A model generated the notes under the pieces. The model saw only the letters and a list, made by a program, of their open reading frames with translations. It was not told where the DNA came from and ran no database searches. Below, piece by piece: positions 1 to 43,880 of a stretch of DNA of 43,880 bases. This DNA is from Candidatus Galloscillospira excrementipullorum (GTDB lineage Bacteria > Bacillota > Clostridia > Oscillospirales > Feifaniaceae): assembly GCA_018714125.1 (NCBI GenBank), contig DVNV01000053.1, positions 1 to 43,880 of the forward strand. The letters run 5' to 3'. Position 1 is the first letter of the stretch. Every line of letters begins with the position of its first letter. A program made the translations under genes and the position numbers.

Positions 1-28
1 AATTTTGTCGGCAGTGCGCGGCAAAGCC

Positions 29-58
29 TTGTCAGGGGCAGGGGGCTTGTGGTATACT
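29..58 (+). promoter_or_regulatory. sigma-A-like promoter upstream of the GNAT gene
   Basis: TTGTCA (29-34), 18-nt spacer, TATACT (53-58). Confidence 0.6.
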
Positions 59-94
59 CACAAAAGCGTATGACATGAAAGGGGAGAGGCCGGC

Positions 95-559
95 ATGCTG
101 CTCAGAGCCTACCGGGAGAGCGACGCTGCGGCGCTGTGTGCGCTGTTTTTTGACACGGTGCACACCGTGTGCGCGAAGGACTACACCGAGCAGCAGTGTG
201 ATGCCTGGGCCCCACGGGAGTTTGACTGCGCCGCCCTGTGCGGGCGCCTGGCCAGCAGTTATGCACTGGTGGCCGAGTGCGGCGGTGCTCTGGCGGGCTT
301 TGCCAACCTGGGAGAAGACGGGTATTTCGACTGTCTTTACGTCAGCTCACAGATGCAGGGGCGCGGCGTTGCCACGGCCCTGGCAGATGCCATGGAGCGC
401 CGTGCGGCGCAGCAGGGCGCTTCCCGCATGGTCAGCGACGTTTCGATCACGGCGCGGCCCTTTTTTGAACATCGGGGATACCGCGTGGTACAGGAGCAGA
501 CGGTGGTGCGGCACGGCGTGGCCATGACCAACTATCACATGGAGAAGGTGCTACCATGA
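95..559 (+). CDS. GNAT family N-acetyltransferase
   Basis: MLLRAYRESDAAALCALF start typical of GNAT; motif-A-like VSSQMQGRGVATALADAME; stop overlaps next ATG (ATGA). Confidence 0.85.
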   Translation: MLLRAYRESDAAALCALFFDTVHTVCAKDYTEQQCDAWAPREFDCAALCGRLASSYALVAECGGALAGFANLGEDGYFDCLYVSSQMQGRGVATALADAMERRAAQQGASRMVSDVSITARPFFEHRGYRVVQEQTVVRHGVAMTNYHMEKVLP

Positions 560-1401
560 CAAAACAACGAAAATCGGGAAAAAGACCCCCTGTAAAAAAA
601 GCCCCTGTCAGGACGGCGTCGTCTTCTTCGCCGTCGGCATCGGCAAGCCTTCCGGCGCTCGGGAGCAGGCGCGCATGGAGCGCAACGACGCGGTTTGTGG
701 CGGTGATTGTGGCGGTGGCGTGCGTGCTCTTTTACATGAATATCAAAGACGTCTATGAGGCGCAGACCAGCGCGCTGGCGGCAACCGAGTCCACCGCGCA
801 GGTGACGGTGGAGCGCGGCGACGCGGCGCTTGCCTTCCGTCCGGTCGCGGGCGCCGGGGACACGGGCTTTATTTTTTACCCCGGCGGCAAGGTGGAGCAT
901 GAGTCCTATGCGCCGCTCATGCAGCAGCTGGCGCAGCGCGGGGTCTTCTGTGTGCTGGTGGAAATGCCCTTTGAGCTGGCCATTCTTGAGAAGTCTGCGG
1001 CGGGAGTTTATCCGGCCGATTATCCCGACATTGCAAACTGGGTCATCGGCGGGCACGACATGGGCGGCAGGATGGCCGCTTCCTATGCCGCCAAAAACGC
1101 CGAAAGTCTGAGCGGATTGGTGCTGCTGGGCGCCTACTCCTCCAAGGATTTGACGCAAAGCGGCCTGCCGGTGCTCTCGATTACGGCCGAGCTCGACACG
1201 GTGGTGGACGAGAACCGGATGGAGAAATACAAAGAGAACCTGCCTGAGGACACCGTGGAACAAACCATTGCCGGCGGCAACCACTCGGGCTTTGGGGATT
1301 ACGGCCTGCAGGACGGTGACACCGAGGCCACCATCCCTGCCGCACAGCAGCAGGAGCAGACGGCGCAAATCATTGCAGACTGGATTGCCGCCCTGCCGTA
1401 A
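556..1401 (+). CDS. alpha/beta hydrolase, membrane anchored
   Basis: N-terminal basic segment plus one TM (FVAVIVAVACVLFYM); GGHDMGGRMAASYA nucleophile elbow region; GNHSGFGDYG near C-terminus; ATGA overlap with upstream gene. Confidence 0.75.
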   Translation: MTKQRKSGKRPPVKKAPVRTASSSSPSASASLPALGSRRAWSATTRFVAVIVAVACVLFYMNIKDVYEAQTSALAATESTAQVTVERGDAALAFRPVAGAGDTGFIFYPGGKVEHESYAPLMQQLAQRGVFCVLVEMPFELAILEKSAAGVYPADYPDIANWVIGGHDMGGRMAASYAAKNAESLSGLVLLGAYSSKDLTQSGLPVLSITAELDTVVDENRMEKYKENLPEDTVEQTIAGGNHSGFGDYGLQDGDTEATIPAAQQQEQTAQIIADWIAALP

Positions 1402-1570
1402 GGCGGGGCTTGCGGCGCCCCGGACGCAGGACGGCGTTCGGGGCGCCGTTTTGCTTTGCGGGGAAAGCCCGCCCTTTTTTATCCCTCTTTGGAGCGGGAA
1501 AGGCCCCTGCTCTTTGGAAGGCGCCGGAAAGGCGGGCACAAACCAGCCCTGCCCTGCGTGAAAGGGCGAA

Positions 1571-1620
1571 AAAAGAAAAAACCGGAGCTTGTGCAAAAAC
1601 GTTTGCACAAGCTCCGGTTT
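1571..1620. terminator. bidirectional intrinsic terminator between convergent genes
   Basis: Perfect 19-bp stem AAACCGGAGCTTGTGCAAA (1579-1597)/TTTGCACAAGCTCCGGTTT (1602-1620), 4-nt loop; T-rich tail on the minus strand (complement of 1571-1580). Confidence 0.85.
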
Positions 1621-1652
1621 GATTTTGCAGGGCTTTTGAGGCCGGCAAGGGC

Positions 1653-2225
1653 TTACTTGATCAGTGTGCCCTCCACGTTGCCGGAGATACCGGCGGCATT
1701 GGCCTCGTCGGTGTCGATATGCATGGCAAGAGCATAGTTGTCGGAAACACGGCAGACGACTTCCTCGAAGATGACGCCGCGCGGGCCCTCATACTTCACG
1801 CCGACAATCTGCTTGTCCACGACGCCAAACTCCTTGGCTTCCGAGGTGTGGAAGTGGATGTGACGCTTTGCAACCATCACGCCCTCTTTGATTTCAAGCT
1901 CTCCGGCAGGCCCAATCAGCTTGGCGCCGGGGGTGCCGGCGATATCACCGGACTCACGCACGGGAGGCTTGAGGCCCAGGGTGCGGGCATCGGTCAAAGA
2001 GACCTCAACCTGGGTGGCGGAACGCTCCGGCCCGAGAATCGACATCTTGAGCTCGCCCTTGGGGCCGACAACCGTGACCTTCTCCTCACAGGCGAACTGG
2101 CCGGGCTGCGAGAGGTCCTTCTTGTTGGTGAGCTGGTAGCCGGGGCCGTAGAGGACGTCCAAATCGGCTCTGGACACATGGAGGTGACGCGCGGAGGTTT
2201 CAATCAGGATTTTCTTATCAGACAT
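1653..2225 (-). CDS. pduL: phosphate propanoyltransferase / PduL-type phosphotransacylase
   Basis: MSDKKILIETSARHLHVSRADLDVLYGPGY..., VMVAKRHIHFHTSEAKEFGV; duplicated His-rich PduL motifs; RBS AAAGGAGACC upstream of ATG at 2225. Confidence 0.9.
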   Translation of the reverse strand: MSDKKILIETSARHLHVSRADLDVLYGPGYQLTNKKDLSQPGQFACEEKVTVVGPKGELKMSILGPERSATQVEVSLTDARTLGLKPPVRESGDIAGTPGAKLIGPAGELEIKEGVMVAKRHIHFHTSEAKEFGVVDKQIVGVKYEGPRGVIFEEVVCRVSDNYALAMHIDTDEANAAGISGNVEGTLIK

Positions 2226-2531
2226 GGCGGGGTCTCCTTTCATGAGATGAAATTTCTTTTTTTGGACGGTGCGGCAGCAAATGCCTTCGTTCGAGCTCAG
2301 CCGATGGAAGGAAGACCACACCCTCTCTATTGTACCAAACAAAGGCGGCGCTTGCAAGAGAGGGGGAGAAAAATGCGGGCAAAGAGCGTGCTTTGGTGTG
2401 CTGCAGAGATGAAACGGGGAATGCCGCGGGGAAAAATGCAGGCTTTTCCCGGTGCACCCCGTTTCTCCCCCTGCGCGCCGCGCAAAGGGAAAAAGACGCT
2501 TTGGGCAAAAACGCGCCCCCCAAAAACGCGC

Positions 2532-3248
2532 CTACCGCCGGACGGCACTCATCACAATGAGGGCAAGGTCTCCATGCGTGTCGGCTTCGAGAAACTCCAC
2601 GTCGATAAACCCACGGTGCTCCTTGGCCCATTCGGCCCACGGGCGCCAGAGCTGCTTGGGGTCTTCCATGTTGTAGCAGGCGGTGATTTGTGCGGCGCCC
2701 GTCTTTTCCCACAGATGCCGCCACCAGTCCTTGCTGTGGAAGCTGAACATCTCCCCGCTCCAGAATTTGCAAAGCGTGTCGGGATACCCTCCCTCAAACT
2801 CCCGCGTCAGTCCCGGCACCACGATGCCGAGCTGCCCGCCGGGCTTGACAAGCCGGGAGAAGGTGCAGGGGAAATAGAGCTCGTCGGCGCCAAAGTATTG
2901 ATAACTGTCTATGGCGATGGCGGCGTCGAAAAAGTCCTGGGCGTAGGGAAGGGCGTGGGCCTCGGCGTGGATGGGGAAGACCCGGTCTGCAACACCGGCC
3001 TGCTCGAAGCGGCGCAGGTTGTCAGAGGCTTCAATCCACAGGTCGGTGGCGAACACGGTGACGCCGAACTCCCGGGCCAGGAAAACCGAGGTGAGGCCCT
3101 GTCCGCAGCCCAAATCCAGCACCTTCATGCCGGGTTTTAAGTCGAGATGCTGGCACAGCTCCTCCAAAAGCCACAGGGGGTTTGGCCCCATCCAGTTTTC
3201 GCAAATCCATGCGGGGTCATATTGTTCGGTTTTGGGATATCGCTTCAT
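2532..3248 (-). CDS. class I SAM-dependent methyltransferase
   Basis: GMKVLDLGCGQGLTSVFLAREFG motif I; start MKRYPKTEQYDPAW at 3248 with AGGAAAG upstream. Confidence 0.85.
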   Translation of the reverse strand: MKRYPKTEQYDPAWICENWMGPNPLWLLEELCQHLDLKPGMKVLDLGCGQGLTSVFLAREFGVTVFATDLWIEASDNLRRFEQAGVADRVFPIHAEAHALPYAQDFFDAAIAIDSYQYFGADELYFPCTFSRLVKPGGQLGIVVPGLTREFEGGYPDTLCKFWSGEMFSFHSKDWWRHLWEKTGAAQITACYNMEDPKQLWRPWAEWAKEHRGFIDVEFLEADTHGDLALIVMSAVRR

Positions 3249-3306
3249 GGCGGCTTTCCTCCTGACAGAGGGCAGCCCCTTTCGGGGCACGCCCTTTTTA
3301 CAGATT

Positions 3307-3335
3307 ATGATACGGAATTTGAGGCAGTTTTTCAA
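3307..3335 (-). promoter_or_regulatory. sigma-A-like promoter for the methyltransferase gene
   Basis: Minus strand TTGAAA - 17 nt - TATCAT. Confidence 0.5.
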
Positions 3336-3417
3336 GGGAAACTGCGGCGGGTGTACGCCGGCCTGAACGGGGGGCGTGCAAAAGTTGTTTGCAGGGCGGG
3401 GCCGGGGGCGTCGCTTC

Positions 3418-3446
3418 TTTACAAAAGGCAATTTTTCCGATATACT
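3418..3446 (+). promoter_or_regulatory. sigma-A-like promoter for the XRE regulator
   Basis: TTTACA (3418-3423) - 17 nt - TATACT (3441-3446). Confidence 0.55.
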
Positions 3447-3479
3447 ATCCTTTTAGAAAAACGAGTGTGGAGGCATGGC

Positions 3480-4142
3480 ATGAACAACGAATTTCCCCGA
3501 GTGCTCGCGCTGCTGCGCAAAGAGCGCGGGCTCAGTCAAAAGGTGGTGGCGGGCGAGCTGGGCATTTCACAGGCGCTGCTCAGCCACTACGAAAAGGGGG
3601 CGCGTGAGCCGGGGTTGGACTTTTTGTGCAAAGCGGCTTCCTTTTACAATGTGTCGGTGGACTATCTGCTGGGGCGCTCGAGTGAGCGCCGGCCGGGAGA
3701 AGAGCTGCCCGACGTGCAGCAGGCGCCGGACAACTCCCTGCGCGGGAGAAATGTCTTTTCGGCCCTCGGCAAGAACCTCACTGTCAGCGCCGTCAATGTG
3801 CTGTTTGGGCTGATGGAAATGGAGCAGACAAAGGAGTTTGCCGCCTGTGCGCAGCAGTATCTGGGCATTTCCATTTACAAGGTCTTCCGCCACCTGACCA
3901 TGGCAAACCCCGGCCATCTGCAGGGGCTGTTTTCGCTGCCCGAGATGGCCTTTCTTGAGACCGGCAACGCCGCACAGCAGATGTGCGAGCTTCAGCTCAA
4001 GCTGCTGGCCGCTCAGATGGCCAAGAAGGGCACCGTGACGCAGCCCATGGACTATGAGGCCATCCGCGCCCGCTTTCCCCGCGACTCGGCCGCCTTTTTC
4101 AACGTGCTCAAGCGGGCGGAGGACGAAATCCGCGCCGTGTGA
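3480..4142 (+). CDS. XRE-family HTH transcriptional regulator
   Basis: VLALLRKERGLSQKVVAGELGISQALLSHYEKGAREPGLDFLCKAASFYNVSVDYLLGR is a canonical HTH_XRE; RBS GGAGGC before ATG 3480. Confidence 0.9.
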   Translation: MNNEFPRVLALLRKERGLSQKVVAGELGISQALLSHYEKGAREPGLDFLCKAASFYNVSVDYLLGRSSERRPGEELPDVQQAPDNSLRGRNVFSALGKNLTVSAVNVLFGLMEMEQTKEFAACAQQYLGISIYKVFRHLTMANPGHLQGLFSLPEMAFLETGNAAQQMCELQLKLLAAQMAKKGTVTQPMDYEAIRARFPRDSAAFFNVLKRAEDEIRAV

Positions 4143-4244
4143 CGGCAGCAGGACATCGGCCGGAGCAATGGCCGGAGCAATGGAATGTTTGAAAAAGCCC
4201 AAAGGGGAGAAAATAAATACCTAGGGAAGAAAGGATGTTGCGCT

Positions 4245-4940
4245 ATGAGCTTTCGCATTGTACCTGAAGTTTTTGACAAGCTGCCCGAGCTGTATATCGG
4301 AGCCCTTGTGGTCAAGGGGATTGACAACACGAAGGATTATCCGCAGGTGACGGAGTTTCTCGACGAATGCGTGCAGAACCTGCACCGGGACCTGGCCGGG
4401 CAGAAAATCAAGGAACATCCCTTTATTCTGCCCTTCCGGGGAGCTTTCAACGCTCTCGGGATGAATCCCAACAAGTTTATGCCCTCTATCGAGGCGCTGG
4501 CTTCGCGCATTGAAAAGGGCAAGGGCATGCCGCACATCAACCCCATTGTCGACCTGGGCAACGCCATTTCGCTCAAATATCTGCTGCCCATCGGGGCGCA
4601 TCCCCTGCAGGCACTCGACGAAGAGGTGCGCTTTGCCAGGGAGGGTGACGTTTTCCGCCCCTTCGGCGCCGAAAAGGACGAGCAGCCCGACGTGGGCGAG
4701 CTCATCTATGCCAACGGCAACATCGTCGGCACGCGGCGCTGGATTTGGAGACAGAGCGACATCAGCAAGATTGAGCGCGACACCACCGATGTCTTTTTCC
4801 CCATCGACGGGTTCACCTTCCTTGCCCCGCGCGTGGAAGCGGCGCTCGACGAGCTGTCTGCGCTGTGCGAGAGCTTTTTCGGCTGCAAGCCGGTGGCGCG
4901 CGGCGCGGTGCACAAAGAGAGCAATGAAATGACGTTTTAA
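4245..4940 (+). CDS. B3/B4 (PheRS beta-like) tRNA-binding-domain protein
   Basis: KGKGMPHINPIVDLGNAISLKYLLPIGAHPL, VRFAREGDVFRPFGAEKDE, NIVGTRRWIWRQSDISKIERDTTDVFFPIDG match the B3_4 family pattern. Confidence 0.85.
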   Translation: MSFRIVPEVFDKLPELYIGALVVKGIDNTKDYPQVTEFLDECVQNLHRDLAGQKIKEHPFILPFRGAFNALGMNPNKFMPSIEALASRIEKGKGMPHINPIVDLGNAISLKYLLPIGAHPLQALDEEVRFAREGDVFRPFGAEKDEQPDVGELIYANGNIVGTRRWIWRQSDISKIERDTTDVFFPIDGFTFLAPRVEAALDELSALCESFFGCKPVARGAVHKESNEMTF

Positions 4941-4960
4941 CGGAGTTTAAGGAGAGCATC

Positions 4961-6754
4961 ATGGCTGGAAAAAAGAGCCTTCCCACCAGGGAGCAAGCCG
5001 ATGCCGCATTTTTGTGGCATACGCAGGATATTTTTGAAAGCGACGAGCAGTTTTTGAAGGCGCTGGAGCGCCTGAAAGAGTGCGCCGGGCAGCTTTCCGC
5101 CTTTCAGGGAAAGCTGGGCGACGCGAAGACGCTGCTGCGCTGCCTGCAGATGATGGAGCAAACCGAGGAGCTGGCCGGGAATGTGGGCAGCTATGCCGCG
5201 CTCAAGAGCGACCAGGACACGGCCAACCCCCTGTATCAGGGATATGTCGGCAGGGTGTCCTCGGTCGGGGTGGAGCTTTCGGCGGCAACGGCCTATTTTA
5301 CGCCCGAGATTTTGGCGCTGGGCGACAGGGTCGGCGATATGGAGAAGGCCTGCCCGGAGCTCGCCCTCTACCGGAAATATCTCGACGATATTCTGCGTCA
5401 GAAGGCCCACATCCTCCCCGAGCGGGAGGAGCGCCTGCTTTCGCTGACGGGGGAGATGGCGGGGGCTGCCGAGGAGACCTTTTCCATGCTCAACGACGCC
5501 GACATGCGCTTTGGCGAAATCACGGGGGAAGACGGCGAGCCCGTGACGCTGACGCACGGCAGATATATCCATTTTCTGGAATCCGCTGACCGCCGCGTCA
5601 GGAAAGAGGCCTTTGAGACACTCTACCGGGCCTACGAGCAGCACAGCAACACGCTGGCCTCCCTGCTTTGCGCCCACGAGCGCAAGAATAAATTTTACAA
5701 GCAGGCCCGGGGCTACAAGTCCTGCCTGGAGATGTGCCTGTTTTCTGGGGATATCCCCGAGAGCGTCTACCACAGCCTCATCGAGGCGGTGCACGGGGCG
5801 TTTCCCGCCTTCTATGACTATATGGCGCTGCGGCGCCGTGCGCTGGGGCTCGAGCAGCTCCATATGTACGACCTGTATGTGCCGGTGACGGAAAACCCCT
5901 ATCAGGGCATCACCTATGAGCAGGCCTTTGAGCTGGTGTTCAAGGCGCTTGCCCCTCTGGGTGAAGAATATGTCAGCCTTTTGCACCGTGCACGGGACGA
6001 GGGCTGGATTGACGTCTATGAAAATCAGGGCAAGCGCAGCGGGGCCTACTCCAACGGCACGCCCACCTGCCACCCCTTTGTCCTGCTCAACCATCAGGAC
6101 AACTTGGAGTCGGTCTTCACCCTGGCCCACGAGCTGGGGCATGCCATGCACTCCTACTTTTCGAACAGGGAGCAGCCGCCTATCTACCGGGGATACAGCA
6201 TCTTTGTGGCCGAGGTGGCCTCCACGGTCAACGAGGCGCTGCTGCTGCGATATCTGGAAAAGGAAGCGGGGCAGGACAGGAAAAAGAGGGCGTATCTGTG
6301 CAACCATGCGCTCGAACAGTTCCGTGCCACTCTCTTCCGGCAGACCATGTTTGCCGAGTTTGAGCTCAAGACCCATGAGGTTGTGGAGGGCGGCGCGCCG
6401 TTGACCTCCGAGCTGCTCGACGAGCTTTACGGCTCGCTTTGCGCGGATTATTTCGGCAGTGGTGTGGTGCTCGACGCCCAAATCCGCAAGGAGTGGTCGC
6501 GCATTCCGCATTTTTACTATGATTTTTATGTCTATCAGTACGCCACCGGCTTTGCCGCGGCGCAGGCGCTCTCCCAGCGCATCCTGGAGCAGGACGGTGC
6601 GGCAGACTACCTGCGCTTCCTGTCGCTTGGCAGCCGTGTGCCGCCTCTGGAGGCGCTGCGGGTTGCCGGCGTTGACCTCGCCACACCAGCCCCCGTGCAG
6701 CAGGCGCTCGCGCTGTTTGCACAGCGCGTGGAACAGCTAGACAAGCTGTTGTGA
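4961..6754 (+). CDS. pepF: oligoendopeptidase F (M3 family)
   Basis: Zn-binding HELGHAMHSYF; full-length M3B-like protein; RBS AAGGAGAG before ATG 4961. Confidence 0.92.
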   Translation: MAGKKSLPTREQADAAFLWHTQDIFESDEQFLKALERLKECAGQLSAFQGKLGDAKTLLRCLQMMEQTEELAGNVGSYAALKSDQDTANPLYQGYVGRVSSVGVELSAATAYFTPEILALGDRVGDMEKACPELALYRKYLDDILRQKAHILPEREERLLSLTGEMAGAAEETFSMLNDADMRFGEITGEDGEPVTLTHGRYIHFLESADRRVRKEAFETLYRAYEQHSNTLASLLCAHERKNKFYKQARGYKSCLEMCLFSGDIPESVYHSLIEAVHGAFPAFYDYMALRRRALGLEQLHMYDLYVPVTENPYQGITYEQAFELVFKALAPLGEEYVSLLHRARDEGWIDVYENQGKRSGAYSNGTPTCHPFVLLNHQDNLESVFTLAHELGHAMHSYFSNREQPPIYRGYSIFVAEVASTVNEALLLRYLEKEAGQDRKKRAYLCNHALEQFRATLFRQTMFAEFELKTHEVVEGGAPLTSELLDELYGSLCADYFGSGVVLDAQIRKEWSRIPHFYYDFYVYQYATGFAAAQALSQRILEQDGAADYLRFLSLGSRVPPLEALRVAGVDLATPAPVQQALALFAQRVEQLDKLL

Positions 6755-6760
6755 CAAACA

Positions 6761-6856
6761 GGCCTTGCCCGCCCTGCGGCGGGCAGGGCCTTCGCAGGCG
6801 GCCTCGTTCGGGGGCAGCCTGCGCCCCGGGGCCCCTGCGAAAGCAGGGGGCCTTTT
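6761..6856 (+). terminator. possible tandem hairpins downstream of pepF
   Basis: GGCCTTGCCCGCC/GGCGGGCAGGGCC (6761-6790) then CCCCTGC-GAAA-GCAGGGG followed by GGCCTTTT. Confidence 0.5.
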
Positions 6857-7068
6857 GGTGTGTGCGGCAGACGCAGGTATCCGTCCGGGGATATTTGCGC
6901 GCCGGAGCGGCGGCGCAAAAATTAAGTGCCGGCTTTTTGGCGGGGAGCCGGAACATTCGGACGAAGACTTCGTCTAAGTAAACTTGTAACGTGTGGGAAC
7001 ACAAAGAACACAAAACGTCAACAGGATATGCACACATCCACCAGAAACGTCTTTAAGGAGGAAGCACC

Positions 7069-8850
7069 ATGCAACAGACACCCACGCAAGAGCCCTTGCA
7101 GGAGCAGGTTTCCGCAGAGGCGCAGGAGACCGTTACGCAGCCCCCACTGGAGGAAACCCTGACCTTTGCCCCGGAAAAGAAGGGCAAGCTGGGGAAAAAC
7201 ATCAAGCGAATTATCTTATGGGGTCTGCTTGCAGCCGTGGTTCTCTCCATCGGCTTCGTGATTTACAGCCTCTTTTTCAAAAAAGAACCCCCGCCCGAGA
7301 TGATGACGGCCTTTGCCAGCATCAGCACCATTGAGACCAAAGTCCAGGGCTCGGGCTCCGTCACCGCTCAGGAGAAGCAGGACGTGCCCGGCCTTGCCAA
7401 GGGCGAGGTTTTGGAGGTCTTTGTCAGCGTCGGCGACCAGGTGGAGGTGGGAGACCCCCTGTTCACGGTCAACGACGAGGAGATTTTGACCGACCTCAAC
7501 GAGTATCAGGCCAGCCTGGACCAGGCCTACAAGAATGTGGAGCTGGTGCAGGAGGAAATCGCCTCGCAGGACATGCGCGCCGAATTTTCCGGCAAAACGC
7601 TTTCGGTCAACTGCGAGAAGGGCCAGATTGTCTCCAAGGGAGAGGTTTTGGGCGTCTTGGCCGATGATTCCAGCATGAAGCTGGTCTCTTACTACAGCGT
7701 GGCCTACATAGACGACATCGCCGTGGGGCAGACGGCCGACGTGTCCATCCCCAAGAGCATGGCGCTGGTCACGGGAACGGTCAGCCGTATCGAGCGCATT
7801 TCCAAAATCACCGACGAGGGCGCGGTGCTCTTTGAGGTGGAAATCTCCATCGACAACCCCGGCTCGCTGACCAAGGGAATGGTTGCCACCGCCGTGATTC
7901 ACACCCCGGCGGGGGATGTGACGCCGGCTGAAGCGGCCACGCTGAGCTTCAACCAGGAGGAGAACATCAAGGCCGGAACGTCGGGAGAAATCACCTCGGT
8001 TGCCATGCGCGACTACTATTCCTTTGAAGCCGGCGAGCAGCTCTTCACCATCAAAAACGAAGATTTAGAGAGCCGCCTTGCCAGCGAGCTCAAGGCGCTT
8101 GACGCCGCCAAGAAGAACTACGACACCATTGCCGAGCAGTACAAGTACTATGCTCCCACGGCCGAGATTGCCGGGCAGGTGGTGGCCGTCAACATTGCGG
8201 AGGGCGACGAGCTGACGGGCGGCGGCAACGCCGTGGTTTCGGTGGCAGACCTCTCGCGCATGATGATGGACGTTGAAATTGACGAGATGTATGTCTCTTC
8301 GCTGGTGCCCGGCATGCCGGTCTCGGTCAGCGCAAGCTACGACGGCGGCGCCATGTATGACGGTGTCCTTTCAAGCGTCTCGCTGCAGGCGACGGTGGGC
8401 ACCGGTATGTCGACCTTCCCGGCCAAGATTGAGATTCTCAATGCGCAGGGCCTCATGAGCGGCATGTGGCTGGACTACGAGATTACGACCAACCGTGTGG
8501 AAAACTGCCTGACGGTGCCCTCCAACGCCGTGAAGTATGTGGAAGGCGGCACGGTATGCTTCGTGCGGCAGGTTCAGGAGTGGCACAATGTTGCCCAGCT
8601 TGAGCCTGTGGCCGACGGGGAATCTGACGGTGAGATGACCGGCGACGCGGTGGCGGGAGAGGACGAGGCGCTGCCCGAGGGCATGCTCGACGCCAACACC
8701 GCAGCGCAGATTCCCGAGGGCTTCACCGCCGTTTGGGTGACGACCGGCGCTTCGGACGCTTCTCAAATTGAAATCACCGAGGGCCTCCAGGAGGGCGATG
8801 AGGTGGCCACCACCGCCGTGCAGGAAAATCCGTATGGCATGATGTACTAA
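7069..8850 (+). CDS. efflux transporter adaptor subunit (HlyD/MacA/YknX-like)
   Basis: Single N-terminal TM, biotinyl-lipoyl-like segments (GEVLEVFVSVGDQVEVGDPLFTVND; AGQVVAVNIAEGDELTGGG), HlyD-type architecture; followed by ABC ATPase and FtsX-type permease. Confidence 0.85.
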   Translation: MQQTPTQEPLQEQVSAEAQETVTQPPLEETLTFAPEKKGKLGKNIKRIILWGLLAAVVLSIGFVIYSLFFKKEPPPEMMTAFASISTIETKVQGSGSVTAQEKQDVPGLAKGEVLEVFVSVGDQVEVGDPLFTVNDEEILTDLNEYQASLDQAYKNVELVQEEIASQDMRAEFSGKTLSVNCEKGQIVSKGEVLGVLADDSSMKLVSYYSVAYIDDIAVGQTADVSIPKSMALVTGTVSRIERISKITDEGAVLFEVEISIDNPGSLTKGMVATAVIHTPAGDVTPAEAATLSFNQEENIKAGTSGEITSVAMRDYYSFEAGEQLFTIKNEDLESRLASELKALDAAKKNYDTIAEQYKYYAPTAEIAGQVVAVNIAEGDELTGGGNAVVSVADLSRMMMDVEIDEMYVSSLVPGMPVSVSASYDGGAMYDGVLSSVSLQATVGTGMSTFPAKIEILNAQGLMSGMWLDYEITTNRVENCLTVPSNAVKYVEGGTVCFVRQVQEWHNVAQLEPVADGESDGEMTGDAVAGEDEALPEGMLDANTAAQIPEGFTAVWVTTGASDASQIEITEGLQEGDEVATTAVQENPYGMMY

Positions 8851-8861
8851 GGGAGGCTGTC

Positions 8862-9575
8862 ATGGCGCTCATTGAAATGAAGCGGATTTACAAGGTTTAT
8901 CACCCCGGAGAGGAAAGCGAGGTGCGCGCGCTCAACGGCGTTTCGCTCTCGGTGGAAAAGGGGGAGTTTCTGGCGGTGCTGGGCACCTCGGGCTGCGGAA
9001 AGTCGACCATGATGAACATTATGGGATGCCTTGACGTGCCGACGGCAGGGGAGTATCTTCTGGGTGGCACCAACGTCAACGAGCTTTCCGACAACCAGCT
9101 CGCCCGGGTCAGAAGCCGGGCTATCGGATTCATTTTTCAGGGCTACAACCTCATCAAGGATTTGACGGCCATTGAAAACGTGGAGCTCCCGCTCATCTAC
9201 CGAAATATCGGACGTGCCAAACGCCACCAGCTGGCGAGGGACGCTCTGATATCGGTGGGGCTGGAAAAGAGAATGTACCACCGCCCCTCCGAGATGTCGG
9301 GCGGCCAGCAGCAGAGGGTTGCCATCGCCCGCGCCATCTCGACGGCGCCCCCCATTGTCATGGCCGACGAGCCCACGGGAAATCTTGACACACACTCCTC
9401 CATTGAAATTATGGAGATGCTTTCACAGCTCAACAAAAAGGGCACGACCATCATCCTGATCACCCACGACATCGACACGGCCGAGTATGCCCACCGCATT
9501 ATCGAGCTGCGCGACGGAAGGATCATCCGCGACCATCTGCAGGAGCAGAAGGCGCAAAAGGAGGCGGGGCAATGA
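8862..9575 (+). CDS. ABC transporter ATP-binding protein (MacB/LolD/YknY-like)
   Basis: Walker A GTSGCGKST, signature MSGGQQQRVAIARAI, Walker B IVMADEPTGNLD, H-loop LITHD. Confidence 0.95.
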   Translation: MALIEMKRIYKVYHPGEESEVRALNGVSLSVEKGEFLAVLGTSGCGKSTMMNIMGCLDVPTAGEYLLGGTNVNELSDNQLARVRSRAIGFIFQGYNLIKDLTAIENVELPLIYRNIGRAKRHQLARDALISVGLEKRMYHRPSEMSGGQQQRVAIARAISTAPPIVMADEPTGNLDTHSSIEIMEMLSQLNKKGTTIILITHDIDTAEYAHRIIELRDGRIIRDHLQEQKAQKEAGQ

Positions 9576-10750
9576 GGCTGGGTCAATCCTTTGCCATGGC
9601 CATCAAGTCCATCAAGAACAACAAGGGCCGCTCCTTTTTGACCATGCTGGGCATCATCATCGGCCTGGCGGCCGTCATCACCCTGGTCACGCTGGTGTCG
9701 GGTGTGAAAAAGCAGTTTATGATGAGCTTTGAGACCATGGGCACCAATGTGGTGCAGGTGGAATATTATCAGGACCAGCGCGACGTGTCCAAGGAGATTT
9801 ACAGCAAGACGCTGGAGCTCTCCGACCTCGTGCAGGCCTATACGCCAAACCTTTCGACCTATGAAACGGTCAAGCAAAAGGACAAGAGCATCAACAACTG
9901 CCGCATCCTGCTGGGCAGCGAGGATTACGACGTGTGCAGCAACTACACGATTGAGCGCGGCAGCATGTTCACCCACTCCAACGTGCTCAACTCCGACCGT
10001 GTGGCGGTGATTGGCAGCAAGGTGCGCACCGACCTGTTTGACTTTGAAAACCCCATCGGCAAGACCATCCGCATCAAGGGCGAGCGCTTTACCGTTGTGG
10101 GCCTCTTCGAAGAGAAGACGGGCGCCGGAGATTACATGAACAATGTCATCGTGGTGCCCTACACCAACAACCGCTTTCTGATGAACTCGCCTGCCGTTTC
10201 CTCCTTTATCATCAAGGCGGTGGACGGGGATGCCACCAACCAGGTTGTCACCGAGATGCAGGAGTATATGAAGGAGCTCACGGGCAACGACTGGGGCTTT
10301 TGGGTCTACAGTGAAAACCAGTATATGGACTTTTACGATGAGCAGCTTGCCATGATGTCGCTGGTGGGCGGCGGCATTGCCGGCATCTCGCTGATTGTGG
10401 GCGGCATCGGCATCATGAACATCATGCTGGTGTCGGTCACGGAGAGAACAAGGGAAATCGGCATCCGAAAGTCCATCGGTGCACGGCGCATCGACATCAT
10501 TTCGCAGTTTCTCATCGAGGCGGGCACCATCAGCCTGCTGGGTGGGCTCATTGGCATTGCCATCGGCTCACTGCTCTCGCTCATCTTTGGGCGATTGCTG
10601 TTCCAGGGCACAGATATGGTGCTGCTGCCATCCATGCCTCTGGTGCTTGGCGCGGCCGCCTTCTCCATTTTCATCGGCATGTTCTTCGGATTTTATCCCG
10701 CAAACCGCGCATCCAAGCTCCATCCCATTGAGGCGCTGCGCGCGGAATAG
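9572..10750 (+). CDS. ABC transporter permease (MacB/FtsX family, YknZ-like)
   Basis: NNKGRSFLTMLGIIIGLAAVITLVTLVSGV N-term; GIGIMNIMLVSVTERTREIGIRKSIGARRIDI; ATGA overlap with ATPase gene. Confidence 0.93.
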   Translation: MRLGQSFAMAIKSIKNNKGRSFLTMLGIIIGLAAVITLVTLVSGVKKQFMMSFETMGTNVVQVEYYQDQRDVSKEIYSKTLELSDLVQAYTPNLSTYETVKQKDKSINNCRILLGSEDYDVCSNYTIERGSMFTHSNVLNSDRVAVIGSKVRTDLFDFENPIGKTIRIKGERFTVVGLFEEKTGAGDYMNNVIVVPYTNNRFLMNSPAVSSFIIKAVDGDATNQVVTEMQEYMKELTGNDWGFWVYSENQYMDFYDEQLAMMSLVGGGIAGISLIVGGIGIMNIMLVSVTERTREIGIRKSIGARRIDIISQFLIEAGTISLLGGLIGIAIGSLLSLIFGRLLFQGTDMVLLPSMPLVLGAAAFSIFIGMFFGFYPANRASKLHPIEALRAE

Positions 10751-10761
10751 GAGGAAACAAC

Positions 10762-13002
10762 ATGAAAAGACAGACGATTTTTCTGTGTGTTGCCCTGATG
10801 CTGGCGACGATGCTGCCCATGTCGGCGGCTGCATTTTCCGACATCAGGGACGACGAGGTGCGGGTGGCAGCCGAAACGCTGGCCGCGCTCGACATTGTCA
10901 CGGGGTTTGAAGACGGCAGTTTTCGCCCCACCAGCACGCTGACCAGGGCCCAGTTTGCCAAGATGGGCGTGCTGAGCATGGGCAATGAGGACAAGGTGGC
11001 GCTCTACCACAACTACACGCTCTTTCCCGACGTCAAGACCGGGCACTGGGCGGTGGGCTATGTCAATGTGGCGGTGCGCGAGAGCAAGCTGCTGAGCGGC
11101 TACCCCGACGGCACCTTCCGGCCCGACAACGCCATCACCGAGGCTGAGGCCGTGACCATCTGCTTGAGGATGCTGGGCTATGAGGAGACCGACATCGGCT
11201 CCTTTTGGCCAAATGACTACCTGGTCAAGGCTGAGGAAATTGGCCTGACCGACGGGCTGTCCATCTCCCCGTACGCACCCATGACGCGCGGCAGGGCGGC
11301 GCAGCTTCTGGCCAACCTGCTCATCACCGAAACCAAGGAGGGTTCGGTGTTTTCGCTCAACATGGGCCTGACTGGCACCGAGAACGCGGTGCTGCTGGCC
11401 ACCGAAAAGACCGACTTGTCGCTGGCGCAGGGCATCATCAGCGTCTCGGTGGGCGGCACCGTGACCCAGATGAGCACCGTCAACGACATGCCCTCTTCGC
11501 TGGTCGGGATGCGCGGCGTGCTGCTGACCGGAAAGGACGGCCGTGTGTGCGGCTTTGTCGCAGGACGGTATGAGCCGGTTTCGGTGGTGGTCAAGTCGCG
11601 CGATGCCGACGGCATCAACACCACCGAGGGCGGGCGCATTTTGGTGCCTGCAGGCACCGAGGTGGTGCTGCGCGGCACGGTGCAGACCTACCAGTCTGCC
11701 TATGTGGACCTCAAGGCCGGAACCACCCTGCAGCTCTTTTACGACAAGAACGGCGCGCTGAGCTACCTGTCGACAACGGCAAGCGGCGTGACGGGGAGCG
11801 AGAACTATGTGCTTGAAAAGGGCTACACTGCCTCGAAAAACCCCCTGCTGGAGTACTACGGGGCGGCCATCGTGGAGCAGACGCCCATCTACAAAAACGG
11901 CGTTCAGGTCGACGCCTCGGCCCTCAAGGCCAACGACGTCGTCACCTACTCCCAGTCGCTGGGACGTTTCCTGGTGAGCGACATGCGCCTGTCGGGCGTC
12001 ATCAACGCGGCATACCCCACCAAGACCAGGGCCCAGAGCTTTGAGATGTTCGGCATCACCTTCTCGCTGTCCGACAACAAGGAGCTCGATTTGAGCGGCT
12101 TTGACGGCAAGGTGGTCACGGCGCTGATTGCCCCCGACGGAACGGTGGCCGGCGTTGTGAACTCCTCCAGTGCCTCGGCGCTGATGGGCGGCGTTGTGAA
12201 GGAGGTTTCGGGCAGCACTGCCACGGTGAGCCTGTGGTCGGGCTACGAAATCTCGGGCGACACCACGCGCGACTTCAGCAGCCTTGCCGACCGCTATGTG
12301 GAGGTCTCGGTGTCTTACGACGGCAAGCTCTCGCTGAGCGAGCCCTCCTATTCCAGCCTCGGAACCTCCGACTTCTCGGTTGCCAAGATGACGCTGGGCG
12401 GGAAAGCGGTTGCCGCCGATGTGGCGCTGTATGAGTGTGCCGACCCGCTCGCCTCCTTTGAGGAAATCTCTCTGGAAGACGCCTACGGGACTACCGGAAT
12501 CGTCGAGGCCAAAAAGATTCTCTACTATAAGACCGACGCCTCCGGCGTGGTGCGCGCCATCGTCATGCGCAATGCCACGGGCAACGCCTTTATTTACGGG
12601 CTCGTCTCCGCGACGGAGGACGATGACGGGGAAAACCGCTCCTATTCCGTGACGACCGATACCACGGCCGGCAGCGGCGTGGTAACGGTCTCCACCGTGA
12701 CGGCACAGGGCGGGGTTTCCCTGCCGGTGCAGGGGCCGTATGGCGGCCTCGCCGTGGGCGGCGGCTATGCCAGGGCATTTAACAAGCTGGAAAAGCAAGG
12801 CCAGGTGACGCTGGACGCCTTTGACGCAGCCAGCAATGTGCATGTGGACGGCAGGAGCCTGCCCATCTCGGACGAGGTGCAGGTCTACAACGAGTCCACC
12901 AAGAAGTTTATCACGCTGCAGCAGGCCAAGGAGGACTTCAACAGGTTTGACATCTACACGGATGTGACGGCCGGGATTGTCCGCTTTGTCGTGGTAAAAT
13001 AA
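10762..13002 (+). CDS. S-layer homology (SLH) domain-containing secreted protein
   Basis: Signal peptide MKRQTIFLCVALMLATMLPMSAAA; SLH-type repeats (FSDIRDDEVRVAAETLAALDIVTGFEDGSFRPTSTLTRAQFA; FPDVKTGHWAVGYVNVAVRESKLLSGYPDGTFRPDNAITEAEAV); large C-terminal region of unknown function. Confidence 0.9.
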   Translation: MKRQTIFLCVALMLATMLPMSAAAFSDIRDDEVRVAAETLAALDIVTGFEDGSFRPTSTLTRAQFAKMGVLSMGNEDKVALYHNYTLFPDVKTGHWAVGYVNVAVRESKLLSGYPDGTFRPDNAITEAEAVTICLRMLGYEETDIGSFWPNDYLVKAEEIGLTDGLSISPYAPMTRGRAAQLLANLLITETKEGSVFSLNMGLTGTENAVLLATEKTDLSLAQGIISVSVGGTVTQMSTVNDMPSSLVGMRGVLLTGKDGRVCGFVAGRYEPVSVVVKSRDADGINTTEGGRILVPAGTEVVLRGTVQTYQSAYVDLKAGTTLQLFYDKNGALSYLSTTASGVTGSENYVLEKGYTASKNPLLEYYGAAIVEQTPIYKNGVQVDASALKANDVVTYSQSLGRFLVSDMRLSGVINAAYPTKTRAQSFEMFGITFSLSDNKELDLSGFDGKVVTALIAPDGTVAGVVNSSSASALMGGVVKEVSGSTATVSLWSGYEISGDTTRDFSSLADRYVEVSVSYDGKLSLSEPSYSSLGTSDFSVAKMTLGGKAVAADVALYECADPLASFEEISLEDAYGTTGIVEAKKILYYKTDASGVVRAIVMRNATGNAFIYGLVSATEDDDGENRSYSVTTDTTAGSGVVTVSTVTAQGGVSLPVQGPYGGLAVGGGYARAFNKLEKQGQVTLDAFDAASNVHVDGRSLPISDEVQVYNESTKKFITLQQAKEDFNRFDIYTDVTAGIVRFVVVK

Positions 13003-13017
13003 CAAAAACAAAACGCA

Positions 13018-13054
13018 AAGCGGGGTTGGAAGTCTGCCGCTTCCAATCCCGCTT
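13018..13054. repeat. intergenic hairpin between SLH gene and prmA
   Basis: AAGCGGGGTTGGAAG/CTTCCAATCCCGCTT, 15-bp stem with one G-U, 7-nt loop; no plus-strand T tract. Confidence 0.6.
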
Positions 13055-13079
13055 GCGTCGCGGATGGAGGGAATGGGCC

Positions 13080-14051
13080 ATGCGCTTTTGGGAAATTGAC
13101 ATTGCCGCCACGTCGCAGGGCATCGAGGTGCTGACAGGGATTTTGGAAGAGCTTGGCGTGAGCGGGATGGTGGTCAGCGACCCCAGGGATTTCGAGGAGT
13201 TTCTAAACAAGACGCAGACTTACTGGGACTATGTGGACGAGAGCCTGATGGAGCTGCGCGACGCCGCGCCGCACCTCACTTTCTACCTGCCGCAAAATGC
13301 GCAGGGCGAGCAGCAGCTGGCCGGCATCCGGCAGGCCCTTGCCGGCCTGCACGGCAGGGATGCGGCGGGGGAGTTTGGCTCCCTTGAGATGACCTGCGGC
13401 AGCGTGCAGGAGGAGGACTGGGCAAACAACTGGAAGCAGTATTTCAAGCCGTTTCGCGTGGGGCGGCACTTTTACGTCAAGCCCTCGTGGGAGACCATTG
13501 ACGACGACGAGGGCCGCATCGTGCTGCACATCGACCCCGCCTCCTCCTTTGGCACGGGTACGCACCACACCACGCAGCTCTGCCTCAAGCAGCTAGAGAA
13601 GGTCCCCGTGGAGGGGGCCAGCGTGCTGGACATGGGCTGCGGCAGCGGTATTTTGGGTATTGCGGCGGCGCTGCTGGGGGCCAAACGGGTCACGGCGGTG
13701 GACATCGACGAGGCCTCCGTCGGCGTGACACGGGAAAACGTGCTGAAAAACGGCATCGACCCCGAGAAATTCACGCTGCTGTGCGGCGACGTCACCGGCA
13801 ATGCCGCGCTGGCACAGCGTGTGGGAAAGGGCTACGACGTGGTGCTGGCCAACATTGTCGCCGACGTGATTATCGGCATGCGCAGGGAGCTGTTTGACTT
13901 TTTGCGCCCCGGCGGAACGCTGATTGCCTCGGGCATCATCGGGGAGCGGGCCGACGAGGTGCAAAGGGCTCTGACAGACTGCGGGTTTGCCCTGCGTGAA
14001 CGCGGCGAGCAGCAGGACTGGATTGTGCTGCGGTGCGAAAAGCCCCTTTGA
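13080..14051 (+). CDS. prmA: ribosomal protein L11 methyltransferase
   Basis: EEDWANNWKQYFKPFRVG, DPASSFGTGTHHTTQLCLKQLE, VLDMGCGSGILGIAAALLGAK, VLANIVADVII are PrmA hallmarks. Confidence 0.95.
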   Translation: MRFWEIDIAATSQGIEVLTGILEELGVSGMVVSDPRDFEEFLNKTQTYWDYVDESLMELRDAAPHLTFYLPQNAQGEQQLAGIRQALAGLHGRDAAGEFGSLEMTCGSVQEEDWANNWKQYFKPFRVGRHFYVKPSWETIDDDEGRIVLHIDPASSFGTGTHHTTQLCLKQLEKVPVEGASVLDMGCGSGILGIAAALLGAKRVTAVDIDEASVGVTRENVLKNGIDPEKFTLLCGDVTGNAALAQRVGKGYDVVLANIVADVIIGMRRELFDFLRPGGTLIASGIIGERADEVQRALTDCGFALRERGEQQDWIVLRCEKPL

Positions 14052-14145
14052 GGCGCGCGGCCGCCTCTCCCTGCGGGGAAGAGTTTTTTGTGCCCTGTGC
14101 GGCGCAAAAAAGAGGGGTACGATGCCTGTTGTGCGCAGGTTGGAC

Positions 14146-14174
14146 TTGTAAAAGACACAAAATGTTGGTATACT
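14146..14174 (+). promoter_or_regulatory. sigma-A-like promoter for rsmE
   Basis: TTGTAA (14146-14151) - 17 nt - TATACT (14169-14174). Confidence 0.55.
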
Positions 14175-14230
14175 AAAACACATGTTGGCACAGGATGTGG
14201 CCTTTTTGCAAATTGCATGGGAAGTGGTGC

Positions 14231-14968
14231 ATGTCGATGCCTTTGTTTTTCGTGTCGCCTGAGCAGGCGCAGCAGGATGTTTTGTGCCTGACGGGGGAAG
14301 ACGCGCGGCACATCGCGGGTTCCCTCCGCATGCAGCCGGGCGAGAGGTTGACGCTGAGCGACGGCGCGGGCCTTATGCTGCACTGCGAAGTTGAGGCTGC
14401 GGAAAAGACGGCCGTGATCGTGCGCGTGTGCGGGCGGGAGCCCTGCACGAGCGAGTCCTCCTGTGCCGTGACGCTGTTCCAGTGCCTCCCCAAGGGAGAC
14501 AAGATGGACGGCATTGTTCAAAAGTCTGTGGAGCTTGGGGCGGTGCGCATTGTGCCGGTGCTCTCCTCGCGCTGCATTTCAAGGCCCGACGGCGCCGCGC
14601 TGGAAAAGAAGAGGCGGCGCTGGCAGCAGATTGCGGCGGAGGCCGCAGGGCAGTCGGGCCGGGGCAGGATTCCGGAAGTTGCGCCGGCCTGCCGGTGGGA
14701 GCAGGCGGTGCAGGCGCTTTCCTCCATGCAGTATGGCCTGCTGCTCTATGAACAGCAGCAGGGCAGCTCGCTGTCGCAGGTGCCGGCGTCGGCCGCAGAG
14801 GTCGGCCTGCTGGTGGGCCCCGAAGGGGGCATTTCCCCGCAGGAGGCGGACTGCTGCAGGCAGGCGGGCATCCTGTGCGTGGGGCTTGGCCCCCGCATTC
14901 TCCGCACCGAAACGGCGGGACCGGCCGCCATCGCGGTGCTGCAATATCTGACCGGAAATTTCGAGTAA
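14231..14968 (+). CDS. rsmE: 16S rRNA (uracil1498-N3)-methyltransferase
   Basis: DARHIAGSLRMQPGERLTLSDG; CLPKGDKMDGIVQKSVELGAVRIVPVLSSRCI; VGPEGGISPQEAD; LGPRILRTETAGPAAIAVLQY. Start could be 14231 or 14237. Confidence 0.94.
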   Translation: MSMPLFFVSPEQAQQDVLCLTGEDARHIAGSLRMQPGERLTLSDGAGLMLHCEVEAAEKTAVIVRVCGREPCTSESSCAVTLFQCLPKGDKMDGIVQKSVELGAVRIVPVLSSRCISRPDGAALEKKRRRWQQIAAEAAGQSGRGRIPEVAPACRWEQAVQALSSMQYGLLLYEQQQGSSLSQVPASAAEVGLLVGPEGGISPQEADCCRQAGILCVGLGPRILRTETAGPAAIAVLQYLTGNFE

Positions 14969-15028
14969 GAAGGGTGCCGCGCCGGCGCATCGGCGGGCGG
15001 CGTGCACGCTTGTCAGGAGTTGGATTTT

Positions 15029-15811
15029 TTGAATACCAAGAACAATACCGGAAAAAAGGTAACCGAGGAACTTGAGGCAAATCGTCTTTCGCTGTATATC
15101 ATTTTGGCCTTTGTCTGCCTGGTGGGCCTGGTCTATCTCTACCGGGCGGTGGACAGTGTGCACTATATCTCCTTTTTCAACCGATGCGTGCAGTGGATCA
15201 TCTGGCTGAGCGCAGCACTTGTGGCCCTCTCGCTGTGGCGTGTGGCCGCCTCGCGGGGCAAGGACGTCTCCGGCAAGCTGCTCACGCCGGGAACCGGCCT
15301 TTTTTTGAGCGTTTTGGCGCTGCTTTCGGGCCTGTTTTTGAAAATGTACTACAATGACGCCATCAAGCTGCTCTATATCCTGATTCCGGGGCTTTGCGTG
15401 GTCTATCTCATCAAGCTGATTTATGCCAACGGGTTTTATCCCGTGGCGGGCTTTTTGCTGCTGTCGGCCTCGGTGCTCTATGTCTTTGACCGCCTGCTGC
15501 TGTGGGGCCTTTTTGAGCACTGGCAGGTGCCCCTTGGCCTGCTGCTGGCGTTGCTGGGCGCGGCCTTTGTGCTGGTGTGCCTGCGCTGCCGGAAAAACGA
15601 CGGTGAGCTGCGCCTTGGCGGCCGCTCCCGCCGGCTTTTCAAAAGGGCGGAGAGCTATGTCCCGGCCTTTTTGGCGGGGGCTGCGGTTGTTGTGGTGGGC
15701 GGCGTGTTTGTCAAATCGCCCTCCTACGCCGTGTTTTACGGGCTGATGGGTCTCGGGGGCCTTGTGGTGGCCCTTGGCATGTATTACACTTACCATCTGA
15801 TGTATCACTGA
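15029..15811 (+). CDS. polytopic membrane protein of unknown function
   Basis: Multiple hydrophobic segments; probable TTG start at 15029 behind AGGAGT (the GTG at 15002 precedes this RBS). Confidence 0.65.
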   Translation: MNTKNNTGKKVTEELEANRLSLYIILAFVCLVGLVYLYRAVDSVHYISFFNRCVQWIIWLSAALVALSLWRVAASRGKDVSGKLLTPGTGLFLSVLALLSGLFLKMYYNDAIKLLYILIPGLCVVYLIKLIYANGFYPVAGFLLLSASVLYVFDRLLLWGLFEHWQVPLGLLLALLGAAFVLVCLRCRKNDGELRLGGRSRRLFKRAESYVPAFLAGAAVVVVGGVFVKSPSYAVFYGLMGLGGLVVALGMYYTYHLMYH

Positions 15812-15849
15812 AAAAAGCGGGCGCTCTTTTGTGACGGGCGCCCGCTTTG

Positions 15850-15876
15850 AAAAAAGGCCGGCCTACGGCCTTTTTT
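15850..15876 (+). terminator. intrinsic terminator
   Basis: AAAAAAGGCCG...CGGCCTTTTTT; preceded by a second hairpin AGCGGGCGC.../...GCGCCCGCT. Confidence 0.85.
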
Positions 15877-15951
15877 GTTCTGCCGGGACAACCAAACACC
15901 TCCCCGCAGGGAGCGGGAACTCTGGCGGAAAGCCGAAAAAGGAGACGGTCT

Positions 15952-16614
15952 ATGGATTATCTCATTGCCTATCTGGAAGGGGTGCTCTCCTTTGCCTCCC
16001 CCTGCCTGCTGCCCATGCTGCCCATCTATCTGAGCTATTTTTCGGCCCGGCAGACCCGGAAAGCGGCCATGCTGCGCGTGGCGGCATTCACGGCGGGAAT
16101 TGCGGCCGTCTTTTGCAGCATGGGGGCGCTGGCCGGCCTGATGGGCCGGCTGCTGATTCGCTATGCCACGGCGCTCAACCTGGTGTGCGGCGCGCTGATG
16201 GTGGCGCTGGGGCTCTCGCGTCTGGCGGGGCAGGGTCTGCCCGGCCTGTCGAAGCTCTCCTTTCTGCAGCCCAGGGCGTCGGTGGGCATGGGCATGCTGT
16301 CCTCTTTTTTGCTGGGGGCGGCACTCTCCCTTGTCTGGACGCCCTGTATCGGCGCCTTTTTGGGGTCGGCGCTGCTGCTGGCCGCCACGGCGGGCAGCAC
16401 CGCAAAGGGCATCGGCATGCTGCTGTGCTACTCCCTGGGGCTGGGAAGCCCCATTGCCATCTGTGCGGCGCTGGTGTCGCAGCTGCGGCAGGTGTTGCAG
16501 TTTGCGCAGCGCCGCCAGAGGCAAATCGACCTTGTCTGCGGCCTGTTTTTGGTGGCGGTGGGCATTTTGACGGCGGCCGGCATGCTGCAGGCCGTTCTCG
16601 GGAAACTGATGTGA
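15952..16614 (+). CDS. ccdA: CcdA-type cytochrome c biogenesis/thiol-redox membrane protein
   Basis: FASPCLLPMLPIYLSYF and LSLVWTPCIGAFLGSAL paired Cys motifs typical of the DsbD/CcdA core; RBS AAGGAG upstream. Confidence 0.9.
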   Translation: MDYLIAYLEGVLSFASPCLLPMLPIYLSYFSARQTRKAAMLRVAAFTAGIAAVFCSMGALAGLMGRLLIRYATALNLVCGALMVALGLSRLAGQGLPGLSKLSFLQPRASVGMGMLSSFLLGAALSLVWTPCIGAFLGSALLLAATAGSTAKGIGMLLCYSLGLGSPIAICAALVSQLRQVLQFAQRRQRQIDLVCGLFLVAVGILTAAGMLQAVLGKLM

Positions 16615-16624
16615 GGAGGAAGCC

Positions 16625-17332
16625 ATGAACGACGGACAGAGGAAAACCGGTCAAGACACCCTAAGCAGCCCAAAGGGAGGGCTTCAAAAGCCACTGCTGC
16701 TGCTCTTGGCGCTGCTTGTCCTGCTGGCACTGGCAGCTTACGGCTACAGCAGGCTGACGCGGGATCGCCAGCCCGGCCTCCCCGGCACCGTGACGGGAGA
16801 ACAAGGGCAAGAGCAGCAAGAGCAGCAAGAGCAGCAAGAGCGTATCGCCATGATTGATGTGGCCCTGACCGATATGGAGGGGCAGGCCGTGCAGCTTCTG
16901 GACCTGACGGGAAAGCCCATGGTGCTGCACTTTTGGGCCACCTGGTGCGGCATCTGCGACGAGGAGATGCCCGACTGGGAGAGCCTGTATCAGGAGTTTG
17001 GCGACCAGGTGACGTTTGTGATGGTCGACGTGGTTGACGGCGTGGACGAAACGGTTGAAAAGGGAAAGGCATATCTGGAAGAAAACGGATATACCTTTCC
17101 GGCCTATTTTGACACGCAGGGGGAGGCGGCCTACGTCTATGGCGTGACCGGCCTGCCGGCAACGCTCTTTGTGGACAGCGAGGGGTACTATGTGGCGGGC
17201 CAGCTTGGAATGCTCAGCCCCGAAGGGATGCGCCTTGGCCTTTCCATGGCGGCACAGGCGACCGGCCTTGAGCTGGAGGGCCTGGAGACCGAAACGCAGG
17301 AGGGTGTGCAGGTGCAAGAGGAAGCGAAATGA
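16625..17332 (+). CDS. TlpA/ResA-like thioredoxin-fold protein, membrane anchored
   Basis: MVLHFWATWCGICDEEMPDWESLYQEF (CxxC); N-terminal TM; low-complexity QEQQEQQEQQE linker. Confidence 0.9.
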   Translation: MNDGQRKTGQDTLSSPKGGLQKPLLLLLALLVLLALAAYGYSRLTRDRQPGLPGTVTGEQGQEQQEQQEQQERIAMIDVALTDMEGQAVQLLDLTGKPMVLHFWATWCGICDEEMPDWESLYQEFGDQVTFVMVDVVDGVDETVEKGKAYLEENGYTFPAYFDTQGEAAYVYGVTGLPATLFVDSEGYYVAGQLGMLSPEGMRLGLSMAAQATGLELEGLETETQEGVQVQEEAK

Positions 17333-17452
17333 GAAAACCCCGCCTTCAAAGCGGGAAATGCCCTGGAAATGCGTTTCCTTTTTGGGAAAATTAGAAAAAT
17401 TTTGAAGGGCTGCCCCTTTTCCAAAGCGAGCAAGGCGCAGCAAAGAGGCAGG

Positions 17453-17494
17453 AAAAAAGCGCGGCGCCCCGCACACTGCGGGGCGCCGCGCTTT
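17453..17494. terminator. intrinsic terminator, mainly for the minus-strand aldo/keto reductase gene
   Basis: Perfect 18-bp stem AAAGCGCGGCGCCCCGCA (17456-17473)/TGCGGGGCGCCGCGCTTT (17477-17494), 3-nt loop; A6 at 17453-17458 gives a U-tract on the minus strand. Confidence 0.85.
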
Positions 17495-17518
17495 GAAGCG
17501 TGCGCCGGGAGAATCCGG

Positions 17519-18541
17519 TTATTTTGCGTGATAGCTGTTCCAGTGCTCCATGTAGTCCTCATAGAGCTCAGGCAGACGGGAGGGCGGGTCGAGCTCGTAG
17601 GGGCAGCGGCTTGAGCAGGCTCCGCAGCCGATGCACAGCTTGGTGTCCTCCATCATCTGCCGCCATTCCTCGTTCATGAGCTGGGAAACCGGCATGCGGC
17701 GCAGGTTGTAGTAGCTGCGCATGACCATGTCAACCCGGATGCCCATGGGACAGGGCAGGCAGTAGCCGCAGTTGCGGCAGAAATTGCCCTTGAGCTGGGC
17801 TTTGTCGGCCGCAATCACGGGTGCGGCGTCGGCCTCGGAGGGCGGATTGTCCAAAAAGCCCAGCATCTGCTCGAGCTCCCACATGTGCTGCATGCCGTAA
17901 ATGGGCAGCACGTCTTTTTGGGTGGAGAAGAAGTGGTAAACGGCGCCGCCGTCGGTCAGGACGCCGCCGCCAAAGGGCTTCATGGCCACAAAGCCCATGT
18001 CGGCCGCCAGGCAATCGTCTTTCAGCTTGAACTCCGACTCGCTGGAAAGATAGGCAAAGGGGAACTGCAGCAGGTCATACAGGCCGCTCTCGATGGCCTC
18101 GCGCGCCACATGCTCGCGGTGGTTGGTGATGCCGATGTGCAGCAGCTTGCCCTCTTTTTTGGCGCGCAGCATCGCATCGTAAACGCCGTCCTCCCCGCCG
18201 GGCTTGGGACAGAAAGGAGGATTGTGTACCTGAAGCACGTCGACATGGTCGGTCTTCATGAGCCTCAAACTGGTGTCAAGGTCCTCTAAAATGCCCTCTG
18301 CCGTGAAATGGTGGGATTTGGTGGCAAGGTAGATGTAATTGCGCACCTCCGAGAGCGCCGCGCCGATTTTCTCCTCGCTGTCGGAATACATGCGGGCAGT
18401 GTCAAAGTAATTGATGCCACTGTCGTAGGCCTTGCGCAGCAGCTTTATGACCTCGTCCATGGGGCGGCGCTGCAGAGGCAGGCAGCCAAATCCGATTTTG
18501 GAAGCCATGATTTCGGTTTTGCCAAGACGGATTTTCTCCAT
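17519..18541 (-). CDS. aldo/keto reductase with C-terminal 4Fe-4S ferredoxin-like domain
   Basis: MEKIRLGKTEIMASKIGFGCLPLQR; YFDTARMYSDSEEKIGAAL; C-terminal CIGCGACSSRCPYEL and CRNCGYCLPCPMGI. Confidence 0.92.
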   Translation of the reverse strand: MEKIRLGKTEIMASKIGFGCLPLQRRPMDEVIKLLRKAYDSGINYFDTARMYSDSEEKIGAALSEVRNYIYLATKSHHFTAEGILEDLDTSLRLMKTDHVDVLQVHNPPFCPKPGGEDGVYDAMLRAKKEGKLLHIGITNHREHVAREAIESGLYDLLQFPFAYLSSESEFKLKDDCLAADMGFVAMKPFGGGVLTDGGAVYHFFSTQKDVLPIYGMQHMWELEQMLGFLDNPPSEADAAPVIAADKAQLKGNFCRNCGYCLPCPMGIRVDMVMRSYYNLRRMPVSQLMNEEWRQMMEDTKLCIGCGACSSRCPYELDPPSRLPELYEDYMEHWNSYHAK

Positions 18542-18720
18542 TCAAAACACCCTTTCCTCCTCGTGATAGGTTGCGGCGGGAGCGGTTTTCAGAGGGCGTG
18601 CCAAAGAGACACAAAAGCCCCCTCAGACGGCTTTTGGCATCCCTTCCCCACACCGGGGAAGAGGGGCGCGCCCGCCGCCCGCCTTTCCTTACTTCGTATT
18701 GTAGCAGAGCGGCGCACGCC

Positions 18721-18749
18721 TTGCAAGACGGCGTCGGATTTGATATAAT
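18721..18749 (+). promoter_or_regulatory. sigma-A promoter for DUF1385 gene
   Basis: TTGCAA (18721-18726) - 17 nt - TATAAT (18744-18749). Confidence 0.7.
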
Positions 18750-18810
18750 AAACCGTAATGTCAAGGCGCAGGAAAGTGCTGCCCAGTTTGACATGCAGAA
18801 AGGAAACACT

Positions 18811-19743
18811 ATGAATCAAAAGCACAAAACCTCCATCGGAGGCCAGGCGCTTTACGAGGGCGTGATGATGCGCGGGCCCAAGAATTACGCCATTGCCCTG
18901 CGCCTGCCCGACGGAAGCATCGAAACCACCGTGCATCCGAACAAGAGCCTCAAGGACCGCGTCAGGATTTTGAAGCTTCCGGTCCTGCGGGGGATGGTGG
19001 GCCTGATAGAATCGCTGGTTCTTGGATATAAAACGCTGACCTATTCCTTTGAAAAGGCGGGCTTTGAGGAAGAGGAGCCCACCAAGTTTGAGCTGTGGCT
19101 GTCCAAGACATTCGGAAAGTCGGTGATGCAGATTGTCACCGTGTTTGCGGGCATATTGGGCGTTTTGCTGGCGCTCATGCTCTTTATGCTGCTGCCCTCC
19201 CTGGCAGTGAAGCTGATTTCAGGCTATCTGCCCGACTGGAGCTATACGCTGGCGGAGGGCGTGATTAAAATTGCGATTTTCCTGGCCTATGTTGCGCTGG
19301 TGTCGCACATGGAGGAAATCCGGCGCACCTTCGAATACCACGGTGCCGAGCACAAGACCATTTTCTGCTATGAAAACGGGCTGGATTTGACGGTGGAAAA
19401 CGTGCGCGGCATGTCGCGCTTTCATCCGCGCTGCGGCACCAGCTTTTTGCTCATCGCCATGATTGTGAGCATCCTCTTTTTCTCGCTGCCCATTGTCCCT
19501 TGGGACAATGTCCTGCTGCGCATGGCAACCAAGCTCGTGCTGCTGCCGGTGGTGGTTGGCGTGGCGTATGAATTCATCCATCTTGCCGGAAAGTATGACA
19601 ACATTTTCACCAGGGCGCTGTCTGCTCCGGGGCTGTGGCTGCAGAGGCTGACCACCAAGGAGCCAGACGATTCTCAAATGGAGGTGGCCATCGCCTCCAT
19701 GCTGCCTGTTTTGACGGGCAATCCGGAGGACGACAAGTGGTGA
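18811..19743 (+). CDS. DUF1385 / YqhQ-like membrane protein
   Basis: IGGQALYEGVMMRGPKNYAIALRLPDGSI; MEEIRRTFEYHGAEHKTIFCYENG; SRFHPRCGTSFLL. Confidence 0.92.
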   Translation: MNQKHKTSIGGQALYEGVMMRGPKNYAIALRLPDGSIETTVHPNKSLKDRVRILKLPVLRGMVGLIESLVLGYKTLTYSFEKAGFEEEEPTKFELWLSKTFGKSVMQIVTVFAGILGVLLALMLFMLLPSLAVKLISGYLPDWSYTLAEGVIKIAIFLAYVALVSHMEEIRRTFEYHGAEHKTIFCYENGLDLTVENVRGMSRFHPRCGTSFLLIAMIVSILFFSLPIVPWDNVLLRMATKLVLLPVVVGVAYEFIHLAGKYDNIFTRALSAPGLWLQRLTTKEPDDSQMEVAIASMLPVLTGNPEDDKW

Positions 19744-20615
19744 TTTCGCAGCTGCGGCAGCAGCTTGCCGACAAGCTCAGGCACATGGGCTGCGATGCGC
19801 CGGGGCTTGAGGCGCGCGAGCTGCTGTGTGCCGCGCTGGGCATCTCCCGCCGGCAGCTGACGCTGCTGCCTCACGACGCCCCTGTGGACGATGCGGCCTG
19901 CCGGCGTTTGTCTGACCTGCTCGGGCAGAGGGAGCAGGGAAAGCCCCTGCAGTATGTGCTCGGGGAGTGGGATTTTTACGGGAGGACTTTTTTTTGCAGC
20001 GAGCAGGCGCTCATCCCGCGCCCCGAAACCGAGCTGCTTGTTGAGCAGGCGCTGCCGGTGCTGCGCAGCAGGCCGGGAGCCAGGGTGCTCGACCTCGGCT
20101 GCGGGACGGGCTGCATCGGATTGACGCTGGCGCTCGAGTCCCCCTGCACGGTGACGCTGGCAGACCTGTCGGAGCAGGCGCTTGCGCTGGCGCGCCGCAA
20201 CGCCGAAAGGCTTTGTGCAAAAGCGGAGTTTCTCAGGCTCGACATGCTGGCGCCGCCCCCCGAAGGGTGGCAGTGGGAGCTTATTGTCTCCAACCCGCCC
20301 TATCTCACCGGGGCGGACATGCTGGCGCTGGAGCCGGCCGTGCGCTTTGAGCCCGCCATGGCGCTCTTCGGCGGGGAAGACGGCCTTGCCTTCTACCGCG
20401 CGCTGGCCGGGCTGTGGGTGCCGGCGCTGGCTCCCGGGGGAATGCTGCTGGTGGAGCACGGCATGGGCCAGGGAGCTGCGGTTGCCGCCCTCTTTTCGCA
20501 GGCCGGCCTCCAAGATGTGCGCCGCATGTACGACCGCGAGGGCCGCGACCGCATGGTCGCGGGCGTCAGGGCGCGGCGGGGCGGAGGCCGCAGCGAAACC
20601 GGGGCTGAAATTTGA
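19740..20615 (+). CDS. prmC: peptide chain release factor N5-glutamine methyltransferase
   Basis: QYVLGEWDFYGRTFFCSEQALIPRPETELLVEQAL; VLDLGCGTGCIGLTLA; SNPPYLTGADM; GTG start overlapping upstream TGA. Confidence 0.95.
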   Translation: MISQLRQQLADKLRHMGCDAPGLEARELLCAALGISRRQLTLLPHDAPVDDAACRRLSDLLGQREQGKPLQYVLGEWDFYGRTFFCSEQALIPRPETELLVEQALPVLRSRPGARVLDLGCGTGCIGLTLALESPCTVTLADLSEQALALARRNAERLCAKAEFLRLDMLAPPPEGWQWELIVSNPPYLTGADMLALEPAVRFEPAMALFGGEDGLAFYRALAGLWVPALAPGGMLLVEHGMGQGAAVAALFSQAGLQDVRRMYDREGRDRMVAGVRARRGGGRSETGAEI

Positions 20616-20623
20616 AAAAGCAC

Positions 20624-20652
20624 TTGCCGGATGGGTGCCGGCATGGTAAAAT
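20624..20652 (+). promoter_or_regulatory. recA promoter
   Basis: TTGCCG (20624-20629) - 17 nt - TAAAAT (20647-20652). Confidence 0.65.
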
Positions 20653-20656
20653 AAAA

Positions 20657-20668
20657 GAACAAACGTTT
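20657..20668 (+). promoter_or_regulatory. LexA (SOS) box of Gram-positive type
   Basis: GAACAAACGTTT fits GAAC-N4-GTTY, 4 nt downstream of the -10 of recA. Confidence 0.75.
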
Positions 20669-20717
20669 TAGAAAAGGTGCTCCTTTGAAAAAAAGGGCAC
20701 GCGTGGGAGGCAGGAGC

Positions 20718-21887
20718 ATGTCTGATCGCAAAGAGGCGCTTAAAAACGCGCTGGCGCAGATTGAAAAGCAGTTTGGCAAGGGTGCCGTGATGAAGCTCGG
20801 GGAGAACACGGCCATGAACGTGGAGGCCATCCCGACCGGCTCTTTGGCGCTTGACGCCGCACTGGGCATCGGCGGCATTCCGCGCGGCCGCGTGATTGAG
20901 ATTTACGGGCCCGAGTCCTCGGGCAAGACGACGCTGGCGCTGCACTGTGTGGCGCAGGCGCAGAAGGCGGGCGGAGAGGCGGCCTTTATCGACGTGGAAC
21001 ACGCGCTCGACCCGGTGTATGCCGCCCAGCTCGGCGTAGACGTGGCGTCGCTTTTGGTGGCCCAGCCCGACAGTGGAGAGCAGGCGCTGGAGATTGCCGA
21101 AACGCTGGTGCGCAGCGGCGCCATCGACATTGTGGTGGTCGACTCGGTGGCGGCCCTTGTCACCCGGGCCGAAATCGAAGGGGAGATGGGCGACACCCAT
21201 GTGGGCCTTCAGGCAAGGCTGATGTCGCAGGCCATGCGCAAGCTGGCGGGAGCAATGGCCAAGGCCAACTGTGCCGCCATTTTCATCAACCAGCTGCGTG
21301 AAAAGGTGGGCGTTGTCTACGGGAATCCCGAGGTCACGCCGGGCGGCCGCGCCCTGAAGTTTTACGCCTCGGTGCGCATTGACGTGCGCCGCATCGAGCA
21401 AATCAAGTCGGGCACCGAGGTTTTGGGCAACCGGACGCGCGCCAAGGTGGTCAAAAACAAGGTGGCGCCGCCCTTCCGTGAGGCCGAGTTTGACATTTTG
21501 TACGGGCAGGGTATTTCGCGCGAGGGCGAGCTCATCGACCTTGGCGTGAAAAACGACCTGATTGTCAAGAGCGGCTCCTGGTTTTCCTATGGGGAGCTGC
21601 GTCTGGGGCAGGGAAAAGAAAACTCGAGAGAATATCTCAAGGCCCACCCCGAGCTCATGGACGAGCTCGAGGCCAAAATCAGGGCCATTCTCATGAAAAA
21701 GCCCGAGGAGGGGCAGGCGCCGGCGGAGACGCCGCCCAAGGCTTCCGTATCGTCCGCGTCCCAGGCCGGCACGGGAAATGAGGCAGGGGCCGCCTTCGCC
21801 CCTGCGGCGCCGCGCGGCGCCGGGAAGGCTGAGGCCAGGGGCTCCGCCTCCAAGAAGCTCGACATTTCGGCGGAGGACTTTGAGTGA
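20718..21887 (+). CDS. recA: recombinase RecA
   Basis: [16 protein letters not shown] Walker [69 protein letters not shown]. Confidence 0.99.
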
Positions 21888-22507
21888 GCGGGCACATTAC
21901 CAAGCTGACATATCTTCGAAACGGAGGCCTGCGCGTCTTTGTAGACGGGCAGGCGCTCTGCGTCATTGACGCGGCGGACTGGGGCGCGTTCGGCCTGTCC
22001 AAGGGAGACGCGCTGTCCGGGGAGAGCGGTGAGGCGCTGCAGCAGTGTGCCCAGAGGTTTGAGGCGCGCAAGCGGGCGGCGGCAAGCCTTGCCTGCCAGG
22101 CCTATTCGGCCAAAGGGCTGGAGCGGCGCCTGCGCCAGAAGGGCACGCCCGCGCAGGCGGCGCAGGAGGCGGTGGAGCACTATCGCAGCCTGGGATATCT
22201 GGAAGACGGGGTTTTTGCGCAGAATCTGGCGCAAAGGCTGCATGAGACCAAAAATTATGCAAAACGGCGCATTGCGCAGGAGCTGCGCGCCAAGGGCGTG
22301 GAGCAGCAGACGGTGCAGGAGGTGCTGGAAACGCTGCCGCCCGACGAGGCGGCACTGCGGCGCAGCCTTGAAAAAAAGTACAGGACGGTTGACTGGAGCG
22401 ACGCGGTGCAGAGGCGCCGTGCCGTGCGCGCCCTGCTGCGCGACGGCTTTGCCTGGGAGCAGATTGCCGCCGTGGTGGGGCATGTGCAGGAGGAGGAATG
22501 GGAATGA
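21884..22507 (+). CDS. recX: RecX-family regulatory protein
   Basis: Overlaps the recA stop (GTGA); [67 protein letters not shown] is the RecX helical repeat pattern. Confidence 0.92.
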
Positions 22508-23829
22508 GCATCAAAGTGGCCATGATTTCGCTGGGATGCCCCAAAAATCAGGTGGAGGCCGAGCATATGCTGGCCCTGCTGGCCGACGCGGGCTGTGAGC
22601 TGGTGGGCGACGCCTCCGAAGCGCAGGTGGCGGTCGTCAACACCTGTGGATTCATCGACTCGGCCAAGCAGGAGGCCATTGACAGTATTTTGGAAATGGC
22701 GGCTCTCAAGCAGCAGGGGCTTTGCGGCATTGTCGTCACCGGCTGCCTGGCAGAGCGGTATCGCCAGCAAATCCGTCAGCAGATGCCGGAGGTCGACGTT
22801 GTGCTGGGCGGCGGCAGCGTGGGCGACATTGTCGAGGCCGTGCAGCAGGCGGCACAGGGGAAAAGCTTTGAGCGGTATGCCGACATCGAGAAGGCGCCGC
22901 TCGGCGGAGACCGGCTGCTTACCACTCCTTTTTACACCGCCTACCTCAAGCTGGGAGACGGCTGCGACAACTTTTGCACCTACTGCGCCATCCCGCTCAT
23001 TCGGGGACGGCTGCGCAGCCGTCCCCTGGAGGAGCTGGTGCAGGAGGCGCAGGCGCTGGCCCAAAGCGGCGTGCGCGAGCTTGTGCTGGTGGCGCAGGAC
23101 ACCACGCGCTACGGGGAAGACCTCTATGGGGAAAACCGGTTTTGCGATTTGCTGCGTGAGCTTGAGCGGGTGGAGGGCATCGTCTGGATTCGCATTCTCT
23201 ATGCCTATCCCGACCGCATCAGCGACGAGCTGCTCGAGCTCATGGCCAAAAGCGAGAAAATCCTGCCCTACATTGACCTGCCCCTGCAGCATGCAAACGA
23301 CACTATTTTGAGTGCCATGAACCGCAGGGGCAGCCGGGCGGACATTGAGGCGGTGCTTGCAAAAATCCGCAAAACGCTGCCGCACGCATGCGTCCGCACC
23401 ACCTTTATCTGCGGGTTTCCCGGGGAGACGCCTGAGCAGTTTGAGCAGCTTTGCGATTTTGTGGCGCAGCAGAGGTTTGAACGCATGGGCTGCTTTGCCT
23501 ACTCGGCCGAGGAGGGCACGCCGGCGGCCGATTTTCCCAATCAGGTTGACGAGGCCGAAAAGCAGCGCCGCACCGAGCTGCTCATGACGCTGCAAAACAC
23601 CATCTCCACGCAGCTCAACCAGGAGATGGTGGGCAAAACGCTGCCTGTTTTGGTGGAGGAGTATGACGAGGAGCTGGGACGCTATGCCGGGCGAAGCTAC
23701 CGGGACGCGCCCGAGGTCGACGGAAGGGTGTACTTCACCAGCGAGCAGACGCACGAGGAGGGCTGCTTTGTCGACGTGACCGTGACGGCGGCGGACGACT
23801 ACGACCTCTACGGGAAAGCGGCGGAATAA
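22504..23829 (+). CDS. rimO: ribosomal protein S12 methylthiotransferase
   Basis: SLGCPKNQVEAEHML; NTCGFIDSAKQEAIDSILEMA; DGCDNFCTYCAIPLIRGRLRSRP radical-SAM CxxxCxxC; start at 22504 overlaps recX stop (ATGA). Confidence 0.96.
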   Translation: MSIKVAMISLGCPKNQVEAEHMLALLADAGCELVGDASEAQVAVVNTCGFIDSAKQEAIDSILEMAALKQQGLCGIVVTGCLAERYRQQIRQQMPEVDVVLGGGSVGDIVEAVQQAAQGKSFERYADIEKAPLGGDRLLTTPFYTAYLKLGDGCDNFCTYCAIPLIRGRLRSRPLEELVQEAQALAQSGVRELVLVAQDTTRYGEDLYGENRFCDLLRELERVEGIVWIRILYAYPDRISDELLELMAKSEKILPYIDLPLQHANDTILSAMNRRGSRADIEAVLAKIRKTLPHACVRTTFICGFPGETPEQFEQLCDFVAQQRFERMGCFAYSAEEGTPAADFPNQVDEAEKQRRTELLMTLQNTISTQLNQEMVGKTLPVLVEEYDEELGRYAGRSYRDAPEVDGRVYFTSEQTHEEGCFVDVTVTAADDYDLYGKAAE

Positions 23830-23905
23830 AAAGTCGCCGTGTGCCCGGCGGGGGCATCTTCCATGTTGCATTTTTTCAAAAAACCGGGTTTTGGGAAAAA
23901 GAGAA

Positions 23906-23950
23906 AAAAGAAGGCAGCCGGCCGCATACTGCGGCCGGCTGCCTTCTTTT
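23906..23950. terminator. bidirectional intrinsic terminator
   Basis: Perfect 21-bp stem AAAAGAAGGCAGCCGGCCGCA/TGCGGCCGGCTGCCTTCTTTT, 3-nt loop, between convergent rimO and the C_GCAxxG_C_C gene. Confidence 0.9.
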
Positions 23951-23988
23951 GGGGCTTTTGCGCCGGCGTAAAAGGGGAAAGGCGGTTG

Positions 23989-24423
23989 TTACAGCGTGTC
24001 CAGAAACCGGATGCAGAGCTCCATCACCGGGATGCAGACGGTTTCGCGCAGATTGTTCTGTGCAAAGAGGGCGCCCCCCTCTGGCGTGGAGGGGTCAAGC
24101 CCCAGCAGCTCATGACAATTCGTGCAGCCGTACTGCGCTTCCAGGCGCTCGGTCAGCTCCCGCAGGGCGCGGGAGGACTCCTTTTTCGCGTCGCGGTTTT
24201 GGGGAAAGCCTCTGCCCAGCTTGAGGCCGATCACCAGTGCGGCGCCCGACAGGCAGCCGCATACGCGGCCCTTTGCCATACCGCCGGCAAGCGGCAGCGC
24301 AATGGCGCTTGCCAGCTCTTCATCCAGCCCGAGCTCTGCGGCATAGGGCATCAAAACACTCTGCCCGCAGGAATAGCCTGCGCGGCGCAGGGAGAGGGAA
24401 CGCTCGAGATGCTCGCTTGACAT
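23989..24423 (-). CDS. C_GCAxxG_C_C family protein
   Basis: AGYSCGQSVLMPYAAELGL...GGMAKGRVCGCLSGAALVIGLKLG...YGCTNCHELLGLD: conserved Cys/Gly pattern of the family. Confidence 0.85.
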   Translation of the reverse strand: MSSEHLERSLSLRRAGYSCGQSVLMPYAAELGLDEELASAIALPLAGGMAKGRVCGCLSGAALVIGLKLGRGFPQNRDAKKESSRALRELTERLEAQYGCTNCHELLGLDPSTPEGGALFAQNNLRETVCIPVMELCIRFLDTL

Positions 24424-24426
24424 AGT

Positions 24427-25695
24427 CTATTCCTCCTTAAGCAGTTTTTCGATGCCGGCAAGTTTGACGCAGACGCACAAAAGGTCAATGGCGGTGCGCA
24501 GCTCGTCTTGCGGCGGATAGGTGGGTGCGATGCGGATGTTGGCGTCGTTGGGGTCGGTTTTGTAGGGGAAGGTGGCGCCTGCCCCCGTCAGCGTGACGCC
24601 GGCGCGCTTGGCGAGCTCCACCGTGGCCCTGGCGCAGCCGGGCAGCGTGTCCAGCGAGACAAAGTACCCGCCCTTCGGGCTTGTCCAGGAGGCCAGCCCG
24701 GTGCCGCCAAGCTCGCGCTCAAGGGTGGAGAGCACCAGCTCAAAGCGCGGCCGCAGCAGGGCGGCCTGGCGTTCCATGTGGTCCCGCACGGCCTGCGGCG
24801 TGGGCAGGACCGAGAGCAGGCGAAGCTGGTTGATTTTGTCTGAGCCGATGGTCTGGATGGAGATGTGGCGCAATGCCTCGGCGCGGTTTTGGGGGCTCAT
24901 GGCCATCATGGAGACGCCGCCGCCGGGGAAGGAGACCTTGGAGGTGGAAAAGAAGTAAAAGACGCGATCCAGCGTGCCCGCCTTTTCGCAGGCTTCAAAG
25001 ATGTCCTTTAAGGGCACGGGCTCGTAGAGATGGTGAATGCCGTAGGCATTGTCCCACATGATGCAGAAATCCGGTGCTGCGGTTTTCATGGCGGCAAGGC
25101 GCTCCACCGTCTCGTCGCTGTAGCAGATGCCCTGCGGATTGGAGTAGAGCGGCACGCACCAGATGCCCTTGATGGAGGCATCCTGCGCCACAAGCTCCTC
25201 CACGACATCCATGTCGGGCCCCTGCGGCGTCATGGGCACCGTGATCAGCTCAAAGCCCAGCTCCTGCGTGACGGCAAAATGACGGTCGTAGCCCGGCGCG
25301 GGACAGAGGAATTTCCTGTCCTTTTGCTCCACCCAGGGGCGTTGCCCTGCCTTGCCGAAGAGCAGCATGCGGCACAGCGTATCGTACATCAGATTGAGGC
25401 TGGAGTTTCCTCCGATCAGGATATATTCCTTTGGAATGCCCAGCAGCTCCGAAAAGAGGGCCGCCGTTTCGGGGAGGTCTTCGGGCGTGCTGTAGTTGCG
25501 CGCGTCCAGCCCGCCCTGCGAAATGTAGGAGGCCGGGGCCTGCAGGAAGGCGTTTGACAGGTCGAGCTGCTCAGGAGACGGCTTGCCGCGCGCCATGTTG
25601 AGGGAAAGACCCCTGGCGCAATAGTCGTCATAGGTGCGGCGCAGCAGCTGATGCTGCGCCAGGAGCTGCTCTTTGGACAGCGTGAGAACATTCAT
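24427..25695 (-). CDS. PLP-dependent class I/II aminotransferase (aspartate aminotransferase type Ic/MocR-like)
   Basis: LSLNMARGKPSPEQLDLSN; PLYSNPQGICYSDETVERLA; FFSTSKVSFPGGGVSMMA PLP-lysine region; ANIRIAPTYPPQDEL. Confidence 0.88.
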   Translation of the reverse strand: MNVLTLSKEQLLAQHQLLRRTYDDYCARGLSLNMARGKPSPEQLDLSNAFLQAPASYISQGGLDARNYSTPEDLPETAALFSELLGIPKEYILIGGNSSLNLMYDTLCRMLLFGKAGQRPWVEQKDRKFLCPAPGYDRHFAVTQELGFELITVPMTPQGPDMDVVEELVAQDASIKGIWCVPLYSNPQGICYSDETVERLAAMKTAAPDFCIMWDNAYGIHHLYEPVPLKDIFEACEKAGTLDRVFYFFSTSKVSFPGGGVSMMAMSPQNRAEALRHISIQTIGSDKINQLRLLSVLPTPQAVRDHMERQAALLRPRFELVLSTLERELGGTGLASWTSPKGGYFVSLDTLPGCARATVELAKRAGVTLTGAGATFPYKTDPNDANIRIAPTYPPQDELRTAIDLLCVCVKLAGIEKLLKEE

Positions 25696-25825
25696 AACTG
25701 CATACCTCCAGACAATGGGCAAAAACCCGGGCTGATTTTTCACAGTATAGCGTCAAGCGCGCCAAAAAGCAAGAGCAAGTGCGTAAAACGTCGCAGGGAT
25801 ATGGGAGGGAACCGCCATCTTTCTA

Positions 25826-25854
25826 TTGTAATTTTTGCCTCTTTCCGATATAAT
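25826..25854 (+). promoter_or_regulatory. sigma-A promoter for pgsA/cysS
   Basis: TTGTAA - 17 nt - TATAAT. Confidence 0.7.
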
Positions 25855-25913
25855 GAAAAAAATATTACAGAGCAGGAAAGGGGCCAACCCGCCTGCGGAA
25901 AGAGCGACATTCC

Positions 25914-26453
25914 ATGAATCTTGCGAATAAAATCACGGTGGCGCGCATGCTGCTCATCCCTCTTTTTTTGGTGCTGCTGCTGCACGTCCCAGCCCCGGCG
26001 GGGCCCTTGTGGGCACTCGTGCTCTATATCTTGGCCTCCAGCACCGATAAACTGGACGGATGGGTGGCGCGCAAATACAATCTTGTGACCACCTTTGGAA
26101 AATTTTTAGACCCTCTGGCGGATAAGCTGCTGGTGCTCTCTGCACTCATCTGCCTGACCTGGTATGGGCGATGTAGCCCCTACATCAGCATCCTGGTGCT
26201 GATGCGGGAGCTGGTGGTCACGTCGTTTCGTATCGTGGCCATGGGCAACGGCCTGGAGCTTGCGGCCGACGGATGGGGCAAGGCCAAGACCTTTGTGCAG
26301 AATGTGGCGGTCTACCTGACGCTGCTTGGCATGGTGTGGCAGCCGGCCGAGCTGCCGGGCGCCGTGCTGCTGTGGGCCTCGGCGGTCCTGACCCTTTACT
26401 CGGGATACCGGTATCTCTCAAACAACTGGCAGTGCATCGGACACAATTGGTGA
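25914..26453 (+). CDS. pgsA: CDP-diacylglycerol--glycerol-3-phosphate 3-phosphatidyltransferase
   Basis: MNLANKITVARMLLIPLFLV; STDKLDGWVARKYNLVTTFGKFLDPLADKLL, a CDP-alcohol phosphotransferase motif (the first Asp position reads S-T-D). Confidence 0.94.
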   Translation: MNLANKITVARMLLIPLFLVLLLHVPAPAGPLWALVLYILASSTDKLDGWVARKYNLVTTFGKFLDPLADKLLVLSALICLTWYGRCSPYISILVLMRELVVTSFRIVAMGNGLELAADGWGKAKTFVQNVAVYLTLLGMVWQPAELPGAVLLWASAVLTLYSGYRYLSNNWQCIGHNW

Positions 26454-26480
26454 CAATTTATGGAAAGAGAGGAACATTCC

Positions 26481-27881
26481 ATGAAACTGTATAACGACTT
26501 GACCCGCCAAAAAGAGGAATTTGTCCCCTTAAAGCAGGGCGAAGTTTCCATTTATTCCTGCGGCCCGACCGTTTACAACTATTTTCACATCGGGAATGCG
26601 CGCCCCTTTATCGTGTTTGACTGTTTGCGCCGCTATCTGGCCTACCGGGGCTATAAGGTGAAGTTTGTGCAGAACTTTACCGATGTGGACGACAAGATTA
26701 TCAAAAAAGCCAATGAAGAGGGCGTGACCAGCGAGCAGGTGGCGCAGAGATATATCGACGAATATTTTGTCGACGCGGGCGGGCTTGGCGTCATGCCGGC
26801 CGACGTGCACCCCAAGGCCACCGAGACCATGGACGAAATCATCGACATGGTCAAGACGCTGGTGGAAAAGGGCTATGCCTACGAGTCCAACGGCGACGTC
26901 TATTTCCGCACGCTTCGGTTCAAGGACTACGGAAAGCTGTCGCACCAGCCCATTGAGGAGCTGCAGGCCGGCGCGCGCATCGACGTGTCGGAGCACAAGG
27001 AAAACGCGCTGGACTTTGCGCTGTGGAAGGCCAGCAAGCCGGGGGAGCCGGCCTGGGATTCCCCCTGGGGGCCGGGACGTCCGGGCTGGCACATCGAGTG
27101 CTCGGCCATGGCCAAAAAGCACCTTGGAAACACCATTGACATCCACTGCGGCGGGCAGGACCTCACCTTCCCGCACCACGAAAACGAGATTGCGCAGTCG
27201 GAGGCGGCAAACGGGTGTGAGTTTGCCCACTACTGGGTGCACAACGGCTACATCAATGTCGACAATCAGAAGATGAGCAAGTCTCTGGGCAACTTTTTCA
27301 CGGTGCGCGACGTGGCGCAGGCCTATGGCTATGAGGTCATCCGCTTTTTCATGCTCTCGTCGCACTACCGCAGCCAGATCAACTACTCCACCGAGACGCT
27401 TGAGCAGGCCAAGGCGGCGCTGGAGCGCCTGTATAACTGCAAGAACAACCTGCAGTTTTTGTGCGAGAAGGGGGCTGCCGGCGAGATGACGGAGGCGGAG
27501 CAGGTGGCTGCCGGCAACTTTGCCAAGCACAAGCAGGCCTTCCTGGACGCCATGGACGACGACCTCAACACGGCGGACGCCATTTCGGCCATCTTCGAGC
27601 TGGTGCGGGAAATCAATACCGTGACTGGCGAGCAGGAGGCGCCGACGCAGGCCTTTGCCAGGGCGGCGCTGGACATCTTTGAGGAGCTTTGCTCGGTGCT
27701 TGGCATCTGCCAGGGCAAGACGGAGCAGCTGGACGACGAGGTCGAGGCGCTCATTGAGCAGAGACAGGCGGCGCGCAAGGCAAAGGACTTCAAAACGGCC
27801 GACGCCATTCGCGATAAGCTGCACGACATGGGCATCGTGCTGGAAGACACGCCTCAGGGCGTCAAGTGGAGAAGGGCATAG
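26481..27881 (+). CDS. cysS: cysteinyl-tRNA synthetase
   Basis: [23 protein letters not shown] (HIGH variant), [51 protein letters not shown]. Confidence 0.98.
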
Positions 27882-27933
27882 GCCGGCTGCGGCGGCCGCT
27901 CTCAAAGAAGACAGATACGGAAAGGCGCAAGCG

Positions 27934-28356
27934 ATGTATTTTGACCGTCTGCCGATGCCGGCAGAGCAAATCAACCCGGCGGCCCTGGCCTATCTGGGGG
28001 ATGCCGTGTTTGAACTTATGACAAGGGAATACCTGCTGCACGAGATGCAAAGCCAGAGCGGCAAGCTGCACCGCAGGGCCAAGCGGCTGTGCAGTGCCGT
28101 GGGGCAGGCAAAAGCGGTGCGGGAGGTGCTGCCCATGCTTGACGAGCGGGAGATGCACCACTTCAAGAGAGGGAGGAATGCCTCTCTCTCGGTGACAAAA
28201 AAGACCAATCCCGGCGTCCACAGCGCCGCTTCGGGGCTGGAGACGCTGATGGGCGCTCTCTATCTGGAGGGGCGGCAGGACAGGCTGCGGCAGCTCTTTG
28301 ACGTGTGCCTGAGGGCCTGCCTGTCGGAGCAGGAGGAGGAAAGGGCCGGAGGATGA
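27934..28356 (+). CDS. mrnC: Mini-ribonuclease III
   Basis: NPAALAYLGDAVFELMTREYLL; RGRNASLSVTKKTNPGVHSAASGLETLMGALYLEG; located after cysS as in many Firmicutes. Confidence 0.94.
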   Translation: MYFDRLPMPAEQINPAALAYLGDAVFELMTREYLLHEMQSQSGKLHRRAKRLCSAVGQAKAVREVLPMLDEREMHHFKRGRNASLSVTKKTNPGVHSAASGLETLMGALYLEGRQDRLRQLFDVCLRACLSEQEEERAGG

Positions 28357-28500
28357 AGGCCCGCTTCTCGGGAAAACGGGAGGAGGCCCCCTTTTGCGAA
28401 AGCTCTTTTCCTGCGGCAGGGCGCAGCGCCTCGGTGGGGAAGGTGTCCCCTCTTGCGGCCTTCCCGGCGTCCGGCACGGCAAAGAAGACAAAAAATGAAG

Positions 28501-28544
28501 AAAAGAACCGAACCGGGGCATGTGCCACGGTTCGGTTCTTTTTG
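28501..28544. terminator. bidirectional intrinsic terminator
   Basis: AAAAGAACCGAACCG (28501-28515)/CGGTTCGGTTCTTTT (28528-28542) with flanking A/T runs, between mrnC and the convergent small ORF. Confidence 0.88.
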
Positions 28545-28577
28545 AGAGAAGATGTGCGGGGGAAAGGGATTAACAGG

Positions 28578-28706
28578 TTATCGGCAAGAGGAATTGCCGC
28601 GACCGCCCTTGGAATTTTGCTGGTTTTCGGTATTCTGCGGATGGGTCTGGGGTTCTTCCTGCTGATTTTGCTTGTTCTGCTTGTGCTTGTTCTTCGGATC
28701 GGACAT
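28578..28706 (-). CDS. putative 42-aa hydrophilic small protein, possible forespore/SASP-like product
   Basis: Minus strand ATG at 28706, product MSDPKNKHKQNKQNQQEEPQTHPQNTENQQNSKGGRGNSSCR, TAA at 28578; strong SD GGAGGTGAGCAAACATG; sigma-G-like promoter upstream. Not in the supplied ORF track (below its size limit). Confidence 0.65.
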   Translation of the reverse strand: MSDPKNKHKQNKQNQQEEPQTHPQNTENQQNSKGGRGNSSCR

Positions 28707-28755
28707 GTTTGCTCACCTCCGTCAACGCGTTGTGTACGGCAAAGCCGCCTGGCAA

Positions 28756-28785
28756 TAGCATGAGCAAAAGAGCCGGCGTTTATTC
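28756..28785 (-). promoter_or_regulatory. sigma-G-like (forespore) promoter for the 42-aa ORF
   Basis: Minus strand GAATA (28785-28781) - 18 nt - CATGCTA (28762-28756), fitting GHATR-N18-CATNHTA. Confidence 0.6.
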
Positions 28786-28997
28786 AAAACAGGCGGGGAT
28801 GCCTTGAAGAAAAGGCCTCTTTCATCAAAAAATGTCGCTCAAAGGAAGCCGGGAAAAGAGGATTTTCCCCAAAAACAGGCGGCGGGCAGGGCGCGCACGT
28901 CGTTTGCCGCGCGGCCTGCCCCGGGAAGTGCCGCCGGGAGGGTACAGAGGTGTGGGAAATGCCGCCTTTCTTTGCCCTTTTGGGCCGTTTTTTCGTA

Positions 28998-29026
28998 TTG
29001 CGCACAAAATACTTCTGTGGTACAAT
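28998..29026 (+). promoter_or_regulatory. sigma-A promoter for yebC
   Basis: TTGCGC - 17 nt - TACAAT. Confidence 0.6.
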
Positions 29027-29061
29027 AATTGTTGTTTATTTTGCATATGGAGGCTTTTTGT

Positions 29062-29787
29062 ATGTCAGGACATTCCAAATGGAAAAATATCATGCACAAA
29101 AAGGAAAAAACCGATGCGCAGCGTGCCAAGGTTTTTACCAAAATTGGCAGGGAAATGTCGCTTTGCGTCAAGCAGGGGGGGGCTGACCCCAATGTCAATT
29201 CCCGACTCAAGGACCTCATCGCCAAGGCACGGGCCAACAACGTGCCCATGGACAATATCGAGCGCATCATCAAAAAAGCCTCCGGAGACGGCGCGGCCGA
29301 CAACTATGAGGACGTGACGTATGAGGGCTACGGGCCGAGCGGCGTTGCCGTGATTGTGGAGGCGCTGACCGACAACCGCAACAGGACGGCGGGCGATATG
29401 CGCCACTACTTTGACAAATACGGCGGGAATCTGGGTCAGAGCGGCTCGGTGAGCTGGATGTTTGCCAGCAAGGGCCAGCTTGTGCTTGAGAGCGAGGGGC
29501 GTGATCCCGACGAGGTGATGATGGACGCGCTGGATGCCGGCGCCTCCGACTTTGAGGACGAGGGCGAGGTGTTCACCATCACAACCGAGCCTGAGGCTTT
29601 TTCGCAGGTGCTGGAGCAGCTCTCGCAAAAGGGGTATCAGTTTGTGGAGGCCGAGGTGGCCAGGGTGCCCTCCACCTACGCCCGGATTGAAGACGAGGAG
29701 CAGGTTTCCAAGATGGAAAAGCTGCTGGAAATGCTCGAAGACAACGACGACGTGCAGAATGTCTACCACAACTGGGAACAGGATTGA
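29062..29787 (+). CDS. yebC: YebC/PmpR family DNA-binding regulatory protein
   Basis: [73 protein letters not shown]. Confidence 0.97.
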
Positions 29788-29806
29788 GCAGGCTGACCGA
29801 CGCTTC

Positions 29807-30271
29807 ATGACGCTTGCGCTGGAGCAGGCAAGGCTGGCGCTGCCGCAGGATGTGCCGGTGGGCGCCGTGATTGTCAGGGACCAAGAGGTGGTGGCGGCGG
29901 GCTGCAACCTGCGTGAGCGGGAGCACAGCGCGCTGGGACATGCCGAAACGGCGGCCATTGCCGCAGCCTGTGCGCACCTTGGCAGGTGGAGCCTGCAGGG
30001 GTGCACCCTGTATGTCACGCTGGAGCCCTGCCCCATGTGTGCGGGGGCCATTGTGCAGGCCAGAATCGACCGTGTGGTGTTTGGCGCCTTTGACCCAAAG
30101 GCGGGGGCCTGCGGCTCGGTGTGTGACCTGTTTGCCATGCCTTTTGCCCACCGTCCCAGCGTGACGTCGGGCGTGATGGAGCGGGAATGTGCCGCCCTGC
30201 TGGAAGAATTCTTTACAAATTTGCGAGAGAAGGGGAAAAACTCTTGCAATTTTTCCCCCAATAAGATATAA
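29807..30271 (+). CDS. tadA: tRNA-specific adenosine deaminase
   Basis: MTLALEQARLALPQDVPVGAVIV; HAETAAI; TLEPCPMCAGAIVQARIDRVVFGA; exact start uncertain. Confidence 0.94.
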   Translation: MTLALEQARLALPQDVPVGAVIVRDQEVVAAGCNLREREHSALGHAETAAIAAACAHLGRWSLQGCTLYVTLEPCPMCAGAIVQARIDRVVFGAFDPKAGACGSVCDLFAMPFAHRPSVTSGVMERECAALLEEFFTNLREKGKNSCNFSPNKI

Positions 30272-30272
30272 T
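30244..30272 (+). promoter_or_regulatory. sigma-A promoter for rpsT
   Basis: TTGCAA - 17 nt - TATAAT, overlapping the 3' end of tadA. Confidence 0.7.
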
Positions 30273-30313
30273 AACGTCTGCTAATCAATGCCGATGGTAC
30301 GGAGGTGAAACAA

Positions 30314-30571
30314 ATGCCCAACATCAAATCCGCCAAAAAGCGCGTGAAGGTCAATGCCGCCAAGGCGCTGCAGAATCAGATGGTGAAAAACGCCATGCGC
30401 ACCGAACTCAAGAAGTTTGATGCAGCCGTTGCGGAAGGCGATGAGCAGACCCGCAAGGCGGCTCTGGCCCGTGCGACCAAGTGCGTGGATAAAGCTGCTG
30501 CCAAGGGGATTTTGCATAAGAATACGGCTGCTCGCACCAAGAGCCGTCTGGCCAAGAAAGCCGCAATGTAA
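30314..30571 (+). CDS. rpsT: 30S ribosomal protein S20 (bS20)
   Basis: MPNIKSAKKRVKVNAAKALQNQMVKNAMRTELKKFDAAV...GILHKNTAARTKSRLAKKA; SD GGAGGTG. Confidence 0.98.
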   Translation: MPNIKSAKKRVKVNAAKALQNQMVKNAMRTELKKFDAAVAEGDEQTRKAALARATKCVDKAAAKGILHKNTAARTKSRLAKKAAM

Positions 30572-30592
30572 GCAAATGCCGTGTGGTGTTTT

Positions 30593-30628
30593 GGGACGTC
30601 TTTCCGAAAGAGGGGGACGTCCCTTTTT
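30593..30628 (+). terminator. rpsT intrinsic terminator
   Basis: GGGACGTC (30593-30600)...GACGTCCC (30616-30623) TTTTT. Confidence 0.8.
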
Positions 30629-30724
30629 GTCGTGTCAAAAAGAAAAAAGGGGAAACGTCCTGCGCCCGCCTTCACGGCCCGCTTCTTTTCCTTAATCTGA
30701 GGAGAGCCGTGCCGCATAGGGGAA

Positions 30725-30754
30725 GTATGAGCTTTGGGAAAACGGCACATACTG
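30725..30754 (+). promoter_or_regulatory. sigma-F/G-like promoter for gpr
   Basis: GTATG (30725-30729) - 18 nt - CATACTG (30748-30754), close to GHATR-N18-CATNHTA. Confidence 0.6.
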
Positions 30755-30786
30755 AGAGCGAAAAAATGATGAAGAGGGGATGTTTC

Positions 30787-31674
30787 ATGCAGACGGACAT
30801 CTTCACCGACCTTGCGGTGGAGGCGGCGGCTCAGGCGCCGGCCGACGCTGCGGGGGTGCAGTCGCACACTGCGGTGCAGGGAGCCTTGCGCATCACCCGC
30901 CTTGAGATTACGTCGCAGGCCGGGGAGGCCGCTCTGGGCAGGCCGCAGGGGCGTTACTACACCGCAGAGATTCCGGACGCACTCGGACAGGGGGACGACG
31001 ATTACGACCAGGCCGCTCACACGCTGGCCGAACTGCTGGCAGAGCTGCTGCCGGAAGGGGACGGCTGCCTGCTGGTGGCAGGGCTTGGAAACGAGGGCGT
31101 GACACCCGATGCACTGGGCCCCGAGACCGCGTCTCGTGTGCTGGTCACGCGGCATCTGACGACGTCCGACGCCAAGCTGGCGGAGCTTTTCCGCGCCGTG
31201 GCCGTGGTGTGTCCCGGCGTGCTGGGGCAGACGGGCCTGGAGTCTGCCGAGCTGCTGCGGGGGGCTGCGGCCACCGTGCGCCCCGTGGCCATTTTGGCCA
31301 TTGACGCGCTGGCGGCGCGCAGCCTGGCACGTCTGGGCAACACTGTCCAACTCACGGACACCGGGCTGCTGCCGGGCGGGGGCATCGGCAACAGCCGTCA
31401 GGAGCTCTCCTTTCGCACCATGGGTGTGCCGGTGGTGGGAATTGGGGTTCCGACAGTCATCAGCGCGGGAACCCTGGTGCAGGACGTGCTGGCCGACCTG
31501 ACGCCAAACCCCAGCGTATCTCCGCCCATGGGACGGTATTCCAGCCTGTATGTGGCGCCCAAGGAGATTGACTCCACCAACCGCAGGCTGGCGCGCCTTT
31601 TGGCGGACGCCATCAATCTGGCACTGCAGCCCTCCCTGTCCCTGGAGGACCTGCGCTACTATCTGGAGGGCTGA
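30787..31674 (+). CDS. gpr: GPR endopeptidase (spore germination protease)
   Basis: MQTDIFTDLAVEAA; LLVAGLGNEGVTPDALGPETASRVLVTRHL; LPGGGIGNSRQELSFRTMGVPVVGIGVPTVISAGT; APKEIDSTNRRLARLLADAINLALQPSL. Confidence 0.96.
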   Translation: MQTDIFTDLAVEAAAQAPADAAGVQSHTAVQGALRITRLEITSQAGEAALGRPQGRYYTAEIPDALGQGDDDYDQAAHTLAELLAELLPEGDGCLLVAGLGNEGVTPDALGPETASRVLVTRHLTTSDAKLAELFRAVAVVCPGVLGQTGLESAELLRGAAATVRPVAILAIDALAARSLARLGNTVQLTDTGLLPGGGIGNSRQELSFRTMGVPVVGIGVPTVISAGTLVQDVLADLTPNPSVSPPMGRYSSLYVAPKEIDSTNRRLARLLADAINLALQPSLSLEDLRYYLEG

Positions 31675-31705
31675 CACGGCAAAAGGGGGGAGTCGGCTGC
31701 GGGAA

Positions 31706-31735
31706 TTGACAACCGGACAAGCAGTGTGGTAAAAT
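31706..31735 (+). promoter_or_regulatory. sigma-A promoter for riboswitch-mntP
   Basis: TTGACA (31706-31711) - 18 nt - TAAAAT (31730-31735). Confidence 0.7.
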
Positions 31736-31741
31736 GACATC

Positions 31742-31869
31742 ACGTTCGGTAGGGGAGTAGTCAGCAGAGCTGCGGCTCTGGGGCAAGTCAACATATTGGC
31801 CGCACGGCCTGGTTTGCCTGAAACGACAAGACTTATTGATGGGGGGAACCCATCAATAAGTCTTTTTTT
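31742..31869 (+). ncRNA. yybP-ykoY (Mn2+) riboswitch with expression-platform terminator
   Basis: Conserved TAGGGGAGTAGTC...CTGCGG...GTCAACATATTGG...CCTGGTTTGCCTGAAACGACAAGACTT pattern; then AAGACTTATTGATGGG/CCCATCAATAAGTCTT + T-run; directly upstream of mntP. Confidence 0.88.
31828..31869 (+). terminator. intrinsic terminator of the riboswitch expression platform
   Basis: 16-bp stem AAGACTTATTGATGGG/CCCATCAATAAGTCTT followed by TTTTT. Confidence 0.88.
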
Positions 31870-31906
31870 CAGCCCCAATCCGTATGCTTTTGAGGGGGGA
31901 AGAGGG

Positions 31907-32449
31907 ATGACCTTTTGGGAGACACTGCTGCTGGCGGTGGCATTGAGTATGGATGCCGTTGCCGTAAGCGTTGCCAACAGTTTGGCATATCGCTGCAAGG
32001 CAAGGGAAATGGCCGCCATGCCCTTGCTGTTCGGCGGCTTTCAGGGGCTGATGCCCTTGCTGGGCTACTGGGTGGGCGGCCTGTTTGCCGACCTTGTGCA
32101 CCGGTACGCCGGCATTGTCACTTTGGTGGTGCTGGGCTATATTGGTGCAAAGATGCTGTTTGACGGCCTGCGGGGAGAAAGCGGGGACGGTGCGGTCGGC
32201 ATGCTGACCTGGAGGGTGCTGCTGTTTCAGGCAATTGCCACGAGCATTGACGCGTTTGCCGTTGGCGTGAGTTTGCTTGCCATGGACGTCCGGGTCGTTC
32301 CGGCCTGCGCCACCATTGCCGTGACCACTTTTTTGTGCAGCCTGTTGGCGCTGTTTTTGGGACGGCGCTTTGGGACGGCTCTTGGAGACAAGGCCAAGGC
32401 GGCAGGAGGCCTGATTTTGCTGGCCATTGCCATCAAAGCAATTCTCTAA
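31907..32449 (+). CDS. mntP: manganese efflux pump MntP-family protein
   Basis: LLAVALSMDAVAVSVANSL and ATSIDAFAVGVSLLA duplicated DA motifs; preceded by a yybP-ykoY riboswitch. Confidence 0.92.
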   Translation: MTFWETLLLAVALSMDAVAVSVANSLAYRCKAREMAAMPLLFGGFQGLMPLLGYWVGGLFADLVHRYAGIVTLVVLGYIGAKMLFDGLRGESGDGAVGMLTWRVLLFQAIATSIDAFAVGVSLLAMDVRVVPACATIAVTTFLCSLLALFLGRRFGTALGDKAKAAGGLILLAIAIKAIL

Positions 32450-32465
32450 AGGAAAAGGGAAAAAG

Positions 32466-32508
32466 TGCCGCCGCAGGGGCAGCCGTTAAGGCTGCCCCTG
32501 CGGCGGCA
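32466..32508. terminator. strong hairpin between convergent mntP and spoIIP, probably spoIIP terminator
   Basis: Perfect 19-bp stem TGCCGCCGCAGGGGCAGCC/GGCTGCCCCTGCGGCGGCA; T-rich downstream on minus strand (CACTTTTTCCCTTTT). Confidence 0.75.
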
Positions 32509-32591
32509 TTGGGGGAGGGGGCCTTCCCGGCCCCCTCCCCATTAAAAAAGTCGGAAGCGTACGGAGTTTTACATGTTGAGTTGTGCTTTGG

Positions 32592-33599
32592 TCAGGAGCT
32601 GCGCTCTTGCAGAAGCTGCGCAATGCCTGCCGCCAGCAGCTCCACGGAGGCGTCGGCCTGAGCCTGGGTGTTTGCACAGGTTCCGACCTCAACCAGCATG
32701 GCTCCGGGCAGCAGGTGCTGGTTGTATCGGTTGGCTGAGATGTGGATGGGGCGCATCAGCCCCGGGGTGGTTTGCTCCAAAATTTGATAAAGACGCGCAG
32801 CCAACGCAAGATTTTCCTTCCAGTTTGGGTGTTCCAGCCCGTTTTTGGGGCTGCCCACCACCAGCATGAGCTGTGCGGCGCTGACGCCGTCAACCGTGAG
32901 CAGGGGCCGGTATTTGACGCCCTGCGCCGAAATCATGGAGTCCCGGTGCAAATCGACAATGATGCGTATGGAGGGATTCTCGGCCAGCACCTCTTCGGCC
33001 ACGGTGCGGCTCTTGTTGTAGGCCTGGTTGAAGGAGGGAGTGTCGCAGTGGGTGGTGTCGTGAATCACACAGACGCCCAGACGCTCCAGTGCCGCTGCCA
33101 AAGTGTCGCCCACGGCGACAACGTTGTTTTTGTCGTCCTGGTCGTAGGTGGAGGCGTCGGGGTCGTAATAGGAGGCGCCGTCGGAGTAGGCTTCGGTGGT
33201 GTGCGTGTGTAAAATCAGGACCTGGGGCCCTTCGGCGGGCGCCCCCAGGGAGGGGAGGTTTTCCAGCAGGGTGTTGTAGTCAATTTCAAGGCCGGACAGG
33301 TTCTGATAGTATACGCCGTTAGCGCCCTCGTAGCCTCCTGAAGCCCCCGAGATGCTGATGGAGGAGACCGGAAGCATGCCTTCGGGAATGGGGCCCTCGT
33401 CGGGGGAGGGCTGGGAGAGGATGAGCGAGGGCAGGGGCCGGCTCGATTCGTCCTCTCCCTCGGGCGCCGGCGTGGCCGAGGTGGGAAGCATGAGAAAAAA
33501 ACAAAGGGCTGCCAAAAAGCCGCCCATCGTGTTGAGCAGTGCGATTTGAGACAGTGCCGAAAGGCGGGAAAGCCTTTTGCCTGTGCGCACAACTGCCAT
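32592..33599 (-). CDS. spoIIP: stage II sporulation protein P
   Basis: QVLILHTHTTEAYS; NNVVAVGDTLAAALERLGVCVIHDTTHCD; SIRIIVDLHRDSM; AMLVEVGTCANTQAQADAS: SpoIIP amidase motifs; N-terminal TM. Confidence 0.94.
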   Translation of the reverse strand: MAVVRTGKRLSRLSALSQIALLNTMGGFLAALCFFLMLPTSATPAPEGEDESSRPLPSLILSQPSPDEGPIPEGMLPVSSISISGASGGYEGANGVYYQNLSGLEIDYNTLLENLPSLGAPAEGPQVLILHTHTTEAYSDGASYYDPDASTYDQDDKNNVVAVGDTLAAALERLGVCVIHDTTHCDTPSFNQAYNKSRTVAEEVLAENPSIRIIVDLHRDSMISAQGVKYRPLLTVDGVSAAQLMLVVGSPKNGLEHPNWKENLALAARLYQILEQTTPGLMRPIHISANRYNQHLLPGAMLVEVGTCANTQAQADASVELLAAGIAQLLQERSS

Positions 33600-33696
33600 A
33601 AAATAACCCCCTTTGGATGCCGGATGGACAAGATGGCATCTGTCAAAACCTATGCAGGGGGCAGGGCGGTTATGCGCGGCAGGTCAGGATGTTGCC

Positions 33697-34011
33697 TTAA
33701 GGGGAGACGGCGTGCCGGGCAAGGGCACACACCCCCAGCACGGTCTGAAAATTGACGGGCAGCGTAAGGCGCAGCATTTGATGAAGCCTTGCACTGCCCT
33801 GCTCAAAATTCTCCACCAGAGAGGCCGGAATCAGATAGTGCCGGTCCAAAATGCGCAGGATGAGGCCCTCCTGACGCCGCTCCAGCGCAAGCACCGCGTC
33901 GGGAGAGTCGGAAAGGGAGAGGCCTCCCGCCGAAAGATTGAGCCCGGTGATGGTGAAAATGGCCAGGGAAAAGAGAACAAAGGCAATCAAAAAGCTTCCT
34001 TTTTTATCCAT
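33697..34011 (-). CDS. small membrane-anchored protein upstream of spoIIP, function unknown
   Basis: ATG at 34011 with SD GGAGGTCG; MDKKGSFLIAFVLFSLAIFTITGLNLSAGG...; same strand, about 97 bp before spoIIP. Confidence 0.7.
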   Translation of the reverse strand: MDKKGSFLIAFVLFSLAIFTITGLNLSAGGLSLSDSPDAVLALERRQEGLILRILDRHYLIPASLVENFEQGSARLHQMLRLTLPVNFQTVLGVCALARHAVSP

Positions 34012-34120
34012 TTTGCGACCTCCTGACGAAAAGAAATTATCAAAAAAACAGCTAATTTTCAGGCAACTCAGCAGCAGTCCTTTACATTGCCAAAACTCAA
34101 ACGCAAGAAAGGTGAAATTT

Positions 34121-34165
34121 TTGACAAATGTGTATATTGCGCGTACAAATGGCATTTGATACAAT
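34121..34165 (+). promoter_or_regulatory. overlapping sigma-A-like promoters for symporter gene
   Basis: TTGACA-N17-TACAAA (34121-34149) and TTGCGC-N17-TACAAT (34137-34165). Confidence 0.5.
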
Positions 34166-34234
34166 GGTAGCGTCTCTGTAAGGGCGTATACATTTATTCA
34201 ACAATTCAGCAAAACGGGTTTCAAGGAGGGTATC

Positions 34235-35524
34235 ATGAGTCAAATTACCAAGCAAAGTGTCCTAAAGTCATATCGATTTCCACTCATTCTGCTCGCGTCA
34301 ATTGCCGTGGGTTGTGTGATCGGTGTTATAGCCGGGGAAAAAGCCGTGGTGTTAAAGCCGTTTGGTGACGTGTTTTTGAACCTGATTTTCACCCTGGTGG
34401 TTCCAATTGTATTTTTCTCCATCAGCTCCTCCATTGCCTCGATGGTCAACTTGCACCGTTTGGGAAAAATTCTGCTGTGGATGCTGATTGTGTTTGTTGT
34501 CACCGGACTGATTGCGTCGGTGATTATGATTGGGTTGTGCAAGGCCATCCCTCCGGTGGGAGACACCCAGTTCGAGCTTGACGAAACCGCCACGGTTGAG
34601 CCGCTCAAGTTCAGCGAGCAGGTGGTCAATGCCCTGACGGTCAGCGACTTCCCCAATCTGATTTCGCGCTCCAACATGTTGCCGCTCATTTTGTTTACCA
34701 TTTTCTTTGGCGCGGTTACAGCCAGTTTCGGGGAAAAGGCGGCATCGGTCATCCGGTTTTTGAACCTGATGGCTGAAATTTTCCTCAAGATGGTCAACAT
34801 GGTCATGTACTATGCCCCGATTGGCCTTGGTGCGTACTTTGCCTATCTGGTGGGAGATCTCGGTCCCCAGCTCATCGGCACATATACCCGCACCGTTGTC
34901 TTCATCTATCTGCCTGCCTGCATCGTCTATTTTGTCGTGTTTTTTGCCCTGTATACCTATGTTGCGGGCGGCAAGCAGGGCGTGAAGACCTTTTTCAAAA
35001 ACGCGCTTAACCCCGTGGCCACCTCTTTGGCCACCCAGAGCAGCATTGCCACGCTGCCCGTCAACCTGACGGCGGCCGAGCGCATCGGCGTGCCCAAGGA
35101 CATCCGCGAGATCGTGCTGCCCATCGGCGCCACCATGCACATGGACGGCACCTGCTTCTCTTCCATTTTGAAGATTACCGTCATGTTCGGAATCTTCGGC
35201 CGTCCCTTTGAGGGGATTGGCACCTATGTGTCTGCCATTTTGATTTCCATTATGTGCGGCATGGTCATGTCGGGCGTGCCGGGCGGCGGCCTGATTGGAG
35301 AGGCGCTGCTCATGAGCATCTACGGATTCCCGGCATCGGCTTACCCCATCATTGTCACCATTGGCTTCTTGGTTGACGCTCCCGCCACTATGATCAACGC
35401 CGTGGGCGACACGGTGGCCGCCATGCTGGTCACGCGCTTTGTCGAAGGAAAAGACTGGCTGGAAAGAAAGCTGGGCAAAAAGACCGGCGAGCCGGCTGAG
35501 GCCAAGACGGCGCAGTCCGTTTAA
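34235..35524 (+). CDS. dicarboxylate/amino acid:cation symporter (DAACS family)
   Basis: ATSLATQSSIATLPVNLTAAERIGVPKDIREIVLPIGATMHMDGTCF; GVPGGGLIGEALLM; DAPATMINAVGDTVAAMLVTR. Confidence 0.94.
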   Translation: MSQITKQSVLKSYRFPLILLASIAVGCVIGVIAGEKAVVLKPFGDVFLNLIFTLVVPIVFFSISSSIASMVNLHRLGKILLWMLIVFVVTGLIASVIMIGLCKAIPPVGDTQFELDETATVEPLKFSEQVVNALTVSDFPNLISRSNMLPLILFTIFFGAVTASFGEKAASVIRFLNLMAEIFLKMVNMVMYYAPIGLGAYFAYLVGDLGPQLIGTYTRTVVFIYLPACIVYFVVFFALYTYVAGGKQGVKTFFKNALNPVATSLATQSSIATLPVNLTAAERIGVPKDIREIVLPIGATMHMDGTCFSSILKITVMFGIFGRPFEGIGTYVSAILISIMCGMVMSGVPGGGLIGEALLMSIYGFPASAYPIIVTIGFLVDAPATMINAVGDTVAAMLVTRFVEGKDWLERKLGKKTGEPAEAKTAQSV

Positions 35525-35548
35525 CAGCCTGTGGTTAGGAGAGCCTTC

Positions 35549-35585
35549 AAAGGGCGTGCTTCCCAAAGGGGAGCACGCCCTTTTT
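35549..35585 (+). terminator. intrinsic terminator after symporter
   Basis: AAAGGGCGTGCTTCCC...GGGGAGCACGCCCTTTTT. Confidence 0.85.
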
Positions 35586-35622
35586 GAAGTTTGTGGCAGG
35601 CCGTGCTGAAGGGCAATATGCC

Positions 35623-35651
35623 TTGCATCGCAGGCTGGGATATGGTATACT
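35623..35651 (+). promoter_or_regulatory. sigma-A promoter for cyclophilin gene
   Basis: TTGCAT - 17 nt - TATACT. Confidence 0.6.
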
Positions 35652-35702
35652 GAAACAACCTGGTACAAGAAGGCGTTTGATTTGCGAAGGAGGGAATTTC
35701 CC

Positions 35703-36278
35703 GTGAAAAAACACCCCATTGCCACCATTGAAATGTCGAGCGGAAAGAATATTGTGATAGAGCTTTACCCCGAGGAGGCGCCAAACACCTGCGCCAGCTT
35801 CATCTGGCTGGCCAACCGGGGGCGTTACGACAACAAGACGGTGGATCGCATTGTGCCCGGCTTTGTCATTCAGCCAAGCTATTCGGAGTTTGACCATGAA
35901 GAATGCAAGTATGAAATCGACGGCGAGTTTTTGAGCAACGGATTTCCCAACCATCTCAAAAACGACGTGGGCTGCATTGCCATGGGAGGCGACGGCAAGA
36001 GCAGGGCTTCGGGCTGTGAATTTTATTTTACGCTGGCCTATCACGAGCGTCTGGACGGGAACTATCCCGTGTTTGGCAAGGTGATTGAGGGCTGGGACGA
36101 GGTGGAGAGGCTTGAGCATGTGGAGCTTGTCAACGTGCCCTGCTCGCACCCCGGCATTGAAATCAACCGCCCCGTAACGCCTGAAACCATGGTGCGCGTT
36201 CGGGTGGAGACCTTCGGCGAGAGCTATCCCGAGCCCGTGAAGCTGCCCAAGCAGGCGGCCGGCGGGGAAAACAAGTAA
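35703..36278 (+). CDS. cyclophilin-type peptidylprolyl isomerase
   Basis: MSSGKNIVIELYPEEAPNTCASFIWLANRGRYDNKTVDRIVPGFVIQ; GCIAMGGDGKSRASGCEFYFTL; GTG start with GGAGGG RBS. Confidence 0.92.
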   Translation: MKKHPIATIEMSSGKNIVIELYPEEAPNTCASFIWLANRGRYDNKTVDRIVPGFVIQPSYSEFDHEECKYEIDGEFLSNGFPNHLKNDVGCIAMGGDGKSRASGCEFYFTLAYHERLDGNYPVFGKVIEGWDEVERLEHVELVNVPCSHPGIEINRPVTPETMVRVRVETFGESYPEPVKLPKQAAGGENK

Positions 36279-36303
36279 ACGTAGAAAAAAGGATGATGTT
36301 CCC

Positions 36304-36777
36304 ATGATGCAAAGAAAGAGTGTGCTGTGCCTTGGCATGTTGCTTTTGCTGGCCCTGATGCTGGCCTTTGCCGGATGCAGCACGGATGAGGACGAGACGG
36401 GCGACGTGTGCGAAAGCCTGGAGGAGCTTGGCGAGAAGGTGGGATACTCCGTCAACACCCCCATGTACCTGCCGGGAACGGGATACACCGAGACCTATCG
36501 TGCCCTTGAGGGGAATGTGGCGCAGATTGTCTACCAGAGTGACGAGCAGACCATCACCTTCACTATGGCAAAGGAACCCGACAAGGACCTGCTGGGAGAC
36601 GTGAGCGAATTTACGGAGCAGTTTGAGAGCACCTGCAAGGGATTTTCGGTGCCTCTTTACGGCAAGGACGAGGTGGCTTACGCGGCGCAGTGGAGCGAAA
36701 ATGACAAGACGTTTGCCCTGCGCTTTGAGGTGGGCATCACGCCCGAACTCTTTGACGAGGTCATCAAGGGCGTGTAG
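36304..36777 (+). CDS. small lipoprotein of unknown function
   Basis: Signal peptide with lipobox LAFAGC; EEKVGYSV-type segment (EELGEKVGYSVNTPMYLPGTGY) reminiscent of DUF4367-like proteins. Confidence 0.75.
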   Translation: MMQRKSVLCLGMLLLLALMLAFAGCSTDEDETGDVCESLEELGEKVGYSVNTPMYLPGTGYTETYRALEGNVAQIVYQSDEQTITFTMAKEPDKDLLGDVSEFTEQFESTCKGFSVPLYGKDEVAYAAQWSENDKTFALRFEVGITPELFDEVIKGV

Positions 36778-36911
36778 CGCGGCAAAGCCTGCCGGGAATT
36801 GGCCGTCTTTGAAAAAGGCGCGGTGTCCCTAAAGCGCAGGGGCCCTGGGGAAAATGAGAGGCAGCAGGGCAACCGGCTGCGCAGAGGGCGGCAAAAAAAA
36901 CGGCAAGAAAT

Positions 36912-36959
36912 AAAAAGGCCGGGCAGAGAAGGGAAAAAACTTCTCTGCCCGGCTTTTTT
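36912..36959 (+). terminator. intrinsic terminator
   Basis: AAAAAGGCCGGGCAGAGAAG...CTTCTCTGCCCGGCTTTTTT. Confidence 0.88.
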
Positions 36960-37114
36960 GCCTTTTGGGGCAGCTTTTGCAGCATGTGGTCACGACGGCA
37001 AATACAGGGAGGCTTTGTGCGGGGTGGCAATGCGGCGTGGGGGAAAAACCGGGGGCAGAGCAGGAACTTTTGGGAAGGTTTTGAGCCTAAACAAAAAAGG
37101 AGGTGCACCCCTTT

Positions 37115-37894
37115 GTGAAAAAACATATAAAATGGGCCCTGGGGTTTGGCTGCCTGCTGGCCCTGGCGGGATGCGCCCGCACTTTGGTGATTGGGCCCCA
37201 GGAGGGCGTCGCCGTGCTGCTCAGGGTGACAAAGGATCAGACCACGGTGGAAATTGAAAGCCCGGACAGCATTGAGCAAATCACGGACGGGCTCAACAGA
37301 CCAACGTATGAGCAGCTCGAGCTGGATTCGGTGGGCGCAGGAGAAGGCTATATTCTGGAGTGGTATGACGGGCAGGGCCGGCTTGCCGCGCAGGCACAGG
37401 TTCTCGATGAGCAGACGGTGTGCTGTCAGGAGGGGCTGTATCACGTCAGGGAGGGGCAGCAGGGCCTCGACCTGGGGCTGCTGGAGCAGATGCTGGAACA
37501 GGAGCGGGAGCAGCAAGACGGGACGCCGGTTCGGGTGGAGTATGCCGACGGGGAGCCAGCGCACCGGGAAGGCGACTGGTATGCGTGCACGGTGGACGAC
37601 TCCGACCAGGCCGTGGAGGTCGTGTTCCATGCAAAGCAGGAGCTGCGCAACGTCAAGGTGGTGCATCTGGAGTGGAAGGAGGACGAAAGGACGGGGGAAA
37701 TGGTCTTTGAGGCGTCAAAGGAGTACGGAAGCTTTGACCGTCTGACGCAGGACACCCCTTTGTTTGTCCGCATGGCCTTTGTGGGCGTGATTCCCCATGT
37801 GGGGATTTCCTTTGAGACCACGGATGCGGGGGTGCGGCACTATGCCGTCGCCATGAGCGGGAAGGACGCCTCCCTGCTGTTGATTGAAATTTAA
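37115..37894 (+). CDS. lipoprotein of unknown function
   Basis: GTG start behind AAGGAGGTG; VKKHIKWALGFGCLLALAGCARTL lipobox; no recognised domain. Confidence 0.7.
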   Translation: MKKHIKWALGFGCLLALAGCARTLVIGPQEGVAVLLRVTKDQTTVEIESPDSIEQITDGLNRPTYEQLELDSVGAGEGYILEWYDGQGRLAAQAQVLDEQTVCCQEGLYHVREGQQGLDLGLLEQMLEQEREQQDGTPVRVEYADGEPAHREGDWYACTVDDSDQAVEVVFHAKQELRNVKVVHLEWKEDERTGEMVFEASKEYGSFDRLTQDTPLFVRMAFVGVIPHVGISFETTDAGVRHYAVAMSGKDASLLLIEI

Positions 37895-37906
37895 GGCAAG
37901 GGGCAT

Positions 37907-37928
37907 AAAAAAGGCGCCCTGCGGCGCC
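37907..37928 (-). terminator. intrinsic terminator for the minus-strand DUF2974 gene
   Basis: Minus strand GGCGCC-GCAG-GGCGCC-TTTTTT. Confidence 0.65.
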
Positions 37929-37998
37929 CTGAAGGGAAAAAGCAGGCGAAAGGCCGGCGCTGGGCAGCCGGCCCCCCTCCCAACGGGGAAGGGGAAGG

Positions 37999-39156
37999 CT
38001 ACTCTTCGTTTTGCATTTTGTCTTTGAGCAAAAGCACCTGCTCATGCACGAGGTCTTTCATCTCCTCGGCGCTGGCACGGATGAGCGCGCCGATGGTCTG
38101 TGAGATGACCCGCCTGACCGAGGGGTCGGTGTCGCGGACGGCTTCGTAGATGGTCTTGAGGCTGCGGCGCCAATTGGTGGTGAGGTCGTAGAAGGTGACG
38201 GCGTCGGTGTGCTCAAGGATGCTGTAAAGGGCGTCGACGAAGGTTTTGCGCGTGTCGATGTCGAGCTCGTTTAGCCAGGCGTTGAGGGTCCTGTTGGTGT
38301 ATTTGGAAAAATTGTCGACATCCTTGATGTAGACAAAGGAGCCGTCGCGCACAATCCAGGAGAAGGGGTCATGCTGAAAGAGCGTGAAGGCATTGCTGGC
38401 CACCACAAAATAGCTCTCGTGCTGCTCGAGCATCAGGCCGATGATGGCGGTCTGGGGGATGGTCTTGTGAATGAGGGAGGAGATGGAGCGGTAGGCCGGG
38501 GAGTCAAACACTTCGGAGGGAAAGCCGGGACCGTCGTGGTTGTAGACGCGCAAAATGCGCGAACGCACCTCCCCGGGCAGGTTCATGGCCGCATAGACAG
38601 CCAGGTTCCCTCCCTTGGAGTGACCGCCCAGAATCAGAGTGCCCCGGCTGATGCGCGCAATCTGCTCGGCATAGCGCAGCGCCGAATGCTGGGAGGGGAT
38701 GTCCTTGGAGAAGGAGAGGTTAAAATCCTCCTTCCAGCCGATGACAGTGGCGTCGGTGCCGCGATAGGCGATGTAGTGCAGCGTGTCGCTCAAATGAAAG
38801 GTGATGGCCGAAAACTGCTCCTCTTCCGCACGGTCGACCACGCAGACGTGCTGCGCGGCCCTGACGCCGCCAAATCGTTTGCTGAGTGCGGCGCAGCGCA
38901 TGAGGGCGATGTTGCCGTCCGGATTCCAGGTGTGCCGGACGTAGGAGCCGCCAAAGCACTTGGAGAAGATGTCGGAGAGCGACCCACTGCAGGGAGTGGC
39001 GCAGGCGTCGCACTTGCGGTAGTTGAGGTAGGAGAGCTGCGAGAGAATCAGACTGTCGACCTCGCAGAAGGGGCGCTCGTCAAAACTTTGGTGGCCAAAT
39101 TCCCTGATGTAGGACACGATGTTGCCGTTGCCTCGTGAATTTGTGTGGCTTGACAT
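37999..39156 (-). CDS. DUF2974/Mbeg1-like lipase-fold protein
   Basis: LHYIAYRGTDATVIGWKEDFNLSF; TLILGGHSKGGNLAVYAAMN (GHSKGG nucleophile); RVYNHDGPGF. Confidence 0.88.
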   Translation of the reverse strand: MSSHTNSRGNGNIVSYIREFGHQSFDERPFCEVDSLILSQLSYLNYRKCDACATPCSGSLSDIFSKCFGGSYVRHTWNPDGNIALMRCAALSKRFGGVRAAQHVCVVDRAEEEQFSAITFHLSDTLHYIAYRGTDATVIGWKEDFNLSFSKDIPSQHSALRYAEQIARISRGTLILGGHSKGGNLAVYAAMNLPGEVRSRILRVYNHDGPGFPSEVFDSPAYRSISSLIHKTIPQTAIIGLMLEQHESYFVVASNAFTLFQHDPFSWIVRDGSFVYIKDVDNFSKYTNRTLNAWLNELDIDTRKTFVDALYSILEHTDAVTFYDLTTNWRRSLKTIYEAVRDTDPSVRRVISQTIGALIRASAEEMKDLVHEQVLLLKDKMQNEE

Positions 39157-39224
39157 GGATATCCTCTCTCCCCTTAAAAAAGACAGGCCTTGCGGAAAAA
39201 AGGGCCCGTTTTGGAATGAAATTT

Positions 39225-39253
39225 ATTATAAAGGATTTTTTCTTCGAAATCAA
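39225..39253 (-). promoter_or_regulatory. sigma-A promoter for DUF2974 gene
   Basis: Minus strand TTGATT - 17 nt - TATAAT. Confidence 0.6.
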
Positions 39254-39350
39254 TCGGCAAAAACACACCGCAAAGAAGTGAGGGCCCAAAAAGAGGGCGC
39301 AGACCAAAATGCGCCTGACAATGGATTGGCCGGGCCACGGCAGCCTTTTC

Positions 39351-39380
39351 TTGACAAGGGACAGGGTGGGGCGATACAAT
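39351..39380 (+). promoter_or_regulatory. sigma-A-like promoter far upstream of the large lipoprotein gene
   Basis: TTGACA (39351-39356) - 18 nt - TACAAT (39375-39380). Confidence 0.5.
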
Positions 39381-39745
39381 CGGAAGGACACCCCTTAAAA
39401 GACAGGCTTGCCGGGGCGGCGGCAAAGACAGGCAAGGCGAATTATGTAAAGCAAGATACCATTACAGATATACCTGCCCGGCCGACGGAGGCCCCTGCCG
39501 GGCCGGCGGGCGGCAGGCCGGGCGGAAGGTTTGGGGAAAGCCCGAAAAACAGAGGTTTTTTCCAAAGGAGAGGCCGGCTGCACAAGGCGTTTTGACGCAT
39601 GACAAGGGAATTGCCTTTTCACATGACACTTTTGACGGGGGCATGGTTCAAAAGGGCCGGCAGGGCCCCTGCGGGCAAAAGGCGCTGCGGCGCAGAAGGA
39701 AACAGGCGCTGCGGCGCAGGACATTCGGACAAGGAGATGAGGTCA

Positions 39746-42292
39746 ATGAAGCTGACGACCGGAAAAACAGGAAAGAGAGGGGCGGCGCTGCTTGGCATGC
39801 TGCTGCTGCTGGGGGCTGCCGCAGGGCTTTCGGGCTGCAGCAAAAGCGACATTGTGGAATATGAGCACGACGGATTTGTGGTGCCCTTTACAAGGGAGTT
39901 TTATAAAAACGTGGAGCTCACGCCGAAAGAGGAGCTGGGCGAGGGCGTTCTTGCCGAGGTTTACGACAGGGACGGCGTCTTTTTGTTCCGGCTCCTGGCC
40001 CAAACGCAGGGCGCGTGGGAACGCGGCGCCATAGAGGCCTGCCGGGAGGGCGGCAGCGTGAAGGCCTTTGCCAGAAAGGAAGATACGGTCTATGTCGTTG
40101 AAGGGCCGTCGGCAGAGCAGGCCGGCGGGGCACAGGCCGGTGAAGAGGAACTGCCGGACGGCGGGGAGCAGGCGCAGCAGGAGGGGGAGCTGCCGGGGCT
40201 TTTGGAGCGTATCCGGCAAACAAACGGCCTTGAGGAATTTGAGCCCCATCTGTATGAGCAGCCCTATTTAGTGCTTTTTGCGGCAAGCGGGGCGGCAAAG
40301 CAGTCGTGGAGCGACGTCGAAGAGCTGCCGCCGGAATATCTCTGCGACTTTTTCCCGGACGCCTATGTGTGGGAGGGCGGGGATTTGACGCCCTACCTGC
40401 TCAGGCAGGAGAGCGGCATGCAGCAGTATCTCGTTCCTTCCGACGTTTTTGAAGGGCTGCTCATGCGCTATTTTGACGTAACGCCCGAGCTGCTGCGCGC
40501 CATGCCGCAGTATGATGCAGACAAAAACGCCTATCTTGCCGCGTCGGGCACAAAGCCGCAGACGCACGCCCTTGCAGCCCTCTTTTGCGAGGAGGGGCAG
40601 GACGGACTGCTGACCCTTCGCTATTATGCCTCGATTGAGGGGCAGGAGGACGGCCTGCGGGAGGTGACGGTGCGGCAGACGGGGGAAAAGAGCTACAGGT
40701 ACGTCTCCTTTGTTTCGCAGGACGACATGGCGGCCCGCCGGTATTACGACTATTTTGAGCAGCACAGCAGCCAGCTCAACCCCCTGTTTTCCCTCCCCAG
40801 CGGCGACCAGCGTCAGGACGATGAGAACCTGATGATTTTTGCACTGCAGAACATGCCGTTGCCTTCGCAGGAGGAGGGCGTGAGCAAACAGAGCATCGAC
40901 GAGGTGCTAATCAAATATTTCGGGCACACCGTGACCGACTACGAGACGGATATAACCCGCGAGCTGCCGTCGGGCAACATCACCTGGGACGGCTTCAGCT
41001 TCCACGGCACGGTGCGGCTGGTGCAAAGCAGCCTGCAGCAGCAGGAGGACGGCAGCAAAAAGGGCGTGTTTGAGGTCTATCAGCTGTCCGAAGACGACCT
41101 TGCCGGATACGGCGGCTATGAGAGTGTGCTGCTGCGTCTGCGTCAGGGGCAGACACAGGGGCTGGAGAAGCTTTATGCCGGGGAGCTGACGCTGGTCTTT
41201 GAAGAAGTGGAGGACCCCGAAGAGCCGCTTGGGTTTTATGTGCGCTACGACAGCATGGCCTTTCGCCCGGTTTCGCAGACGCAGGAGCAAAGCCTGTATT
41301 TTTACAACGGCGCGCTGCTGGGCAGCTTTGACGGGCAAAGCTGGTACTCGCTTTGCGATTTGGGAGAGGGGGGGCAACAAAGCTACGCAGTCAGCGCGGA
41401 CTCCGCTCCCAGGATCTACACGGCCAACGACGTCTTGGCCGCCCCCATCTACTATCTCTTTGAAGAGGGCGTCTTCACCGGGCATTCGGACTGGCTGATA
41501 TGGCCCGTGGCCGTCGGCGGCTTAGGCGAGTTTGAAAGCCCGCAGGCCAACGACATCCTGGCGCAGGCCGGCACGCTCTGGGAGTCGGAGGAGTTTGGCT
41601 CCAGAGAGTTTTACCGCATGCAGCTGCCCGGAACACTCTATGAGGAGGGCGCCGCGCTGAGAATCCCCGATTATTCCTTTGTCACCTACTTCGGCGAGAG
41701 CGTGGGACAGAAAATTGCCGGCGGCGTGGGGGAAGACGTCAGCCTGCTGGTGACAAATGCAAACCATGACCTGACGGCGGTGCAGGTGCAGGAGCTCGAC
41801 CTGTCGCAGTGCGGCGTGGATGATGCCGTGGTGCAGCTCTTCCGTCAGGCCGGCATGGAAAACACCCGGCCCAACCTGGTCAGGGCGCAGCAGGGCGATT
41901 TTGACGCCGACGGAGAGCCCGAGACGCTCTACACGCTGGTCTCCCCGAAAGACGGGGGCGGCTGGCCCCTGATGGAAGGGGAGGGCACGACGGGCGATGT
42001 CGGCACCTTTGCGCTTCTTCTCTATGAGGACAAGGAGCTGCAGGTGGTCTTTTCGGATTTGCGCCCCTGGCACAACGGCGAGGAGGTCACGTTTGAGAAC
42101 GGGATTTTCCCGGTGTCCGACATCGACTACTGCCATGACGTGGAGGTCTCCGCCGTGGCGGATTTGGACGGCGACGGGGACTGCGAGCTGGTTGTGACCT
42201 GTTCGCTGTGGGAGGGCGGCTACACGATGGTGTTCTCCCAGGACGAGCAGGGGCGCTACGAGGCCGTCATGCGCTCCAACTGGGGGTCGTAA
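39746..42292 (+). CDS. large (about 848 aa) lipoprotein of unknown function with C-terminal DxDxDG motifs
   Basis: MKLTTGKTGKRGAALLGMLLLLGAAAGLSGCSKSD signal/lipobox; AAGGAG RBS; FDADGEPETLY and ADLDGDGDCELVVT near the C-terminus. Confidence 0.8.
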   Translation: MKLTTGKTGKRGAALLGMLLLLGAAAGLSGCSKSDIVEYEHDGFVVPFTREFYKNVELTPKEELGEGVLAEVYDRDGVFLFRLLAQTQGAWERGAIEACREGGSVKAFARKEDTVYVVEGPSAEQAGGAQAGEEELPDGGEQAQQEGELPGLLERIRQTNGLEEFEPHLYEQPYLVLFAASGAAKQSWSDVEELPPEYLCDFFPDAYVWEGGDLTPYLLRQESGMQQYLVPSDVFEGLLMRYFDVTPELLRAMPQYDADKNAYLAASGTKPQTHALAALFCEEGQDGLLTLRYYASIEGQEDGLREVTVRQTGEKSYRYVSFVSQDDMAARRYYDYFEQHSSQLNPLFSLPSGDQRQDDENLMIFALQNMPLPSQEEGVSKQSIDEVLIKYFGHTVTDYETDITRELPSGNITWDGFSFHGTVRLVQSSLQQQEDGSKKGVFEVYQLSEDDLAGYGGYESVLLRLRQGQTQGLEKLYAGELTLVFEEVEDPEEPLGFYVRYDSMAFRPVSQTQEQSLYFYNGALLGSFDGQSWYSLCDLGEGGQQSYAVSADSAPRIYTANDVLAAPIYYLFEEGVFTGHSDWLIWPVAVGGLGEFESPQANDILAQAGTLWESEEFGSREFYRMQLPGTLYEEGAALRIPDYSFVTYFGESVGQKIAGGVGEDVSLLVTNANHDLTAVQVQELDLSQCGVDDAVVQLFRQAGMENTRPNLVRAQQGDFDADGEPETLYTLVSPKDGGGWPLMEGEGTTGDVGTFALLLYEDKELQVVFSDLRPWHNGEEVTFENGIFPVSDIDYCHDVEVSAVADLDGDGDCELVVTCSLWEGGYTMVFSQDEQGRYEAVMRSNWGS

Positions 42293-42398
42293 CGCCGCGC
42301 TTTGCGGGGCGGGACGCCCTTGGAAAGGGCGCCAGAGGCAAGACGAAAAGCCGCCTCCTGCGCACCGCAGGGGCGGGGCGTTTTGACAGCGTGATACC

Positions 42399-42442
42399 GG
42401 GCGGCCGGAGCGGCTGGAAGCCGCTCCGGCCGCCCTCTTTTT
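42399..42442 (+). terminator. intrinsic terminator
   Basis: Perfect 16-bp stem GGGCGGCCGGAGCGGC/GCCGCTCCGGCCGCCC, 5-nt loop, TCTTTTT tail. Confidence 0.88.
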
Positions 42443-42583
42443 GTGCCTGTGGCCCTGCTTCCTCTTAAAAAATCCTGCCCTCTTTGTGCCTTTTTGACGC
42501 CCTGCGCTCGACGGCGTTTTCTGCGCGCGCCCTGCTTTCCCCTCTTTTCCCGCAAAGGAACCCTTTTCAGACAGGGGAATAGC

Positions 42584-43156
42584 ATGGGAAAAGAGGTGGT
42601 TTGCGTGGTTTTCGTTTCGGCCGTGCTGCTCGGCATAGCAACCAATCTTGACAACCTGCTCATTGGGCTGTCGGCGGGCGCGCGCGGCAAAAAAATTACA
42701 TTTTTGACCAACTGCATTATTGCGTTGTCCTCCGGCGCCGTGTCTTACCTGCTGTGCCGGCTGGGCGTTTTTTCGGTGGGGCTTGGCAGAATTTCCAACT
42801 GGTTGGGCGGCGGACTTTTGGTGGCCATCGGCCTGTGGCCCCTGCTGGTCCGCCCTTCGGGGGAACACGCTCCTGCGGATGCCGGGGCAGCGCAGGGACG
42901 GCGCCTCTCGGCGGGAGAGGTGCTGACGCTGTCTCTGGCGCTGGCCTTCAACTGTTTGCCCGCCTCCTTTGCCGCAGGGCTCACAGGCATTCCCGCACAG
43001 GCCGCCACCCTGGCCGTGACGCTGTGCAGCCTGGGCTTTGTATGGTTGGGGCAGGGCCTCGGCAAAAGACTGGAGGACAGGTGCCCGGGTGCCCTGCTGA
43101 CCCAAATCTCCAGCGCGGCCATGATCGCGCTGGGCATTTTGGAAATGCTGATTTGA
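42584..43156 (+). CDS. MntP/YtaF-like sporulation membrane protein
   Basis: VLLGIATNLDNLLIGLSAGARGKKI and SLALAFNCLPASFAAGLTGIPA: duplicated MntP/YtaF-like half motifs. Confidence 0.82.
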   Translation: MGKEVVCVVFVSAVLLGIATNLDNLLIGLSAGARGKKITFLTNCIIALSSGAVSYLLCRLGVFSVGLGRISNWLGGGLLVAIGLWPLLVRPSGEHAPADAGAAQGRRLSAGEVLTLSLALAFNCLPASFAAGLTGIPAQAATLAVTLCSLGFVWLGQGLGKRLEDRCPGALLTQISSAAMIALGILEMLI

Positions 43157-43484
43157 AAACCCCTTGCCGCTTGTCCCTTGGAGCCCTTGCCAGGGAAGTC
43201 GGCGCGGCGTTGCCTCCCGGGATGGCGAAAGGGAGCAGCTTTTGCTTTTTACTCTATATATTTTTGAATAAATATAAAATAGATTATAGAAATTGACGCA
43301 AACTGACGCGTTTCGAAGAAAAATCAGGCGTGGACGCAAAGAATTTTCACGGTGAAAGCAGGCGGCGCTGCGCGTATGCGGCAAAGGGGAAAAAGGGCGG
43401 TATCTCCGGCAATAGAGGTGATTTTCAGAGAAAGAGAATGGGCTGGAGGATGGACAAATCTCCCTGCGGCGGAGGATATTACCA

Positions 43485-43514
43485 TTGCGAAAAAACGGGA
43501 AATTTGGATACAAT
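43485..43514 (+). promoter_or_regulatory. sigma-A-like promoter for the terminal gene
   Basis: TTGCGA - 18 nt - TACAAT, about 56 bp before the ATG. Confidence 0.5.
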
Positions 43515-43570
43515 TTCTTTGCGATGCAATCTTTTCCCGATTTCGTGTTTTTTTACAGGAGGTGCTGCAA

Positions 43571-43880
43571 ATGAAACGATGGATTTCCCGCCTGGCCGTG
43601 TTTGCCTTTGTTGTGTCTATGTTGACGACTGGCGCGTCGGCCCTGTCATGCAGGGAGGTGTGCGGCGAACTTGCGCGCGGACTGTCTGCCGGGTGTCAGG
43701 AGACATTGCGGCAGATGCTTGCGGACAGCCCGTGCCTGTCCCTGTTTCGAATGATGTGCCTGGGGGAGCTGCCCCAGGTGCCCGCGCCGGACGAGGAGAC
43801 GCCCGCGCCGGACGAGGAAACGCCCGCGCCGGACGAGGAGACGCCTGCGCCTGACGAGGAGACGCCTGCGCCTGACGAGG
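43571..43880 (+). CDS. secreted, Cys-containing protein with Pro/Asp/Glu-rich repeats (truncated by window end)
   Basis: SD AGGAGGTG; signal peptide MKRWISRLAVFAFVVSMLTTGASA; then CREVCGELARGLSAGCQETLRQMLADSPCLSLFRMMCLGELPQV-(PAPDEET)n. Confidence 0.75.
   Translation, partial: MKRWISRLAVFAFVVSMLTTGASALSCREVCGELARGLSAGCQETLRQMLADSPCLSLFRMMCLGELPQVPAPDEETPAPDEETPAPDEETPAPDEETPAPDE
43781..43880 (+). repeat. in-frame 21-bp tandem repeat (PAPDEET), about 4.8 copies, continues past the edge
   Basis: CCCGCGCCGGACGAGGAGACG units at 43781, 43802, 43823, 43844, 43865 with few synonymous changes. Confidence 0.95.

Follow-up and report, generated by a model that had tools for sequence, protein, structure and literature searches.

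Comparison of related genomes confirms that a 42-aa open reading frame (ORF) on the minus strand of the window, i.e. the whole 43,880-nt stretch of DNA analyzed here, is a real, uncatalogued gene. Its sigma-G-type promoter strongly suggests that it is expressed in the forespore. The gene lies convergent to mrnC and has the polar composition, the net charge between +3 and +8 and the forespore-type promoter by which we delimit a family of short genes in the host order.

The gene, its neighbours and its relatives

Eight genomes of the host family were compared, among them that of the window (G000), one of a sister species in the same genus (G003) and one of another genus (G004). The relatives named here are MAGs of uncultured bacteria, and several come from the gut of goats and sheep. 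The ATG of the ORF is at 28706, exactly where the sequence-only reading had put it, and the strong Shine-Dalgarno sequence (SD) and the upstream GAATA-N18-CATGCTA, an exact consensus match at 28756-28785, were likewise borne out. Between the ORF and mrnC lies a strong hairpin with A and T runs on its flanks, which is consistent with the bidirectional terminator proposed for both genes. The features are:

27934..28356, plus strand: mrnC (mini-ribonuclease III), convergent neighbour and constant landmark of the family; Pfam PF00636
28501..28542, both strands: bidirectional intrinsic terminator shared with mrnC; hairpin, -29.4 kcal/mol, z -9.3
28578..28706 (stop codon included), minus strand: coding sequence of the 42-aa Asn/Gln-rich polar peptide; kept in G003
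28714..28720, minus strand: SD GGAGGTG; kept in G003
28727..28747, minus strand: conserved leader with a small hairpin, presumed mRNA 5' end; 21 nt identical to G003
28756..28762, minus strand: -10 element CATGCTA, 18 nt downstream of the -35 element; identical in G003, CACTCTA in G002, AAAGCTA in G004
28781..28785, minus strand: -35 element GAATA; the same in G003, G002 and G004 at the matching position
29065..29787 (range as searched), plus strand: yebC, divergent neighbour; PF01709 and PF20772
30725-30754, plus strand: forespore-type site GTATG-N18-CATACTG of gpr itself, just upstream of it
30787-31674, plus strand: gpr (germination protease); TIGR01441
32592-33599, minus strand: spoIIP, close to gpr but oppositely oriented, the two being separated by a third gene

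The ORF encodes MSDPKNKHKQNKQNQQEEPQTHPQNTENQQNSKGGRGNSSCR, followed by the stop codon. The first codon of yebC is at 29059 if the reading ATG-TCA-GGA-CAT is taken. Two known forespore genes, gpr and spoIIP, lie 2-5 kb from the 42-aa gene. In G003, gpr is preceded by GAATG-N18-CATACTG.

The G003 ortholog is 77% identical in the 39 residues that matched, and neither its promoter nor its synteny has changed. In the alignment the -35 block TTGAATAAA and the -10 block CATGCTAT are kept and the spacer and the upstream DNA have diverged; downstream of the promoter the leader and the SD are conserved and the ORF runs without indels. Between the window and G003 the ORF has a dN of 0.16 and a dS of 1.42 (Nei-Gojobori), i.e. 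dN/dS ~0.11, compared with a dN of 0.24, a dS of 0.32 and a ratio of 0.74 by the same method in the +1 frame. In the corresponding place G002 encodes a 49-aa peptide (MPDSRNNNRQNNQNQ...) and G004 a 96-aa peptide (MDEPRNKH..., then QQRAEQR repeats); in both, GAATA stands 18 nt upstream of the -10 element and the distance to the start codon is almost unchanged. A 57-aa version adjoins mrnC in G001, though yebC is not adjacent there, and G006 has a 43-aa version. Altogether, six of the eight genomes contain an mrnC-convergent version, and no such peptide was found between mrnC and yebC in G005 and G007. Among 59 relatives searched with the peptide, G003 was the sole confident hit, so synteny is needed to recognize the divergent members. 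The sequence-only reading had named missing conservation and a non-coding substitution pattern as arguments against the gene; what we found is an ORF with its promoter kept in G003 and divergent in G002 and G004, in the same place beside mrnC and yebC, and a coding pattern in frame.

Conservation also bears on the explanation that a chance ORF stands beside a chance promoter-like match. In the 1.61-Mb genome there are two exact matches to the consensus and one to the reversed control pattern, so that the site alone is near chance level and owes its significance to conservation. Place, frame and promoter are conserved in G003, G002 and G004, and similar ORFs are enriched at this locus order-wide; pure chance is already contradicted by the conservation and we consider it extremely improbable. 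The only other exact consensus in the genome (L017, G000:C87:3218-3247), between divergent transporter-like genes, is probably a chance match.

A forespore regulatory or antisense RNA, for example one reading into the 3' end of mrnC, with the ORF being incidental, would agree with the orientation, which is convergent to mrnC everywhere, and with a small hairpin located at what is presumed to be the 5' end of the RNA. All four leaders compared in the host family (window, G003, G002, G004) contain this hairpin of 5-6 pairs ~7 nt downstream of the -10 element, with bases changed on both sides, and it may shield the mRNA 5' end; as wholes, the four leaders did not fold clearly better than shuffles. 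However, the low dN/dS, the retention of SD and start codon and the constraint on composition and charge across unrelated sequences argue against an incidental ORF, and in the window the strong terminator prevents read-through into mrnC. We regard an RNA function as very improbable.

Spread across the order

mrnC was located in 191 genomes of the host order, and the downstream region was taken for 120 of them. Both strands were scanned for SD-preceded ORFs of 25-130 aa with at least 18% Asn/Gln and few hydrophobic residues. On the strand convergent to mrnC 25 ORFs were found, of which one (L042) is apparently spurious, leaving 24 in 120 loci; the codirectional control strand of the same 120 loci gave a single ORF. 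These 24 ORFs encode peptides of 35-83 aa that are Asn/Gln-rich and almost without hydrophobic residues. By a hand tally they come from seven families of the order (f1 being the host family), with 8/12 sampled loci in f13, 6/10 in f23, 4/6 in f26, 2/4 in f9, 2/2 in f1, 1/3 in f2 and 1/8 in f3. The 75 sampled loci from other families of the order yielded none, and outside the order there was none on the convergent strand of 60 mrnC loci (Fisher p 3e-5).

The ORF is missing at mrnC in 96 of the 120 loci, from which it would follow that the family is either not universal in the order or located elsewhere in part of the genomes. A 43-aa Lys/Asn/Gln-rich peptide, MAKDQTPSNQKKQNDPISRKDQKGPENKKKDAPESKKTPDNKF, is encoded away from mrnC behind a strict forespore promoter (L169, G283:C12:14580-14628 and downstream), between birA-like and nrdR-like genes. 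Absence at the mrnC locus does not, therefore, prove that the protein is absent. Together with four other loci of the host family, the 24 ORFs make up the 28 examples on which the following statistics are based. Peptides from different families do not align, and their common descent is inferred from position, promoter and composition.

The forespore-type promoter

The consensus used was GHATR-N17/18-CATNHTA at most 72 nt upstream, a Bacillus-type textbook form which may not fully describe sigma-G of the host family. A promoter with at most one mismatch precedes 22 of the 28 examples (10 exact) and 2 of 189 control ORFs (0 exact; Fisher p ~1e-22), which were SD-preceded, at least 80 aa long and taken from the same regions; the 28 examples are phylogenetically non-independent, though their spacers differ widely between families. 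In shuffled sequence such a promoter appears in ~2%. Mismatches number 0 in the window and in G003, 1 in G002 and 2 in G004, where the site begins just outside the 72-nt limit and was scored against the hypothesis.

A strict form, GTATA-N18-CATACTA-N5-30-GAGGTG, gave 13 matches in 396 genomes and none for the reversed control. The genes behind it include five for SpoIIQ-like M23 proteins, one for a DacF-like carboxypeptidase and one for a CotF-like protein (names from reading the sequences), as well as two of the mrnC-side peptides. With a broad promoter pattern, the counts in 297 genomes were not clearly above the reversed control. The upstream regions of alpha/beta-type small acid-soluble spore protein (SASP) genes, intended as positive control, mostly had 2-4 mismatches, which is poorer than expected and partly due to mis-set start codons; gpr, SpoIIQ-like and DacF-like genes were used as controls in their place. 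Two of these SASP upstream regions (L028 in G003, L029 in G000) are almost identical to each other and have three mismatches to the sigma-G consensus, unexpected for SASP. Another strict match (L167, G015:C1:1511329-1511369) stands before a 114-aa protein with the look of a heavy-metal-associated domain and a polar Lys/Asn/His-rich tail.

In clostridia the consensus sequences of sigma-F and sigma-G overlap and are nearly alike; a conserved G ahead of the -10 element marks sigma-F, and a terminal A on the downstream side of that element marks sigma-G (PMC3789822). The sigma-F regulon of C. difficile includes spoIIQ and gpr, and its sigma-G regulon includes dacF (PMC3789822). The -10 element in the window ends in the A described for sigma-G. 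A G is also found in all four promoters compared in the host family, three nt ahead of the -10 element, where the sigma-F position was placed, so that dual recognition by sigma-F and sigma-G is possible; the compartment would be the forespore either way. Of the original assignment to sigma-G, the forespore-type site with its full consensus fit stands, whereas recognition by sigma-G alone does not follow, as the two clostridial consensus sequences overlap. The genome of the window has a SigG-type gene; in all eight genomes of the host family its profile score stays under the curated cut-off. Genomes carrying the family have sigG-type genes and mostly also alpha/beta-type SASP genes.

The sequence-only reading had left open whether the product resembles minor SASPs or coat-associated peptides. 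Coat proteins are mainly products of the mother cell and the promoter is forespore-type, which makes the coat reading the weaker one.

Composition, charge and possible role

Across the 28 examples, lengths range from 35 to 96 aa and Asn plus Gln from 19 to 67%, with few hydrophobic residues; all 28 are predicted to be disordered by the charge-hydropathy rule. AlphaFold, given the four sequences of the host family, produced no fold (pLDDT 59, pTM 0.14), which is weak evidence given the shallow alignment. The window peptide, its orthologs and eight family members have no match in Pfam or NCBIfam, including the gamma-type and minor SASP profiles, although the correction for low-complexity bias may hide weak similarity. 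The profile of alpha/beta-type SASPs (PF00269) did not match the window peptide at E-values up to 10. There is thus good support for the claim of a small polar forespore protein outside the named SASP families, and the finding can be extended across the order.

SspE, the gamma-type SASP of Bacillus, is rich in Asn and Gln and poor in hydrophobic residues. It has been hypothesized to be an amino-acid reserve (PMC8452069) and is reported to be absent from every clostridial genome examined (PMC3533761). Clostridia reportedly have no gamma-type SASPs and hardly any minor SASPs (PMC3533761, PMC8452069), and the family described here is a concrete candidate for filling this role in gut spore-formers. 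The gene perhaps encodes a spore reserve protein of the kind believed to be missing in clostridia. Like SspE, its members are small and Asn/Gln-rich with few hydrophobic residues; SspE is expressed in the forespore, as the promoter suggests for the present family. Unlike SspE, they have no Pfam match, are mostly shorter and often contain Cys, and the window peptide has no cleavage site for the germination protease GPR. Homology to gamma-type SASPs is not supported. The minor SASPs SspK, SspL, SspN, SspO and SspP are similar in being very polar small proteins of 34-50 aa from sigma-G-type genes. SspL has 42 aa and SspP 48 aa, and the known minor SASPs are confined to bacilli (PMC3533761). In contrast to them, the present family is richer in Asn/Gln, has no profile match and conserves no sequence between families. 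Alpha/beta-type SASPs, of which this genome encodes a true one at G000:C94, are likewise small forespore proteins; they differ in being strongly conserved and DNA-binding and in possessing a GPR site.

Our best explanation, which we hold tentatively, is that the gene encodes a disordered, Asn/Gln-rich and positively charged forespore protein of a fast-evolving, order-specific family that acts in bulk within the spore core, much as gamma-type or minor SASPs do. The members show a constraint on composition and charge rather than on sequence; in the same tentative explanation, selection would also keep the lack of hydrophobic residues and forespore timing, but would maintain neither a fold nor a precise sequence. 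Its own sigma-G-type promoter would drive transcription of the gene in the forespore, possibly via both sigma-F and sigma-G, and the protein would accumulate in the spore core late in forespore development. Its later breakdown could supply amino acids and nitrogen for outgrowth; alternatively, it may be a hydrophilic filler that binds nucleic acids weakly. Of the possible roles, we consider filler of the spore core or amino-acid reserve the most likely. Against a reserve stands that the GPR-type motif E-[hydrophobic]-[A/G] is absent from the window peptide, with one weak match in all 28 peptides, and that Cys occurs in many members, frequently close to the C-terminus, a feature for which bulk storage offers no explanation.

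The net charge is +3 to +8 in all 28 examples. Its variance is 1.5, compared with 14-15 expected under random charge signs, and the simulations never reached a variance as low as 1.5; the constraint also holds for 21 representatives from which close copies were removed, and charge was no selection criterion in the ORF scan. A charge so much tighter than chance would fit a minor-SASP-like protein associated with nucleic acids, whose charge lets it bind weakly, within the dehydrated core, to DNA, RNA or ribosomes, the Asn/Gln chain being only a soluble spacer. However, the peptides have no DNA-binding motif and match no SASP family, and the charge density is modest, with +3 in 42 residues in the window peptide. 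On balance we find such an association unlikely.

Cys is present in 22 of the 28 members and lies within the last four residues in 12 of them (8 of the 21 representatives), above expectation (P ~5e-5); the window peptide ends in NSSCR. Several members, e.g. G002 and G004, are without Cys. Together with the Asn/Gln low complexity and the repeats of several family versions, the recurrent C-terminal Cys could point to a gel-forming or assembly-helper protein whose Asn/Gln chain self-associates or helps to package spore proteins, the Cys being a crosslink, as in GerG. GerG (CD0311) of C. difficile is an Asn-rich, low-complexity, disordered and gel-forming spore protein with a variable number of repeats and no relatives outside its lineage (PMC5241399). 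The members of the present family are likewise Asn-rich, of low complexity and predicted to be disordered. In contrast, GerG is much larger, has Met- and Pro-rich repeats that the family lacks, and has a known germination phenotype, for which its Asn-rich repeats are dispensable (PMC5241399). With these differences and the members without Cys, a gel or assembly function seems quite unlikely.

Returning to the spore-core filler or reserve, it is possible, though doubtful, that the order has its own non-homologous replacement of gamma-type SASPs beside mrnC, which stores amino acids and is maybe Cys-crosslinked in the core. On that equally doubtful reading, the family would have stayed unannotated because its members are short and without alignable sequence. 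Our literature searches found no description of an mrnC-convergent Asn/Gln-rich family. A forespore family that is recognizable via position, promoter and composition and not via sequence implies that a class of spore proteins escapes homology-based annotation, and the family may be usable as a sporulation marker in uncultured gut bacteria.
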